From: an uncultured Clostridia bacterium
Lineage (GTDB): Bacteria; Bacillota; Clostridia; Oscillospirales; Ruminococcaceae
Direction: 5' to 3'
Assembly (NCBI GenBank): GCA_946498095.1
Contig: CAMMMX010000006.1
Coordinates: forward strand, 1-64,000
DNA: 64,000 nt
Part shown: positions 1 through 64,000 of the stretch, piece by piece
Position numbering within the stretch: position 1 is the first letter of the stretch
Layout: each line of letters opens with the position of its first letter
Program-made: the position numbers and the translations under genes
The notes under the pieces: model-generated
Database searches by the model: none
Told to the model about the DNA's origin: nothing
What the model saw: only the letters and a program-made list of their open reading frames with translations

Positions 1-40
1 CAACTTCATTCTACCAGAGTTCTGCAAACCATGTCTTCTT

Positions 41-316
41 TTATCCTCTTTTCAAATTGCGAAACTTATTATACCTTATCTTTCTGGAAGGTGTCATTTG
101 AACCATATCTACTTCGTTATCTTGAATAAGCTTTGCCATAAGCCTTGGATTACGTTATTCATCTTCGTTTGCCAGGACAACTACAAGTCCTCTATATAAA
201 GCCATTATACTTTCAAGGATGAAAATATCGAAGGATACTGTTGTAAAGCAAGCAATACGTTTTCCGGCAGAAAAATCTATGATTTCTTGTGCTTTGTTCC
301 AAAATCAAGAGTTCAT
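41..316 (-). pseudogene. NRPS adenylation-domain remnant
   Basis: The minus strand reads as a piece of a nonribosomal peptide synthetase adenylation domain around core motif A4. It includes KRIACFTTVSFDIFILES, then VVVLANEDE, a stop, and RNPRLMAKLIQDNEVDM followed by VQMTPSR. Related A-domains carry this same block with a Gln where the stop stands, so the TAA probably replaced a CAA. Another stop lies upstream in the same frame, no start is visible, and homology fades after the MTPSR motif. It is a non-functional relic next to two peptide-type ABC exporters. The rest of the synthetase is absent, although the window edge lies only 40 bases downstream. Recognition rests on remembered A-domain motifs. 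Confidence 0.75.
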
Positions 317-357
317 GTTTGTACATATGCTTACCTTTCTGATAGTAAGTTAGAGAT

Positions 358-1917
358 TTATTGATTTTTAACTTTTTTGACCATTATGACTTTCGAAGCA
401 AGTTCGGTTAGCGAATCGGTATGTGAAATATAAACCACGGTTTTACTTGATGAACTAATAAATTTCTTTAGTTTCAGTACGCTATTTTCGTCCAGATTAT
501 TGCTCGGTTCATCCAAGAATATAACAGTGGCTTTCTTAAGAATCGCTCTTGAAAGCGAAATCCTTTGTTTTTCACCAACCGAAAGGTTGTCTTGCTTTAC
601 GAAGATGTCTCTGTCAGATAAGTAAGCAATACCCATGTCGTTCAAAACACGCATGGCATCTTCTTTAGATGCCAAACCTCCGAAAGTAAGGTTTTCAAGA
701 ACGGTTCCGGGAAAAAGAAATGGTTCCTGCGTTGCCAAAGAAACTTGGCTTCGTAAGCTATCAAGAACAACTGAAGACATTTCAATTCCATTAACTGTAA
801 TACTACCTGTGTAGTCGGAATTCAGTCCGCAGAGTATACGGAGCAATGTGGATTTCCCACTTCCATTTTCGCCGCATACTGCGACTTTTTCGCCAGCTTG
901 AATAGAGAAATTAAGCGGCTCAAAAACGGGGGTGTTGCCATATTTACAGGATAAGCCTGCTGCCGAAAAGCTGTCAATTTTTTCAATCGTCTGTCCGTTG
1001 AACTCTTCCGCATTATCATAAAGCACATTCATTCTATCAACCAGAGTCTTAATTATAAGCCGTTCCTTTATGATATAGATAACGGAATTTATAATGTTAT
1101 TATATATCGAGGAAAAGCCAAGCATTGCCGCAAGAGTTCCGGGAGATGCGAAATTTTGGGAAACTAAGACTGCCCCCACTATGATGATCATAGTGCCAGA
1201 GATCGAATCAATTGCAGATGAGAAAAACGATGTGACTGATGCTATAACCGTACTTTTCCTGCCAGTACGGTTATAGTAGTTGCGAAATTTCTCATCTATC
1301 CTGTTAAGCATTCCATCCTCGATGCCAAGCATGACTGTATAATGAGGCATAGACGTTATGTCCATCTCATATTTGCGGAGCTCTGTTGCATAGTCCCGCG
1401 TTTCTTTATCATATTTTGCATTTAATTTCTTAACAGCAATGGGAACGAATAATCTCCCCGCAGAAATTGCTATTGTGATCAATGTGTACTGCCAATTAAG
1501 GCTAAGAGAGTTATATAGTAGGTAGAAACAAATGATGGGAAGAGAAACGACCTGGGTCATCATCTCCATCCATTCGAGTCTATAACTGTTGGGATCATCC
1601 TCTAGACGCGCCTGTGCTTCGCCCACGCCCATTTTCATGGCCTCGTTGTATTTCTTTCGCAGAAACCGCCCCATTACCTTTCTGTCATGATTTAAAGCCC
1701 GCTTTATTGTAAGCATATTACAGAGATAACTTATGAGCGGAAAAATAAATACGGAGATAAAAACACCGAGCACAATTTTCCATGCCCTATCCATAAGTGC
1801 ATCTTTGTTCAGCTCAAGAATCGCATCGGTAAATCCGGCAACAAGTGTAGTTATCCAAACGGAGAGTACACCGGTCAGTACTGTTTCAAGTGTACTGACA
1901 AGCCACGCAGGGACCAT
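358..1917 (-). CDS. ABC exporter half-transporter (membrane domain + ATPase)
   Basis: A 519-residue half-transporter. Hydrophobic segments fill residues 1-280 and an ATP-binding domain fills about 315-515. Visible ATPase motifs are Walker A CGENGSGKSTLL, signature LSVGEKQRISLSRA, Walker B VIFLDEP and an H-loop in YISHTD. It lies 33 bp downstream of a second half-transporter on the same strand, so the two probably form a heterodimer that exports a peptide or other small product. The neighbouring NRPS remnant and truncated UPF0489 gene suggest a lost biosynthetic locus. The ATG has only a weak ribosome site (GAGA), and the codons just before it (KKIKRDCFSA) look protein-like, so the true start is uncertain. 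The DNA is AT-rich compared with the core genes. Confidence 0.85.
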   Translation of the reverse strand: MVPAWLVSTLETVLTGVLSVWITTLVAGFTDAILELNKDALMDRAWKIVLGVFISVFIFPLISYLCNMLTIKRALNHDRKVMGRFLRKKYNEAMKMGVGEAQARLEDDPNSYRLEWMEMMTQVVSLPIICFYLLYNSLSLNWQYTLITIAISAGRLFVPIAVKKLNAKYDKETRDYATELRKYEMDITSMPHYTVMLGIEDGMLNRIDEKFRNYYNRTGRKSTVIASVTSFFSSAIDSISGTMIIIVGAVLVSQNFASPGTLAAMLGFSSIYNNIINSVIYIIKERLIIKTLVDRMNVLYDNAEEFNGQTIEKIDSFSAAGLSCKYGNTPVFEPLNFSIQAGEKVAVCGENGSGKSTLLRILCGLNSDYTGSITVNGIEMSSVVLDSLRSQVSLATQEPFLFPGTVLENLTFGGLASKEDAMRVLNDMGIAYLSDRDIFVKQDNLSVGEKQRISLSRAILKKATVIFLDEPSNNLDENSVLKLKKFISSSSKTVVYISHTDSLTELASKVIMVKKVKNQ

Positions 1918-1950
1918 TGCCGAAAAGCAGTCTCTTTTTATTTTTTTATG

Positions 1951-3528
1951 TTATTTTTCAATTTTAATTTCACCTTCTTCCAGCCTATATATATTACACA
2001 TCAAGCCGTCAAACCGGTCATCATGTGAAATAACAAGGGTAGTATCCGAGCGTTCGATAAGTTTTCGGCACAGTGTCTCTTTTGCGTCTGAATCAAGCGA
2101 ATTGCTCGGTTCATCTAAAATTAGCATTTGGGGATTTGAAGAGAATGCTATGGCAAGATAAACTTTCTTCCGTTCTCCTCCCGAAAGATCCGATATGTTC
2201 GATGATTTGACCAAAGACTCAGTAAGTCCCCATTCTTCAAAATCCGAAATGCTTGGCTTGCGTCTGAGCATTTCGCACAGTTCCGCCGTCGTCATATTAA
2301 ATACAATATCTTCTTGTGGCATATAGAACAGTGTATCACCCCAAAATGATGAACTATCCCCATTAAAGGTAATTATTCCTTCCTGCAATGGTAATAGTCC
2401 TGTGATTACTCGTATGAGCGTTGTTTTACCGGCTCCGTTTTTTCCTTTCAGCAATACACGTTCGCCGTTTTTGATTTTCAAGTTCAGATTGTTTAAAACC
2501 ATGGCAGAATCATACGAATATGAGATGTTTTGTGCGGACATAGCATAAGTACCCGTATTAATGCAATTGTGTACAGAACCGTTACTTGAAAACCACTTTG
2601 ACAGTCTCTCCTCAGATTTTTGAACAAGAGAGAATTGGGGAATGCAGTCAAATACGGCTTTGACACTTCCAAACAGCCCACCGGAAAGTGCTATAGCCTG
2701 TATTCCCACTTCTATCGTTGACTGCCCGGTAAAAACCGCAATACCCACAACAAGATACATACCGTACTGCAACAAATTGCTGACCAGTGAATTCATTGAA
2801 GATTGTGCTGCACCCGTAAGTTCCGCTTTTCTTCCTGCATTTTGCGCTTCTGCGTGGATTTTCTTCATTCTATTAAGATACCAGTGTTCCAAAGAAAACA
2901 GCTTTATCGTAGCCATTCCCTCATATCCCGCAACAGTGAAATCTGTTACTTTTGCCTCGACCTCTCTGTTGATATCATAATTTATCTGCATATATTTCCG
3001 AATGATGATCGGGGGAAGTATTTGCAGTAAAGAAATCAGGATAAATGCCAAGGCTATTATGACGCTTTGTACTCCAATAAAAAACGAATAAACTATAGTA
3101 GTAAGCAAAGCGGTGACTAAACCAGGATACAAGTGTTTCATGGCGGATATAACGATATTGAGATCATCGGTCAGGTTTTCAAGAATCTCGCCGTTTGTTT
3201 CCGAAAACAGTATATTCAACGGACTTCTGAGAACAGCATTGTACAAGATCATCTTACAACGCTGACTTGCCTTCATGTCTTTCAATGTTGTGAACATTTC
3301 AAGACCTGACAAAGCAAGTCTATATATAACCGCAAAAGAAACAGTGAAAACTGAAAGTTTTAAGACATTATCGACTTCACCGCTTATAGCCGCAGAAACC
3401 ATTTCCGAGATCAGTTTTGCGTAAATTATTCCATATGGGATCACCACAATGCTTTTAAGCCAATTCAGAAAGCAGACGATGCGTAGTGGTGTGGCAAATA
3501 ATCTTCTTATTTTATTAGTTTTATTCAT
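1951..3528 (-). CDS. ABC exporter half-transporter (membrane domain + ATPase)
   Basis: A 525-residue ABC protein with an N-terminal membrane domain (hydrophobic stretches to about residue 300) and a C-terminal ATPase. Motifs are Walker A KGKNGAGKTTLIRV, signature LSGGERKKVYLAIA, Walker B MLILDEPSNSLD and H-loop VISHDD. The organisation matches exporters of cyclic or modified peptides. Its ATG overlaps the last codons of the truncated UPF0489 gene by 8 bp, indicating translational coupling, and the partner half-transporter follows after 33 bp. The exported substrate cannot be read from the sequence. Composition is AT-rich, as in the rest of the first 4 kb, which points to acquisition by transfer. 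Confidence 0.85.
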   Translation of the reverse strand: MNKTNKIRRLFATPLRIVCFLNWLKSIVVIPYGIIYAKLISEMVSAAISGEVDNVLKLSVFTVSFAVIYRLALSGLEMFTTLKDMKASQRCKMILYNAVLRSPLNILFSETNGEILENLTDDLNIVISAMKHLYPGLVTALLTTIVYSFFIGVQSVIIALAFILISLLQILPPIIIRKYMQINYDINREVEAKVTDFTVAGYEGMATIKLFSLEHWYLNRMKKIHAEAQNAGRKAELTGAAQSSMNSLVSNLLQYGMYLVVGIAVFTGQSTIEVGIQAIALSGGLFGSVKAVFDCIPQFSLVQKSEERLSKWFSSNGSVHNCINTGTYAMSAQNISYSYDSAMVLNNLNLKIKNGERVLLKGKNGAGKTTLIRVITGLLPLQEGIITFNGDSSSFWGDTLFYMPQEDIVFNMTTAELCEMLRRKPSISDFEEWGLTESLVKSSNISDLSGGERKKVYLAIAFSSNPQMLILDEPSNSLDSDAKETLCRKLIERSDTTLVISHDDRFDGLMCNIYRLEEGEIKIEK

Positions 3529-3733
3529 ATGAAACGACCCAAATTATTCTATTAATTATTTTTCTTTTAATAGCATGTCTAAGAAAATTACCAATATTTA
3601 TGTGCATAGATTTATCTAGTGGCTCACAATCAAAATGTGCATCGATATGTATTACAGTAGAATTTCTAATTTTCAGGGCTTCGCATATCTCTAGAGCTTC
3701 ATCGTGGTTATCTATAATATTTACACTTGACAT
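3521..3733 (-). CDS. Truncated UPF0489 (arginase-like) protein
   Basis: A 70-residue protein starting MSSVNIIDNHDEALEICEAL and containing STVIHIDAHFD, the hallmark N-terminal motif of the UPF0489 family. Some members of that family are peptide arginases that turn arginine into ornithine inside ribosomal peptides. The typical family domain is several times longer. Here it stops after NRIIWVVSYE, where relatives continue with WVVPD and the rest of the metal-binding fold. The stop overlaps the start of the ABC transporter gene. Either a deletion fused the loci or this is a naturally short derivative. An active enzyme is unlikely, because the later metal ligands are missing. The ribosome site upstream of the ATG is weak. 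Confidence 0.6.
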   Translation of the reverse strand: MSSVNIIDNHDEALEICEALKIRNSTVIHIDAHFDCEPLDKSMHINIGNFLRHAIKRKIINRIIWVVSYE

Positions 3734-4643
3734 CTTTGTTCTCTCGAAGGATTTAATTCATTTACATTTCCATCGTAAATAACTTTCCGACAGCATCGTA
3801 ATATGAAGGCCGCCGTTTTCCTACTCTCTACATACCATGAAATTATCGACAATCACTTTTTCGGCGATACTCACACAAACGCAAAAAGCGACACAAGACG
3901 CACAGCTAAATACTGCGGTCCGTATCGCTCATAAATCTTATAGAAAATAAACAGAAAAAATTAGGGTACTATGCCCCCCATACTTATTATAGAATAAATT
4001 TTGAATATATGGCTGACATCCCATTTGTTGTCACTTCTTTCTATCTATCTTGCCCAACTCCAATTATAAAACTGCATATAATATATTTTTTATTTATAGA
4101 ATACCATACAAATTTAAGACTGTCAACCATTTATTTGACTATTTGGGAAGATAAAAGTCTTTTATGTTATATTTTGTTGATTTGAGAAAAAATTCTATAG
4201 TTGCCTTCTAGAATATGTGTCAAGGTGCAATTTACAACGGTTATATGTAAAGCATTTTTGGTTAATCATTACTACTGTGATCCCGTTGCATTATTGTTGG
4301 CAATCTTCTCGCATAAAAGCCAATGTCCACGATCATTGCCTTGGATAATGGCTGGAGTTTTGCATAAAGCGACATGGCAATTGCATACCTAAAGAAAAAA
4401 CAGACGGCTTGAGCGGTATGAATTATTCCTCGCTCGAGAAAGTATTACTCAAATTTTTATGTTACGTCCCAAAATGAGCAAGGGGAAGACCCATGCAGAG
4501 TTACATAGTTTCAAGTTCGTTCTCAAATGTCATCTGGCGTAGCTTGAAGGCAATGATGGCAAAAAGGGTAAACGATAAAGAAACACTCGTCAATGAATAT
4601 GTAAGACAACAGAGCCAGAGGCCTATCCCTGGCTCTGTTCCTG
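3734..4643. other. AT-rich intergenic stretch, no gene recognised
   Basis: About 900 bases between the natural-product relic and the conjugative-element relic. I see no ORF with a believable start and no recognisable RNA. The 63-codon plus-strand ORF at 4201-4392 has no ribosome site and no family I know. Composition changes from AT-rich on the left to GC-richer on the right near 4450-4500, which probably marks the junction between two independently acquired segments. Confidence 0.5.
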
Positions 4644-6281
4644 TTAATAGGCTGGCACCCCATAGCCAAGTATCTCGTAATATCCAACCGGATAGCTATT
4701 CTGACGAACGGAGTCATCGGAGTTTCCTTCGACTGTATAGACCTTACCATTTTCGACCTTTTAAACGATACCCGTATGATCGGATAATCCGTCCTGTCCG
4801 CTTTCGCCTCCCCAATCGAAAAAGATAATCATTCCGGGGATAGGCTCGGCACTTCCATTTAGCCATTGCCCACGCTCCTGAAACCAGTTGACGCCATTGA
4901 CGCAGCCTGCGTATTTGGGAATCACACCTGCGTCAATGTATCCGCATTCATTCGCACACCACGAAACAAAGCAGGCACACCACTCTACCCGAGCATTAAA
5001 ACCATACCAAGACCAGTATGGCTCACCACCCATATTTCCGATCTGAGAGAGCGCGACGGTTACAATCTGCTCGTCTGTACCTGTCATTCCATAAAGCACC
5101 TGCGACCATAGCGTATTGTTTTCATCGGCGAGCAGCTCGGCAAGATAACCTTTCTGTTCCTCGTTAAAGCCATACTGCACCGCCATTTCATCGGCGGTTT
5201 TGTGACTGACGGTAATATACAGATAAGTACGGGTTACGGTTGTTTCCGTCTCCACGATATTTCCGTGACCGTCATCGGTTTCGGTAATGACTGTTTCAGT
5301 CTTTGTTTCCGTTCGGGAAGATATTTCGTTCACCTCCCAAAAGATGTCCTTTAAAAGCTGCTTTTTTGATTCGTCCATTGTTGCAACCTCTTGGGGATTG
5401 TCAGGATCGGTGTTGACTTTAACGGAATATACCGCAAGTACATCTTTCCAAACGGCTCGGCTGCCACTCATTTCAAGGACATCATAGGATACTGAACTTT
5501 TCTCCTCTTGCAGCTTGGTATTGTATTCGGTATTTATCTCTTGCACAACGGTCTGTATACTCACACCTGTGCTGGACTTCTCACCTGAAAAAAAGATACC
5601 GAACACCGAGCCGAGAAGCATACCGACTAGGCAAATCACGATAATCACCAAAACCGCTATCCAACCGCCTGCGGCGATAGCGGCTACCAGCGCCTTTGTT
5701 CCTGCTATAATCGCCTTAACCGCAGCCGCTACCGCTTTTGCAATCGCCTTCGCCATAACAACGGCAGCTCGTGCCGCCGCCCTTGCTGTCTGAACTGCCC
5801 GCTAAGAAGCCTTGACCGTAGCCTGCGCCGCTTTTGCCGAGCCTTTACCGACCGTTTTCATCGTCTTTTTCCCCGCAGAACGGGCCGACTCTTTGACGGT
5901 CTTTTTCGTTTGCTCTGCGACTTTTGCTCCTTTATTTCGGACAGTACCCGCCGCTTGCTTCTGAAACGACTGCGCCGCCCGCCGTTCTTTGAAATTACGG
6001 ATACCGTCTTTTGCCTTTGATATGTTCTGCTTCGTCGTTTGAACGCCTTTGCGTCCTTGCTTATCAAATTGGTGTACGGCTCCGTGGGAAACCCGGTCGA
6101 TACCGCTTTCCAAACGGTTAGAAGCATATTCTTCCGCACTGCCTTCAGGAACATTGACAGAATGTTCCGCTTTCTCTTTGGTCTGAATCAAGGCGGATTT
6201 CATACGCTGGGTGGCAACTTCCGATTTATCAATCGTTTTGATTGTGCCTTTGGCTATGTCCCTTGTCTTAATATCAGCCAT
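4644..6281 (-). pseudogene. CD1108-family conjugative-element CHAP protein, broken by two stops
   Basis: One long reading frame is interrupted twice. The first part starts at an ATG at 6281 behind AAAGGAGG (MADIKTRDIAKGTIKTIDKS) and is rich in Ala and Lys. It ends at a TAG after AAQATVKAS. The same frame continues [19 protein letters not shown] into a membrane segment ([17 protein letters not shown]), an extracellular stalk and a CHAP-type cell-wall hydrolase domain with WCACFVSWCANECGY and DHTGIV. A TAA follows, then KVENGKVYTVEGNS and GYYEILGYGVPAY to the final stop. In Tn1549/CTn-type elements this is the conjugation wall hydrolase. Both stops look like point mutations of sense codons, probably Gln and Glu. 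It follows the VirB4 relic, as in intact elements. Confidence 0.8.
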
Positions 6282-6366
6282 AAACAACCTCCTTTCCGAG
6301 CGTCCTGTAACGCTCTATAATAAAAAGGGAGAGGAAAGGTATAAGCACCTTTCCCCTCTAAAGGCT

Positions 6367-7162
6367 TCAAACACCGAGCGAAAGCGATGCACTCTCTCCC
6401 GGTTTGGTCGTCATGAGTTTGTAAAGTTTCGTATTTTTGGGGAACTTGTTTGCAAACGGCACAAGGGAGCTGCCGACCTTTATCAGTCCGTGCCCCGCCT
6501 CCACATTGGTAATATACGACATCTGAAGGTCGGAGATATTGAGGAGCTTTGCTAGCTCCAGCCTGTCGGTCGATGCCTGATTGAGCATAATGATAAATTC
6601 ACTGTTTGCGAGCATTGTCCGCGCCGTATAGCTCTGCAAAAGGTCGTCCACATACATTCTGCGTGATACCTGTCGCATACGCGCCGTATTTGCGCACATG
6701 CTTCCAAAGGGTAAAAAGGAAGTTTGCGCTGTATTCGTGCTGGAACAGAAGATAGATTTCATCAATGAAGATAAAGGTGTTTTTGCCTTTTGCCCGGTTC
6801 TGCGTAATGCGGTTTAAGATGGAGTCGAGAACGACTAGCATACCGATAGGCATCAGCTGTTTGCCAAGGTCAAGAATGTCATAGCAGATCAGGCGGCTCC
6901 CAGTATCCACATTCGTGCGTTTTGCAAAAGTGTTCAAGCTGCCATTGGTAAACAGCTCGATGGCCAGAGCGATTTCCTGTGCTTCGGGTTCCTCCTGCTT
7001 TAAAAGTTCGGCTCTGAAATCCTGCAAGGTTGGCACTTCGCCCTGATAGTCGCTTTGCTGATAGGAATGGTAAACAGAAGCCGTACAGCGGTCAATGATG
7101 GACTTTTGCTTTGCGCCAAGATTGTTGCCTCCGATGAGCTGTTCACATAAGGACATGATGAA
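6367..7162 (-). pseudogene. VirB4-type conjugation ATPase, truncated and frameshifted
   Basis: The C-terminal half of a VirB4/TraE ATPase. Recognisable stretches are FIMSLCEQLIGG, GAKQKSIIDRCT, NTFIFIDEIYLLFQ (Walker B) and YGAYATGITQNV. The frame then shifts and continues DDLLQSYTARTMLANSEF to KLYKLMTTKPGE. The shift is explained by a 4-bp tandem duplication (ACATACAT at 6650-6657, plus strand) inside an original Asn-Val-Asp-Asp sequence. The N-terminal half with Walker A is absent, because the fragment is joined directly to the lipoprotein relic near 7162. It cannot make a working ATPase. Confidence 0.8.
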
Positions 7163-7872
7163 CAGCGTATCCGATATACAGCTCGAAAGTGTTGTCTCCG
7201 ACCGGCTCTGCCCAAATCCAAACTTCGGTGATATCCTCGCCCTTTGCATAGCGGTTCAGACAATCGGTTATGTCCCTTTCGAGATACTTGCTGTGCGAGT
7301 CTGCGCCCAGCGGATTATCCCAACAGTAAACTGCTTCGCTGTTCAGCCTAAGTCTTACGTTTTGGGCATATTCCTTCGCAAAGGAAATCCAATACGCGAT
7401 GTCAAATACCGGTTCGGTTTCGATCGGTGTTTCTACGGTTGCAGGCGGCGGCTCTATTGCGGCAGGGGGCGTAACCTCCGGCTCAGGCTCTTTGCTTTCG
7501 GGCGGTTCGGGTACGCTTGGTTTTACTGGTACAACGGGTTCCTGCACAGGCTTATCCGTTTCTTCCTCTGGCAGGTCGGCAGCTTGCGTCGTCTGCGTAG
7601 CCTCAGCGCCAGCCTGCGGCTGCTCAGGGCCTGCCGTATCCCTTGCCGGTTTTCTTTTCCTGATTTTCGGTCTCTGCGCCTTGTACGGCCTTAGGCGTTG
7701 TTTCCTGCTCTATTTCATCGTCTGTGACAGGCGCTTCGGATTCATAAGCGCTTTGACTCCTCTCCGAAAAGGAAAACGGCTGCGGCTTTTCTTCGTTTGG
7801 CGGGGTCGTGTTGCAGCCCGTAAGCACAGTCATCAAAAGAGCTGTTAAAAAAGCAATCGTTTTTGATTTCAT
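7143..7872 (-). pseudogene. Frameshifted conjugative-element lipoprotein
   Basis: Starts MKSKTIAFLTALLMTVLTGC, a clear lipoprotein signal peptide with lipobox LTGC. A Ser/Glu-rich segment follows, and the frame stops at 7624. The adjacent frame continues GPEQPQAGAEATQTTQ, a long Pro/Glu-rich linker (PEPPESKEPEPEVTPP) and a C-terminal domain containing EPVFDIAYWISFAKEYA, EVWIWAEPVGDN and ELYIGYAV. One extra A in the AAAAGAAAA run near 7648 explains the shift. The coding sequence then runs into VirB4-derived sequence near 7162, which supplies its last residues. The function of the intact family is not known to me; its location suggests a surface lipoprotein of the conjugation module. Confidence 0.65.
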
Positions 7873-8098
7873 TGCGTTTCATTCCTTTGTTTTTCTGCCG
7901 CCATTGTAAAGCAAAAAAGATTTTCTGACAAATGTACGAAACAAAGGGGATGATTTCATCACTAAGCCTTCCGCCTGATTTTGAGTATTGCGCGTTTCTT
8001 TGAGATAGATTTCATTTATGGAGATAGTTTTTCTTTCGGATAGTCAGGTAGTAATGGGGTTGGGGTGTGGGGAAGGGGAAAACCGCAAAGCCCCCGCC

Positions 8099-8449
8099 TT
8101 ATCTGCTGTCACGCTCAGTACGGCTACGCAAAAACCTGTTGTAATGCTCCAGCGCCTTGCAGACATATTCCTCCGTCTGATTCAGGGGCACCGTTTTGGG
8201 GATAAGGCTTCGTACTCTATCCCCTCGCAGTACGATTTTTTCACGCTGATTCGGCTTCTCCTCGCTCATGATGGCTTGGATCGCCTCTGTTGTCAGCTTG
8301 CCTTCCTCGAAAAACTTTCGAATACGGATTGCCTGATCGTGGGACGGGGTACAGTCGCTTAAGTCGATTTCCTCCACCAATCGTAGTATTGAATAGCCGA
8401 CTTCGTGAGAAGCGGCTATGTATCGTCCGCAGTATTTGTTCTCAACCAC
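8099..8449 (-). pseudogene. ParB-like partition protein, C-terminal fragment
   Basis: The 116-residue frame contains CTPSHDQAIRIRKFFEEG and SEEKPNQREKI, followed by a basic tail ending RTERDSR. This pattern is typical of the C-terminal half of ParB/RepB-type proteins on clostridial conjugative elements. The ParB nuclease-like N-terminal domain and the central HTH are missing. The first residues (MVENKYCGRYIAASHEV) lack a good ribosome site, so the frame opens inside the gene. It lies in the same orientation as the other element relics. Confidence 0.6.
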
Positions 8450-8490
8450 CCCTGCGGAAAGCGATTCGCTTTATGCGGGAAGCACTAAGG

Positions 8491-8685
8491 TTACGGTTTG
8501 CGAAACCGTATCATAGGGATTTCACCTCTGCCGGGTTCTCCGCCAGCCCCGTAGGGAAGTATCATTATCATTCTGACTGTCATCGCCATCTCGGAGGCAA
8601 CCCGAGTTTCAGGTCGGGGGTTCTCGCTGCGTCGTCGCAAGTTTCCTATCGCTCGTTTCCGTACAAACACGAAAAACTCGCTCAT
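8491..8685 (-). CDS. Small basic protein of unknown function
   Basis: A 64-residue Arg-rich frame starting MSEFFVFVRKRAIGNLRRRS. Its ATG sits behind a strong ribosome site (AAAAGGAGGAGCAGTGTA). I do not recognise a family. It lies within the conjugative-element relic, upstream of the ParB fragment on the same strand. It may be a leftover small element gene or a leader peptide. Evidence for expression is only the ribosome site. Confidence 0.35.
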   Translation of the reverse strand: MSEFFVFVRKRAIGNLRRRSENPRPETRVASEMAMTVRMIMILPYGAGGEPGRGEIPMIRFRKP

Positions 8686-8953
8686 TACACTGCTCCTCCT
8701 TTTCCCAAAAAGTCTGCCGACTGTTTGGGAACCCTAAGAGGCGACGGTCTTGGCGTACCCACCTTTGGGCTATCATCAGAACTAACGTCCTTAGTGCCTG
8801 TATATTCAATTTTCAAGGTCCTGCGAAGGGAAAACACCGAGTCGGTGTTTTAACCCCTTCACTTATTCCCACTGGCAGAGGGCAAATGCACCCCCTAAAT
8901 CTCAAAATATTTTTTTAATTTTTCCGCTCCTTACAAAATCGTCCCCAAAACGC

Positions 8954-8993
8954 AAAAAGCCGCCTGCCTCTCCGTAGAGAAACAAGCGGCTTT
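8954..8993 (-). terminator. Terminator of the small element gene
   Basis: On the minus strand AAAGCCGC pairs with GCGGCTTT and the stem runs into TTTTTGCG. It begins 14 bases after the stop of the gene at 9008. Confidence 0.7.
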
Positions 8994-9007
8994 GGCTGCT
9001 TTTCTAT

Positions 9008-9187
9008 TCAAATGTATCGAACGCAAATCCGTTTCTTTCGTGCTTTTGAGATTTTGATAAGGACATCATCTACTGCGTCTGTATATCTGCCTTGTGCTGT
9101 AAGTCTGTTTTTAAGAGTAATGAGAGTTTGTATGACCTGTGAGCGTTCTTGTTCGGTTAAATAGATATGGTATTTTTCAGCTTTCAT
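9008..9187 (-). CDS. Small conjugative-element protein
   Basis: A 59-residue protein, MKAEKYHIYLTEQERSQVIQ, ending KARKKRICVRYI. The start chosen at 9187 has AAAAAGGGGCG nine bases upstream; the longer frame to 9298 has no ribosome site. Small proteins with this HIYLTEQER and GRYTDAVDDVLIKI pattern are common on Firmicutes integrative elements, but I know no function for them. It is intact and has its own terminator, so it may still be expressed in an otherwise decayed element. Confidence 0.6.
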   Translation of the reverse strand: MKAEKYHIYLTEQERSQVIQTLITLKNRLTAQGRYTDAVDDVLIKISKARKKRICVRYI

Positions 9188-9321
9188 AAAATCACGCCCC
9201 TTTTTGTTTTCATTGTATCCATAAGATGCAACTTTAACAATTATGCGGACTGGATAATATACATCGAACACCGAAGCGCCCATCTGCCAAATTAGCAAGG
9301 ATTTTTTGCTTTTTTTGCTCC

Positions 9322-9384
9322 GATTAGCAGGAGAGCCATTTTGATTAGCAAAACGGGCAAAATCCTGCTAATTTTGATTAGCAG
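9322..9384. repeat. GATTAGCA repeats with nested inverted repeat
   Basis: Three direct copies of GATTAGCA (9322, 9343, 9376), two of them inside ATTTTGATTAGCA. TTAGCAGGA (9324-9332) pairs with TCCTGCTAA (9363-9371), and the inner ATTTTG pairs with CAAAAT, giving a bulged stem of about 15 bp. It lies between the element relic and the tRNA genes, where recombinase sites or element ends occur. Confidence 0.6.
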
Positions 9385-9467
9385 AGCATTCGCCTTTCTA
9401 ACTATTACTCTTGTGTTCAATCTTAATCGGACTGAAGAGTCCGCGAACATAGACAGAAAAAATATAA

Positions 9468-9505
9468 AACGCCAAAAGCCCTGATTTACCAAGACTTTCG
9501 GCGTT
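9468..9505 (-). terminator. Terminator of the tRNA operon
   Basis: Minus strand AACGCCGAAAG pairs with CTTTTGGCGTT (one mismatch) and is followed by TTATATTTTTT, just downstream of tRNA-Arg. Confidence 0.65.
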
Positions 9506-9510
9506 GTTTG

Positions 9511-9585
9511 TGGCACCCCCAGCAGGAATCGAACCTGCAACTACCCCTTAGGAGGGGGCTATTATATCCATTTAACTATGGGGGC
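9511..9585 (-). tRNA. tRNA-Arg (anticodon CCT)
   Basis: A complete cloverleaf. The acceptor GCCCCCA pairs with TGGGGGT, the D arm is GTTA/TAAT, the anticodon stem is GCCCC/GGGGT, and the loop CTCCTAA gives anticodon CCT, which reads AGG. The T arm is GCAGG-TTCGAAT-CCTGC. The discriminator is G and CCA is encoded. It is co-transcribed after tRNA-Thr and lies beside the decayed conjugative element. Confidence 0.95.
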
Positions 9586-9648
9586 ATCCGGAACATGGCT
9601 ACCCGGACAAAAACAAAGTCCGGACGTATTCTACGTCCGAACTCAGCG

Positions 9649-9724
9649 TGGAGCTACTGGTCGGACTCGAACCGACGGCCTGCGCATTACGAATGCGCTG
9701 CTCTACCAACTGAGCCACAGTAGC
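9649..9724 (-). tRNA. tRNA-Thr (anticodon CGT)
   Basis: A complete cloverleaf: acceptor GCTACTG/CAGTAGC, D arm GCTC/GAGC, anticodon stem GCGCA/TGCGC, loop TTCGTAA with anticodon CGT (reads ACG), T arm GTCGG-TTCGAGT-CCGAC, discriminator T and encoded CCA. First gene of the two-tRNA unit. Confidence 0.95.
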
Positions 9725-9763
9725 ATGGGCACCACATGCCAGCTTACAGCATCTACCCTAAAT

Positions 9764-9791
9764 ATTATACAGGATTTTTCAGATTTGTCAA
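9764..9791 (-). promoter_or_regulatory. Sigma-A promoter of the tRNA operon
   Basis: Minus strand TTGACA, 16-bp spacer, TATAAT; 39 bases upstream of tRNA-Thr. Both boxes are perfect consensus. Confidence 0.85.
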
Positions 9792-9934
9792 GGGGGCAAA
9801 CCCTTTTTCTCCGAAGTTTTTTCCCTTGCGCCACCCTGGAGCCCAAACCGATTGTGAAAACAGCTACCAAACGGTTAGAAACATTAAAAGAGCGCCTTCA
9901 AGGGCGCTCTTTTAGAACGAAAAGATCTACCGAC

Positions 9935-11005
9935 TTACTCTAGCACGTAAATATTCACGTCCTTGATACCAAATGCGCAGGCTTCGGCATAAGAACCCAT
10001 ATACAGGTCGGCAACGATACGATCCTGCACTAGGGCCGTGCCGGTATCCGCGGCCACAGCGTAGCCATAAACGTAGGAATTATCCGGCGTTGTGACATAC
10101 AGCTTCGAACCTTTCGGAATGTCATCATAATTGACCGCAATATTACCGACAAACGCGCCATACGTACCCGTCGTGGACGCACCCGGACGAGAAGAATAAG
10201 CAGCCGCTTTGCCGCTTATGACGTACTTGTAGTTGGTCGGCTTGCCGTTTTCATCCAGCTTCAGCCAGGACGGCGGGGTCAACGGGGAACGCGGTGTGTT
10301 TGGACAGGTACCCTCCAGAACTTTTCGCGTTACAGGTTGCTGCGTAATCTCCTCCGATACGGTTTGCACTTCGACGACCTCTCCGTCGACAAGCTTTTCT
10401 TCCTTGGTAATGGTTTTGACGCCCTTTTGTCCTTCCTGCAGCACCTCAATGGTACCGCGACGCTTCATGATCGTCTCGCTGACCTCGGTTTCATAGTCCA
10501 CTTCTTCCGTCTCGGTAACGGTACGGTAGGTGACCCGGTTGACTTCAATCTCCGTCCCCTCCGACAACGGCGCTGACAACGAAGCATTGATCAAATCGTC
10601 CTCACCGACCTCAACACCCGCCATATCCAAGGCGTCCTGCACCGTGCCCTCTGCAACGGAAAGCATCTTGGTCTCTCCATCCGCCGTGACCGGAACGCGA
10701 AATGCGCGGTGGATCACGATCTCCGACTCCCGCTCGCTAATATCGGCCGTCTGGATCAAATCCCGGTCGGACAACTCCACCCCGGCTTCGCTCAGTACTG
10801 CGAAGGGGGAGTCTTGATTGGTGTAAACGACCTTTGTCTCGTTACCGTCGACAATAGTGACTGTCCTGCGGAAATACGTGATACCGGTAAAGATCCCCGT
10901 CAGCATGACACAGACAACCGCAGCCGACATGACGGAAAGCAGTCTATTCTTTTGAATAACCGGTTTCCGCAACAGCTCGGCGGCCATACGTTTCCATGAA
11001 TCCAA
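9935..11005 (-). CDS. DUF348/G5/3D-domain cell-wall protein (YabE-like)
   Basis: A 356-residue protein when started at the TTG at 11005, which has AAGGAG nine bases upstream. The frame reaches back to 11350 but lacks a ribosome site there. It has an N-terminal membrane anchor (LLSVMSAAVVCVMLTGIFTG), two DUF348 repeats, a G5 domain around residues 165-245 (YRTVTETEEVDYETE) and a C-terminal 3D domain (AVNYDDIPKGSKLYV, ending AFGIKDVNIYVLE). This layout matches YabE/YocH-type proteins, which remodel peptidoglycan outside the cell in sporulating Firmicutes. It is a single-gene unit with its own promoter and a leader of about 130 nt. Confidence 0.9.
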   Translation of the reverse strand: MDSWKRMAAELLRKPVIQKNRLLSVMSAAVVCVMLTGIFTGITYFRRTVTIVDGNETKVVYTNQDSPFAVLSEAGVELSDRDLIQTADISERESEIVIHRAFRVPVTADGETKMLSVAEGTVQDALDMAGVEVGEDDLINASLSAPLSEGTEIEVNRVTYRTVTETEEVDYETEVSETIMKRRGTIEVLQEGQKGVKTITKEEKLVDGEVVEVQTVSEEITQQPVTRKVLEGTCPNTPRSPLTPPSWLKLDENGKPTNYKYVISGKAAAYSSRPGASTTGTYGAFVGNIAVNYDDIPKGSKLYVTTPDNSYVYGYAVAADTGTALVQDRIVADLYMGSYAEACAFGIKDVNIYVLE

Positions 11006-11143
11006 ATCGTAACGTCTCCTTTTCCTCAGTTTGCGTGATATGCACCGTATCACCGAATCTGCCAACATTGCCTGAGGGGAATTGCTGGCTAAAAAAATGG
11101 CGCATTTATACTTCCCTGTTACCATTGTAACCATTTTGTAGTT

Positions 11144-11172
11144 ATTATATTCGCAATAGTGCAGCGTGTCAA
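11144..11172 (-). promoter_or_regulatory. Perfect sigma-A promoter of the G5/3D gene
   Basis: Minus strand TTGACA, 17-bp spacer, TATAAT. The -10 box lies about 140 bases before the TTG start, leaving a long 5' leader with no riboswitch I recognise. Confidence 0.85.
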
Positions 11173-11482
11173 TCGTTTTTAGGACTTGATTTTTGTGCAT
11201 TTCGTCTATGGAAAACCACGAATATTCATAAATGCAAACGAAGAAACGCGTATCCTGACACGAATTTGTAACCGAGCGGGACAATGCCGTCACAATCTTT
11301 GTGACAATCGCTGAAAACGCCCCAGCCAATTCCCAAGTCAATATACACAAATTTTCTCGTTAAGTTTTCCCCATCATTGTAAAAATATTCAACCTGCTTC
11401 CTTTGCTCTCAGCTTCCCTTCATCCCCCTTTCTGGCCTCCTGCCCCATACTGTCTGAGCTGCCCGCCCCCGCGCAACGGGGC

Positions 11483-11511
11483 ATGACTTTTTGCGGCAGA
11501 TATGCTATAAT
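11483..11511 (+). promoter_or_regulatory. Probable promoter of the pyrK operon
   Basis: ATGACT, 17-bp spacer, TATAAT. A leader of about 140 nt would precede pyrK. Confidence 0.55.
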
Positions 11512-11619
11512 AACCTCAGGCCCGATGGGATACTTTTGAGGCAGCAAATACGGTTCTGATTCCGACAGCGAAACCTCGTCCAGTATCCTGTCCGGTTTTG
11601 TACAACCCAATGCTATTAT

Positions 11620-11641
11620 AAAGGAAGGTTTTCCTTCCTTT
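11620..11641 (+). promoter_or_regulatory. Hairpin just before the pyrK ribosome site
   Basis: AAAGGAAGG, loop TTTT, CCTTCCTTT: a perfect 9-bp stem ending 5 bases before the pyrK ribosome site (GAAAGGA). It could act as an attenuator or modulate translation. It has only a very short following T-run. Confidence 0.4.
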
Positions 11642-11660
11642 TGAGAAAGGAATGAATCCC

Positions 11661-12428
11661 GTGAGCTTTTTCCACGGCGTTTACCCCATCCTCCGTAAAC
11701 GGGCGTTGGCCAAAGAGATATACGATTTGACCCTACACGCTCCGGATATTGCTATGGCTGCGCAGCCTGGACAGTTCGTCCATATCCGAGTGGACGGCTT
11801 TCAGCTTCGCAGGCCTATCTCCATCTGTGAAGCGGACCCGTGCCGCAGTACACTCCGTATTGTCTTTGAGGTACGCGGCGACGGAACCAAAGCCCTTTCC
11901 CAACTACCGGAGGGCGCATTGCTTGACCTGTTAGGCCCGCTTGGGAAAGGCTTTGATATTCTGCCCGGCGGAAAAGCCGTCGCAGTCGGCGGCGGCATCG
12001 GTGTCCCGCCGATGCTGGCGGCTATCCAGCCCTATGGTAACGATGGGACGGTAATCTGCGGCTTTCGCAGCGCGACAGCTGTCATTCTACAAGAGGACTT
12101 TGTCCGGGCCGGCGCGCAAACGCTTCTGTGCACCGACGACGGCACCGCAGGGCGCAAGGGGTTCGTCACCGCTGCGCTTGACGAACTGCTCCGCACCGAG
12201 AAGCCTGACATTATCTACGCCTGCGGTCCGCAACCCATGCTCAAGGGCGTCGTAGCTCTGGCACAGGCACATAGCATCCGTTGCCAAGTCTCTCTGGAGG
12301 AACGGATGGGCTGCGGTGTCGGCGCCTGCTTGGTTTGCGGTTGCAAAGCAGTGAAGGACGGCGAGGAATATATTGCCCATGTCTGTAAGGACGGACCGGT
12401 CTTTGACAGCGATGCTGTCATACTCTAA
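11661..12428 (+). CDS. pyrK: Dihydroorotate dehydrogenase B, electron-transfer subunit
   Basis: PyrK carries electrons from the PyrD FMN to NAD+ through FAD and a [2Fe-2S] cluster in pyrimidine synthesis. It has an N-terminal FAD-binding barrel (GQFVHIRVDGFQLRRPISIC), an NAD-binding domain (AVGGGIGVPPMLAA) and a C-terminal cluster motif (EERMGCGVGACLVCGC, with a later Cys in AHVCKDGPVF). I prefer the GTG at 11661, because AAAGGA lies 9 bases upstream of it, while the ATG at 11652 is too close. pyrD, the catalytic partner, follows after 52 bases. Confidence 0.93.
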   Translation: MSFFHGVYPILRKRALAKEIYDLTLHAPDIAMAAQPGQFVHIRVDGFQLRRPISICEADPCRSTLRIVFEVRGDGTKALSQLPEGALLDLLGPLGKGFDILPGGKAVAVGGGIGVPPMLAAIQPYGNDGTVICGFRSATAVILQEDFVRAGAQTLLCTDDGTAGRKGFVTAALDELLRTEKPDIIYACGPQPMLKGVVALAQAHSIRCQVSLEERMGCGVGACLVCGCKAVKDGEEYIAHVCKDGPVFDSDAVIL

Positions 12429-12480
12429 GTTTTTTGTATTATATAGGAAGAATGTCCCATAGAAAGGAATGAGTTACCTG

Positions 12481-13437
12481 ATGTCGGATCTCCCTATTTC
12501 GCCCGCACAAACCGCCTCGGACGACGGACATCTTGCTGTACGTATGTGCGGGATCGACTTTAAAAACCCGATCATCCCCGCCTCCGGTGCCTTTGGCTTC
12601 GGACGCGAATATGAGAGCCTCTATCCCCTGTCGAGGCTGGGCGGCATCTCCGTCAAAGGTATGACGCTGCACAAACGCGACGGCAACCCCATGCCTCGTG
12701 TAGCCGAAACCCCCGCCGGGATGCTCAACTCCGTTGGCCTGCAAAACCCCGGTGTCGACTATTTCATCGAGCACGAACTGCCAAACCTGCTGACAAAAGA
12801 TACCGTCATTATCGCCAACTGCGCCGGCAGTACGGTGGAGGACTGTACCGAGATGGCGAAGAAACTGAATCGTACCGGTGTCCACATGATTGAGCTAAAC
12901 ATCTCCTGCCCCAACGTCAAAGCAGGAGGGCTTGCTTTTGGAGTTGACTGCCAAAGCGCTGCCACCGTGACACATGCGGTCAAAAACGCTGCGCCGGACA
13001 AGCCGGTGATGGTCAAGCTATCCCCCAACGTCACCGATATTACCGCCATTGCCAAGGCGGTCGAGGCAGCGGGCGCTGATGCTGTGAGTCTCATCAACAC
13101 ACTGCTGGGGATGCGCATTGACCTTGCTTCCCGCCGCCCTATCCTCAAGCAGAACGTAGGCGGCCTGTCCGGCCCAGCGGTCTTTCCCGTCGCGGTACGG
13201 ATGGTGTGGCAGGTCGCCAACGCCGTCTCCATTCCCGTGATGGGGATGGGCGGCGTCTCCACTTGGAAGGACGCCGCAGAAATGATGCTGGCAGGCGCGA
13301 CCTGCGTCCAGGTGGGCGCGGCGCTGTTCCAAAATCCGCTGGCGCCGATTGAAATCATTGACGGCCTGCGCCAATATGTCGAAGAAAGCGGCATTTCCAG
13401 CATATCCGATCTGATCGGAGGAGTTCAGCCATGGTGA
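12481..13437 (+). CDS. pyrD: Dihydroorotate dehydrogenase B, catalytic subunit
   Basis: An FMN-dependent TIM-barrel enzyme that oxidises dihydroorotate to orotate together with PyrK. It shows IIPASGAFGFGREY near the N terminus, the catalytic-cysteine region ELNISCPNVKAGG, and phosphate/FMN-binding MGMGGVSTW and CVQVGAALF. Length (318 residues) is normal for class 1B. The start at 12481 is preferred; an earlier in-frame ATG at 12469 sits on the ribosome site. The next gene begins 7 bases before this stop, so they are translationally coupled. Confidence 0.93.
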   Translation: MSDLPISPAQTASDDGHLAVRMCGIDFKNPIIPASGAFGFGREYESLYPLSRLGGISVKGMTLHKRDGNPMPRVAETPAGMLNSVGLQNPGVDYFIEHELPNLLTKDTVIIANCAGSTVEDCTEMAKKLNRTGVHMIELNISCPNVKAGGLAFGVDCQSAATVTHAVKNAAPDKPVMVKLSPNVTDITAIAKAVEAAGADAVSLINTLLGMRIDLASRRPILKQNVGGLSGPAVFPVAVRMVWQVANAVSIPVMGMGGVSTWKDAAEMMLAGATCVQVGAALFQNPLAPIEIIDGLRQYVEESGISSISDLIGGVQPW

Positions 13438-14108
13438 ACGCAGGAAAGGAAACGACCGTCTACCTGGTACGTCACGCCGAAGCGCAAGGCAACACACTGC
13501 GTATCTTTCAAGGCCACACCGACGCGCCGATCAGCGATAAGGGCTACCAGCAGCTCGCCCTGCTTCGGGAACGCTTCCACGATATCCCGCTCGACGCAGT
13601 GTACGCCTCTCCGCTGGAACGTACCCGCGAGACCGCCAAAGCCGTCAACTACTACCACAACCTGCCCATTCATTATGACGCGGGCCTGAAGGAGATCAAC
13701 GGCGGGCTGTTCGAAGGCAGGCGCTGGGAGGATCTTCCGACCCTCTTTCCAGAAGCTTACGGGCTATGGGAGAACGACTTTTCCCGTTTCGAAGTGGAAA
13801 AAGGCGAATCGATGCGGCAGGTTTACGACCGTATGCGTAGGACAGTAGACGGTATCGTCCAAAAGGAAGCTGGAAAGACAATCGCCATTGTTTCACATGG
13901 CTGCGCAATCCGTAACTTCCTTTGCTACGCTCAGGGACTGCCGCTGGAGCGCATTGCCGATGTGGGCTGGTGCGACAACACCGCGGTATCCAAGCTCGTC
14001 TACAAGGACGGAGGTTACCGGGTGGAATACATCAACGACGCGAGCCACTTGCCGCACGAGCTGTCGACCGTCCGGCACCAGCGCTGGTTTAACCCCGACG
14101 CAGAATAG
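13431..14108 (+). CDS. Histidine-phosphatase (phosphoglycerate-mutase-like) protein
   Basis: 225 residues of the histidine phosphatase superfamily: the phospho-histidine motif VYLVRHAEAQGN, the arginine motif SPLERTRETA, EINGGLFEG, and the second catalytic His in AIVSHGCAIRNF. The substrate is not evident; it could be a sugar phosphate, an alpha-ribazole phosphate-type substrate or a nucleotide. It overlaps pyrD by 7 bases. The ribosome site GGAGG lies inside pyrD. Confidence 0.88.
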   Translation: MVNAGKETTVYLVRHAEAQGNTLRIFQGHTDAPISDKGYQQLALLRERFHDIPLDAVYASPLERTRETAKAVNYYHNLPIHYDAGLKEINGGLFEGRRWEDLPTLFPEAYGLWENDFSRFEVEKGESMRQVYDRMRRTVDGIVQKEAGKTIAIVSHGCAIRNFLCYAQGLPLERIADVGWCDNTAVSKLVYKDGGYRVEYINDASHLPHELSTVRHQRWFNPDAE

Positions 14109-14140
14109 ATGGGCCGTTCCGCCCGGAAAGGAATTTGTAT

Positions 14141-14566
14141 ATGAAGATTATGGCGGTAGATTTCGGCGACGCCCGCACAGGGCTGGCAGTTTGCGACCGG
14201 ACCGAATTTTTGGCTTCGCCCGTCGGCGTCATCACGGAGTATCATTTTGACCGTACGGTACAGAAAGTCGCCTACGCCGTGCAGGAGTACGATGTCAAGG
14301 AGGTCGTGGTCGGGTATCCCCGAAATATGGATGGCAGTGTCGGCGAACGCGCGAAGAAGTGCGAGCTGTTCGCAGAAAAGCTGTCGGAGCTTATTGACGT
14401 CCCGGTAAAGCTGTGGGACGAGCGGCAGACGACCGTTGCAGCGCATGGCTATCTAAACGAAACCAATACCCGCGGCAAGAAGCGCAAAGAGGTCATCGAT
14501 GCCGTCGCGGCAACGATCATCCTTGAGAGCTATCTCGCCTTCCGCAAAAACACAACGCAAAATTAG
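14141..14566 (+). CDS. ruvX: Putative pre-16S rRNA nuclease / RuvX (YqgF)
   Basis: 141 residues of the YqgF family, an RNase H-like nuclease used in 16S rRNA 5' maturation and once thought to be a Holliday resolvase. Motifs are MAVDFGDARTGLAVCD (catalytic Asp), EVVVGYPRNMDGS, and WDERQTTVAA with a later Asp in EVIDAVAA. The ATG at 14141 has AAAGGA eight bases upstream. It is the last gene of the pyrK operon and is followed by a strong terminator. Confidence 0.92.
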   Translation: MKIMAVDFGDARTGLAVCDRTEFLASPVGVITEYHFDRTVQKVAYAVQEYDVKEVVVGYPRNMDGSVGERAKKCELFAEKLSELIDVPVKLWDERQTTVAAHGYLNETNTRGKKRKEVIDAVAATIILESYLAFRKNTTQN

Positions 14567-14620
14567 GAGTTTCTATTTCATCCCCTAAAACATCGATTTA
14601 TGTTGAATCCTTCTTTGTAT

Positions 14621-14666
14621 GCCCTCGATTTTGCCCTTACCGGTCGAAACGAGGGCAATTTTTTTA
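14621..14666 (+). terminator. Terminator of the pyrK-pyrD-ruvX operon
   Basis: GCCCTCG pairs with CGAGGGC, with extra pairing in the loop, followed by AATTTTTTT. Confidence 0.85.
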
Positions 14667-14788
14667 CGCTTCGTCAAATCTCTAACGGCCTTGCCAAAGT
14701 GACGGACCAAGAAAAGCAATCTGTCTGCCGTTCAAAATCGTGGTGATTTCCATTTCTGAAAGGCAAGTAGCTCCCGGCGTTTGAAAGC

Positions 14789-14833
14789 GAAATCCCCCTC
14801 GCACAAAACAGGGATTTGTGCGAGGGGGATTTC
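14789..14833. repeat. Perfect 19-bp inverted repeat
   Basis: GAAATCCCCCTCGCACAAA and its exact reverse complement are separated by 7 bases. There is no T-run on either side. It lies between the convergent ends of the ruvX operon and the ABC exporter operon, so it may act as a bidirectional stop or RNA-stability hairpin. Confidence 0.7.
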
Positions 14834-14942
14834 GTCCTTGCAAAGGTTTACCTGCCAGCAGGAACGCCGACGAAGCCTGCTCTGAATTAGATATGGTAGA
14901 CAGAAAAGGAAATCGCTGAAAGACCGGACAACTTTCTTCCAG

Positions 14943-15659
14943 CTATTTAGACTTTTGTTTTTTGAGCAGTATGCCGCATACGATTGATGCCACACAAAAT
15001 ACCAGTATGAAATACCATAGATTTTCGAGCTGGAACCCATGATCCAACATCAGTCGGTATCCCCAAGACGCGGGGAAAACACGCCCTATGGTTTCAAGAA
15101 AATCGGGCAACAAGTCGATGGGGAACATAATCCCCGAAAGGAGGATAGAAGGCAAGAAGACAAGTTGTGCTATCATCGTTAGTTTCGCCTGATTTTTGAC
15201 AATCAGTCCTAATATGCTTCCAATGCTCAGCGATACAATCATGTAAATAGCAAGCGCAAGAAAGAAAATCGGAAGATGGCTCGGTAAAGCCGCCTCAAAC
15301 AGGACAGGGGCAAGCAGCAGGATAATGACACAGGTCATCATCAAATGGCTAAATGTTGAAAGAAACATCGTCACAAGACCTAAATACAACGGCACTCCGT
15401 TTGCTTTATAAACCTTTTTCACATCACTTCCGTAAGTTTCAATCAGTGATGGCGGTAACCCAATAAACGCTCCCATTGATACGCTCATCACAATCATGGA
15501 TGGAATCAGTGTGCTTTTCATTTCAGGCATAACAGCGGTAAAAATGCCTCCCATGAGAAGGAAGAAAATAAGCGGAACGATATAGCAGGTAACTAACAAA
15601 GACTTGCTTCTGATGTCCAACTTCCATTGTAACGCTACACCATATAAAAAGCCACTCAT
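14943..15659 (-). CDS. ABC-2 type transporter permease
   Basis: 238 residues, six predicted membrane segments, of the ABC-2 permease family that pairs with a separate ATPase to export drugs, peptides or lipids. The second half has the conserved LPSILLSGIMFPIDLLPDFL region. Its start overlaps the end of the ATPase gene by 4 bases. With the MerR gene upstream it forms a three-gene regulated exporter. Confidence 0.85.
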   Translation of the reverse strand: MSGFLYGVALQWKLDIRSKSLLVTCYIVPLIFFLLMGGIFTAVMPEMKSTLIPSMIVMSVSMGAFIGLPPSLIETYGSDVKKVYKANGVPLYLGLVTMFLSTFSHLMMTCVIILLLAPVLFEAALPSHLPIFFLALAIYMIVSLSIGSILGLIVKNQAKLTMIAQLVFLPSILLSGIMFPIDLLPDFLETIGRVFPASWGYRLMLDHGFQLENLWYFILVFCVASIVCGILLKKQKSK

Positions 15660-16471
15660 TCTTCCGCCCTCCGTGCTATTTCGATAAACTGCTGTTCCAG
15701 TGTACCACGATCCACTTTCATATCGAACACTCTGATTCCCTTGTGTTTGAATTCACCGAGCAGGGAAAGCAAGGTCTCTTCTATATGGTCCGTTTCAAAA
15801 GTGTTGTCTCCTTGCTCTGTCTTGATATGGATCAAGTACTTTTTCCCGACTTTGTCGGTTAATTCCGAAGCCGTACCGCAAAAGACAAGATGTCCGTCCT
15901 TCAAAATGGCAATACGGTCACATAAGGTTTCTACTTCCGCCATATCATGGCTTGCCAAAACGATTGTTTTTCCGTGTGATTTGAGATTTCGGATTTGTTC
16001 GTGGAGTGATAGTCTTCCCTCGACATCAAGCCCCGCAGTCGGCTCATCCAGAAAAATAATATCCGGATCGCTGATCAGTGCAAGAGCGAGATGTAACCGC
16101 CTTTTCTGCCCCGTTGATAACTGTATATACTGCTTCGTTTCAATCTCTTTTATACCCAAGGTATTCAGCATAGCACAATCAATCTTTGCTCGATTCCATT
16201 TTGCAAACAGCTTGACGGCCTCCATCGGTTTGATATGGGCGGGCAAGGATGACGTTTGTAACTGTATACCCGTTTTCCCGTTTACAGAAATCTCACCGCT
16301 GTCATATGTTCTCAAACCTTCGATACATTCAAGGGCCGTTGTTTTTCCTGCTCCGTTTACGCCAAGTAAAGCAAAAATCTCTCCCGACGCAATCTGAAAA
16401 TCAAGTCCTTTAAGAACTATATGGCTACCATAGCTTTTCTTTAGTCCACGGACTTGTATCGCGCTACTCAC
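15656..16471 (-). CDS. ABC transporter ATPase
   Basis: 271 residues from the GTG at 16471, whose GTGA overlaps the stop of the merR gene behind GGAGGTG. The track frame extends to 16570 but has no ribosome site there. Walker A GVNGAGKTTALE, Q-loop region LQTSSLPAHI, signature LSTGQKRRLHLALAL, Walker B DIIFLDEPTAGLD and H-loop ASHDMAEV are all present. A C-terminal extension of about 60 residues is typical of drug-exporter ATPases. Substrate unknown. Confidence 0.9.
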   Translation of the reverse strand: MSSAIQVRGLKKSYGSHIVLKGLDFQIASGEIFALLGVNGAGKTTALECIEGLRTYDSGEISVNGKTGIQLQTSSLPAHIKPMEAVKLFAKWNRAKIDCAMLNTLGIKEIETKQYIQLSTGQKRRLHLALALISDPDIIFLDEPTAGLDVEGRLSLHEQIRNLKSHGKTIVLASHDMAEVETLCDRIAILKDGHLVFCGTASELTDKVGKKYLIHIKTEQGDNTFETDHIEETLLSLLGEFKHKGIRVFDMKVDRGTLEQQFIEIARRAEE

Positions 16472-17271
16472 GGTTTCACCTCCCCAAATGGATTGATTCC
16501 GAGCCTTGAAAAATAGACTTGCAAAGCCGGCTCTAAATACTCGTTCACGATTTTTTGCCTTTCTTCCCATGCGTTTGTTGCCGTTTCAATGTTCCCCATT
16601 TCCATTAGTTTTGGCAGCATGCTCATATCACCGTTGGTAAACTCCATAATCAAGCCCCAATATTCTTTTACAACCTGTTGGCATTTTTCGCTTTCAGGCG
16701 GTACATGCTCTTGTTTCAGCTGTACAATTTCATCACTCAAACGGTTAAATCTGTCCATAAAGTCTAATCCGCTTTCTTTATCAAAATGACTGCGGATATG
16801 GTCAAGTGTTTCATCATCGAAACGCTTAATGAGATAGTAAGAGTCATTCTTCATTTGCAGATTGACAATAATATCCGCATACTTTTTAAAGTTGACCGTC
16901 TGCATTTGCAACACTTCTGTTTTTAACTGTTCTATCGCTGTCAAAGAAGCCGTTAGCTGTTCTATTTTTTTACGTATTTCATTTGCCTGCTCTGTGAGAG
17001 CGTTTGCAACATCTGTAGGTGTCTCTAAAGTGATCAAGCGTTGTTTGATATCGTTCAAAGAAAAGCCTAACGATTTTAAGGACATAATCTGATGAAGTGT
17101 AATCAAATCTTTATCCGTATAAAGCCTGCGTCCGCCCTCGCTTTCTGCCGATGGGGAAAGCAGCCCCTCTTTATCGTAGTATTGTAGCGTACGGACGGTA
17201 ACGTCCATTTTCTTTGCCACTTCGCCCACTGTCATAAACTCTGGTGGGATTGCTCTGTAGTTTGCCATCAT
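16468..17271 (-). CDS. MerR-family regulator with TipAS-like domain
   Basis: 267 residues. The N-terminal MerR winged helix (FMTVGEVAKKMDVTVRTLQ, YYDKEGLLSPS) covers residues about 12-80. A coiled-coil dimerisation helix follows, then a C-terminal helical domain like TipAS, which binds antibiotics in TipA-type regulators. It has a strong ribosome site, TAGGAGGT. It probably senses a drug-like ligand and activates the ABC exporter that follows. The three genes are less GC-rich than their surroundings, which hints at acquisition. Confidence 0.88.
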   Translation of the reverse strand: MMANYRAIPPEFMTVGEVAKKMDVTVRTLQYYDKEGLLSPSAESEGGRRLYTDKDLITLHQIMSLKSLGFSLNDIKQRLITLETPTDVANALTEQANEIRKKIEQLTASLTAIEQLKTEVLQMQTVNFKKYADIIVNLQMKNDSYYLIKRFDDETLDHIRSHFDKESGLDFMDRFNRLSDEIVQLKQEHVPPESEKCQQVVKEYWGLIMEFTNGDMSMLPKLMEMGNIETATNAWEERQKIVNEYLEPALQVYFSRLGINPFGEVKP

Positions 17272-17493
17272 TATTTACCTCCTAGCACATATGATAAACC
17301 ATTACGCAGCGTCACAAGCAAGACTTTTGGAGAAATTTTTAGGCGGTAAAGATTTTCTCTCCGCCATCTGCATCTGCTTGCTTATGCCAAAATGATTTCT
17401 TATGATTTCTTGTTATCAAAATTTCTTCCATTACCTTTGTCCCCAGGAGTAGTTTGGGGAAACAGTAAGCGGACATATCGTCCTCAAAAGCGT

Positions 17494-17527
17494 CAAAAAC
17501 CGTCCCCCTTGCGGAGGACGGTTTTTG
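17494..17527 (-). terminator. Terminator downstream of RNase P RNA
   Basis: Minus strand AAAAACCGTCC pairs with GGACGGTTTTT, then GACGC. Confidence 0.75.
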
Positions 17528-17530
17528 ATA

Positions 17531-17893
17531 CCGCTTCTTCGTCTATAAGCCGAGTTCTGTTTACGTGACAATCTATCTCGACTGCATGTCGCCATGCAGC
17601 TCCAGCCGTCTTTCAAGCGCGGCTCCGGCGAGCAGCCGTATGAACCGTGCCTACCAAACCGACGTTGCACCGGATAGGGTTTACATAGCGGCAATGTCTC
17701 CATTACCCTGGTGGGCTCTTACCCCGCCTTTCCACCATCGCCGGCGGCCTAAGCCGGCCGCTTAGGCAGAATCTCTCTGTTGCACTTTCCCTGAAGTCGC
17801 CTTCGGCTGCCGTTAGCAGCTACCCTGCTCTATGGTGCTCGGACTTTCCTCACGGGATCTTGCATCCCGCGCTGCCACACAACGAACAAGCGG
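17531..17893 (-). ncRNA. rnpB: RNase P RNA
   Basis: The minus strand contains the conserved 5' core GAGGAAAGTCCGAGC and the 3' core near ACAGAACTCGGCTTATAGA, with the conserved AGGGTAAGAGCCCACC and GGTTTGGTAGGCACGG-type segments between. The outer P1 helix pairs CCGCTT with AAGCGG, which sets the ends given here. Length is about 363 nt. It is the catalytic RNA that trims tRNA 5' ends. Promoter and terminator are both visible. Confidence 0.93.
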
Positions 17894-17901
17894 TGACTTT
17901 T

Positions 17902-17930
17902 ATTATACCGCATCCAATAGCGTTTGGCAA
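17902..17930 (-). promoter_or_regulatory. Promoter of rnpB
   Basis: Minus strand TTGCCA, 17-bp spacer, TATAAT, ending 8 bases before the start of the RNA. Confidence 0.85.
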
Positions 17931-17943
17931 GCCTCCGGGCATG

Positions 17944-17973
17944 CAAAAAAGCCGGATAGCAGTTTACCCGGCC
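17944..17973 (-). terminator. Terminator of spoVS
   Basis: Minus strand GCCGGGT pairs with ATCCGGC (one G-T pair), then TTTTTT. Confidence 0.8.
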
Positions 17974-18001
17974 CGCTTAAACAGTTTTGCAGAAGTTCCG
18001 C

Positions 18002-18262
18002 CTAGCGTGCTTCCACCATCAGACTAATAGCGGTCTTGCTTTCGTCGTTAATCATAACGGTCGTAAAATATGGCACACAGACCAAATCCATACCGGACAT
18101 CGTAAGATATCCGCGAGCAATGGCTATCGCCTTAATCGCTTGGTTGGACGCTCCCGCGCCAACAGCCTGTACTTCGCACTGCCCGTCGTTACGAACCATA
18201 TTCGCAATCGCACCTGCAACGGAATTTGGATTGCTCCTAGAGGAAACCTTAACAACTTCCAT
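18002..18262 (-). CDS. spoVS: Stage V sporulation protein S
   Basis: An 86-residue Alba-like protein (MEVVKVSSRSNPNSVAGAIA), ending ISLMVEAR. SpoVS homologues affect spore coat and septum formation and are highly conserved in spore-forming Firmicutes. The start at 18262 follows AGGTGGTG; the longer frame begins 4 codons upstream without a better site. It has its own promoter and terminator although ymdB lies upstream on the same strand. Its presence supports a spore-forming host, but SpoVS also occurs in some non-sporulating bacteria. Confidence 0.93.
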   Translation of the reverse strand: MEVVKVSSRSNPNSVAGAIANMVRNDGQCEVQAVGAGASNQAIKAIAIARGYLTMSGMDLVCVPYFTTVMINDESKTAISLMVEAR

Positions 18263-18338
18263 TGTTTTCACCACCTGTAAAAAATGAAATAGTTAGAGTG
18301 AATGTGATATTCAATTGCCAATACCCTATTTGGGTTAA

Positions 18339-18347
18339 ATTATAACA
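18339..18347 (-). promoter_or_regulatory. Extended -10 promoter of spoVS
   Basis: Minus strand TGTTATAAT, an extended -10, with a weak -35 region. About 80 bases before the spoVS start. Confidence 0.5.
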
Positions 18348-18499
18348 TATGAAAAAGACAGAAATGCGTATACAATGTAATCAATTCACAAATTAATTGT
18401 GATAAACAGATTTCATACCGTAACGAGCCGAATATCCAGGATATAAGCGCCCGTTTTCGCCTTTTTCCGACAAAAAGCCATCAATTTTCAGCTGCCGTC

Positions 18500-19285
18500 C
18501 TACGAACCGGTTGCAACCGACATGCTGCCCGTCTCAATTGCGCTACATCTTCCCGTACGCTCGTCAATGGACACAACGGCAAAGTCTACCCTGCAGGGGT
18601 AACCCGCCGTTTCGAAACGTACCGGCATATGGGTGCGCATCTTGCGGATGATGCATTCCCGCTTGACCCCCAGCACCGCCTCAGACGGGCCGGTCATACC
18701 AACGTCGCTGAGAAAAGCAGTGTGCGCCCCATCCAGGACGCAGGCGTCCGCTGTCTGCACATGGGTATGGGTGCCCAATACCGCCGAGACTTTCCCCGAG
18801 AGATAGTAGGCCAGCGCCTTTTTTTCCCCTGTGGACTCAGCGTGAAAGTCAACAAAAATATTAGGGGTATCCAGCGTTTCCAAAATCTCATCCATCACAT
18901 CGAAAGGGGACTGCGCCCAATCCATATACACCGTGCCGATCAGGCTGACAACTGCGACGCGGTACGCCCCCTTGTCGACCACAAAAACGCCGTTACCGTA
19001 GGGACAATGCGGAAGGTTCGCCGGACGCAAGAGCTGGGGCGTGTCGTCTATAAAGCTACAGATTTCAGGACGTTTAAAGGAATGGTTGCCGCCTGTGATC
19101 ACATCGGCCCCACTGTCAAACAACCAGTTTGCCGAGTGCGGTAAGATACCGTTTCCCACCGCCGAATTCTCACCGTTGACAACCGTCACATCCGCCCCAT
19201 AGCGACGCTTTAATGCGGGTAACGTCCGCTGCAACGCCTCACACCCGGGACGGCCAACGACGTCGCCGATAAATAATAGGTTCAT
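18500..19285 (-). CDS. ymdB: YmdB-family cyclic-nucleotide phosphodiesterase
   Basis: 261 residues of the metallophosphoesterase family TIGR00282. In Bacillus, YmdB hydrolyses cyclic nucleotides and influences biofilm and motility switching. The metal-binding motifs are FIGDVVGRPG, VVNGENSA, GGNHSF, DFHAESTGEK and LGTHTHVQTADA. It follows thiE by 35 bases on the same strand and may be read with the thi genes. The usual neighbour rny is absent here. Confidence 0.92.
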   Translation of the reverse strand: MNLLFIGDVVGRPGCEALQRTLPALKRRYGADVTVVNGENSAVGNGILPHSANWLFDSGADVITGGNHSFKRPEICSFIDDTPQLLRPANLPHCPYGNGVFVVDKGAYRVAVVSLIGTVYMDWAQSPFDVMDEILETLDTPNIFVDFHAESTGEKKALAYYLSGKVSAVLGTHTHVQTADACVLDGAHTAFLSDVGMTGPSEAVLGVKRECIIRKMRTHMPVRFETAGYPCRVDFAVVSIDERTGRCSAIETGSMSVATGS

Positions 19286-19320
19286 GCCTGTATCCTTTCC
19301 TTTTCCCGTTGGTTTTCAAG

Positions 19321-19983
19321 CTAAAATGAGATACACCCTCCGCTTTTCCCAAGTGCCGCCTCGACACAGTACAATATCCTTTTGGCCTGCGCCTGTGCCT
19401 CCGCCGGCGACAGGGAGAGCAGTGCGCCGCTAAGGGCTACGCCATCTGCTCCGCAAGACAGCGGCAAAGAAAGATTCTCCGCCGTAATACCGCCGATAGC
19501 TACGGTAGGAATGTTAACTCGGGCGAGAATTTCCCGGTAACGCTCCGGCGTCATCGGAATGGCATCGGGTTTTGTCGCAGAAGGGAAAAACGCGCCGCAG
19601 CCGAGATAGTCGGCCCCCTCAGCCTGCGCCAGACAAGCCGCCTCCACCGTCTTCGCCGTGGCGCCAATGATTTTTCCCTCTCCAAGGATACGCCGCGCAT
19701 CGGAGACGGGCAGATCCTCCCCACCGAGATGGACGCCGTCCGCGCCACAGGCAAGCGCGATATCCGCGCGGTCATTGATGATCAGCGGGACACCGCGGCG
19801 CGCGGTCAATTCCCTCGCTCTGTACGCGAGCGTAAGGTACTCGCGGGTGGTGACGCCCTTTTCCCGCAACTGAAAAAGCGTCACGCCGCCCGACAGCGCA
19901 CAGTCAAGCAACTTCTCTCCGGAATCTTTGAGGCTGCCCACAAGATAGAGCCGCAGCGCACGGCGCAACTGGGACTGCTGCAT
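19321..19983 (-). CDS. thiE: Thiamine-phosphate synthase
   Basis: 220 residues. It joins HMP-pyrophosphate and thiazole phosphate into thiamine phosphate. The TIM-barrel motifs are TLFQLREKG, VPLIINDRADIALA (substrate binding), GVHLGGEDLP and PTVAIGGITAEN. Third gene of the thiC-thiD-thiE run, 142 bases after thiD. No thiM or thiazole-synthesis gene is present in the window. Confidence 0.92.
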   Translation of the reverse strand: MQQSQLRRALRLYLVGSLKDSGEKLLDCALSGGVTLFQLREKGVTTREYLTLAYRARELTARRGVPLIINDRADIALACGADGVHLGGEDLPVSDARRILGEGKIIGATAKTVEAACLAQAEGADYLGCGAFFPSATKPDAIPMTPERYREILARVNIPTVAIGGITAENLSLPLSCGADGVALSGALLSLSPAEAQAQAKRILYCVEAALGKSGGCISF

Positions 19984-20125
19984 AAACGCCCTCCTAGTCT
20001 ATTTGTGTCGGATAGAAAACACCGTCCGTAAAAAGACGACTGGCAGAGACGGCTTTCGGTTCTCCGTCATGAATCACACAGGTTCATCCTGTATTCCCGT
20101 GGCGGAAGCGACGCCGCTGCCGTAC

Positions 20126-20959
20126 TCACCCACGCCGAACCTGCGTCTGACTCGGCGCTTCACCTGGACGCGATACCGCCCCATGGTCCATCGGTCCGCT
20201 GCCCTTTCCTAAATCTAGCCCCGCTTGCAGGCACGCCGTGACATAGTCCTTCGCTTTTTGTACGCTCTCCAAAAGCTCTCCTCCCTGCGCAAGCCCGGCC
20301 GCAATGGCGCTGGAAAGCGTACAGCCTGTCCCATGCGTGTTGCAGGTATCGACGCGCGGCGCGCTTAGCCAGACGTACTCCCCAGCCATATAGAGCAGAT
20401 CGTCCACACATCCGGCCAGATGGCCGCCCTTGACGAGCACGGCGCCCTCATAAGAAAAACGCCGCATAATTTCCTGCGCGGCAGACACCATGTCCCGTTT
20501 GCCGGCTATCGCCTGGTTGGCCAGCACCTGCGCTTCGGGAATATTCGGCGTAATGACCCGCGCCAGCGGGATAAGGCGAGTTGCCAGCACGCGTACCGCC
20601 ATCGGATCAAGCAGCGTGCTGCCGCTGGTCGACACCATCACCGGATCAAGGACCACATTTTTCGCCCCATACTGCGCAAGCCTATCGGCGATCACTTCAA
20701 TGGTTTCCGCCTTGGACACCATACCGATCTTGACCGCGTCAGGCACAATATCCTCAAACACCGCATCCAGCTGGGCACCCACCATATCCGGCGTCGCGTC
20801 CTGGATAGCGCGCACGCCCTGTGTATTCTGCGCCGTCAGCGCCGTGATGACGCTCATTCCATACACGCCATGTGCCGCGAAGGTCTTCAGATCCGCCTGA
20901 ATCCCCGCGCCACCCGACGAGTCGGAACCGGCGATTGTCAATGCTTTATACACCGTCAT
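20126..20959 (-). CDS. thiD: HMP / HMP-phosphate kinase
   Basis: 277 residues of the ribokinase-like family; it phosphorylates hydroxymethylpyrimidine twice for thiamine synthesis. Motifs are TIAGSDSSGGAGIQADLKTF at the N terminus and the catalytic THGTGCTLSSAIAAG near the C terminus. It has a GC-rich C-terminal tail (SRPGEAPSQTQ) of no known role. Lies between thiC and thiE. Confidence 0.93.
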   Translation of the reverse strand: MTVYKALTIAGSDSSGGAGIQADLKTFAAHGVYGMSVITALTAQNTQGVRAIQDATPDMVGAQLDAVFEDIVPDAVKIGMVSKAETIEVIADRLAQYGAKNVVLDPVMVSTSGSTLLDPMAVRVLATRLIPLARVITPNIPEAQVLANQAIAGKRDMVSAAQEIMRRFSYEGAVLVKGGHLAGCVDDLLYMAGEYVWLSAPRVDTCNTHGTGCTLSSAIAAGLAQGGELLESVQKAKDYVTACLQAGLDLGKGSGPMDHGAVSRPGEAPSQTQVRRG

Positions 20960-20981
20960 GGTAAAACCAATCCTTTCGCGT

Positions 20982-21021
20982 GACGGCCTGAATAAGAGCG
21001 GACGCTCTTCCTCAGACCGTC
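20982..21021 (-). repeat. Hairpin between thiC and thiD
   Basis: Minus strand GACGG, CTGA and AAGAGC pair with GCTCTT, TCAG and CCGTC around a GTCC loop. No T-run follows, so it is more likely an RNA processing or stability element than a terminator. Confidence 0.55.
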
Positions 21022-21042
21022 CCTCCCTGCTATATCTAGTTT

Positions 21043-22347
21043 TTATATCACGTCGACATGCTCTCCGCCGAGCGCCTTATTCATATTGCGCACTGCGCAC
21101 AGCTTGCCGCACATCGTACAGGTATCGCTGTGCTCCGGCATGGAGCTTTCCCGGTAAGCGCGTGCCTTTTCCGGGTCCATCGCCAGGCTGAACATGCCAT
21201 CCCAGTCAAGGTTCCTTCGCGCCTCGCTCATCTGGTTGTCCCAATCCATCGCGCCTTTCACACCCTTGCCGATGTCGGCGGCATGAGCGGCGATTTTCGC
21301 GGCAATGATACCCTCTTTCATATCATCCAGAGTCGGCAGCCGCAGATGCTCTGCAGGCGTAACGTAGCACAGGAACGCCGCGCCATGCGTTGCGGCGATT
21401 GCACCGCCGATCGCCGAAGTGATGTGATCGTAACCCGGCGCGACGTCGGTGACGATCGGCCCCAGCACGTAGAACGGCGCGCCGTGACACAGCGTGCTCT
21501 GGATCTTCATATTGGCCTCGATCTGGTCGATCGGCATATGACCCGGCCCCTCGATGATCACCTGTACATCTTTTTCCCAGGCGCGGCGGGTCAGCTCACC
21601 GAGCGTCGCCAGCTCCTCGATCTGACAGATATCGCTGGCATCCTTGAGACAACCGGGACGGCAAGCGTCGCCCAAGGACAGCGTGACGTCGTACTCGCGG
21701 CAGATAGCAAGGATTTCATCATAGTATTCGTAATAAGGGTTCTCCTGTCCTGTCATCTCCATCCAGGAGAAGACAAGCGATCCACCACGGGAAACGATGT
21801 TGGTCAGGCGGCCGTTCTCCTTGAAAATTCCCGCCGTTTTCTTGTTGATACCGACGTGAATTGTCATAAAGTCGACGCCGTCTTCTGCGTGCATCCGCAC
21901 CACGTCAAGGAATTCTCTTGCGGTGATGGCGTCCAGTTCCTTGTTGTAGTAGGAAATCGCGTCGTACACCGGTACGGTGCCAATCATACAGGGACATTCG
22001 GCCGTCAACCGGCGGCGGAAATCCTGCGTCTTACCGTAACAGCTCAGATCCATGATCGCTTCCGCACCCATCGCAACGGCGCCCTTGACCTTTTCCATCT
22101 CCATGTCAAAGTTCTGGCAGTCCTTAGACACACCGAGGTTGACGTTAATTTTCGTCCGCAGCATGCTGCCAACTCCCTCAGGACTGAGCGCAGGATGATT
22201 TTTGTTCGCTGGAATGGCGACCTTGCCACAGGCGACGAGCTCTAGAAGCTGTGCGGCGTCCATTTTCTCTTTCTCCGCGACCGCAAGGAGCTCCTTCGTT
22301 TGAATTCCCTTGCGTGCGGCGTCCATCTGTGTGGTATACGTCATCAT
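21043..22347 (-). CDS. thiC: Phosphomethylpyrimidine synthase
   Basis: 434 residues. A radical-SAM enzyme that converts aminoimidazole ribotide into HMP-phosphate. It shows the core motifs [40 protein letters not shown] and the C-terminal [4Fe-4S] motif CTMCGKLC. It is shorter than the E. coli type because it lacks the N-terminal extension, as is usual in Clostridia. First gene of the operon. I see no TPP riboswitch in its leader, which is unusual for thiC. Confidence 0.94.
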
Positions 22348-22445
22348 ATTCCGTTCCTTTCCCTGTCCGGTGCGCCTCCCGGGCGTTTCTGCCGCCGACT
22401 GCGGCAGCTTTTCTGGCGCAATTCATACAAAATTGGTACGTCTTT

Positions 22446-22474
22446 ATTTTACCGCATCATGGGACGAAAGTCAA
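22446..22474 (-). promoter_or_regulatory. Promoter of the thiC operon
   Basis: Minus strand TTGACT, 17-bp spacer, TAAAAT, about 100 bases before the thiC start. Confidence 0.7.
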
Positions 22475-22559
22475 ACAACGGAAAGAGAAAGACAGGGCTA
22501 GAAAAGTTGCGCAATTGCATTTACATAGCCGTTGAAATATCGTATGATTTTCTATAGGA

Positions 22560-22990
22560 GAAACCATAACCGCAAACAATGGCACGGTCTTGAAAAACGT
22601 CAAATAGGTACGCCTCTGTCAAGATGCTAAAAGAGACCGTACGATGCAAAAACGATCCGAGCAGGTTGCTTTCCCGCGTCCTTGCTCTGACGTTTCCTCT
22701 CGCCTCCTACCACCAAACCGCCGCAACCCCCTCCGACGCCCTTGATGGTAGAAACTACGCCGGCTCCCCCACTGGCACAACAGGCCCAGCAGGACAGCGT
22801 TACCGTGCTGGGAGGTGACGCGTCAATCGCCTACACCAAGGCTTTGCGTCATTTTGTCGCAGAGACGAACCAGGTGCGGGACACTGGCGCCAACTTGTCG
22901 CCCGAACGTTGTTCTACGCTAAAAACGGACAGATGAGGCAGAGGGCCAACCCCCCCTTTCCATACAGCAAAATCGGACGCCTCAGCAATC
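22560..22990. other. Intergenic region with a possible decayed lipoprotein gene
   Basis: The plus strand has two short overlapping frames: one with a leader-like LSRVLALTFPLASYHQTAAT (22624-22818) and another with VETTPAPPLAQQAQQDSV (22742-22936). Together they resemble a signal peptide plus Pro/Gln-rich linker of a lipoprotein that has lost its Cys and its frame. There is no clean ribosome site. The suggestion is weak. Confidence 0.3.
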
Positions 22991-22998
22991 GCGTACCC

Positions 22999-23027
22999 TT
23001 GCTTTTTTCGCGCTTTTCTGCTATAAT
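22999..23027 (+). promoter_or_regulatory. Promoter of guaB
   Basis: TTGCTT, 17-bp spacer, TATAAT; 45 bases before the ATG. Confidence 0.75.
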
Positions 23028-23072
23028 ATTGAACTTAACAAGAGAAGTTTCAACCAGAAAGGAATTGATTGT

Positions 23073-24581
23073 ATGGCGTTTTTTTATGAAGAGCCTTCCC
23101 ACACCTTTAATGAATACCTGTTGGTGCCGGGCTACTCCTCTGCGCAGTGCATCCCGGCGAACGTCAGCCTGAAAACCCCGGTGGTCAAATTCCGCAAGGG
23201 CGAGGACTCCCCGATCCAGATGAATATTCCGCTCGTGTCGGCGATCATGCAATCGGTTTCTGATGATAAGATGGCGATCGCGCTGGCCAAGGAGGGCGGA
23301 ATTTCGTTTATCTATGGTTCGCAGTCGATTGAAAACGAGGCAGCTATGGTCGCTCGTGTCAAAAACTATAAAGCGGGCTTTGTTGTCAGCGACTCCAACA
23401 TCCGTCCCGATCAGACGCTGCAAGATATCTTGGATTTGAAAGCCAAAACGGGGCATTCCACCGTAGCCGTCACCGATGACGGCACTGCAACCGGCAAGCT
23501 TCTGGGCATCGTCACCAGCCGTGACTACCGTGTCAGCCGTATGAGCACCGACGTCAAGGTGTCCGAGTTCATGACACCGTTCGAGAAGCTCATTTATGCC
23601 GACAAGGGGACGACGTTGAAAGAAGCCAACAACATCATTTGGGACAATAAATTAAACTCCCTGCCGCTGGTGGACGAAAATCAGCACCTGGTTTACATGG
23701 TGTTCCGCAAGGACTACGACTCCCATAAGGAGAACAAGCTTGAGCTGCTTGACGAGCATAAGCGTTATGTCGTCGGTGCGGGCATCAATACCCGCGACTA
23801 CGCGCAGCGTGTCCCTGCGCTGGTCGAGGCGGGCGCTGACGTGCTTTGCATCGATTCCTCAGAGGGCTTTTCCGAATGGCAGAAGCTGACGCTCGACTAC
23901 ATCCGTGAAAACTACGGTGACAGCGTCAAGGTTGGCGCCGGCAACGTCGTCGACCGTGAAGGCTTCCTTTTCCTTGCTAAGGCAGGCGCCGACTTCGTCA
24001 AGGTCGGCATTGGCGGCGGCTCTATTTGTATCACCCGTGAACAGAAGGGTATCGGCCGCGGACAGGCATCTGCGCTGATTGAGGTCGCGAAAGCAAGAGA
24101 CGAATACTATGCGGAAACCGGCATCTACGTCCCGGTATGCTCCGACGGCGGCATCGTCTACGACTACCATATCACCCTGGCGCTTGCTATGGGGGCGGAC
24201 TTCATCATGCTTGGACGCTACTTCTCCCGCTTCGACGAAAGCCCCACCAACAAGGTCAATATCGGTGGTACCTATATGAAGGAATACTGGGGCGAAGGCT
24301 CCAACCGCGCGCGCAACTGGCAGCGCTACGACATGGGCGGCGCAAGCAAGCTGTCCTTCGAGGAAGGCGTCGATTCCTATGTGCCCTACGCCGGCTCGCT
24401 GAAAGACAACGTCTCGCTGACACTGAACAAAGTTCGTTCCACCATGTGCAACTGCGGCGCGATGACCATCCCCGAACTGCAAGAAAAGGCGAAAATCACG
24501 TTGGTGTCCGCGACCTCTATCGTCGAGGGCGGCGCGCACGACGTCGTGCTCAAGGACACGTCGAGCAACGTGATCAAATAA
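23073..24581 (+). CDS. guaB: IMP dehydrogenase
   Basis: 502 residues. It oxidises IMP to XMP, the committed step of GMP synthesis. The TIM barrel is split by two CBS domains (residues about 95-220). The active-site loop [15 protein letters not shown] holds the catalytic Cys, and the mobile flap region [13 protein letters not shown] is present. RBS AAAGGA. Some of the early sequence ([14 protein letters not shown]) resembles the variant IMPDHs of Clostridia and eukaryotes rather than the short Bacillus type. Single-gene unit. Confidence 0.94.
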
Positions 24582-24607
24582 AGCGGTACAGTTGTCGGAT
24601 ATATTTT

Positions 24608-24644
24608 ACACAGCCCGGAAATCAAGGTGGTTTCCGGGCTGTGT
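24608..24644 (+). terminator. Hairpin after guaB
   Basis: ACACAGCCCGGAAA pairs perfectly with TTTCCGGGCTGTGT over 14 bp. The following sequence (CGTGTT) has little T-run, so termination may depend on stem strength. Confidence 0.6.
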
Positions 24645-24887
24645 CGTGTTATGATACAAGAAAAAAATCGTATGCTGCGGGGAGAGTGCTTGTTCCTTGC
24701 TTGTCTAAGTTGTTGAGAAATCACCCCTCATTTGATGCGGTATGGTTCTATTGAAAACCGTGGAACTGGATGCCGTTTGAGCAGGTTCCGACACGCCTCA
24801 CTCCTCAACATACGAAACGCTCTTCTTGTTGCGCGCAATAATCGTAAGGTACGGACGTTATTCTTCCACTATTTTACATAAGAAACG

Positions 24888-25890
24888 GTGATGATGTTAA
24901 TGAAGGTTTTATCCGGTGTGAAGGACTACGCGGTATCAGAAGCCAATTTTGAAGCGCTGCGGCTGGCGCTTGACATTCTCGGCGACACCTATTCCCCAGC
25001 ATATTTTCATGAATTGCCGGAACTGTTTTTCGTATGGGAGGCATCTGTCCCTGTGCCCCGACCTGCACCACGGCGATGACGCTGCAGCAGCTCATTCATC
25101 TGCTGGGCTACGACTACGAGGAGTTGCCGTTTGCGCAGGGCAACGACGAGGAGGTCACACGGATAATTACCGCTGTGCGCGCGTCAATTGACCGCGGCAT
25201 TCCTGCGCTGGTCTGGAACGCCTTTTCACCCTGTGAGTGGAACGTCGTGACGGGCTATAACGATGCCGAAAAGTCTTTTTTGATAGAGGCGCATGGCATG
25301 GACGCTACGGCGATTACGCGCACGCTGACTGGGAGAAGTTCCGGGAGGAAGCTGGGTTGGTGGGAACGCTGGCCATCATACTCAAAGGGAAGTCCGGCCA
25401 GCTTCGCCGGCGTGACGCCGAAATTGCAGCGCTCACCGAAGCCGTCCGTAACGCCAACGACGGGGAGAATACCGACAAGGTCAGCGGGACCGATTGGGTC
25501 TTCCTTCAGGGCAAGGCCGTTTTCCACCGTTGGGCTGAAGACCTCTCAACACCGGACAAGGAGCGCGGTCCTGGCGACGCCTATTGCATCGATTTTTATG
25601 CAAGCTGTCATGCTCGGGCAGAAGATTTTCTGCGGGAGATTTCCGGGAACTATCCCGGTGCGGAGAACGCACTGAAAAACGCCGCTTTATACTCGGATCG
25701 AGAAGCAGCGTGCTTGATCAAGCTTGTTCCGCTGCTGCACTGGAGTTCTCCGTGGGGAGTGGATGCCGCACGCAATGCGGCGGCGCATCCCCTGCTCAGA
25801 GACGCTTATGAGGCGTCCGCCACAGCAATGGACATACTGGAAACGGCGCCGCCGTCCATCGTATCATCACACATTGACACATTTCGCTGA
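24888..25890 (+). pseudogene. BtrH/C39-like protein with two frameshifts
   Basis: Three frames add up to one protein. The first reads MKVLSGVKDYAVSEANFEAL to SPAYFH. The second reads IAGTVFRMGGICPCAPTCTT to YNDAEKSF. The third reads DRGAWHGRYGDYAHADWEKF, then LVGTLAIILKGKSGQ and on to 25890. The first break is a missing base near 25012; the second is one T too few in a T-run near 25275. The pattern resembles the BtrH N-terminal / C39-like papain-fold proteins found singly in Clostridia, whose role is unclear. Without the breaks it would be about 330 residues. Either real decay or assembly error in homopolymers could explain it. Confidence 0.6.
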
Positions 25891-26157
25891 CAGCTGCTCA
25901 AACACCGTCTTCTCACCGATTCCGGACAGAATATATGGTAACAGGGGTTGTCCTGCCTGAAAATTAGGTGCAATGTTACTTACACTTGTTCTCTCCAGTC
26001 TTCCGTATCTATTCACTTGGTATACAGTATCAGCCCGATTCAACCATTGGTTTACAACAAAATAAACGGATGGTTGAGTGAAAACAACGGATCTTCTCTT
26101 GATAGCCGGGCTTTCTTATCATAAAATAAAAGCATAAAACAAAAGGAGGCCATCCAG

Positions 26158-26643
26158 ATGAGTAGCATTGGAACCAAAATTGCTTTTTATAGAAAAGCAA
26201 AAGGCATGACACAGGAGGAGTTGGCGGAACAATTGGGGGTTTCGGCTCAGGCCGTATCGAAATGGGAAAACGATATCGCCTGCCCGGATATTCAGTTGTT
26301 GGTTCCGTTGGCAAAAATATTTGATACGACCACAGACGACCTGTTGTCTACCGAACTCGTAGCAAGCGTGCGGTTATTACAGGAAAAGCCTGATATGAAA
26401 GAATTAACATTGAAAGTGCTTGTTGATTCAAAAGACGGTGATAAGGTTCGTATCAATCTTCCGATGGAGCTGGTCAAAATCGCTATGGAAATCGGAATGA
26501 AGGTTCCACAAGTCACCAAACATCTGCAGCTGCAAAATATCGATTTGGAGCAAATCATTTCGATCGTGGAAAGCGGTGTCATTGGCAATCTGGTTGAAGT
26601 CGAAAGCGCGGACGGCGATAACATCCGTATTGTCGTGGAATAA
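26158..26643 (+). CDS. XRE-family regulator with C-terminal SHOCT-like domain
   Basis: 161 residues. The HTH domain covers residues about 5-60 (MTQEELAEQLGVSAQAVSKW). A linker and a C-terminal module follow, with DGDKVRINLPMELVKIAMEI and DLEQIISIVESG. RBS AAAGGAGG. The stop is followed one base later by a small gene that carries a related NNGDKVLIRL ending, so the two probably work together. The target is unknown. Base composition is lower in GC than the neighbours. Confidence 0.85.
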   Translation: MSSIGTKIAFYRKAKGMTQEELAEQLGVSAQAVSKWENDIACPDIQLLVPLAKIFDTTTDDLLSTELVASVRLLQEKPDMKELTLKVLVDSKDGDKVRINLPMELVKIAMEIGMKVPQVTKHLQLQNIDLEQIISIVESGVIGNLVEVESADGDNIRIVVE

Positions 26644-26644
26644 A

Positions 26645-26893
26645 ATGAGAGTATGCATTCGCTCCGGAAAAAAAGGATTCCAGCTTATCTTACCAACCTC
26701 GCTCTTTCTCAACCGATTCGCCGCCGCCATCGTCGTCAAAATGATGAAAAGCAAATACCCTTCCCTTAAAATAAATACGAAGGACCTGAATAAACTGGTA
26801 ACTGCGATAAAAAGGTACAAACGAAAACATAAGCGTCTGGAAATTGTAGACATCCGTTCAAATAACGGTGACAAGGTGCTGATACGATTGTAA
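26645..26893 (+). CDS. Small partner of the XRE regulator
   Basis: An 82-residue basic protein, MRVCIRSGKKGFQLILPTSL, ending NNGDKVLIRL. The ATG at 26645 directly follows the regulator's stop; the frame reaches further upstream inside it but without need. Small genes of this type follow XRE/SHOCT-like regulators in other Clostridia. It may be a modulator that binds the regulator, but no function is established. Confidence 0.65.
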   Translation: MRVCIRSGKKGFQLILPTSLFLNRFAAAIVVKMMKSKYPSLKINTKDLNKLVTAIKRYKRKHKRLEIVDIRSNNGDKVLIRL

Positions 26894-27044
26894 AATATTC
26901 CCACTCGCTCTGGAAAGCACTTGAGTAGGATCGGCTCCGGCAGCAAACCTCTTAGCATCGATCCACCATGTCCACCCAGATCGGACATGGCCGGAGCTGT
27001 ATACGCCGAAATCCCCTCCTACGAGTCAATCAGCATCCCTGCCA

Positions 27045-27084
27045 AAAACGTCCCGTTGACGATATTGCGTCAACGGGACGTTTT
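27045..27084. terminator. Bidirectional terminator
   Basis: AAAACGTCCCGTTGACG and its exact reverse complement, 6-base loop. It lies between the convergent XRE unit and the def-yccF operon, with A and T flanks that suit both directions. Confidence 0.85.
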
Positions 27085-27102
27085 CCATTCAGGAAAGCCT
27101 TC

Positions 27103-27465
27103 TTAACTTACAACTGTCGCACCGAATGGCATCAGCGCCAGCTTAGCTAGTTTAAAGCATTGCAACCCGAATGGAATTCCAATAATTGTCACGCAAAATA
27201 CTATCCCATTCAACGCGGCCACGACCGCCAACGGGATCCCACTCAGCACAAGCCACAGAATGTTAAGCAGCACCGATCCCACACCGCCGCCATAGACCAC
27301 ATCTTTTCCGAACGGGAAAAACGACAGGCGCGCAAACTTGAAGCACTGTTTTCCTATCGGGATCCCCACGATGGTGATACACCACAACACACCTGCCAGG
27401 AACCAACCGATCCCCTGCCAGAAGCCACCGAAAATAAACCAAAGAACATTTCCCAGGCAACCCAT
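27103..27465 (-). CDS. YccF-family membrane protein
   Basis: 120 residues with two YccF repeats, each hydrophobic and ending in a Gly-Ile-Pro motif: GIPIGKQCFKFARLSFFPFG and GIPFGLQCFKLAKLALMPFG. The family is of inner-membrane proteins with unknown function. It starts 10 bases after the def stop, so the two form an operon. Confidence 0.88.
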   Translation of the reverse strand: MGCLGNVLWFIFGGFWQGIGWFLAGVLWCITIVGIPIGKQCFKFARLSFFPFGKDVVYGGGVGSVLLNILWLVLSGIPLAVVAALNGIVFCVTIIGIPFGLQCFKLAKLALMPFGATVVS

Positions 27466-27475
27466 CGCGTCCTCC

Positions 27476-27925
27476 TTACAAGTATCGCTTCACTTTATCG
27501 ACGAACAGCACGCCGTCCAGATGATCGAGTTCGTGACACAAGCATTTCGCCAAATCCCCTTCGCCGGTGACCGTAACCGTCTCACCGTTTTCGTTCTGCG
27601 CCTCGACAACGACCTTACGCGGCCGCATCAGCTCCCCCCAGACACCGGGAAAGCTCAGACATCCCTCGACTACCTGTTGTGCCCCGCTCGTTTTCACGAT
27701 ACGGGGGTTGATCAGCTTGAGCAGCCCTTTCCCCATGTCCACGACAACACAGCGGCGGAGCACGCCGACCTGGTTCGCAGCCAGCCCTCCTCCATTGCCG
27801 GTATGGTACATCGTCTCAGCCATATCCGCCAACAACCGGCGGATCTTGTCGTCTATTTCATCGACTGGCCGGCACTTCATCCGCAGCGCCGGATCGCCGT
27901 TTAAGAGTATCTGTCTCAGTGCCAC
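27476..27925 (-). CDS. def: Peptide deformylase
   Basis: 149 residues. It removes the formyl group from nascent proteins. The three motifs are GGGLAANQVG, EGCLSFPG and the metal-binding CHELDHLDG; the Cys and two His bind Fe2+. The usual neighbour fmt is absent. RBS is present upstream (GAAAGGGG). Confidence 0.94.
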   Translation of the reverse strand: MALRQILLNGDPALRMKCRPVDEIDDKIRRLLADMAETMYHTGNGGGLAANQVGVLRRCVVVDMGKGLLKLINPRIVKTSGAQQVVEGCLSFPGVWGELMRPRKVVVEAQNENGETVTVTGEGDLAKCLCHELDHLDGVLFVDKVKRYL

Positions 27926-28133
27926 CGCACACCAATCCCCTTTCCTGCAAAGTTATCGTCGCGGACAGCTTGTGTCCCCGGCGTACCCGTATCATACCTC
28001 ATTATATGCACCGTTCCCTACGGTGTCAAGCCGCTCCTGCCCCAATCCGGCAGACTATGTGCAGAAGCAGTATTCCAGCAAGGTCTGCGAATCTCTATAG
28101 CCAAGCACAAAAAGAAAATTCATCTTTATTAAC

Positions 28134-28165
28134 AAAGCCCTTTCCTGTGTGACAGGAAGGGGCTT
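28134..28165 (-). terminator. Terminator of the hrcA-dnaJ operon
   Basis: Minus strand AAGCCCCTTCCTG pairs with CAGGAAAGGGCTT. Downstream is A/T-rich with a later TTTTCTTTTTG. Located 16 bases after dnaJ. Confidence 0.65.
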
Positions 28166-28180
28166 CGAAAGATAAACACC

Positions 28181-29335
28181 TTAGCCAAACATGTCCTTAA
28201 TTTTGTCAAAAAAGCCCTTGCGCTTCTGGTAATTTCGATCGGAAAGGGACTTCTCGAAAGCATGGAGCTGATCCTTCTGCTTGCGATCCAGGTTCGTCGG
28301 TACCTCTATGATCAGCTTGACGTACTGGTCGCCGCGTCCCGACTGCTGCAGACGCTGTACGCCCTTGCCGCGCAGCCGCATATTGGTGCCTGGCTGTGTA
28401 CCTTCCTTGACCTCCAGCCGCACCTTACCGTCGATCGTCGGGACCTCGATCGAGTCACCGAGGACGGCCTGCGCATAGGTAATCGGTACCTCGCACCAGA
28501 TATCGTAACCCTGTCGGTCAAAAATCGGATCCGGGCGGACACTGACGGTCACGTTCAGGTTCCCTGCCGGCCCACCGTTTATCCCGCTGTCCCCCTGACC
28601 GCGCAACAGGAGGGTCTGGCCGTCGTCAATGCCAGCTGGAATGTTGATTTCCACACGTGATGTCTTGCGGGTTCGCCCGCTGCCGCTACAGGTCTTGCAA
28701 GGCGTATCAATAATTTTGCCGCGTCCGCCGCAGCGTGAGCAGGTCCGAGTCGACGAAATGGCGCCGAACGGCGTCCTCTGCTGTACGCGTACCTGCCCGG
28801 TTCCACCGCAGTCAGGACAAGTTTTTGGGGATGTCCCTGGTTCGCAACCGTTTCCATGGCAATGCCCACAGGTTTCCTGCCTTGTCACCGTCACGGTCTG
28901 CTTACATCCCTTGCAGGCATCCATAAAGCTAATCGTCACGTTAGCACTGAGATCGCCGCCCTGACGGGGCGCGTTGGGATTCGCACGACGCGATCCCATC
29001 CCACCGCCGAAAAAGCCCTCGAAAATATCCCCGATATCACCGAAATCGAAGCCGCCGAAACCGCCAAAGCCACCCGCCCCGCCGGGGTCTCCCGCACCAT
29101 AGTTGGGATCCACTCCGGCATGGCCGAACTGATCATAACGGGCGCGCTTATCCGCGTCGGATAGCACCTCATAGGCTTCATTGACCTCTTTAAACTTCAT
29201 CTCGGCTTCCTTATCACCGGGATTGAGGTCAGGGTGATACTTTTTCGCCAGCTTGCGGTATGCCTTTTTCAGCTCGTCCTCGCTGCATCCCTTCTGCACG
29301 CCGAGCACTTCATAATAATCTCTTTTTTCTGCCAT
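28181..29335 (-). CDS. dnaJ: Chaperone DnaJ
   Basis: 384 residues from [12 protein letters not shown]. The J domain holds the HPD motif ([15 protein letters not shown]). A Gly/Phe region, four CxxCxGxG zinc-binding repeats ([36 protein letters not shown]) and the C-terminal substrate domains follow. It delivers substrates to DnaK and stimulates its ATPase. Last gene of the heat-shock operon; the 222-base gap from dnaK is long and holds a small hairpin. Confidence 0.96.
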
Positions 29336-29557
29336 AAGCCTCAAGCCTCTCTGTGCCCCTGAACCCCGGCCCGGCGGCCGCAGTCACAGGTGAATGTATT
29401 CGACGTCCTCCTGTTCCAAACAGGAGGAAGCATCTCATCAAATACTGCGCACCTCAAAACAGCCTGCTTCCCCTTTGGATCCAGCGATTCACTGCCGGAC
29501 GCAGGCACAGGGGGCCTCCCGGTCCCCTGTGGATACGCTCTTTGTTCCAAACTATGT

Positions 29558-31408
29558 TTACTTGCTTTCGCCGCCGTCCACATCTTTGAAGTCAGCATCA
29601 ACGACGTTGTCGTCCTTCGGCGCTTCGCTGCCAGGCTGCCCGCCTTGGGCTGCCTGCTGCGCCTGCTGAGCAGCAGCCGCTTGCTGGTAAATTTTTTCAC
29701 TTACCGCAAAAACTGCCTTTTGCAGCTCCTCCTCCTTGGACTTGATGGCGTCCATATCGGTACCTTTAAGCGCTTCCTTCAGTGCGTCAGCCTTGGACTT
29801 AATATCCTTTTTCTCGTCTTCCGACAGCTTGTCGCCCATGTCGTTGACAAGCTTCTCCGCCTGGTAAGCGGCGTTATCCGCATTGTTCCTGGTATCCATT
29901 TCCTCACGGCGCTTCTTGTCCTCCGCAGCGAACGCCTCGGACTCCTTCACCGCTTTATCAATATCCTCTTTGCTCATATTGGTCGAGGACGTTATCGTGA
30001 TATTCTGCTCCTTGCCGGTACCCAGATCCTTTGCCGAAACATGGACAATACCATTTGCGTCAATATCGAAGGTAACCTCAATCTGCGGCACTCCACGAGG
30101 CGCCGGTGCGATACCGTCGAGACGGAACATCCCTAGAGACTTATTGTCCTTCGCAAACTCACGCTCACCCTGCAACACATGGATTTCCACAGAAGTCTGA
30201 TTGTCAGCGGCGGTGGAGAACACCTGCGACTTCTTGGTCGGGATCGTAGTATTCCGCTCGATAATCTTGGTGCAGACACCGCCAAGGGTCTCCAGTCCAA
30301 GCGATAGCGGGGTCACGTCCAGCAGCAGCAGACCTTTGACCTCACCACCAAGTACGCCGCCCTGTATTGCTGCACCGATGGCAACGCATTCGTCCGGGTT
30401 GATTCCCTTGAAGGGCTCCTTGCCCAAAACCTTCTTCACAGCTTCCTGCACGGCCGGAATTCGGCTGGAACCGCCCACCATCAGCACTTTGTCCAGCTGC
30501 GAAGCGCTCAGACCGGAATCGGACAGCGCTTGACGGACAGGCCCCATCGTCGCTTCGACAAGGTCGGCAGTCAGTTCATTGAATTTCGCACGAGTCAGCG
30601 TCAGATCCAGATGTTTCGGTCCTGTCGCATCGGCGGTAATGAAAGGTAAGTTGATGGAGGAGGAGGTCATGCCGGACAACTCGATCTTCGCTTTCTCCGC
30701 AGCCTCTTTCAGCCGCTGCATCGCCATCTTGTCGCCGGACAGATCTACACCGTTGTCACGCTTGAACTCGTCGACCATCCATTTGATGATGCGGTCGTCA
30801 AAATCGTCGCCGCCGAGCTTATTGTTGCCCGCCGTCGCCAAAACTTCCTGCACGCCGTCTCCCATTTCGATAATGGAAACATCGAACGTACCGCCGCCAA
30901 GATCGTATACCATGACCTTCTGATCGTTTTCCTTATCCACGCCGTACGCCAGTGCAGCCGCTGTCGGCTCGTTAATGATACGCTTAACGTCCAACCCCGC
31001 AATACGTCCGGCGTCTTTGGTGGCCTGACGCTGTGCATCAGTAAAATAGGCCGGAACCGTGATAACCGCCTCGCTGACCGGCTCACCAAGGTATGCCTCG
31101 GCCTCCTGTTTCAGCTTCTGCAGGATCATCGCGGAAATCTCCTGGGGCGTATAGCTTTTGCCGTCAATGGTCACCTTATAGTCGCTGCCCATATGACGCT
31201 TAATAGAGCTAACCGTCTTGTCGGGGTTGGTGATCGCCTGCCGCTTTGCAACGGTTCCGACCATCCGCTCGCCAGTCTTAGAAAATGCAACAACAGACGG
31301 TGTGGTACGCGCACCTTCCGCGTTGGCGATAACAACAGGCTCTCCGCCTTCCATCACAGCTACACACGAGTTCGTCGTACCAAGGTCAATACCAATTATT
31401 TTACTCAT
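29558..31408 (-). CDS. dnaK: Chaperone DnaK (Hsp70)
   Basis: 616 residues. The ATPase domain shows [27 protein letters not shown] and [11 protein letters not shown]; the linker and substrate domain include [15 protein letters not shown] helical lid and a Gln/Ala-rich tail ([17 protein letters not shown]) follow. Start behind AGGAGG. Works with GrpE and DnaJ; under HrcA control through CIRCE. Confidence 0.97.
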
Positions 31409-31465
31409 AGTAATTCCTCCTAAAATTCAACTTTCAGTTTATGTCATATGGCGGCTAATGGTCCG

Positions 31466-32071
31466 CTACGGATTCGCTACTGCGACCATAACCGGGCGGA
31501 TCACCCTTCCGCTCATCTGATACCCCTTCTGGAAAATCTGACAGACCACGTTGTCCCCAAACGCCTCATCCTGTACCTGGCTGACTGCGTTATGCACATT
31601 GGGATCAAACTCCTTCTCAAGCGCCTCTATTTCGGTAACCCCTAGCTTTTGAAAGCTTTCCCATAGCTGGTTATACACCATTTCAACGCCCTTGGTGAAG
31701 TCGTTCGACTCCTGTTTCGCAGCAAGCGCCCGCTCAAGGTTGTCAAGTGTCGGCAGCAACGCCGTCACCACCTGCAGTTTTACCATCTCGGAAATGTCCT
31801 CTTTTTCCTTCAACGTACGTCGGCGATAGTTGTCAAATTCCGCAGCCTTGCGCAGGAGCTGATCCTCCAGTTCTTCCACCTTTGCCTGCAACGTGGCAAG
31901 TTTGTCCTCGCCTGCCTCTTTTTCGGGACAGGATTGTTTCTCTTCCTGTTCGCTAGGATTACAGTCCTTGCTTTCATCCGGCGGCACTGTTTGCTTTTCC
32001 TCTTTTTTCTCCGGCTCCCGCTTCTCATCCTTCGCGGCCTTCTCGGCCGTTTCCTTTTTGTTGTTCTTCAT
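31466..32071 (-). CDS. grpE: Nucleotide exchange factor GrpE
   Basis: 201 residues. The charged N-terminal tail (KEEKQTVPPDES) is followed by a long coiled coil and the beta-sheet DnaK-binding end (GYQMSGRVIRPVMVAVA). It releases ADP from DnaK. The start at 32071 has AAAGGAG ten bases upstream and lies inside the end of hrcA (47-base overlap), which suggests coupling. Confidence 0.94.
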   Translation of the reverse strand: MKNNKKETAEKAAKDEKREPEKKEEKQTVPPDESKDCNPSEQEEKQSCPEKEAGEDKLATLQAKVEELEDQLLRKAAEFDNYRRRTLKEKEDISEMVKLQVVTALLPTLDNLERALAAKQESNDFTKGVEMVYNQLWESFQKLGVTEIEALEKEFDPNVHNAVSQVQDEAFGDNVVCQIFQKGYQMSGRVIRPVMVAVANP

Positions 32072-33122
32072 GCGAGGAAAGCTCCTTTCCCTCCGTCTCG
32101 GTCAGATTGTCCGATAACAGAGCTGTCATTTTATTGGTAAAGTAATCTAAGTAAGGGATAATCTTTGCATAGTCCAGACGCATCGGCCCGATAATACCGA
32201 CTGTACCTGCGTTTTCCTTTCCTTTCCGGTAATTCTTGGTCACCAGGCTGGAGTTGGTAATGACGAAATCGCTGCTCTCCCGTCCAAAGATGACGTGAAC
32301 CCCGCTGAAGCTTTCGTCCAATAGCCCCGCAAGCATACTGTGGTCAGAAAGGAAGCGGGCGATTTCCCCGGGATCAAAATCCCGATAAGCCAGCAGGTTA
32401 CTCTCCCCGGTAAGCCGTACCTTTCTCCGCGACAGCTCACCTGACAGTTGGTAGACCTTGTACAAAAGCGGCGACAACGACAGCATGTAGCCGCCCAATG
32501 CCGTAGCCAGAGACTGCACCATCGCCGGAGACAACTGTTCCGGGCTCACGCCCGACAATTTGTCGTTGACGAATCGACTGAAAAACTCCAGTTGCTCGTC
32601 CGTGATATCGAATTCCATCCGGCAGACGGTATTCGTCACATCGCCGTCAGAGGTAATAATCAGAAGCGCATAGAGTCTGCGGCCGGCCGGAATTACCTCA
32701 ACTCGGCTAATGACCGAAAAGCGTGGCGACTGCCTGCTGGCAACTGTCGCATAGCCTGTCAGCTGCGCCAACGCAGTAGCGGCACCTTCGACAATCATGC
32801 TGTCGGACATTCCCTGCGCGTCGAACAACTCGTCAATCTGCTGTTTCTCCCGCGCCGTCAGCTCCTGCGGCGACATCAGCCTCTCGATATAGAGACGGTA
32901 ACCTGCAAAAGTTGGGATACGCCCGGCGGAGGTATGAGGCTGCTCCAAAAGCCCGCACTGTTCCAGGACGACCATGTCGTTTCGAATCGTCGCAGAGGAT
33001 ACCGCGCCGCCCAACGCCGCGGCAACGGACTTGGACCCCACCGGCTCCCCGCATCGAATATATTCGTCAACGATCGTTTCCAGTATTTTTAGCTTTCTTG
33101 CATCCAGCGGTTTATCTGACAT
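32025..33122 (-). CDS. hrcA: Heat-inducible repressor HrcA
   Basis: 365 residues from MSDKPLDARKLKILETIVDE (start chosen for AAAGGAGG; the frame runs to 33218 without a site). It has an N-terminal winged helix (SSATIRNDMVVLE, PHTSAGRIPT) and a C-terminal GAF-like domain. It binds CIRCE and represses this operon until GroEL is titrated. The C terminus (SHEEQQKGNGREGREG) extends past the family domain and overlaps grpE. Confidence 0.95.
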   Translation of the reverse strand: MSDKPLDARKLKILETIVDEYIRCGEPVGSKSVAAALGGAVSSATIRNDMVVLEQCGLLEQPHTSAGRIPTFAGYRLYIERLMSPQELTAREKQQIDELFDAQGMSDSMIVEGAATALAQLTGYATVASRQSPRFSVISRVEVIPAGRRLYALLIITSDGDVTNTVCRMEFDITDEQLEFFSRFVNDKLSGVSPEQLSPAMVQSLATALGGYMLSLSPLLYKVYQLSGELSRRKVRLTGESNLLAYRDFDPGEIARFLSDHSMLAGLLDESFSGVHVIFGRESSDFVITNSSLVTKNYRKGKENAGTVGIIGPMRLDYAKIIPYLDYFTNKMTALLSDNLTETEGKELSSHEEQQKGNGREGREG

Positions 33123-33211
33123 CCCGTCCACCTCCTTTATCCTGCGTCCGCACACGCGGCCCGACGGGACGGATAATTCCGCGTCACTCTTTATGGTTTC
33201 ATTTAATTGTA

Positions 33212-33238
33212 TTAGCACTCTCCATCTCCGAGTGCTAA
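33212..33238. promoter_or_regulatory. CIRCE operator
   Basis: TTAGCACTC, 9 bases, GAGTGCTAA: a perfect inverted repeat, located just downstream of the -10 box of the hrcA promoter. Confidence 0.97.
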
Positions 33239-33242
33239 TATT

Positions 33243-33271
33243 ACTATATTACTTTACCGTCTCTTTGTCAA
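33243..33271 (-). promoter_or_regulatory. Sigma-A promoter of the hrcA operon
   Basis: Minus strand TTGACA, 17-bp spacer, TATAGT. The CIRCE repeat starts 4 bases after the -10 box. Confidence 0.9.
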
Positions 33272-33900
33272 GTGCCAATTGTAAATTTTCTATGAATAAG
33301 CCGATTGATTTCCACTAAAAAGATATCAGCCTGCTGCCCCTATCCTCCTTTTCTTGCCCATCTTCACGCCCTACATCCTTTTTTCTTTACAGCAACGCAT
33401 TTTTCTGCCAGAATCAACCGCGTTATGTTCTCGCTTTCTTTCCTTGTCACGCTCTATAAAGTAATAAGGAAGTCGATTGACATACTATGGCATCATATCC
33501 CGGAGTTTTTGAATAAGGAGATGATACAAGTGTCCTATTTGTCTTTGTATGAAAACAGATGATCACGAAAAGGAATGGAATGATATTTTCCAGCATTATT
33601 AAAATTTGCTTCTTCGCTGCCGCTTTATACCGCTATACAAAAACCCGAGGATATGTTACAATAGCTTCAAACAAGCTGCAGGTTGTCAAGCTGCGAACGG
33701 ACCAGCCTCTCTGAAAAAGGTGGTTCCACTCGCTATTGGGATGTTTTTTCCTCAGCTGTACAAACTTTTAACAGTATCTACAGGATCGCGCCGCTGGACG
33801 AGATCCCTACTATTTATATGGACACCACCGCTCTGTCTGCATCGAATGCGGACGGGAGCCAGCCGTCCGCTATCAAAGAAAGAGGTGTACCACTATTCCG
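33272..33900. other. Long intergenic region upstream of the LiaF-like gene
   Basis: About 630 bases. A possible plus-strand promoter is TATACA, 17-bp spacer, TACAAT (33634-33662). No gene is convincing. The frame of the next gene stays open back to about 33775 and contains CIECGREP, one Cys pair that could be half of a zinc ribbon, but it has no start codon with a ribosome site. Otherwise I see nothing recognisable. Confidence 0.4.
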
Positions 33901-34434
33901 ATGGAACATTGGAATTATCCGGATCAATTGCCCCAGCGGCCCCCCAAAAACAGTGCCCTGAAAGCACTTGCCTTTGTGCTTGTGATCGGCTGGATCGCCG
34001 CTATCGTCCTATCCGTCGGTTTCGCAACCGCGATTATCCTGCGCTCTGCGAACCCGGATACCGGTAATGAAGGAAGCGACTTTCTTTTTTCCGTGCAGCA
34101 GGTTACCCCTTCTCCAGAAGACTTCGAGCACCTGACGATCCGTAACCGCTTTGCGGCGACCTATCTTGATTTTTCAGCGCTTGAAGAAACTGCGGAAGTT
34201 GAAACCGCGTCTTTGTCTTGCGAGAACGCTTTCGGAAGCGTGTATATTTATGTCCCCCGAGGGGTACGGGTAGAGATCGAGCAGTCCGATTCCTTTTTTG
34301 GGACACTTACCAACAAAACGTCCGAAGTAACGGCAAATGACGCCTTACCCACACTTCGGTTAGACATCAAAAATACGTTTGGATTTGTTACCATTTCAAA
34401 CCGCAATACGAAGGGTGAATCCGTATTTCATTAA
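33901..34434 (+). CDS. Membrane-anchored protein with LiaF-like C-terminal domain
   Basis: 177 residues. One membrane helix (ALAFVLVIGWIAAIVLSVGF) at about 22-45, then an extracellular domain with two repeated signatures, NAFGSVYIYVPRGVRVEIE and NTFGFVTISNR. These resemble the beta-helical C-terminal domain of LiaF-like proteins (DUF2154), which inhibit envelope-stress kinases. No kinase gene is adjacent. The start at 33901 has AAAGAGGTG 13 bases upstream and could be further 5'. A methyltransferase gene follows after 12 bases. Confidence 0.6.
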   Translation: MEHWNYPDQLPQRPPKNSALKALAFVLVIGWIAAIVLSVGFATAIILRSANPDTGNEGSDFLFSVQQVTPSPEDFEHLTIRNRFAATYLDFSALEETAEVETASLSCENAFGSVYIYVPRGVRVEIEQSDSFFGTLTNKTSEVTANDALPTLRLDIKNTFGFVTISNRNTKGESVFH

Positions 34435-34446
34435 AGGAGAGCGTAT

Positions 34447-35232
34447 ATGCAAAGCAAACGCTGGGATGCAAAAAACTACCAGAAAAATTTTTCCTTCGTT
34501 CCTGGATATGGGGCAGAGCTTTTATCGCTGCTGCAGCCCTCTCCGGGACAGCGGATACTGGATCTGGGGTGCGGTAACGGCACGCTGACGGCGCAGATCC
34601 ACAAGGCAGGCGCGGAGGTCACCGGTTTAGACAGCTCGCCTGAGATGCTCGCTCTCGCGCGGGAGAACCTGCCCGCATCGGTTCCCCTGCTGTTGGCCGA
34701 CGCTCCGCATTTTACCGTGGATACGCCCTTTGACAGCGTTTTTTCCAACGCTGTCTTCCACTGGATCGTCGACCAGGAGGGGTTGGCTGAAAGCATTTGC
34801 CAGGCGCTGCGCCTGGGGGGAAAACTGGTGTGTGAGTTTGGCGGAGCGGGCTGCTGCGAAGCGTTGCATAGTGCCTTAGAAGCGCAATTTCACAAAAGGG
34901 GGTTTGTTTACCCTCGCCCCTTCTATTTTCCCACCATTGGACAGCACGCGCCGCTTTTAGAACGTCACAATCTGCGGGTGGAAACTGCCGCTCTTTTCCA
35001 GCGTCCAACACCCTTGCAGGGAAAAGATGCCGCCGCCGACTGGATGCGCATGTTCGCTACCCAGGCACTGGAACGTACACCGCCCCAGGAGAGGGAACTG
35101 ATCTTGCACGACGCGCAAGAATCCCTGCGGGATACGCTGTGGCACAACGGACAGTGGTATGCCGACTATGTCCGCATACGTATCACCGCAGTGCGGGTTT
35201 CGCCTGTGAACAGAAGGGAGCCGATGGAATGA
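34447..35232 (+). CDS. SAM-dependent class I methyltransferase
   Basis: 261 residues. SAM-binding motif I ILDLGCGNGTLTAQI, motif II TGLDSSPEMLALA, and NAVFHWIVDQEGL, as in trans-aconitate (Tam-like) methyltransferases. The substrate is not clear. RBS AAAGGAG. Its stop overlaps the start of the next gene (ATGA), so they are coupled. Confidence 0.88.
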   Translation: MQSKRWDAKNYQKNFSFVPGYGAELLSLLQPSPGQRILDLGCGNGTLTAQIHKAGAEVTGLDSSPEMLALARENLPASVPLLLADAPHFTVDTPFDSVFSNAVFHWIVDQEGLAESICQALRLGGKLVCEFGGAGCCEALHSALEAQFHKRGFVYPRPFYFPTIGQHAPLLERHNLRVETAALFQRPTPLQGKDAAADWMRMFATQALERTPPQERELILHDAQESLRDTLWHNGQWYADYVRIRITAVRVSPVNRREPME

Positions 35233-35654
35233 AAAGCATAAAACCGGGCCGCGGTCCGTCGGCAATGGGGTCAATCGGTGCGATTTGTGCCGCTGTTTTC
35301 GGCGTGCTATGGATCGCTGCCGCCGTTAGCATGGGCGCACCGCCATTTTTCTGTTTATTTGGCGTAGTTTTTGTCGTTATCGCCATCGCGCAGGCAGTCT
35401 ATCACTACAAGAATGCTACAGGGAAGAACCGCTTTTCCTCCTTCGACATTACCGAAGAAGGTGAAGAGCCCGATCCTCTGGAGTCAAAAATACGGCAGGA
35501 TCATCCCGAGCCACTGGATAAAACACAGGCATCCAACCAATCCAATATGCCAAAAGATGCCGTGATATCTTACTGCCCCTATTGCGGGGCCAAGGCCTCG
35601 GCTGACTATTCCTTCTGCATGCATTGCGGCAAAAAGCTTCCCTCGAAGGGCTGA
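35229..35654 (+). CDS. Zinc-ribbon membrane protein
   Basis: 141 residues from the ATGA overlap at 35229. Two membrane helices (residues about 13-60), an acidic linker (DITEEGEEPDPLES) and a C-terminal zinc ribbon CPYCG...CMHCG. Small proteins of this kind are common in Clostridia and their function is unknown to me. The longer frame to 35139 overlaps the methyltransferase without a ribosome site. Confidence 0.8.
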   Translation: MKSIKPGRGPSAMGSIGAICAAVFGVLWIAAAVSMGAPPFFCLFGVVFVVIAIAQAVYHYKNATGKNRFSSFDITEEGEEPDPLESKIRQDHPEPLDKTQASNQSNMPKDAVISYCPYCGAKASADYSFCMHCGKKLPSKG

Positions 35655-35687
35655 ATGCCGCCCCAGAGAGGGAAAGGAGTGAAAACG

Positions 35688-36080
35688 ATGGAGTACAGGG
35701 AAAATCTTTCGGTTTGCGCCAAGGACATCGCGGATTTGCGCGAGTCGGTCGGATGGAACCGGATGGAATGTTTATATAAACGCGCGGATATCGCCTCATA
35801 TTATCATATTGCTGTTTACGACCAGCAAAAACTGATCGGATATATCGACTGCGTCTCCAACAGTGTCACAGACGCATATATACAAGATTTGATGGTACAT
35901 CCGGATAATCAGGGAAAGGGCATCGGGACAGAACTGATGCATCGCATGAACGCCACACTGAAAAACCGACACATCTATAAGATATCGGTCATATTTGAGG
36001 AAACGCTCAAGCCGTTTTACAGCCGCTTTGGCTTTTCCAGTATGCTTTGCGGCCAGCTTCAAACCTTGGATTGTGAATGA
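35688..36080 (+). CDS. GNAT-family acetyltransferase
   Basis: 130 residues. The acetyl-CoA binding motif VHPDNQGKGIGTELM and the C-terminal FYSRFGF are typical of GNAT enzymes. The ATG at 35688 follows AAAGGAG. Substrate unknown. It is the last gene of the small plus-strand cluster and is followed by a hairpin terminator. Confidence 0.88.
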   Translation: MEYRENLSVCAKDIADLRESVGWNRMECLYKRADIASYYHIAVYDQQKLIGYIDCVSNSVTDAYIQDLMVHPDNQGKGIGTELMHRMNATLKNRHIYKISVIFEETLKPFYSRFGFSSMLCGQLQTLDCE

Positions 36081-36112
36081 ATCTGCCTCGAGTAGCCAAA
36101 AAGCAGCATGAC

Positions 36113-36148
36113 AAAAGCACCGGGAACCATCTGGTTCCCGGTGCTTTT
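36113..36148. terminator. Bidirectional terminator
   Basis: AAAAGCACCGGGAACC pairs with GGTTCCCGGTGCTTTT (16 bp), loop ATCT. Between the convergent GNAT and lipoprotein genes. Confidence 0.9.
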
Positions 36149-36160
36149 GTCATCCATTTC

Positions 36161-36703
36161 CTAAGTAAATTTCGCTTCCAGATTGAGACCCGGGACGCTT
36201 AGCTTGCCAATTGCACCCGTTTTGGCGTCGAGTACGATCTCATACGTGCCCTGCTCTATCTGCCCTGTAACGACAATCGACGAGCCCTTTTTCTCCACAG
36301 ATATCCCCTGTTGCCTGCTGGCTGCATCAATCGCGTTGACAATCGCTGACACCGCTGAGTTCGCCAGCACCGACTCATTGTCCAAAGAAACCTGCATGCC
36401 CAGATATCCCACCGTAATCTGCTCCCGGTCAAAGGAGAGCGTCATTCCCTTGAGTGCGGCCGGCTCTGAAAAGGTGACCTCACATACGCCGGGTTCCTTC
36501 TGCCCTAACGTCGCCCGTGCCGCGAAACCATCGTATTGGATATCCGCCACACAGCTGAAGCCTCCCTGCAGCTCCGCCACTGCATCAGACGGGTTTGCCG
36601 GCTCGCTGCCGCACCCTGTCAACATCGACACACACAGCACAACCGCGGCAAGCGCCCCGGACCTGCCGACTCGCCGCCTTCCTGTATTGTATTTCTTCGA
36701 CAT
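36161..36703 (-). CDS. Lipoprotein of unknown function
   Basis: 180 residues. Signal peptide with lipobox MLTGC at residue 31, followed by a beta-rich domain (GGFSCVADIQYDGFAARATL, GTYEIVLDAKTGAI). I do not recognise the family, although the extracellular DUF-type lipoproteins of Clostridia look similar. It follows the NAD(P)HX repair gene by 33 bases and may share its transcript. Confidence 0.75.
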   Translation of the reverse strand: MSKKYNTGRRRVGRSGALAAVVLCVSMLTGCGSEPANPSDAVAELQGGFSCVADIQYDGFAARATLGQKEPGVCEVTFSEPAALKGMTLSFDREQITVGYLGMQVSLDNESVLANSAVSAIVNAIDAASRQQGISVEKKGSSIVVTGQIEQGTYEIVLDAKTGAIGKLSVPGLNLEAKFT

Positions 36704-36736
36704 GCTACCGCCTCCGTATAGAGAAAGGTACAGCCG

Positions 36737-38245
36737 TCAATTGCCCTGGAATAGCAGCGGAAGCTGCGCAAGCAAATCGGTCGGAAGCATCCCCTGCATA
36801 GACGTATGCGCCGCTACAAGGTCCGCCGCATACCCGTGCAGACAAACGCCGCACACCGCCGCGTCAAAGGGGCGCAGGCCCTGCGCCACAAAAGATGCAA
36901 TCATCCCAGCCAGCACATCGCCAGAACCACCCTTAGCCAAGCCTGCATTGCCGGTGGCGTTGTAATATGTCCGCTCGCCGGGTGCAGCTATCAATGTCCC
37001 CACACCTTTCAGTACCACTGTAGCACCAAGCCGGTCGGCAAGCTCCCTTGCACACTGCAGACGATTTTGCTGCACATACGCTGTGTCCTTCTGCATCAGC
37101 CGCGCCATCTCCCCCGGATGCGGCGTGAGGATGACGGGGCATGAGGCTGTCCGTAATATATCTATGTCCGTACAGGCGCAGTTTAGACCATCCGCATCCA
37201 CGATTACCGGGCAGGACGCATTTTCCAAAACCGCCCTTACCACTGTGCGAGCGCCCTCCCCTGTCCCGAGGCCACAGCCAATCAGGCAAGCGGTAGCGCC
37301 TGTCAGCGCCCCTACAATGACAGCAGCCGCCTCATGGGACAGATATCCGTCCGATGTCTGTGGCAGCGGCAGGAAGGTGTTTTCCGTCAATGCCGCCGCA
37401 ATATTCCGCACCACATCCCGGGGAGCGGCCAACGTTGTCAGCCCTGTGCCGCAACGCAAGGCGCTTTTGACGCTCATCACCGCCGCCCCACTCATCGGTA
37501 CGGAACCGCAGACACATAACAACCGCCCGAAGCTTCCCTTATGGCTTTGTGCCGTGCGGGGCGGCATCTGCCCAACAGCCTCCTGTGGCGTCATCGTTTC
37601 CATCACGTCGCTGTCTTCATACAGCTGCGCCGGGATACCGATATCCGCTTCCTCCAATACCCCGCACCTCCCCCGCGCGGGCAGATTGAGCAGCCCTGTT
37701 TTGACGGCGCCAAAACAGATCGTCAAATTGGCCTGAAAAGCAGCAGGATCGCAGCCACCTTCCTTTGCGTCGCAGCCACTGGGCAGATCCATCGCCACAC
37801 GGACCGCCCCTTCCTCTCCCAGCGCTAACAGACGCGCCGCTGCCAAAGGCAGCATCCCATGAAAACCGGTGCCAAAGAGAGCATCCACAATGATATCGGC
37901 ATCCTGCAGTAACGCATGTGCGTCATCCCCCGTCCCACACCGGACAGCATCCGGCAGACGAGCAGCCATTTCTTTCGCGAGCTCCGACCGTGGCGGTTCA
38001 TAGGCAATGATGGAAACACTGGCAACCGCAGCGCTACAGCATAGCCTTGCCAGGACGTAGCCGTCGCCGCCGTTGTTCCCGCCGCCACATAAGATGACAA
38101 TACGCTTTCCTACCAGTCCATACCTTGCCTGTATACACGCAAACGCGGCACGTCCCGCGTTTTCCATCAGTTGAGCGCAGGTCACCCCCGCCGCTTCGGA
38201 TTGTTCCTCCAGTTCCTTCATTTTTTTCGGCGTCACAACATGCAT
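36737..38245 (-). CDS. nnr: Bifunctional NAD(P)HX epimerase / dehydratase
   Basis: 502 residues. It repairs hydrated NAD(P)H. The N-terminal epimerase (YjeF_N) has ENAGRAAFACIQ and LCGGGNNGGDGYVLARL. The C-terminal ribokinase-like dehydratase (YjeF_C) has TPHPGEMARLM and NAGLAKGGSGDVLAGMIASF. The start at 38245 (MHVVTPKKM) has AAAGGAGG 12 bases upstream; another ATG four codons earlier touches the ribosome site. Length fits the fused family. Confidence 0.93.
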   Translation of the reverse strand: MHVVTPKKMKELEEQSEAAGVTCAQLMENAGRAAFACIQARYGLVGKRIVILCGGGNNGGDGYVLARLCCSAAVASVSIIAYEPPRSELAKEMAARLPDAVRCGTGDDAHALLQDADIIVDALFGTGFHGMLPLAAARLLALGEEGAVRVAMDLPSGCDAKEGGCDPAAFQANLTICFGAVKTGLLNLPARGRCGVLEEADIGIPAQLYEDSDVMETMTPQEAVGQMPPRTAQSHKGSFGRLLCVCGSVPMSGAAVMSVKSALRCGTGLTTLAAPRDVVRNIAAALTENTFLPLPQTSDGYLSHEAAAVIVGALTGATACLIGCGLGTGEGARTVVRAVLENASCPVIVDADGLNCACTDIDILRTASCPVILTPHPGEMARLMQKDTAYVQQNRLQCARELADRLGATVVLKGVGTLIAAPGERTYYNATGNAGLAKGGSGDVLAGMIASFVAQGLRPFDAAVCGVCLHGYAADLVAAHTSMQGMLPTDLLAQLPLLFQGN

Positions 38246-38506
38246 CCTCTGATCCATCCTCCTTTTATTCTGCCTGATCGGCGTCTTTCTCCGCCCCGGC
38301 AAGGTATCCACTTGACTGCCCGTCCGTGTTCCGAACCTTTCACTGAAGGCCCTTTTCACCTTCGGTGGTAAGAACTCCGGAAACAGAAACCGTTTCTTCC
38401 AGATTTTTTCGATAAAAGTGATCGACGCCCTCTCCGTGGAAGCTTTTCATTTGTTCATCTTGCCCTGAGCGATCTCTGCACGACACTGAAAACACCCGCC
38501 TGATTA

Positions 38507-38535
38507 CAAAAACGCCTCCTGCTCAGCAGGGGGCG
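38507..38535 (-). terminator. Terminator of the greA-acpS operon
   Basis: Minus strand CGCCCCCTGC pairs with GCAGGAGGCG around TGA and is followed by TTTTTGT. It lies 118 bases after acpS. Confidence 0.85.
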
Positions 38536-38652
38536 CGAGTCCGCATAGATTTTGATAGAAACCCCAAACGCGCCGATTCCATTACCGCAGCATCATTGAC
38601 CAGCGTCCGCGCTGTCGTACCCCTTATTGGTAGAACCCCATAGCCAACATAC

Positions 38653-39036
38653 TCAGGCTGACAACGCGACGACGAAAGCCGCTGCAAAGCCGCCGTCATG
38701 CGTAATGGAAAGTGAAAACACCAAACCGCTTTCCGCCGCCAGAGAAGCGGCTTTTCCGGAAAAACCTAGCGCCGGACACCCCAGCTTATCGTGGACAACA
38801 AAGACCTCGTTTAGGGCAAAGCCACGTATCCCAGTCCCCAACGCTTTGGCAAAAGCTTCCTTTGCGGCAAAACAACCGGCTAAGGACTGCGTACGCCGCC
38901 CTGTCGACTCATAATATGCGATTTCGCAAGGGGCAAAGACACGCTCCAGAAAGCGGGGGTTACGCACGCTTTGCTCGATCCGCGCTACCTCAACCAAATC
39001 GACGCCGCACCGCAGTTTTCCTCCTCGAGCAGACAT
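38653..39036 (-). CDS. acpS: Holo-ACP synthase
   Basis: 127 residues. It transfers phosphopantetheine from CoA to acyl carrier protein. Motifs are GVDLVEVARIE (metal-binding Asp), AGCFAAKEAFAKALG and SITHDGGFAAAFVVA. The start is unclear: the ATG at 39036 lies 1 base after the upstream stop without a good site, while GAGGAGG lies 4 bases before a CTG (LRCGVDL). Family members usually begin just before GVDLVEV. Last gene of the operon. Confidence 0.92.
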   Translation of the reverse strand: MSARGGKLRCGVDLVEVARIEQSVRNPRFLERVFAPCEIAYYESTGRRTQSLAGCFAAKEAFAKALGTGIRGFALNEVFVVHDKLGCPALGFSGKAASLAAESGLVFSLSITHDGGFAAAFVVALSA

Positions 39037-39037
39037 G

Positions 39038-39568
39038 TCAACCATTCTGCACAGCCGCCTTGGCACGTAACTGAGCAGGCAATGACGCCGCAATCAATTC
39101 CAAGCAGGCCTGATTCGGCGTAAAAATCAAATACACATCCCCCAGCCGCTCATGGCGGAAAGTTGCACAATAATTGTCGGGATCATCAAGCGAGGTACAA
39201 ACCTCCACGACAGTTGCGCCGCCAGCACTTTTATCCGAATCCGCATAGGGCTGGAAGGACTCAAAGGTACGAATATCCGCCGTCAGCAGACGTTTGCGTT
39301 TGCTACGCCCAGTAATTTTATCCACGTCTATCTCACCGCCGGTGATGATATATTCATATTCCACGTACAATCTGCTTAATAAAAGGTAACACGCATAAAT
39401 AACGCCCGCTAAAATCACAACTGAAAACGCAGCAAAAAAAGGAAAATAAAACGTCGCCATCGCGAGGATGACCACAACCACCGCCGAAGCCGCCATCAGC
39501 AAATACCGTTTGAGGCGATCCTGCGTTGTAGGGGAACGTTGAACCAGACACTCTGTAAATCCTTCCAT
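39038..39568 (-). CDS. DUF6106-type membrane protein
   Basis: 176 residues from MEGFTECLVQR (39568, GGAAAGGAT upstream). Two membrane helices near residues 23-70 and a cytoplasmic domain (YEYIITGGEIDVDKITGRSK, RKRLLTADIRTFE). It matches the DUF6106 family found in Clostridia, function unknown. The stop nearly touches acpS. Confidence 0.75.
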   Translation of the reverse strand: MEGFTECLVQRSPTTQDRLKRYLLMAASAVVVVILAMATFYFPFFAAFSVVILAGVIYACYLLLSRLYVEYEYIITGGEIDVDKITGRSKRKRLLTADIRTFESFQPYADSDKSAGGATVVEVCTSLDDPDNYCATFRHERLGDVYLIFTPNQACLELIAASLPAQLRAKAAVQNG

Positions 39569-39604
39569 TATTATAACCATCCTTTCCCAGCATAAACAAA
39601 CAAA

Positions 39605-40621
39605 CTATGCGCCCGCCGGCGACGTATCTGTTCTCACTTCCTTGCGTAGCACAGGCATCTGCCCCTCCGGTAGTCCCTCCCACCGTTGTTCCAGCGTACC
39701 TGTGACGGTACGTACTCCTGAGTCGGCCAATCCGGCGCATGACAATTCCCGCATCACAGCGTAAACTCCGCCGGAGGTTTCCACATCCACAGGCAAGCGC
39801 GGCGTCCGTTCAATCAGTTGCTGCACCGTCTGAGGTGACGGCGATACGCCAATCGATCGCGCAGCAAGCAAAAGCTTCATCCGTATCTCCGGTTCCGCCC
39901 CTAGCGTAACAGCCACCACCAATGCATTGCAAATTGACGCTTGCGTCAGGAATGTGGACGGTCTCAAACCACAACGCCATAACTCCATCGCTAGGGCCCC
40001 GGTATTCCTTGCGTCACGCCGACGTTTCGACGTGCCTTCCCAGCACAGGCTGGTAAACGCCGATAATCCCAATGCATCCGCCAAGATTCCTTCAGCAGGA
40101 TCGACGCCTCCGCAGAGCGCGCAGCCCGGCAAATCCCCACCGGCAAATCCGCTGCTTAATGCTTCCTCCCCGTGGAGAACCCCGCTGGCATAAGAGCTTA
40201 CCGCGCCTAACATTCCCATCAGCGCCCTTCGACGAGGCTCCTCTCCGGAACCCCGGACAATACCTGCCGACGTAAACACACAGGGCAGATCCATCCGGCA
40301 GGCTGCCAGCACCATATCCGGTACCGCCTGGTCACAGCCGGGCAGAAAAACCGCTGCGTCCGCCGCGTAGCCGGACAACATCCTGATTAAGCTGTCCGCA
40401 TAATCCTCCGAACCACTCCGAGTCGTAGCGCATACACCAGCCGCACGGAATTCAAAAGCCGCCCCACCCGCGCTCCGCACCCCCTCCTGCACAGCCTTAA
40501 CGACTTCGTCCAGGACATGGGTTTCTCCAGGCGCGCCTGCGGAGCTGATTAGCGCAACCAGCGGACGCGGCTTTCCGCCTCCCGTTACATCGAGCGCCTT
40601 GCGTAGACGTCCGCTGTTCAT
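39605..40621 (-). CDS. Reduced IlvD/Edd-family protein
   Basis: 338 residues from MNSGRLRKALDVTGGG (AGGAGG at 12 bases). Regions match the N-terminal domain of dihydroxy-acid / 6-phosphogluconate dehydratases: ALISSAGAPGETHVLDEVVK, FLPGCDQAVPDMVLAACRMD (family NCDKxxPGM) and GGDLPGCALCGGV (family CAGMFTAN). The family is about 550 residues; the C-terminal domain is missing. Cys residues at the three usual [Fe-S] positions seem to remain, but neighbouring residues differ. Whether it is a working dehydratase is doubtful. It sits in the lysS-acpS operon, an unusual place. Confidence 0.6.
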   Translation of the reverse strand: MNSGRLRKALDVTGGGKPRPLVALISSAGAPGETHVLDEVVKAVQEGVRSAGGAAFEFRAAGVCATTRSGSEDYADSLIRMLSGYAADAAVFLPGCDQAVPDMVLAACRMDLPCVFTSAGIVRGSGEEPRRRALMGMLGAVSSYASGVLHGEEALSSGFAGGDLPGCALCGGVDPAEGILADALGLSAFTSLCWEGTSKRRRDARNTGALAMELWRCGLRPSTFLTQASICNALVVAVTLGAEPEIRMKLLLAARSIGVSPSPQTVQQLIERTPRLPVDVETSGGVYAVMRELSCAGLADSGVRTVTGTLEQRWEGLPEGQMPVLRKEVRTDTSPAGA

Positions 40622-40668
40622 CCGCTTCCTCCTTTTGCTCGTTTGATACGAGGCCGCACAATTGACAA

Positions 40669-41568
40669 TCAGGACCATCCCGATTCATTTTGCAGCTTAT
40701 CGATGACTTGTTCCAATTCATTCTTCATCTGATACGGCTGATCCGCAACGATCCGGTTCAGGACGGCTTTCGCCTGCGAAAAACGGTCCAAAACCGTGTC
40801 CCCGCCGGAGGATACGCCGCTCGCATCACACAGCGCAATACTGAACCCCTCGAACACCTCAGCGTCCTCCTCCGGAAAGACGTTTTGGAAGGACTTGAGT
40901 GTGTCGAGGTACAGCAGGCTGTCATGCGCACCGTGAATGCCCACTTGACCACGATAGATATTCGTGAGCGACACGAATACTTCTCCGCCGCCCAGCAGCT
41001 TGTCGGCAACCATGTCGTCAGTGACGTACAGCAGCGCTTTTCCTGCATCCAGCTGTGCTTGCAATTTTGCCCGGTTTTTCTGTTGTCCCTGCGGATCCGT
41101 CAATGTACCGCTATCAAACTCCTGGACGGCGACCGACGCTCTGACCTTTCCATCGCCGTTAAAGTCCTCGCAGTAGCGCTCAATGAAGGTCCTGAGTGCG
41201 TCCGTTTTTTGTACCGCGGCGGAGTTTGCGGTGACGAGCACCACGGTAATGTCCTTTGGCTGCCGCAAAAGGGTGTCGGCCAGAACCGAGCCAAAAAAAC
41301 CGATCAAAACGACAGAAACCAACAACTGCCATTTATGGTAGTACCAAAAATTTTCCAGCTTCCCGCGCAAACTCTTTGGACGGGTGTCGTCTTCACCTGC
41401 GTGCGGCTGCTCGACAGTCTGTTCCTGCCGCAGCCTGAAAAGCTCGGCCCGGGCGTCGCGCTCCCGCTGCCTGTGGTACGCTTCCCGCTCCTGTGCCTCG
41501 CGCAGTTGTTCCAGATGCTCCTGCTCGAGCCGCATACGGTCTTTCTCCGACAGTTTTCCGCTTCGCAT
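40669..41568 (-). CDS. Membrane-anchored protein, paralogue A
   Basis: 299 residues from MRSGKLSEKDRMR (GAGGGG at 10 bases). A charged, coiled-coil N-terminal part, one membrane helix (LLVSVVLIGFFGSVLADTL) and an extracellular domain with YCEDFNGDGKVRA, IHGAHDSLLYLDTLKSFQ and EVFEGFSIAL. It aligns along its length with the gene upstream, so the pair arose by tandem duplication. Family and function are unknown to me. The DxNGDGK segment resembles a calcium-binding loop. Confidence 0.75.
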   Translation of the reverse strand: MRSGKLSEKDRMRLEQEHLEQLREAQEREAYHRQRERDARAELFRLRQEQTVEQPHAGEDDTRPKSLRGKLENFWYYHKWQLLVSVVLIGFFGSVLADTLLRQPKDITVVLVTANSAAVQKTDALRTFIERYCEDFNGDGKVRASVAVQEFDSGTLTDPQGQQKNRAKLQAQLDAGKALLYVTDDMVADKLLGGGEVFVSLTNIYRGQVGIHGAHDSLLYLDTLKSFQNVFPEEDAEVFEGFSIALCDASGVSSGGDTVLDRFSQAKAVLNRIVADQPYQMKNELEQVIDKLQNESGWS

Positions 41569-41647
41569 CCATCTTCTGCCCCTCTCCCACCGAAAGGCGC
41601 ACGGCTCCAAATCGGACCGCTATGGGAGCGGCCACAGCCGTTCCTGC

Positions 41648-42568
41648 CTATTCTGCCTCCTCCGCCGGACGATCCTCCATGATCCGCTCCAGCACATTCT
41701 TCGCATTTGACAGCCTTTTTTCCAGTTTCTCGCGGCTGCCACCTACCACGGCGTCAATGTTCCGCAACGCGATATTCATCCCGTCAAACATCTCCGCGTC
41801 CTCGCCCTGGAAAACTCTATGGAACCCTTTCAACGTATCCAGGTACAACAACGCGTCATGCGCGCCGTGAAGTTCCATATCCGGGTAAACGTCCTGGAGA
41901 GGAAGGAAGACATCGTCTCCGCCAATGATTTCCTCCACCACCGTATCGTCAGCCAATATCAGCAATGCGTTACCGGCAGCCAGCTCCGACTGCAACTTCT
42001 GACGGTTTTGCAACTGATACTGTGGATCCAAAACCGAGTTCGCGCCATCGCCGAACTCCAGTGTAAACAGCTCCACCTTCACGTTACCGTCACCGTCGAA
42101 GTCCTCGCAATAACGTTCTAGAAACGACTGAATCTCCTCATAATGCTGTGACACATCCGGCCGTGTAGTCGCCACCAGTACCGTCAAATCCTTTTTGCTA
42201 CGCTGAATGGTGTCTACCGTCAACCAACCGAATACCCCTACTGCAACAATTCCTATCAGCACCCACCATTTATAGTAGCTCCAAAAATTTTTCAGCTTTC
42301 CTTTAAAATCTTTGGGGCGCGGGTCGACGTGCGGCTGTTCCACCGCGAGAGTGGGAGACTCAACCGTCTGGCCTTGGCGCAGCTTCAGCAGCTCAACGCG
42401 CGCATTACGCTCCCTACGCTCGCGCGCCTCCTCTCTTGCCTTTTCCGCCTTTTGCTGTGCCAGACGCTCCTGCTGAATCTGCTCCAAGCGTTCTCGCTCC
42501 TTTTCCGCCTCAAACGCCTGTTCCCGGTCTATATCCCCGCCCTGCGTACGCTTTTTGTTACCCGGCAT
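41648..42568 (-). CDS. Membrane-anchored protein, paralogue B
   Basis: 306 residues (MPGNKKRTQGGDIDREQAFE). It has the same layout as paralogue A: a Glu/Arg-rich coiled coil of about 90 residues, one membrane helix (WWVLIGIVAVGVFGWLTVDT) and an extracellular domain with YCEDFDGDGNVKVE, LHGAHDALLYLDTLKGF and EMFDGMNIAL. RBS AAAGGAG. Both copies keep the same motifs, so both are probably under selection. The N-terminal coiled coil would lie in the cytoplasm. Confidence 0.75.
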   Translation of the reverse strand: MPGNKKRTQGGDIDREQAFEAEKERERLEQIQQERLAQQKAEKAREEARERRERNARVELLKLRQGQTVESPTLAVEQPHVDPRPKDFKGKLKNFWSYYKWWVLIGIVAVGVFGWLTVDTIQRSKKDLTVLVATTRPDVSQHYEEIQSFLERYCEDFDGDGNVKVELFTLEFGDGANSVLDPQYQLQNRQKLQSELAAGNALLILADDTVVEEIIGGDDVFLPLQDVYPDMELHGAHDALLYLDTLKGFHRVFQGEDAEMFDGMNIALRNIDAVVGGSREKLEKRLSNAKNVLERIMEDRPAEEAE

Positions 42569-42633
42569 CGTTCTCGCTCCTTTCCAGCTGAAAAACGTCT
42601 GTTGCGATTCTCCCTTTGGGGATAGGTTACACC

Positions 42634-44136
42634 TTACTGATCGTCGCGCGTCTTCATGGTGGGGAATAGCAGCACATCACGGATGGAGGCGCTGTTGGTC
42701 AACAGCATCACCATGCGGTCGATACCGAAGCCGATCCCTCCCGTGGGGGGCATACCGATTTCCAACGCATGGAGGAAGTCCTCGTCGATGCTATTGGCCT
42801 CCTCGTCGCCCTGGGCTTTCAGCACCTCCTGCGCTAGGAAACGTTCCCGCTGATCGATGGGGTCATTGAGCTCGGAATAGGCGTTAGCCATCTCCCGGCC
42901 CGTGATAAACAGCTCAAAACGCTCGGTATATTCCGGTTTATCCGGCTTTTTTTTGGTCAGCGGAGAAATTTCCACTGGATGATCCATAATAAAGGTAGGC
43001 TGCACCAGATGCTCCTCGACGTAAGTCTCGAAGAAAAGGTTGAGAATGTCGCCCTTCTGGTGGCGTTCCTCATATTCGATCTGATGCGAGTCTGCCATCG
43101 CCTTGGCCTCCTGAGTCGACGCAAGCTGATCAAAGTCCACACCTGCATACTTTTTGACCGCTTCTACCATTGTCAGCCGCTCGAAAGGTTTGCCCAGATC
43201 GATGATCTCATTGCCGTACGACACCTGGGTAGTGCCCAGCACCTTCTGCGCAACGTGGCGGTACAAATCCTCACACAGATCCATCATGCCGTGGTAGTCA
43301 GTATAGGCCTGGTACAGCTCCATCAACGTAAATTCCGGATTATGACGGGTGTCCACGCCCTCATTGCGGAACACGCGTCCGATTTCATACACCCGCTCGA
43401 GCCCGCCGACAATCAAACGCTTGAGGTACAGCTCGAGGGAAATACGCAGCTTGACGTCCTCATCCAACGCGTTGTAATGCGTCTCAAAGGGACGTGCCGC
43501 CGCACCGCCGGCATTGGCGACTAGCATGGGCGTCTCTACCTCCATAAAGCCGCGTTCGTCCAGGTACTGGCGAATGCTGCTGATGATCTGCGAACGTTTG
43601 ATGAAGGTATCGCGCACATCCTCATTCATGATAAGATCGACGTAACGCTGACGGTAACGCAGATCGGTGTTGGTCAGCCCATGAAACTTTTCCGGCAGCA
43701 CCTGTAAGCTTTTGGAAAGCAGAAGGATTTCCTGCGCATGGATGGAAATCTCGCCCGTCTTGGTACGGAACACCGTCCCCTTCAGACCGACAATGTCGCC
43801 GATATCCATCTTTTTAAAGGCCTTATACGCATCCTCGCCCACGCTGTCGCGCGCTACGTAGGACTGAATACTGCCTTCCCGATCCTGGACGTTGCAGAAG
43901 GAAGCCTTCCCCATCACACGTTTGGACATCATCCGCCCCGCAACGCAGACCTCCTTGCCTTCCATCGCCTCAAAATGCTCTTTGATTTCGCGGCTGTGTG
44001 CGTCGACGTCGTATTTCATCATAGTAAAGGGGTCGTTACCGCCGTCTTGTAGCTCCTTCAGCTTCTCCCGGCGGATCCGCGCCTGCTCGCTCAGTTCCTG
44101 CATGTCCTGCGTGTTACCGCTTTGGGTCTGCTCCAT
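42634..44136 (-). CDS. lysS: Lysyl-tRNA synthetase, class II
   Basis: 500 residues from MEQTQSGNTQDM. OB-fold anticodon-binding domain (residues about 55-160), then the catalytic core: motif 1 near RSQIISSIRQYLDERGFMEV, motif 2 RVFRNEGVDTRHNPEFT, motif 3 GIGFGIDRMVMLL. RBS AAAGGA. Follows greA by 32 bases, a common arrangement in Firmicutes. Confidence 0.96.
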   Translation of the reverse strand: MEQTQSGNTQDMQELSEQARIRREKLKELQDGGNDPFTMMKYDVDAHSREIKEHFEAMEGKEVCVAGRMMSKRVMGKASFCNVQDREGSIQSYVARDSVGEDAYKAFKKMDIGDIVGLKGTVFRTKTGEISIHAQEILLLSKSLQVLPEKFHGLTNTDLRYRQRYVDLIMNEDVRDTFIKRSQIISSIRQYLDERGFMEVETPMLVANAGGAAARPFETHYNALDEDVKLRISLELYLKRLIVGGLERVYEIGRVFRNEGVDTRHNPEFTLMELYQAYTDYHGMMDLCEDLYRHVAQKVLGTTQVSYGNEIIDLGKPFERLTMVEAVKKYAGVDFDQLASTQEAKAMADSHQIEYEERHQKGDILNLFFETYVEEHLVQPTFIMDHPVEISPLTKKKPDKPEYTERFELFITGREMANAYSELNDPIDQRERFLAQEVLKAQGDEEANSIDEDFLHALEIGMPPTGGIGFGIDRMVMLLTNSASIRDVLLFPTMKTRDDQ

Positions 44137-44168
44137 CAAACCAATCCTTTCCTTTTCCGTCCACTTTT

Positions 44169-44645
44169 TTACCTGAGAATTTCCATAATTTCCACGTTTT
44201 TCGCACCTATCGGTGCCTCATATTCTGCAATGTCGCCGACGCTCCGCCCGATCAGCGCGCGCCCCAGCGGCGACTCGTCAGAGATCTTGCCGGTCATGGG
44301 GTTTGCCTCGGTGGAACCGACGATCTGTACCGTCATTTCCATACCGGAGGCACTGTCCTTAATTTTTACACGAGAACCGATGTTGACCGCTTCGGTCGAC
44401 AACTCGCTTTCGTCCACCAGCGTCACGTTTTTCAGCAGCGCCTCCAGCTCCGCGATACGTGCCTCGACGATCCCCTGTTCGTTTTTCGCCTCATCATACT
44501 CGCTGTTTTCCGACAAATCGCCAAAAGACAACGCGACTTTAATTTTTTCAGAAATTTCCTTACGCTTATTGATCTTCAGATCCTCCAGCTCTTCCTCCAG
44601 CCGTTTCAGGCCTTCCATCGTGACAACGGTTTTCTTCTGTATCAT
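44169..44645 (-). CDS. greA: Transcription elongation factor GreA
   Basis: 158 residues from [13 protein letters not shown]. An N-terminal coiled coil that enters the RNA polymerase channel ([16 protein letters not shown]) and a C-terminal FKBP-like domain ([18 protein letters not shown]). It stimulates transcript cleavage in backtracked polymerase. An alternative ATG four codons upstream sits against the ribosome site. First gene of the operon. Confidence 0.95.
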
Positions 44646-44885
44646 AAACACGCCCATACCTTTCTATATCATTTTTTTGTGTCGAGACCTGCCAAAACGC
44701 CGACGAAACAACACAAGCCCTCCGACGCGATCTTTATCCGAACAGCGGGAGGGGTTCTGCAACGTTCCATAAGCGTTTGCCAAGCCTGCAAAAAATACAT
44801 CTTACCCGGCACAAGGCGCGCAGGAAGACGTATCTGGAATAACAACGCGGCGGCACATCCTGCGTACCGCCTCATCTAAAGGTTT

Positions 44886-44914
44886 ATTATATAAAAAAAA
44901 GAGGGCGCTGTCAA
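44886..44914 (-). promoter_or_regulatory. Perfect sigma-A promoter of the greA operon
   Basis: Minus strand TTGACA, 17-bp spacer with an eight-T run, TATAAT. It leaves a leader of about 235 nt before greA, in which I see no known riboswitch. Confidence 0.9.
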
Positions 44915-45100
44915 TAGTTTTCGGTACAAGCTGCACGGCGTTTCCTGTCAGTCTCGGTCGGATCGGGAAACAGAAAGAAGGCACAGCGTCTACCTTATTA
45001 TATAAATGCAGCTAAACGGCCGCCGCCCGCTTCCCCGGATCCCTTCTTCTCGTGGACGAAAAAACGTACGTTCATCGCCCTCACAAAGGGAAAAGCCCAC

Positions 45101-45129
45101 TTGACTTCTCCACTCTTTTTTGTTATAAT
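45101..45129 (+). promoter_or_regulatory. Promoter of ileS
   Basis: TTGACT, 17-bp spacer, TATAAT. Confidence 0.9.
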
Positions 45130-45144
45130 AAAAATTAATATAAG

Positions 45145-45384
45145 AAAGATGTCGACAGAGCCAGTAAGCATCCTGTGAAAGCCACAGCGAGCCGGGGAAG
45201 GTGTAAGCCCGGTGCGAGTCAGCAGATGCCGAATATCCCTCTCCAGTCGCGTGGGTTGAAAGGACTTGCCCAGTAAATCCCGCCGGTGCTCCCCCGTTAC
45301 CAGGAGCGCATATGATGGTATGCAGACATAGGTGGTATAACGAAGCCTTCGGCCTTCGTCCTGATTGCAGGACGAAGGCTTTTT
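45145..45384 (+). promoter_or_regulatory. T-box leader of ileS
   Basis: A leader with the T-box core AGGTGGTATAACG (45330-45342), followed by a terminator GCCTTCGTCCTG/CAGGACGAAGGC + TTTTT. The preceding GAAGCCTTC segment can compete for pairing in an antiterminator. The 5' part has the stem I features AGCGAGCCGGGG...GTAAGCCCGGT, and GAATATCCC is a candidate specifier loop with ATC (Ile). Uncharged tRNA-Ile would stabilise the antiterminator and switch on ileS. Confidence 0.9.
45352..45384 (+). terminator. Regulated terminator of the T-box leader
   Basis: 12-bp stem with a 4-base loop and TTTTTGT, 65 bases before the ileS start. Confidence 0.9.
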
Positions 45385-45448
45385 GTATGTTAACCCCCTG
45401 TAGGGCACGGTGTCGTATCTTTCAAAAAATAAGCCGGGAGGTATCCGC

Positions 45449-48400
45449 ATGTACAACAAGGTTTCCCCTGATATGGATTTTTTAAGCCGCGAAAAAGAAA
45501 CGCTGCGGTTTTGGCAGGAAAACCACATCTTTGAAAAAAGTATTGAGCAGCGCAAGGACGCGCCCGCCTATACCTTTTACGACGGTCCGCCTACCGCGAA
45601 CGGCAAGCCGCATATCGGCCATGTGCTGACCCGTGTGATCAAGGACCTTATCCCACGCTACCAGACGATGAAGGGCCAAAAAGTGCCACGTAAAGCCGGC
45701 TGGGATACGCATGGCTTGCCCGTCGAACTGGAGGTTGAAAAGCTTCTGGGGCTCGATGGCAAGGAGCAGATCGAACAGTATGGGCTGGAACCCTTTATTG
45801 AAAAGTGTAAGGAAAGCGTATGGAAATATAAGGGGATGTGGGAGGACTTTTCCGATATCGTCGGCTTTTGGGCGGACATGGATCACCCCTACGTCACCTA
45901 CGACAACAACTTCATTGAGTCGGAATGGTGGGCGCTGAAGCAAATCTGGGATAAGGGGCTACTCTATAAAGGCTTCAAAATCGTCCCTTACTGCCCCCGC
46001 TGCGGCACGCCGCTGTCCAGCCATGAGGTTGCGCAGGGTTACAAAGACGTTAAGGAACGCTCCGCCATCGCAAAATTCAAGGTCAAAGATGAGGACGCCT
46101 ATATCCTGGCCTGGACCACCACGCCTTGGACGCTGCCGTCCAACGTAGCCTTGTGCGTCAACCCCGACGAGGAATATGTCAAGGTGCATAGCGCCGACGG
46201 CAACACCTACTATCTTGCCCGCGCGCTGTGCGATACCGTGCTGGATGGGGAATATGAGGTTCTGCAGTCCTACACCGGCAAGGAGCTGGAGTATAAAGAG
46301 TACGAACCACTGTTCGACTTCGTACAGCCGAAGGAAAAATGCTGGTACGTCACCTGCGACCATTACGTCACCCTGACCGACGGTACCGGTGTGGTTCACA
46401 TCGCGCCCGCTTTTGGCGAAGACGACGCCAATGTCGGCCGCAATTACGGCCTTCCCTTCGTCCAGCTCGTCGACCAGAAGGGCGAGATGACCAAGGAAAC
46501 ACTCTGGCCGGGCGTTTTCTGCAAGGACGCCGATCCCGAGGTCCTCAAAAATTTGCGCGAACGCGGGCTGCTCTATGCCGCGCCCAAATTTGAGCACAGC
46601 TATCCTCATTGCTGGCGCTGCGGTACGCCGCTGATCTACTATGCCCGTGACTCGTGGTTTATCAAGATGACCGCCGTCAAGGACAAGCTGATCAAGAACA
46701 ACAACACCATCAACTGGATCCCTGAAAGCATTGGCAAGGGCCGGTTCGGCGACTGGCTGGAAAACGTCCAGGATTGGGGAATCAGCCGAAACCGCTACTG
46801 GGGTACGCCGCTGAACATCTGGGAGTGCGAATGCGGGCACCAGCACAGTGTCGGCAGCATTGAAGAACTGAAAAAGCTGTCGGACAACTGTCCGGACAAT
46901 ATCGAACTGCACCGTCCCTACATTGACGCTGTGGCCATCCCCTGCCCGGTCTGCGGGAAGGAAATGCACCGGGTGCCTGAAGTCATCGACTGCTGGTTCG
47001 ACTCCGGCTCTATGCCCTTCGCCCAGCATCACTACCCCTTTGAAAACCAGGATCTGTTTGCGGAGCAGTTCCCCGCCGACTTCATCTCCGAGGCCGTCGA
47101 CCAGACGCGCGGCTGGTTCTACTCGCTTTTGGCTATCTCTACGCTCCTGTTTGACAAGGCACCGTTCAAAAATGTCATTGTTCTGGGGCTTGTCCAGGAC
47201 GAAAACGGTCAGAAGATGTCCAAGTCCAAAGGCAACGCCGTCGACCCCTTTGACGCGCTGCAAACCTTTGGCGCTGACGCGATCCGTTGGTACTTCTATA
47301 CAAACTCCGCCCCCTGGCTGCCCAACCGCTTCCATGAGAAAGCCGTACTGGAAGGCCAGCGCAAGTTTATGTCGACGCTTTGGAACACGTATGCCTTCTT
47401 CGTGCTCTACGCCAACATCGACGGGTTTGACGCGTCGCAGCACAAGCTGGACACAGCATCCCTCAGCGTTATGGACCGCTGGGTGCTGTCGCGGCTGAAC
47501 ACCACTGTCAAGGCGGTGGACGATAACCTTGCCGCCTACCGTATCCCTGAGGCAGCCCGTGCCCTGCAGGACTTTGTTGACGAACTGAGCAACTGGTACG
47601 TTCGCCGCAGCCGCAGCCGTTTCTGGGCAAAAGGCCAGTCACAGGACAAGGAAAACGCCTTTATGACACTTTACACGGCACTGGTGACGGTAGCGAAGGC
47701 GGCGGCGCCGATGGTACCCTTCCTCAGCGAGGCGATTTACCAGAACCTAGTACGGTCAAACGGCAACACAAACGCGCCGGAAAGCGTCCACCTCTGTGCC
47801 TTCCCCGCGTATGACGCTTCGCTGGTCGACGCTTCACTGGAAGCCGATATGGCCGAGGTGCTGGACATCGTCACCATGGGTCGTGCGGCCCGCAACGCCG
47901 CTAATGTGAAGAACCGCCAGCCGCTCGCTGCCATGTACGTCAAGGCTGCACGGACGCTCCCCGAAGCATACAGCGCCGTCATCCGCGATGAACTCAACGT
48001 GAAATCAGTAGAGTTCGTCAACGATGTATCCCGCTTTACCACCTACACCTTCAAACCCCAGCTCAAGCTTCTGGGCCGTAAGTATGGCAAACAAGTCGGC
48101 GATATTGGCCGCGCGCTCGCCGGTGTGGACGGGCAGGCCGCGATGGCGCAGCTGAAGGCGAAAGGCACGCTCAGCGTCACGCTGGCGGACGGCACTGCTG
48201 TCAACCTCTCCGAAGAGGAACTGCTGATTGACGCCGCACAGCTCCCCGGCTACGCCTCCTTTACCGATCGCGACGCCACCGTTGTTCTGGATGTCACTTT
48301 GACACCGCAACTGGTTGAAGAGGGTTTTGTCCGCGAAATTATCAGCAAAGTGCAGTCGATGCGCAAAGATGCCGGCTTCGAAGTGATGGATCATATCGTC

Positions 48401-48574
48401 CTTTACGCGCAGGGCAACGACCGCATTGAAAACATCCTGCGCCAAAACACCGACGCTGTCAGCACGGACGTGCTGGCTGACAACATCGTCTACGGCGACG
48501 CGAAGGGTTACACGCTCCAATGGTCCATCAACGGTGAGAACGTCACCCTCGGTGTAGAAAAGGTTACAGCATAA
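45449..48574 (+). CDS. ileS: Isoleucyl-tRNA synthetase, eukaryote-like (type 2)
   Basis: 1041 residues from MYNKVSPDMDFLSREKETLR (GGGAGG at 7 bases). The HIGH motif is in PTANGKPHIGHV and the KMSKS motif in GQKMSKSKGN. An editing domain follows, with zinc-binding pairs (CPRCGTPLSS, CWRCGTPL). The pattern GWDTHGLPVELEVEK is that of type 2 / eukaryote-like IleRS, rather than the common bacterial GWDTHGLPIE. Type 2 enzymes resist mupirocin. Regulated by the upstream T-box. Confidence 0.95.
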   Translation: MYNKVSPDMDFLSREKETLRFWQENHIFEKSIEQRKDAPAYTFYDGPPTANGKPHIGHVLTRVIKDLIPRYQTMKGQKVPRKAGWDTHGLPVELEVEKLLGLDGKEQIEQYGLEPFIEKCKESVWKYKGMWEDFSDIVGFWADMDHPYVTYDNNFIESEWWALKQIWDKGLLYKGFKIVPYCPRCGTPLSSHEVAQGYKDVKERSAIAKFKVKDEDAYILAWTTTPWTLPSNVALCVNPDEEYVKVHSADGNTYYLARALCDTVLDGEYEVLQSYTGKELEYKEYEPLFDFVQPKEKCWYVTCDHYVTLTDGTGVVHIAPAFGEDDANVGRNYGLPFVQLVDQKGEMTKETLWPGVFCKDADPEVLKNLRERGLLYAAPKFEHSYPHCWRCGTPLIYYARDSWFIKMTAVKDKLIKNNNTINWIPESIGKGRFGDWLENVQDWGISRNRYWGTPLNIWECECGHQHSVGSIEELKKLSDNCPDNIELHRPYIDAVAIPCPVCGKEMHRVPEVIDCWFDSGSMPFAQHHYPFENQDLFAEQFPADFISEAVDQTRGWFYSLLAISTLLFDKAPFKNVIVLGLVQDENGQKMSKSKGNAVDPFDALQTFGADAIRWYFYTNSAPWLPNRFHEKAVLEGQRKFMSTLWNTYAFFVLYANIDGFDASQHKLDTASLSVMDRWVLSRLNTTVKAVDDNLAAYRIPEAARALQDFVDELSNWYVRRSRSRFWAKGQSQDKENAFMTLYTALVTVAKAAAPMVPFLSEAIYQNLVRSNGNTNAPESVHLCAFPAYDASLVDASLEADMAEVLDIVTMGRAARNAANVKNRQPLAAMYVKAARTLPEAYSAVIRDELNVKSVEFVNDVSRFTTYTFKPQLKLLGRKYGKQVGDIGRALAGVDGQAAMAQLKAKGTLSVTLADGTAVNLSEEELLIDAAQLPGYASFTDRDATVVLDVTLTPQLVEEGFVREIISKVQSMRKDAGFEVMDHIVLYAQGNDRIENILRQNTDAVSTDVLADNIVYGDAKGYTLQWSINGENVTLGVEKVTA

Positions 48575-48601
48575 AGTTTGGTTTACAACCTCTTGTTCAT
48601 G

Positions 48602-48649
48602 AAAATCCATCTTCCCTGTCATCTAAAGGTGGCAGGGAAGATGGATTTT
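48602..48649 (+). terminator. Terminator of ileS
   Basis: AAAATCCATCTTCCCTG pairs with CAGGGAAGATGGATTTT, followed by ATTC; strong stem of 17 bp. Confidence 0.8.
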
Positions 48650-48739
48650 ATTCTATATAGATTGGACAGTCGTAATGATAGGCCTTTAATTGCGCTTCTT
48701 AATTTGTGAATTTTATTTGCTATTTATTATATATATTTC

Positions 48740-48768
48740 TTTACTTATTTTATTTTTCTTGCTATAAT
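48740..48768 (+). promoter_or_regulatory. Promoter of the permease-ATPase-permease cassette
   Basis: TTTACT, 17-bp spacer, TATAAT, in a very AT-rich stretch, 40 bases before the ATG. Confidence 0.6.
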
Positions 48769-48808
48769 ATTGCTGATAATCAATATTATTTAGGAAAGAT
48801 GTTGTAAA

Positions 48809-50269
48809 ATGTTAAAGCGAGTTTTTTTAAACGTCATACAAAAACCGTTTCAAACCTGCGTGCTTTTCTTTATGGTTTTCCTCATTGGAATCATCGGCTG
48901 CAGCGGCGTAACGCTCTATTTCGCGGCCGATTCCACCCGGCAGGAAACCTTGCGCCAGCTAGGCGCGCAACTGATGCTGTCAGGACATACCGAAGCGCCG
49001 ACTATCGAGTGGACTGTAGGGGAGTCTCTGGGTAGCGGTATCTCTGAAGATACTGTCATTAACATTGACGACCTCCCCTCCAAGACCTATCCGGTGACGG
49101 AAGAAATGATCCAGCAGATCGAAGCACTCCCGCATGTTCAGGGCTGCGAAATGTATTTGAGCACCGTCGTGCAACCATACAATTGCCAAAATGTAAAAAA
49201 ATATAGCGGCTATAATCCTGAGGAGCAAAACCAAACTGCTACCTTTAGCGAGGAGGAAATCACACAGGAGAAAGGGGCGCTTACGCTGGTGGGAAGCACA
49301 CGGATCGATCTGCTGGACGAATTCCGGCGTGGACAGAACGTTCTCACAGAGGGCAGCCTCCCCTCTGCAGACAATCCGGGGGTACTGATCAGCGAAGAGT
49401 TAGCCGCACAAAACGGGCTGTCGGTGGGAGACTCTATCGAGATTGCTATTACACAACCCCGCGCACAGGCCCTGCATACCCAAAGCAAGCGGCAGTCCCT
49501 TCCGGTAGTGGGGATCTACCATACCAGCCTCTACTTTGAGGTTCTAGAAACCAACAGCTGTGGAGAAGCAATTTTTGCTGCAAGCCCTTACAATGCCGTT
49601 TTTGCCGACTACGGATCGGCCTTTACGACAATCGGCTATACGGAGGAGACCTATACCCCCTCGTCGACTACCGTCTACGTCAATTCTCCCACCCAGCTGG
49701 ATTCTGTCGCAGAGCAAATCAAAGCGATACCTATCGACTGGGAGCATTACACCCTCTTCAATATGACGCAGGGGATCTATGAGGATTCGGGAGCGCAACT
49801 GGAATCTATTTCCACAACTGCACTTCGTATTGTTCTTTTCAGCCTAATTGCAGGCGGTATTCTGCTTGTTTTGGCCGTCTCCATTTGGAACAAAAGCAAT
49901 ACATACGAAACCGGCCTTCTTATTGCGCTAGGTGAAAGCAAACCCCGTATTCTGCTGTCGCAACTGCTGAAGGTAGCGCTCATCGTCCTGTGTGCGTTTG
50001 CCGCAGCCTGCATATGCAGCTATTTTCTCACTACCTTTCTTGCCCAGAATCTTGAACCAGAATTTATCTCCCAAAGCGCTGAGACCAGCGTCGGCGCTTT
50101 CGAGGACGGGAAAATGGCAATTGCGCAGCACCTGTATATCCAGCCGCGGCCACAAGCTTTTCTATGGATGGCAGGCCTAGGGCTCCTTCTCATTCTGCTT
50201 GCGGTATCCATTCCGGCTACCATCGTCATGCGGCTGCGTCCACGCAGCATTCTGGACAAAGCGGAATGA
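48809..50269 (+). CDS. FtsX/MacB-type ABC permease 1
   Basis: 486 residues. A membrane helix at residues about 12-38, a large extracellular domain (40-340, MacB-type), then three helices (around 345-370, 395-420, 450-475) with the conserved IALGESKPRILLSQLLKVAL region. RBS GGAAAG. It pairs with the ATPase that follows. Likely substrates for such systems are peptides or lipoproteins; which one cannot be read here. Confidence 0.82.
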   Translation: MLKRVFLNVIQKPFQTCVLFFMVFLIGIIGCSGVTLYFAADSTRQETLRQLGAQLMLSGHTEAPTIEWTVGESLGSGISEDTVINIDDLPSKTYPVTEEMIQQIEALPHVQGCEMYLSTVVQPYNCQNVKKYSGYNPEEQNQTATFSEEEITQEKGALTLVGSTRIDLLDEFRRGQNVLTEGSLPSADNPGVLISEELAAQNGLSVGDSIEIAITQPRAQALHTQSKRQSLPVVGIYHTSLYFEVLETNSCGEAIFAASPYNAVFADYGSAFTTIGYTEETYTPSSTTVYVNSPTQLDSVAEQIKAIPIDWEHYTLFNMTQGIYEDSGAQLESISTTALRIVLFSLIAGGILLVLAVSIWNKSNTYETGLLIALGESKPRILLSQLLKVALIVLCAFAAACICSYFLTTFLAQNLEPEFISQSAETSVGAFEDGKMAIAQHLYIQPRPQAFLWMAGLGLLLILLAVSIPATIVMRLRPRSILDKAE

Positions 50270-50312
50270 GCCGTACCCTGTCAAACTATCGTTGTGTGAA
50301 GGAGTTATTGTT

Positions 50313-50996
50313 ATGCTATCTATGCAAAAAGTAAGTTTTCGTTATGGGAAAAATACGGACTATGTGCTGTCCGGCGTGGATGCTGATTTTGTCCCCGGTA
50401 AATTCTACACCGTTTTCGGGCCGTCCGGAAGCGGAAAGACGACCTGCCTATCCCTGCTGGGGGGCCTCGACACCCCCACCGCCGGGGAGGTTCTTTTGGA
50501 TGGTATCTCTCTGCGCCAAATTGGCGGGGAAGAACTTCGGCGGAAGCATGTGTCGTACATCTTCCAAAATTATATGCTGTTCCCCTATATGAGCGCGGTG
50601 CAAAACGTGGTCACCGCAATTGAAATCAGCGGCAAAGGCGGTCGCGAGGCAAAGCAGGAAGCGGAAAAAGTACTGTTATCACTGGGAATAGAAGAAAAGG
50701 ACATGTACCGAAAGGTACGCAAATTATCAGGCGGCCAACAGCAACGCGTCGCCATCGCGCGTTCCGTCGCGACGGGAAGCAGATATATCCTCGCGGATGA
50801 GCCGACCGGCAATCTGGACAAGAAAAACGCGCAGATGATTATTGACATTTTCCTAAGACTTGTCCGGGAACAGGAGAAGTGTCTTGTTGTAGTCACCCAC
50901 TCCCAGCAGGTGCGAGATGCATCGGATATTCGTTATGAGCTAACCGACGGCCAGCTTTCTCTATGGGGGGAGGCGGCGGAATATGCGGAATTTTAG
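50313..50996 (+). CDS. ABC ATPase of MacB/LolD type
   Basis: 227 residues from MLSMQKVSFRYGK (GAAGGAG at 8 bases; the longer frame to 50199 overlaps the permease). Walker A GPSGSGKTTCLSLL, signature LSGGQQQRVAIARS, Walker B YILADEPTGNLD, H-loop VVTHSQQV. Flanked by two permease genes; the second permease starts 14 bases before this stop. Confidence 0.92.
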   Translation: MLSMQKVSFRYGKNTDYVLSGVDADFVPGKFYTVFGPSGSGKTTCLSLLGGLDTPTAGEVLLDGISLRQIGGEELRRKHVSYIFQNYMLFPYMSAVQNVVTAIEISGKGGREAKQEAEKVLLSLGIEEKDMYRKVRKLSGGQQQRVAIARSVATGSRYILADEPTGNLDKKNAQMIIDIFLRLVREQEKCLVVVTHSQQVRDASDIRYELTDGQLSLWGEAAEYAEF

Positions 50997-52311
50997 CACG
51001 ATCGCCAAGCGTGCCTTCCGGACCATCAGTGGAAAATGGAAAGGATATGCTCTGCTTCTGCTCGTAGTTGCTGCCATAACCCTTACCCTGTATATCTTCT
51101 TTTTCTGGCTGGATGCGTCCGCCCGTCTCGCTACTCAGGCACGCACGTCGACCGAGGCCTGCATCCTCCTGCAGTCCAATGACCGGCAGCAGATCGGTTC
51201 TCTCCCGCAAGCCATGCGGGAGCATCCAGCTGTCAAAGGCTCGGACACAACCACACTGCTCACGGCGTCCCCAGTGAATTTTGTCAACGCTGTCAGCAGG
51301 CAGGACAGCCCCTTCGATCTGCCTGGCGAGTCGGATCAGGTGCTTGTTTCTGCACACACGGATATTGCCATGTCGGACGCCTTTCGTACTGGAAACGCTT
51401 CACTTGTAGAAGGTGCATTCCCCACCGGCAGCGACCCGCAGGTGGTTATCGAGGACGTCCTAGCAAAGCGTAACGGGCTTCAAATCGGGGACAGTATTTC
51501 GATGTCGCTGTCCTTGCCTGGATACACAGAGCCTCATCAGCTGAATCTGCGCGTTTGCGGGATCTACCATCTGCAACAGCCAATCGAAGCCACTTATTAT
51601 ACCAGTGACGGTACCCCTGTCTATGGTGCATCTCCGTACAGCAGCGTTTTCGTCCCCTTCGATACACTTGCCGTCCGGTTCCCGGACGCGCTTTCTCAGG
51701 ACTCGGTCTGTTTCTATCTGACGGATTTCACAGCAATCAGCAGTGTACTAGAACAGTTTCGTCAGCTAAACCCCGATCCTGCACGTTACACCCTTTCCGA
51801 CTTTACCGACTATCGCTACGAACAGTTGTTGCAGGCCTCCCAAGCAGTTGGACGGCTGATCCTGGCAGCAGTATGGATCTTCATCGGGATGGAACTGCTG
51901 ATCCTATTCTTCGCTATACTCTCCATTCTGCGTAGCTACTACAAAGACGCTGGTATCCTCATCGCACTCGGCGAACGCCGCCGCTGTGTTGCGGCACAGT
52001 TTCTCTTTCAAATCCTCGTCGTTGGGGTGGTCGCCGTTAGTGTGACGCTGGTGGGAGCATTTCTTCTTACCCCGTTGCTCGCTACGCTGGCTAGCGGTCA
52101 GATCGTGCACACGGCAGCGGAAACGCTACCGGGGAATGCCGTTGAAATAGGCGCGATAGAAAACATGGCCAGGCTACTGGAAGAACACGGTGGGAACTTC
52201 GCGATGCTCTATGCGTCAATAGCTGTGTTGTCCGTGTTGGTACTCTTAGGTCTCTCCTCCTTTTTCTTATTCTCCCACACCCCAACAAGACGACTTTTCG
52301 ACAAGGAATAA
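50983..52311 (+). CDS. FtsX/MacB-type ABC permease 2
   Basis: 442 residues, with the same layout as permease 1 but clearly diverged: N-terminal helix (YALLLLVVAAITLTLYIFFF), extracellular domain, and C-terminal helices with the related IALGERRRCVAAQFLFQIL. Both permeases share the MacB signature LKRNGLQIGDSISMS / AAQNGLSVGDSIEIA. The two probably form a heterodimer on one ATPase dimer. A terminator follows about 100 bases later. Confidence 0.82.
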   Translation: MRNFSTIAKRAFRTISGKWKGYALLLLVVAAITLTLYIFFFWLDASARLATQARTSTEACILLQSNDRQQIGSLPQAMREHPAVKGSDTTTLLTASPVNFVNAVSRQDSPFDLPGESDQVLVSAHTDIAMSDAFRTGNASLVEGAFPTGSDPQVVIEDVLAKRNGLQIGDSISMSLSLPGYTEPHQLNLRVCGIYHLQQPIEATYYTSDGTPVYGASPYSSVFVPFDTLAVRFPDALSQDSVCFYLTDFTAISSVLEQFRQLNPDPARYTLSDFTDYRYEQLLQASQAVGRLILAAVWIFIGMELLILFFAILSILRSYYKDAGILIALGERRRCVAAQFLFQILVVGVVAVSVTLVGAFLLTPLLATLASGQIVHTAAETLPGNAVEIGAIENMARLLEEHGGNFAMLYASIAVLSVLVLLGLSSFFLFSHTPTRRLFDKE

Positions 52312-52409
52312 GAGACGTGCAGACGTAGCCCCGAAACACAAGGATGGATTCGCCATATGGTCGAACATACCACAGGCCTTTTACCGTCAACGTTCTCCGA
52401 CAGTACAAC

Positions 52410-52437
52410 CGCCCCGTCCAGAAAGGCGGGGTTTTTT
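52410..52437 (+). terminator. Terminator of the permease cassette
   Basis: GCCCCG pairs with CGGGGT, followed by TTTTTT. Confidence 0.7.
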
Positions 52438-52524
52438 GCCTTGCGAATCGCCTAGATTGCTTCATCCAACAGGGCTTCCTGTATGGATGAGCCAAATGCC
52501 GTATCCAAAAACAGCGATCATCTC

Positions 52525-52553
52525 TTGCATCCTGCGCGCAATTCAACTATAAT
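52525..52553 (+). promoter_or_regulatory. Promoter of fucO
   Basis: TTGCAT, 17-bp spacer, TATAAT. Confidence 0.8.
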
Positions 52554-52573
52554 AAAAATATAGAGCATAATAC

Positions 52574-52585
52574 GAAAACGTTTTC
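52574..52585. promoter_or_regulatory. LacI-type operator at fucO
   Basis: GAAAACGTTTTC, a perfect 12-bp palindrome with the central CG typical of LacI/GalR operators, about 20 bases after the -10 box, where a bound repressor would block transcription. Confidence 0.6.
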
Positions 52586-52639
52586 TCCACTGTGTCCGGT
52601 ATATCCGGAGCATAGAGAGCCGGAAAGGATGGTATTTGT

Positions 52640-53800
52640 ATGGCAAACCGTTTTATCCTGAATGAAACCAGCTATCACGGCGCAGGCGCCGTCAAGGAAA
52701 TTGTTACAGAGGCGAAAGCGCGCGGCTTTCGTAAAGCGCTCATCGTCACCGACGCCGACCTTGTCCGGTTCGGTGTGGTCAAAAAGGTTACCGATCTGCT
52801 GGATGGCGCCGGGCTTGCGTATGAAATTTACGACAAGGTCAAAGCCAACCCCAGCGTTAAAGTCGTACAAGACGGTGTCGAGGCATTTAAGGCAGCGGGA
52901 GCGGACTATATGATTGCCATCGGCGGCGGCTCCCCGCAGGATACTGCCAAGGGGATCGGCATCATTATCAACAATCCCGAGTTTGCCGATGTGGTCTCCC
53001 TGGAAGGCGTTGCGCCCACTAAAAATCGCAGCGTACCGATCATCGCCGTCGCGACGACCGCTGGCACCGCTGCGGAAACCACGATAAACTACGTCATTAC
53101 CGACGAGGAAAAACGCCGCAAGTTTGTCTGCGTCGACCCGCATGACATCCCTGTTGTCGCCATTGTTGACCCGGAGATGATGTCCAGTATGCCCAAGGGG
53201 CTGACTGCTTCTACCGGACTGGACGCGTTGACCCACGCGATCGAAGGTTATACCACCCTCGGCGCCTGGGAACTGGCGGACACCTTGAACCTCAAGGCGA
53301 TCGAGCTGATTGCCCGTTCGCTGCGGAAAGCCGTAGAAAATGACCCGCAAGGACGCACCGACATGGCGCTTGGACAGTATGTCACCGGTATGGCCTTCTC
53401 CAATGTTGGATTGGGCGTCGTACATGGCATGGCGCATCCGCTTAGCGCCTTCTACGACACGCCGCACGGCGTTGCCAATGCGGTTTTGTTGCCCTACGTT
53501 ATGGAGTTTAACGCGCCTTACACCGGCGAAAAATTCCGCGAAATCGCACGGGCGATGGGTGTCGCAGGGGTAGATGCTATGTCCCAGGATGAGTACCGCA
53601 AGGCTGCTGTCGAAGCAGTACGCAAGCTGTCGGTAGATGTCGGCATCCCCCAGACGCTGCGTGAAATCGGCGTCAAGGAGGAAGACCTGGACGCGCTGGC
53701 AGACGCTGCGATGGCGGACGTCTGTACCGGCGGCAACCCACGTCCCTGTACCAAGGAATTGGTGCTTGACGTGTACCGCACCGCTTTCGGGAAAGCATAA
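52640..53800 (+). CDS. fucO: Iron-dependent lactaldehyde reductase
   Basis: 386 residues, a group III alcohol dehydrogenase. It matches E. coli FucO along its length: IGGGSPQDTAKGIG (NAD binding), TTAGTAAETTINYVITDEEK, KFVCVDPHDIP, LDALTHAIEGY and VHGMAHPLSAFY with the metal-binding His residues. FucO reduces lactaldehyde to 1,2-propanediol in deoxy-sugar breakdown. RBS GAAAGGA. A LacI-type operator precedes it; no fucose-pathway neighbours are present, so the substrate is inferred. Confidence 0.9.
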   Translation: MANRFILNETSYHGAGAVKEIVTEAKARGFRKALIVTDADLVRFGVVKKVTDLLDGAGLAYEIYDKVKANPSVKVVQDGVEAFKAAGADYMIAIGGGSPQDTAKGIGIIINNPEFADVVSLEGVAPTKNRSVPIIAVATTAGTAAETTINYVITDEEKRRKFVCVDPHDIPVVAIVDPEMMSSMPKGLTASTGLDALTHAIEGYTTLGAWELADTLNLKAIELIARSLRKAVENDPQGRTDMALGQYVTGMAFSNVGLGVVHGMAHPLSAFYDTPHGVANAVLLPYVMEFNAPYTGEKFREIARAMGVAGVDAMSQDEYRKAAVEAVRKLSVDVGIPQTLREIGVKEEDLDALADAAMADVCTGGNPRPCTKELVLDVYRTAFGKA

Positions 53801-53819
53801 CGAATACCTGCCTTTTTCC

Positions 53820-53854
53820 ACACAGGGAGCTGTTTCGCTCCCTGTGTTTTTTTA
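53820..53854 (+). terminator. Terminator of fucO
   Basis: ACACAGGGAGC pairs with GCTCCCTGTGT, followed by TTTTTTT. Confidence 0.92.
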
Positions 53855-54340
53855 TACCCAACCCTCCCCTTCGTTCCATCCGACTTCCCTTTCTGTCATA
53901 ATACGCCTTCTACCAGATAGCTAAAATGTACATCGACATGGCATTCCAATAATTCCGGAAGTCAACGCAGGCGGCGTCAAAAAGAATGGCAACCTCACCG
54001 AAGCAGACATCGTAGAAGAAAAGGCAAGGTCACGCAAAATCTTTTGATACACGTTGATAAAGGGCTTGCGGTAGGTAAATAAGCCGACCCAACAAAACTC
54101 TAGAAAGAGGAGGCCTCATTGCGATCTCTTGATTTTTTCCTGGGCACATAGGTACAGCGCTTTTCCATATCTGGCCTTCTATCAGGAAACTTGTAAAATT
54201 TTCTGTGCCAGATCGGACGGAGAGGGAGCAAACCCCTTTTCTTTTCTCTTTGGATATGCTACAATACTTCTAAATTCAAATACCATATTTCTTTTATAAA
54301 TCCTTGCAGAAAAATCTCCTCTGGAAAGGATGGACGCCAG
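53855..54340. other. Intergenic region before the GH116 gene
   Basis: A short open stretch on the plus strand (about 53938-54045) reads GIPIIPEVNAGGVKKNG and ends KARSRKIF; no start or family is clear. A possible -10 TACAAT lies near 54260. The glycosidase ribosome site (GGAAAGGA) is at its end. Confidence 0.3.
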
Positions 54341-56833
54341 ATGAAACAACGAGATTTTAATCAAAGTTACACGGAATTGGAGCTCGACTACATCGCTTTC
54401 CCCTTAGGGGGAATTGGCGCAGGAATGATCTGCCTCCAAGGAAACGGCGGTTTCGGCGGCTTTTCGCTGCGTAACGCTCCCGATGTGCACAGCGAGCCCT
54501 GCGTTTTCGCAAGCCTTTGTGTCAAAGGCGCCACACCCGTTGCGCGGGTACTGGAAGGACAGGTACCCAAACGTAAGGTGTACGGCGCTTTCTCCGGCGA
54601 TGCGGGCAACGGGCTGGGTGGACGCAGCTATGGCCTGCCTCGGTTCCGTAACTGCTCCTTTACGGCACGTTTTCCCTTCGCTCACTTGGATCTCTCCGAC
54701 AGCGATATCCCTCTTGAGGTGGGAATCGACGGGTGGAGCCCCTTTTCCCCCGGCGATGCAGATGCATCCTCGCTCCCCTTCGCGGCGGTGGAGTACACCT
54801 TCTGCAACACGTCGGATTCACCCGTCGAAGCGGTATACTATTTCAGTGCCTTCAACTTCATGAAGCTGGATGAAAACGCGTCTGTACAGCGTACGCACGG
54901 CGGCTTTCTGTTCCTCCAGCCCGGCAGCGAAGATGCCCCCTGGAAAGAAGGCGCGTGCTGTATCTCCGCTCAGGTACTCAATCACTCCAATGAAGACAAC
55001 CGCACGGATGCCGTCAACGTCGACCTTGCGTGGTTCCGCGGCGGCTGGTTCGATCCGCTGACACAGCAGTGGAATGCCATCAGCCGTGGAGAATCGATGG
55101 AAAAATCCTATCCTGACGGCGGTACCAGCGCCGGCGCAACGCTCTCGCTGCCGCTATTCCTCCTGCCGGGCGAAGAAAAGACGGTACGTCTGAGTTTCTG
55201 CTGGTATGTCCCAAAAACCAACTTGAGGCTGGGCGACGACCCTCTTCCTGCTGAAACACAAGAGGCGGAAGATCCTGCGTCCAGTAGCTGCTGCTCCTGT
55301 GGCTGCAAGCGCAAACAACCACCGTCTCAGGAAACTTATTCTCCCTGGTACAGCGCCCGTTTTTCTTCGGCTGAGGACGTCCGCACCTATGTAGATAGCC
55401 GTTACGCTGCGCTCAAGGAAGCCTCCTTGCGCTTCCGCGACGCTTTCTATGACACGACGCTGCCACCTGAAATTGTCGAAGCGGTCGGCGCAAACCTTTC
55501 GATCCTCAAGTCGCCCACCGTACTGCGACAAACAGACGGCCGCCTCTGGGGATGGGAAGGCTGCTGCGACTGTAACGGATGCTGCCACGGCTCCTGTACC
55601 CATGTGTGGAACTACGCCCAATCGCTGTGTCACCTTTTCCCCGCGCTGGAACGTTCCTTGCGTGGAGCGGAATTTTTTGAGAGCCAAAATGCCGAAGGGC
55701 ACCAGAATTTTCGTATCCCCTTGCCGATCCGGAAAGCCGACCACAATTTTTACGCCGCGTCCGATGGGCAACTTGGCGGTGTCATGAAGGTCTGGCGGGA
55801 ATACCGTATCAGCGGCGACCTTTCCTGGTTGCGTGATATCTGGCCGAAAGTCCGCCAAAGTCTCGACTACTGTATCCGTACCTGGGATAAGGAGAGACAG
55901 GGCGTGCTGACCCAGCCGCACCATAACACCTACGATATCGAATTTTGGGGTGCCGACGGTATGTGCAGCTCGTTTTACCTTGGTGCGCTCAAAGCGGCAA
56001 CGTTGATAGCGGAAGAGCTTGGAGAAAACGTGCCGGAATATGATGCGCTCTACCGCAAAGGACGCGCCTATCTGGAAACGCAGCTGTTCAACGGTGAATA
56101 CTTTTTCCAAAAGGTCACCCGCGTTGGTGCCGACGAAATTTCTCCCGGAGAGGATCTACCGCCGGAAGCAAGAGCGTTGCTTGACACCGAAGGTCCAAAG
56201 TACCAGTACGGCATTGGTTGTATTTCAGACGGTGTGCTCGGCGCATGGCTGGCACTGCAGTGCGACGTCGGGGAAATCTTGGATCCGGCTAAAGTAAAAA
56301 GCCATCTGTCCAGCGTCTATCGATACAACTACCGTGAAAACATGTTTGGTCATGCTAACCCGCAACGTCCCGGCTACGCCATTGGCGATGAAGGCGGACT
56401 TCTGCTGTGTACCTGGCCGCGCGGAGGCAAACCGTCACTGCCCTTCGTCTACAGTGACGAGGTCTGGACGGGAATTGAGTATCAGGCTGCGTCTCATATG
56501 ATCGCGATGGGGCTGGTAGAGGAAGGGCTGCAGATCGTCCGAACCCTACGTAAACGGTACGACGGCAGCGTCCGCAACCCCTTCGATGAATACGAATGCG
56601 GCCACTTTTACGCCCGCGCAATGGCGTCCTACGCTCTCTTAGAAGCATATTCGGGCGTGCGCTATGACGCTCCGTCGCGTACGCTTTACATTCATCCCGC
56701 TGTCCCCGGCGACTTCCGTAGCTTCCTGTGCGTGGAAGACGGCTATGCAACTGTCGGACTTTATCATGGGCAGCCTTTTATCGACGTAAAAGAAGGCCAT
56801 ATACACGTTGACCGCATTGTCTGCGATGTGTAA
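54341..56833 (+). CDS. GH116-family beta-glycosidase (GBA2-like)
   Basis: 830 residues without signal peptide. The N-terminal beta-sandwich domain starts FPLGGIGAGMICLQGNGG. A catalytic (alpha/alpha)6 barrel follows (about 370-800) with CCHGSCTHVWNYAQS, HHNTYDIEFWGADG (Glu 534, candidate nucleophile), GCISDGVLGAWLA and SDEVWTGIEYQAA. The family hydrolyses beta-glucosides and beta-xylosides, including glucosylceramide in animals. A Cys-rich insert, SSSCCSCGCKRKQPPSQ, around residue 311 is unusual and may bind metal. It is a single-gene unit near fucO. Confidence 0.88.
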   Translation: MKQRDFNQSYTELELDYIAFPLGGIGAGMICLQGNGGFGGFSLRNAPDVHSEPCVFASLCVKGATPVARVLEGQVPKRKVYGAFSGDAGNGLGGRSYGLPRFRNCSFTARFPFAHLDLSDSDIPLEVGIDGWSPFSPGDADASSLPFAAVEYTFCNTSDSPVEAVYYFSAFNFMKLDENASVQRTHGGFLFLQPGSEDAPWKEGACCISAQVLNHSNEDNRTDAVNVDLAWFRGGWFDPLTQQWNAISRGESMEKSYPDGGTSAGATLSLPLFLLPGEEKTVRLSFCWYVPKTNLRLGDDPLPAETQEAEDPASSSCCSCGCKRKQPPSQETYSPWYSARFSSAEDVRTYVDSRYAALKEASLRFRDAFYDTTLPPEIVEAVGANLSILKSPTVLRQTDGRLWGWEGCCDCNGCCHGSCTHVWNYAQSLCHLFPALERSLRGAEFFESQNAEGHQNFRIPLPIRKADHNFYAASDGQLGGVMKVWREYRISGDLSWLRDIWPKVRQSLDYCIRTWDKERQGVLTQPHHNTYDIEFWGADGMCSSFYLGALKAATLIAEELGENVPEYDALYRKGRAYLETQLFNGEYFFQKVTRVGADEISPGEDLPPEARALLDTEGPKYQYGIGCISDGVLGAWLALQCDVGEILDPAKVKSHLSSVYRYNYRENMFGHANPQRPGYAIGDEGGLLLCTWPRGGKPSLPFVYSDEVWTGIEYQAASHMIAMGLVEEGLQIVRTLRKRYDGSVRNPFDEYECGHFYARAMASYALLEAYSGVRYDAPSRTLYIHPAVPGDFRSFLCVEDGYATVGLYHGQPFIDVKEGHIHVDRIVCDV

Positions 56834-56948
56834 GTCTCATACAGAAGTATCCGGGCGTACCGGAAGCTGTTTCTTCCCTAACATGGTAAATTTATGTCGT
56901 TTTATACAGCGATTTCCTGATATATTTTAATATTTTTGTCAAAATGGG

Positions 56949-56977
56949 TTGACACGTGAAATAAAAAGTGCTAATAT
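56949..56977 (+). promoter_or_regulatory. Promoter of the first tandem unit
   Basis: TTGACA, 17-bp spacer CGTGAAATAAAAAGTGC, TAATAT. The spacer ends in AAGTGC as in the second unit. Confidence 0.75.
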
Positions 56978-56986
56978 ATAACTATA

Positions 56987-56999
56987 GGAAATATATTCC
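56987..56999. promoter_or_regulatory. Palindrome at the start site of unit 1
   Basis: GGAAATATATTCC, near-palindromic, 9 bases after the -10 box; the same motif stands in unit 2. Confidence 0.55.
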
Positions 57000-57200
57000 A
57001 AATTAACCAAACTTTTAATTAAGTATGATGATATTTGTACAATATTTTCCTATCCTCTTTGTAAAAAGAGGGGTCCTCGTTGTTTTTTGATTGCAGCAGC
57101 CGGCCCCGGGTGACTCCGATTCATTCGGGGTCAGTTGCTGTTATGAGCCAGGTTGTCTCTACGACCCGTCCGGCAAAAATGGCGCAATCATTTGATAAAC

Positions 57201-57236
57201 AATGCCCCCGCCCGAATGAAAACGGGCGGGGGCATT
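57201..57236 (+). terminator. Hairpin ending unit 1
   Basis: Perfect 14-bp GC-rich stem with an 8-base loop; only a discontinuous T-run follows. Confidence 0.65.
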
Positions 57237-57296
57237 TCGTTATATTCGTTTTTGTAAACACCTGTCGATACGCTTTGATACAATTCACAAAAGTAC

Positions 57297-57325
57297 TTGA
57301 CACGTACATATATAAGTGCTAGAAT
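57297..57325 (+). promoter_or_regulatory. Promoter of the second tandem unit
   Basis: TTGACA, 17-bp spacer CGTACATATATAAGTGC, TAGAAT. Confidence 0.75.
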
Positions 57326-57333
57326 GAAAACAG

Positions 57334-57345
57334 GGAATATATTCC
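57334..57345. promoter_or_regulatory. Palindrome at the start site of unit 2
   Basis: GGAATATATTCC, a perfect 12-bp palindrome 8 bases after the -10 box. Confidence 0.6.
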
Positions 57346-57406
57346 ATATCTGGTGTTAAATATGGACAAAATATCATTCCCCGCTCCGATCTTTTTTGTT
57401 GCAACC

Positions 57407-57450
57407 AAGCCCTTGAAGGACGATATTCCTTCAAGGGCTTCCTCCTTTTT
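57407..57450 (+). terminator. Terminator of unit 2
   Basis: Perfect 14-bp stem, 6-base loop, then a T-rich tail. Confidence 0.8.
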
Positions 57451-57769
57451 CAGCGCCTTCCACAAGAGACAAATCTGGAGATTTCGTTCTACCCACTCCT
57501 ATACAAAAACAATTAGCGCCTGTATAGACATCCACCTGTAAAATCCGGCAAGGAAGAAAAAGGCCTCTTTCCCGGGAAACATGAAACTATCCCCAAGGTA
57601 GAAAAGGTTTATAGATAAAACCTCTCTATGGTTTTTCACCCATTCGGAAGCTCTATCAGTCCCCTATCAAGAAAGTAACGGTTTCGATTCCACATCCAAC
57701 TTCATAGACGTAGCAAATCGAAATTTCTTAGAAAAGGATTCTCCTTTGGCTTCTGCCCTTAGGCTGCTT

Positions 57770-58288
57770 CTAGCGCTTTGCTATTTTGCCTGCTTCGATA
57801 TGCTCATCGATAAGCGCATCCAACGTTTCTACGTCACCTTCTATGATGCAGTCGAGGGGAAGTAGCACCGCCTGCATACTGCTTTGATAGATGTAATAAT
57901 TCTTCTTGGTTTTATACACGCGGTACACGGTTCCCCAGGAAAGAAAGCTCGACGCATTCTCACCCTGCGTCAGATGGACTCCTTCACCGTCTACGACAAT
58001 ATCCAACCGGCTGCCGCCAAGCAGTCGGTTGGTTTTGATTTGCCGGGCAACCGTGATGTGCATGACGACGAAAAACAATACAACATAAATAGCAAGGAAG
58101 ATGACACAGTAAAGAAAAGGCGTATAACTGCCGGTGACCGCTCCCAATATCCCGCTAATCACCAGAAACAGCGCCAACAGTCCCCAGAGGATAAATGTTT
58201 TCCGCGACCGGCGGAATGTATGGAAGAAATTGAGATCCATCAGACGTTTTTTATCCCAGTTTGTACAGAGCGTAACTTTTTGTTCCAT
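57770..58288 (-). CDS. YcxB-like membrane protein
   Basis: 172 residues. Two membrane helices (residues about 32-75: FILWGLLALFLVISGILGA, LYCVIFLAIYVVLFFVV) and a C-terminal domain (LDIVVDGEGVHLTQGENASS, SWGTVYRVYKTKKNYYIY) of the YcxB type, whose function is unknown. The stretch between it and recG holds the 78-bp repeats. Confidence 0.75.
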   Translation of the reverse strand: MEQKVTLCTNWDKKRLMDLNFFHTFRRSRKTFILWGLLALFLVISGILGAVTGSYTPFLYCVIFLAIYVVLFFVVMHITVARQIKTNRLLGGSRLDIVVDGEGVHLTQGENASSFLSWGTVYRVYKTKKNYYIYQSSMQAVLLPLDCIIEGDVETLDALIDEHIEAGKIAKR

Positions 58289-58427
58289 AGCATTCGTTCC
58301 TTTCTGTTCTCAAAATTCTCCCGGCTCCGACACGACACACCGCGTACAGACGCTTGGAAAACCGCCTTTGATTTGTCTGTGGTATGCATCGCACCACTAG
58401 GCTTAGCTCGGATGTCTCTGTCAACCA

Positions 58428-58602
58428 TACGCTGTTTGTACAGCGCGTGCTGGCACGTCGGCTCCTTCTGTTTGCTTGTACGCGTACTTTGGGCGGGCTT
58501 AGCCCAGAAGCTTTTGCAACACAATACGCTGTTTGTACAGCGCGTGCTGGCACGTCGGCTCCCTCTGTTTGCTTGTACGCGTACTTTGGGCGGGCTTAGC
58601 CC
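58428..58602. repeat. Two 78-bp direct repeats with internal palindromes
   Basis: Copies at 58428-58505 and 58525-58602 differ at one base, with a period of 97. Each copy contains, on the minus strand, GGGCTAAGCCC, GTACGCGTAC, GTGCCAGCAC and CGCTGT...ACAGCG. The right copy starts immediately after the recG stop codon. Confidence 0.9.
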
Positions 58603-58604
58603 GC

Positions 58605-60647
58605 CTATATCGTACCGCTACTGCGGAACATCCGATCAACGTTCTTTTTCAGTTGCGCGTTATAGGGACTTTCCAACTGCGGATCATCGTCAAGAATCCG
58701 CGCGGCGCAGGATTGCAATATCCCAAGCTCGCTTAGGTCGCCTAATGCATCCATTCCGGCAATACGCAGCGGCGGAAGACCGTGCTGACGACTGCCGAAA
58801 AAGTCGCCCGGACCCCGCTGACACAGATCCTCCATGGCAATGTCGTAACCGCTAGTCGTCCGGCACATCGTCCTAAGCCTGCGCAGCGTCTCAGGACTCT
58901 TGCTAGCCGTCTCCAAAATACAAGTAGACTGATACTGTCCCCTTCCAATCCTACCGCGCAGCTGATGCAGCTGGGACAAGCCAAATCGCTCGGCATTACG
59001 CACCAGCATAATCACCGCATTCGGTACGTCGACACCGACTTCTATTACCGTCGTGGCCACGAGAAGCTGTATGCGCCCCGCGGCGAAGTCCCCCATGACG
59101 GCTTCCTTTTCCGCTCCGGACAAGCGCCCGTGCAAAAGCCCAGTCGTATAACCCTCAAAGGGCCCTTTCGCCAACTCCTCCCGGTAGGTGCCGACCGATA
59201 CAAGTTCTGACTCCGATTCGTCGATGACCGGACAAACAATGTACCCCTGCCTCCCTTCGTCGAGATGGCGTCGGATGAAGCCGTAAGCGCGCTGAAGCTT
59301 GTCGGGACCAATTTTATACGTCTCGATGGGCTGCCTGCCCTGTGGCAGCTGGTCAATCACCGAAATATCCAAGTCGCCGTATAAGATAAGCGCCAACGAA
59401 CGCGGAATCGGCGTTGCCGACATGACCATCAGGTGTGGGTTTTCCCCCTTTTCCGCTAGTGTCGTCCGCTGTGCGACACCAAAGCGGTGCTGTTCATCGG
59501 TAATAACCAGTCCCAGACGCTGGAACTGCGTGTCCTTCTGCACCAGCGCATGCGTTCCTACGACAACGTCATAGGCGCCGGACGCAATCTGCTCCCGCAG
59601 CTGACGCTTCTTTGCTGGCGTCAACGCCCCCGTCAGCAAGCAAACCCGGATTCCCACCGGGGAAAGAAACTGTGTCAATGTCTTGAAGTGCTGTGCCGCT
59701 AAAATTTCCGTCGGCGCCATCAGCGCACACTGATATCCGTTTCGCACTGCAAAACAGCATATCGCTGCTGCGACTACCGTTTTGCCCGAACCGACCTCCC
59801 CCTGCACAAGCCGGTTCATCGGATAATCCCCCTGCATGCTTCCGGTACATTCCCCTATCACGCGGCGTTGCGCGTCGGTTAGTGCAAAAGGCAACGAGGC
59901 ATAGAAGGCATCGAGAGGCACGTCCTTCATCGGGCAGGCGGTACGGCTGCGGTTGGACTTTTTCAGCTGCAACAGCCCTAGCTGCAACATCAGCAGTTCT
60001 TCAAATGCCAGACGCTTCCGCGCCGCTTCTAACGCCTGCGCGTCCGCCGGGTAATGGATATTATCCAGCGCGTATTCCAGCCCGCAAAGCCCCTGCGCTT
60101 GTAAGAGTCCCGGCGGCAGCGTCTCTGGGATACGTCCACAGAACGTATCGAGCAGCCCCCTGATCAGTTCCTGCAACACCGACTGGTACAACCCCTCTGT
60201 GAGCGGATAAACGGGAATGAGCTTACAAGGGTCACCGTCTGGGATAAAGCTGGGGGACGCCATCTCCAGTCCTGTCAGGCTTCCCGTCACCTTCCCGTGA
60301 AAGGTGTAGGTTTTACCGACCCGCAAACGGTCAAATTGGTAAGAGGAGTTGAAGATCGTCACCGTGATTTCGCCCGTCCCATCCGCGATAATCGCCTTAT
60401 AAAGGACTAGACCACTGCGGATCAGCCGCGGCGTCAGTTTATTGAGCACCTTCGCCCGTACTGCACATACTTCCTGCGCAACAATATCCCGAATCTTTAT
60501 CGGCGATGTATAGTCGATGTAGCTGCGTGGGTACAGGTGCAAAAGATCTCCTACCGTATGTACGTCCAAACGCTCCAACAGCTTCGCCTTTTTCGGCCCA
60601 ATTCCTTTCAGTACCGTAACCGGCGACTCCAGCGTCACCTCCGCCAT
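58605..60647 (-). CDS. recG: ATP-dependent DNA helicase RecG
   Basis: 680 residues from MAEVTLESPVTVLKGIG (AGGGAGGGGAG at 6 bases; the longer frame has no site). N-terminal wedge/OB domain, then superfamily 2 helicase motifs: QGEVGSGKTVVAA, MAPTEILAAQH, VITDEQHRFG (DEQH), MSATPIPRSLAL, QLRGRIGRG. It remodels stalled replication forks. Follows yloV by 208 bases, typical Firmicutes order. Confidence 0.96.
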   Translation of the reverse strand: MAEVTLESPVTVLKGIGPKKAKLLERLDVHTVGDLLHLYPRSYIDYTSPIKIRDIVAQEVCAVRAKVLNKLTPRLIRSGLVLYKAIIADGTGEITVTIFNSSYQFDRLRVGKTYTFHGKVTGSLTGLEMASPSFIPDGDPCKLIPVYPLTEGLYQSVLQELIRGLLDTFCGRIPETLPPGLLQAQGLCGLEYALDNIHYPADAQALEAARKRLAFEELLMLQLGLLQLKKSNRSRTACPMKDVPLDAFYASLPFALTDAQRRVIGECTGSMQGDYPMNRLVQGEVGSGKTVVAAAICCFAVRNGYQCALMAPTEILAAQHFKTLTQFLSPVGIRVCLLTGALTPAKKRQLREQIASGAYDVVVGTHALVQKDTQFQRLGLVITDEQHRFGVAQRTTLAEKGENPHLMVMSATPIPRSLALILYGDLDISVIDQLPQGRQPIETYKIGPDKLQRAYGFIRRHLDEGRQGYIVCPVIDESESELVSVGTYREELAKGPFEGYTTGLLHGRLSGAEKEAVMGDFAAGRIQLLVATTVIEVGVDVPNAVIMLVRNAERFGLSQLHQLRGRIGRGQYQSTCILETASKSPETLRRLRTMCRTTSGYDIAMEDLCQRGPGDFFGSRQHGLPPLRIAGMDALGDLSELGILQSCAARILDDDPQLESPYNAQLKKNVDRMFRSSGTI

Positions 60648-60713
60648 GCCTCTCCCCTCCCTTCTCATGATTTCTCCCTCCACTGTGTCTGACACGTTTT
60701 CCCTCGCCGTTTT

Positions 60714-60796
60714 GGGGCTTTGCCCCAAGCTCCACTTCAGGATCTTTTTACAAAAAGCCCCTAAGAACCTTCTTGTAAGACAGTTCTCAAGTGGAG
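60714..60796. repeat. Intergenic inverted-repeat element
   Basis: GGGGCTTTGCCCC (60714-60726) is followed by CTCCACTT...AAGTGGAG (60730-60737 and 60789-60796) with CTTTTTACAAAAAG between. It resembles the palindromic repeat elements scattered between genes in some Clostridia. Confidence 0.5.
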
Positions 60797-60855
60797 TCTG
60801 CGGCAGAGCCTCAGCGCAACAAAGGAAAAGGAATCAATCACAGCGGAGGGAGGAT

Positions 60856-62505
60856 TTATTCGACGGAGATGATATAGTAATAGACAGGCTGCCCACCGTT
60901 GATGAGGGTAACCTCGATGTTGCTACCCAGCTTATTCTGGATCTGCTCACAGGTCGCCTCCGCCTGATCGTCGGTGACGTCGGCGCCATAAATGAGCGTG
61001 ACAAAAGAGGTGGAGGAATTGGCAAGTCGTTTGGTCAATCGATAAGCAGCACGGGAAACATCCTTTTCAAGGAAAGCGAGCTTGCCGTTATCCAGGGCAA
61101 GGATTTCTCCCTTTTTGATATCGTGGCCATCATACTCCGAGTCACGCGCGGCAAAAGTGACCTGCCCGGTGGAAACCTTATCGATAGCGTTGGTCATATT
61201 GACGCGGTTTTCGTTAAAGTCGGCATCGGAATCAAACGCAAGCATCGCAGAAATCCCCTGAGGAATGGTACGCGTTTGCAGGACGCAGACCTTCTTTTCC
61301 GCGAGGGCCACGGCCTGTTCTGCTGCCATAATGATATTTTTGTTATTCGGCAGGACGAAAACGATCTCCGACGGTGTCTGAGCGATCGCACGCAGGATAT
61401 CGTCGGTGCTGGGGTTCATCGTCTGCCCGCCACGGACGATACGGTCAACGCCCAAGTCGGCGAAAAGGGTCTCAATGCCGTTTCCGGCGGCGACAGCGAC
61501 AAACCCGAACAATTTTTCAGCCGGGACATTCACCAGTTCCGCGGGAACAGCAGCTTCCTTTTTCAACGCCTCGTTCTGCATCCGCATGTTGTCAATTTTG
61601 ATGTTGGTCAGCTGCCCGTACTGGATCCCCTCTCCAATTGCACGCTGCGGTTCGTTGCTGTGGACGTGCACCTTAATAATGTCGTCATCGTCCACAACGA
61701 CAACACAGTCGCCAAAGGACTCCAAGTGGGCGCGCAGGGTAAGCGCGTCCTTATCCAGGTTTTTGTCCTTGACAACGATATACTCGGTACAGTAACCGAA
61801 CTCGATATCCCCCTCGTAGTCGGTTTTCGGTTCCTGAATGACCGTCTGCGGCCGTGCGGTCTGCGGCTGCTGCGCCTCGACCGGCACCTGTCCCTTGAAC
61901 ACCTGCAGCATTCCCTCGTAAATAATCACAAGCCCACGACCGCCCGCGTCAACGACGCCGGCCTTTTTCAGCACCGGCAGAAGCTCCGGGGTCCTTGCCA
62001 GCGTCTGCCGCGCCTGCTCGGTAACAGCTTCCCACAACAGGACGGGATCATTGGTCTGAAGTGCCATTTCGGCAGCCTTTTCAGCGCTTTCGCGCGCGAC
62101 GGTGAGCATCGTCCCCTCGGTAGGTTTCATCACCGCTTTGTAGGCCGACTCCACACCAGACTTTAAAGCGTCGGCAATATCCTGCGCAGTAGCCGTCTCC
62201 TTGCCTTTGAGTCCTCCGGCAAAGCCGCGGAACAGAAGCGACAAAATAACCCCGGAGTTGCCGCGTGCACCGCGCAACATCGCGGAGGCGCTTGCCGCCG
62301 CGACGTCTCCCACTCGGTCAGCCTCCAGCAGCGGCAGTTCTTTTGCCGCCGCTTGCGACGTCATTGACATATTCGTCCCCGTATCTCCGTCCGGCACTGG
62401 GAACACGTTCAGCTCATCCACCTTTAGCCGCTCATTATAAATATTATGCGCGCCCGATATGATCGCATCGCGCAGCATCTGCCCCTCAATCACCAATCTC
62501 AACAC
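60856..62505 (-). CDS. yloV: DAK2-domain protein YloV / fatty-acid kinase-like
   Basis: 549 residues. The N-terminal DhaL/DAK2 ATP-binding domain has NVFPVPDGDTGTNMSMT and ARGNSGVILSLLFRGF; the middle and C-terminal part is the YloV type (HVHSNEPQRAIGEG, VLPNNKNIIMAAEQA). The homologue FakA phosphorylates fatty acids bound to FakB for phospholipid synthesis. Start choice at the frame's beginning (62505); MIEGQML-like start with weak ribosome site. 24 bases after yloU. Confidence 0.92.
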   Translation of the reverse strand: MLRLVIEGQMLRDAIISGAHNIYNERLKVDELNVFPVPDGDTGTNMSMTSQAAAKELPLLEADRVGDVAAASASAMLRGARGNSGVILSLLFRGFAGGLKGKETATAQDIADALKSGVESAYKAVMKPTEGTMLTVARESAEKAAEMALQTNDPVLLWEAVTEQARQTLARTPELLPVLKKAGVVDAGGRGLVIIYEGMLQVFKGQVPVEAQQPQTARPQTVIQEPKTDYEGDIEFGYCTEYIVVKDKNLDKDALTLRAHLESFGDCVVVVDDDDIIKVHVHSNEPQRAIGEGIQYGQLTNIKIDNMRMQNEALKKEAAVPAELVNVPAEKLFGFVAVAAGNGIETLFADLGVDRIVRGGQTMNPSTDDILRAIAQTPSEIVFVLPNNKNIIMAAEQAVALAEKKVCVLQTRTIPQGISAMLAFDSDADFNENRVNMTNAIDKVSTGQVTFAARDSEYDGHDIKKGEILALDNGKLAFLEKDVSRAAYRLTKRLANSSTSFVTLIYGADVTDDQAEATCEQIQNKLGSNIEVTLINGGQPVYYYIISVE

Positions 62506-62529
62506 TCCGCTTCATCCGGTTTAGAAACC

Positions 62530-62877
62530 TTAAAATTTCATGTCGTCAACATGCACGTTGACCCTTGCGACCGTCACGCCCGTGGCATCCTCGACTGCGT
62601 ACCTGACCTTGTGCATGATGCTCTTGACAACGACGGAAATGTTCAGCCCATACGTCACGGTGATGTGCAGGTCCACGATCAGTTTGCCGTGCTTCATCGA
62701 CACCTGCACGCCCTTATCGACGAAATTTCTGCCTTTTACGAGCCTTTTCAGACCTTGTGACGGGCACAGGTTCATCCCGGCCACGCCAAAACAATCCGAA
62801 ACGGTTTTGCCGATCAAAAGTGCGAAATAAGCGTTGGAAATTCCGATTGTCCCAATGTGGTTTTGTGTCCGGACCAT
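62530..62877 (-). CDS. yloU: Asp23/Gls24-family protein YloU
   Basis: 115 residues with the Asp23 domain (VDLHITVTYGLNISVVVKSI, VTVARVNVHVDDMKF). Homologues bind at the membrane and are linked to envelope stress; in many Firmicutes the gene precedes yloV. RBS AAAGGGTG. Start MVRTQNHIGTIGIS. Confidence 0.9.
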   Translation of the reverse strand: MVRTQNHIGTIGISNAYFALLIGKTVSDCFGVAGMNLCPSQGLKRLVKGRNFVDKGVQVSMKHGKLIVDLHITVTYGLNISVVVKSIMHKVRYAVEDATGVTVARVNVHVDDMKF

Positions 62878-63050
62878 ACAATCACCCTTTCGTGTGTATC
62901 CTTATCCTCATCCTGACGGCTTTCTTCGCCTAAACAGCTATGATTCCGAGCCGGCATACAGCAGCGATCTCACAGGACCCCTTTCAACAAATACCGACTG
63001 CGAGAAAAACAAAAGAAATTAGACTTGCGCTATAAAATGATAATAAAGTT

Positions 63051-63080
63051 ATTATATCACACCGTAGCCGCAGAATTCAA
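63051..63080 (-). promoter_or_regulatory. Possible promoter of yloU-yloV-recG
   Basis: Minus strand TTGAAT, 18-bp spacer, TATAAT, about 175 bases before yloU. Confidence 0.5.
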
Positions 63081-63175
63081 TACATAATCGTGAAATCGCA
63101 CACATCTCCGGGCCGTGTGACGGGCGAGAAGAAGTTAAAAAAAAGGGACAGTTGCACACCGTCCCCAAATGCCAG

Positions 63176-63204
63176 TTGACTGAAACGTTTCGATCAGCTA
63201 AAAT
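63176..63204 (+). promoter_or_regulatory. Promoter with internal LacI-type operator
   Basis: TTGACT, 17-bp spacer, TAAAAT. GAAACGTTTC, a 10-bp palindrome (63182-63191), fills the spacer, so a bound LacI-family protein would block polymerase. Confidence 0.75.
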
Positions 63205-63239
63205 ATACATAAAGAACATGATACACAGGAGGGATCGTC

Positions 63240-64000
63240 ATGAGCGCTGTCCAGCGCGAAACCATGACCAGCCGCCAACGCGTGCTGAAAACTATCAACC
63301 ATGAAAACACCGACCGGATGCCAATCGATCTGGGGGTCCATTTCTCTACCGGCATCTCGGTATTTGCTTATTACAACCTCCGTCGCCTGCTCGGCCTGGA
63401 TGTAGACAATATAGAAATGATCGATTGTGTGCAGATGCTGGCACGCGTCGACCGCGACGTGATAGACCGCTTCCATATCGACACTGTCCTGCTGAACCCA
63501 GCCTGGCCCTCCACCCATATCTGGAACCCGCGCGGCGACTACCGTTTCCGTGTGCCGGACACCTTCCATCCCACCCAGCAGCCGGACGGCGCTTGGAAAA
63601 TGCCCGTCGGCGACGCTGAGATGTACCTGCCTGCGGGCGGATATTTCTTCGACGGCGCCTGGCCGGACTTCTACGGCCTTGACGATCCGGCGCGCATGGA
63701 TCTCTTTGCCCGCCGTGCCGAGGAGCTGTACAAAGAAACGGACAAGTTCACCTTAATGATGGGCTTCTGTTCTTACTTCTACGACCTCAACTTCGCCTGC
63801 GATATGCTGACGGATCCGGACAAATGCCGCCGTCTGAATGAAACTATGCTGGCGCGTGAGATCGCCCGCTTCGATGAGGTCAACCGCCGTATGGGCGGCT
63901 ACATCCAGGCCATCGAGCTAAACGGGGACCTAGGGATGCAAAGCGGCCTGATGTGCACACCGGACAGCTACGAGGAACTGTGTTACCCCTACCTCAAAGC
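63240..64000 (+). CDS. Uroporphyrinogen-decarboxylase-like protein (partial)
   Basis: Open to the window end; 253 codons seen. Begins MSAVQRETMTSRQRVLKTIN (AGGAGG at 7 bases) followed by HENTDRMPIDLG, the pattern of URO-D-like proteins of the MtaA/CmuA group. These usually act in methyl transfer to corrinoid or coenzyme carriers rather than in haem synthesis. MGFCSYFYDLNFACDML and GGYIQAIELNGDLGMQSGL are also visible. The LacI-type operator in the promoter suggests control by a sugar or other catabolic signal. Confidence 0.82.
   Translation, partial: MSAVQRETMTSRQRVLKTINHENTDRMPIDLGVHFSTGISVFAYYNLRRLLGLDVDNIEMIDCVQMLARVDRDVIDRFHIDTVLLNPAWPSTHIWNPRGDYRFRVPDTFHPTQQPDGAWKMPVGDAEMYLPAGGYFFDGAWPDFYGLDDPARMDLFARRAEELYKETDKFTLMMGFCSYFYDLNFACDMLTDPDKCRRLNETMLAREIARFDEVNRRMGGYIQAIELNGDLGMQSGLMCTPDSYEELCYPYLK

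Follow-up and report, generated by a model that had tools for sequence, protein, structure and literature searches.

Intergenic trans-acting small RNAs of the RoxS/RsaE kind, known from Firmicutes, have a sigma-A promoter and an intrinsic terminator, measure 100–260 nt, expose U/C-rich linkers and lack any ORF preceded by a ribosome site. Where paralogous small RNA genes stand in tandem under a common regulator, they are adjacent units on the same strand, with a copied promoter and start element, and the bodies of such sibling RNAs are typically homologous. Operators placed over the transcript start, just past the −10 box, are known from autoregulated GntR-type genes, and 6S RNA (RF00013) is a stable, structured RNA of ~190–260 nt. 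The locus described here, in a stretch of 64,000 nucleotides from a gut-type bacterium, analysed as a whole (the window), contains two units that resemble each of these systems in part. They share with the RoxS/RsaE kind all the features listed above (the exposed linkers being predicted), but neither an Rfam match nor a relative was found for them. They are arranged like tandem paralogous small RNA genes, but their two bodies are not detectably homologous. The 12-bp palindrome just past the −10 box recalls the GntR-type autoregulated operators, of which this same genome offers an example (C20:28007), but its sequence, GGAAWWWWTTCC, is unlike the known operators in the papers searched. As for 6S RNA, the RNA of unit 1 is of comparable size and stability but lacks the end-to-end closing stem; 6S RNA was rejected at the locus, where RF00013 gave no match, and the 6S RNA of this genome is at C23:17816-18004. 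Most likely the units are small RNA genes, a known kind of element, and the RNAs themselves would be new.

Two tandem units in an AT-rich gap

The two same-strand units lie in the gap 56834-57769, which follows a GH116 glycosidase gene and ends at a YcxB-like gene convergent to the units (Table 1). The gap is AT-rich, with 27–50% GC in steps of 200 bases against 51% in the genome. The observation of two units, made in the initial annotation, was confirmed, and their promoters (TTGACA, a 17-nt spacer running from CGT to AAGTGC, an extended −10 box) are at the positions given there. An origin from a mobile element or phage was rejected, since the DNA of the units had no match in phages or plasmids and the flanking genes are ordinary chromosomal ones; nor are the units a dispersed repeat, because in the genome they gave self matches and chance matches only. 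Elsewhere in the window, the interval between the YcxB-like gene and recG (58420-58602) contains a tandem duplication of ~82–100 bases, 97.6% alike, with no other copy in the genome stretches examined, and the Rfam pemK RNA motif is found at 8511-8568 on the minus strand (69.7 bits).

Table 1. Features of the locus and of two further promoters of the genome.
Feature	Position	Strand	Description
GH116 glycosidase gene	54341-56833	+	Pfam DUF608 and Glyco_hydr_116N
Unit 1, candidate small RNA gene	56949-57246	+	promoter, start element, terminator
Promoter 1	56949-56977	+	TTGACA at 56949, 17-nt spacer CGT...AAGTGC, extended −10 TAATAT ending at 56977
Start element 1, AGGAAATATATTCCA	56986-57000	.	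candidate repressor operator where the transcript presumably starts; imperfect palindrome
Candidate small RNA 1, ~250–260 nt	56986-57246	+	start predicted from the promoter
21-codon hydrophobic ORF MMIFVQYFPILFVKRGVLVVF, inside RNA 1	57025-57090	+	without convincing ribosome site
Terminator hairpin 1	57201-57236	+	14 perfect pairs, T-rich tail
Unit 2, candidate small RNA gene	57297-57450	+	promoter, start element, terminator
Promoter 2	57297-57325	+	TTGACA at 57297, 17-nt spacer CGT...AAGTGC, extended −10 TAGAAT ending at 57325
Start element 2, AGGGAATATATTCCA	57332-57346	.	perfect 12-bp palindrome at 57334-57345; candidate repressor operator
Candidate small RNA 2, ~119 nt	57332-57450	+	start predicted from the promoter
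Terminator hairpin 2	57407-57440	+	14 perfect pairs, then CCTCCTTTTT
YcxB-like membrane protein gene	57770-58288	-	convergent to the units
recG	58605-60728	-	next after the YcxB-like gene
Third GGAA..TTCC promoter	C15:54200-54764 (L081:3201-3765)		TTGACA-17-TATATT AAAAACAGGAAATATTTCCATAAT, palindrome GGAAATATTTCC
C20:28007 promoter	C20:28007 (L181)		different palindrome, TGTGATATCACA, within a long inverted repeat, ttaagtgtgatatcacagatatcacacttaa, where the transcript starts

Promoter 1 matches the consensus at 10 of 12 positions and promoter 2 at 11 of 12, and in both a TG one base ahead of the −10 box makes it an extended −10. The promoter words common to both units exceed chance in the 64-kb window: TTGACACGT-N8-AAGTGCTA, searched with three mismatches allowed, has two sites, namely promoters 1 and 2, where 0.11 would be expected. 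A scan of the whole collection (84,980 species) returned these words at three places in genome contigs, differing in their genomic setting, and they recur in viral contigs as well; these sites are about as many as chance predicts, precede unrelated genes and lack the palindrome. For this reason the spacer words were rejected as a separate operator; they need none of their own, since the extended −10 is part of AAGTGC and unrelated genes are preceded by these words too, and a strong extended −10 promoter largely explains them. The HrcA/CIRCE operator, TTAGCACTC-N9-GAGTGCTAA, was rejected as well: the locus has TTGACACGT-N8-AAGTGCTA instead, and its likeness to that operator is limited to a half-site, which also contains the extended −10.

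The palindrome at the presumed transcript start

Judged by their spacing from the −10 box, the transcripts are expected to begin at the A of AGGRAATATATTCCA or close to it, at 56986 and 57332. The two start elements differ in 1 of 15 bases. Palindrome 2, GGAATATATTCC, is perfect, whereas element 1, GGAAATATATTCC (56987-56999), is imperfect: it carries an extra base or, if aligned in the register of unit 2, a single mismatched pair. The palindrome follows the −10 box by 9 bases in unit 1 and by 8 in unit 2, and start element 1 lies two bases farther downstream of its −10 box than start element 2. The distance of 8–9 bases given in the initial annotation thus holds in both units. With one mismatch allowed, the palindrome occurs three times in the window, against 0.14 expected.

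A survey of promoters covering 98% of the genome (TTGAC(A/T)-16..18-TANNNT) gave 302 sites, three of which have a perfect 12-bp palindrome 4–12 nt past the −10 box; applied as a control 100 and 200 nt farther on, the same test gave 0 and 1, respectively. The three are unit 2, C15:54200 and C20:28007. The promoter at C15:54200, downstream of gyrA, lies ~95 nt ahead of a 144-codon ORF with an AGGAGG ribosome site, whose product, with its signal-peptide-like start, is a secreted-looking orphan without a family match in Pfam or NCBIfam. The chance that any of the 300 other promoters has a perfect palindrome of the GGAA type is ~0.003, and rises to 0.16 where GGAA-N3-5-TTCC alone is demanded. Units 1 and 2 and C15:54200 share a symmetric site at a like promoter position, the copy of unit 1 being imperfect. 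Since the palindrome recurs ahead of a protein gene, it is not particular to the small RNA pair; this copy and the rarity among the 302 promoters point to a candidate repressor operator rather than to a mark of small RNAs. The C20:28007 palindrome, by contrast of different sequence, stands immediately upstream of a gene whose product, to judge by reading its N-terminal residues, looks like a GntR-type regulator, and its inverted repeat is likely an autoregulatory operator; a palindrome in such a place can thus have this role in this genome.

On these grounds the GGAAWWWWTTCC element is probably an operator common to at least three promoters. This interpretation is weakened by element 1, imperfect and displaced by two bases. 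As in the initial annotation, we know of no operator with the sequence GGAAWWWWTTCC, and none matching was found in the papers searched.

A different role, which we consider unlikely and to which we give a lower weight than to the operator, is that the palindrome acts as RNA and not as DNA, either as a hairpin at the 5′ end against 5′ exonuclease or by a GGAA-UUCC pairing that folds the 5′ domain. In fact, the predicted folds of both units pair a distal AUAU..UUCC with the GGRAAUAU at the 5′ end, the fold beats chance when the start is fixed and the rest is shuffled (p 0.016 and 0.03), and an arm spacing of 5 versus 4 suits an RNA loop better than a protein dimer. However, the local hairpins, at −2.5 to −3.0 kcal/mol, are weak, the first 12 nt pair directly with the remainder at p 0.036–0.08, the specific long-range pairing reaches only p 0.036 and 0.074, and the C15:54200 site folds differently downstream; moreover, a 4-bp stem needs less than a perfect two-fold symmetry of 12 bp.

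The candidate RNAs and their search in relatives

RNA 1 is predicted to fold into an AU-rich 5′ stem-loop, a hairpin at 57053-57072, a branched domain at 57088-57190 and the terminator, and RNA 2 into a 5′ stem-loop, a U-rich linker, CUCCGAUCUUUUUUGUU, and the terminator. Terminator-like sites numbered six, where shuffles gave 0.9. Compared with dinucleotide shuffles, the predicted folds have z-scores of −7.0 (RNA 1) and −5.6 (RNA 2), which become −4.6 and −1.7 when the terminators are removed; the strong values are therefore in part due to the terminators, and the stability of RNA 2 outside its terminator is not remarkable. A good ribosome site precedes no ORF in either unit: the one compact frame of RNA 1 is that of 21 codons, probably not expressed, and in RNA 2 no ORF closes. 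Each unit thus has what marks an intergenic small RNA gene, its own promoter and an intrinsic terminator (as consensus matches only) and no translated ORF. At curated thresholds no Rfam family matched, and relaxed thresholds gave chance-level matches only. The two RNA bodies, under several scoring schemes, gave alignment scores not above those of shuffles; an alignment by eye (TTTTTTG-TTGCA) looked good, but its scores were at shuffle level. The downstream 14-bp hairpins, the lack of an ORF with a ribosome site and the difference between the bodies, all described in the initial annotation, were therefore borne out.

The search in relatives gave no convincing match to the DNA of the units in 40 relatives or in 397 genomes of the family. 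The DNA matches in G118, which by reading are a strong promoter at contig ends with the look of an rRNA operon, were discarded, and so were the remaining weak matches, which are AT-rich chance. A search of 298 genomes with a covariance model for the core of RNA 1, made from a single sequence, gave two weak matches (G297:C89 and G303:C12, 26–28 bits), neither reliable and both without the promoter-palindrome module. Conservation in relatives, suggested earlier as a check, was thus not seen at the level of other genera; the own genus is represented by this genome alone.

The promoter-palindrome pattern, searched in the same 397 genomes, returned palindromes other than that of the units. Such GGAA..TTCC sites, including those at genes of the two kinds that follow, were set aside as not evidently the same operator. 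In four species of one genus (L048-L051), the promoter of a 6-pyruvoyl-tetrahydropterin-synthase-like gene is closely followed by a conserved palindrome resembling ACAGGAAATATTCCTGT, which may be an operator or form a 5′ hairpin. In L072 (also L071, L073 and L074), a AGGAACGGTTCCT palindrome, conserved in one genus, follows the promoter of a rubrerythrin-like gene whose product starts with MAKFVCTVCGY.

That the RNA bodies are kept in none of the relatives searched would also be expected if the units were remnants, that is, leaders and terminators of genes lost between the GH116 and YcxB-like genes and transcribed to no purpose, and the same kind of start element does stand ahead of a normal protein gene at C15:54200. 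We regard this as doubtful: two promoters that are intact and strong, and two terminators of 14 perfect base pairs, are unlike products of decay, and the leftover reading frames tested had no Pfam match.

Very little speaks, on balance, for a pair like a type I toxin-antitoxin, in which RNA 1 would encode the 21-aa hydrophobic peptide (hydropathy 1.78) and RNA 2 would pair with the start of the peptide. Positions 57028-57047 of RNA 1 and 57358-57377 of RNA 2 are complementary at 16 of 20 bases, a value reached by 0.4% of shuffles, and the stretch spans the second of two start codons; but this is one of several comparisons and the bases are mostly A and U, the frame has no ribosome site, co-folding brings no gain over the separate predicted folds, the duplex energy is within that of shuffles (p 0.05–0.73) and the peptide has no match in plasmids. 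Equally improbable is that chance and the convergence of strong promoters made the units alike with no function common to both, as the chance-level recurrence of the spacer words at unrelated genes without the palindrome might suggest, because within 350 bp the promoter words are twice joined to the start element, and either one is expected ~0.1 times per window.

A possible three-promoter regulon

The best reading, to which we give about an even chance, is that of two orphan, co-regulated candidate small RNA genes with a common putative repressor operator, their start module having been duplicated. What was observed is the set of sequence features, how rare they are in this genome and a third copy of the palindrome; from these we infer transcription, a repressor and co-regulation. 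Two adjacent sigma-A transcription units would each give one short non-coding RNA ending at an intrinsic terminator. A dimeric repressor would bind the GGAA-(A/T)4-TTCC palindrome over the first transcribed bases (~+2 to +14) and stop initiation or promoter clearance, so that both RNAs and the mRNA of the secreted 144-aa protein could be switched jointly. The start module would have been copied once in tandem, and either joined to two different RNA bodies or diverged into them. As to the mode of action, our guess is that the exposed U/C-rich linkers may pair with mRNAs.

In favour of this explanation are the strong extended −10 promoters and the 14-bp terminators, in the same order and on the same strand, with no initiated ORF. 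Against it, the units have no homologue in the relatives searched, and the imperfect element 1, two bases farther from its −10 box, disfavours a strict operator. The earlier proposal of two small RNAs with a duplicated operator module is thus still the best one, with the correction that the palindrome is also present before the protein gene at C15:54200. A bolder version, in which GGAAWWWWTTCC would be the operator of an undescribed regulator whose small regulon would comprise the secreted protein and the two tandem small RNAs, members of a new family restricted to the genus and also able to pair with each other, seems to us distinctly unlikely.

If these ideas are true, a little-studied or uncultured lineage, assigned to the Oscillospirales kind from its gene content and relatives, would gain two small RNAs and a three-promoter regulon open to direct testing; current ideas on how small RNAs or repressors act would be unchanged even so. 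The lasting use of the finding may be as a lead, namely the putative operator of a regulator, which also marks the gene of a secreted protein.
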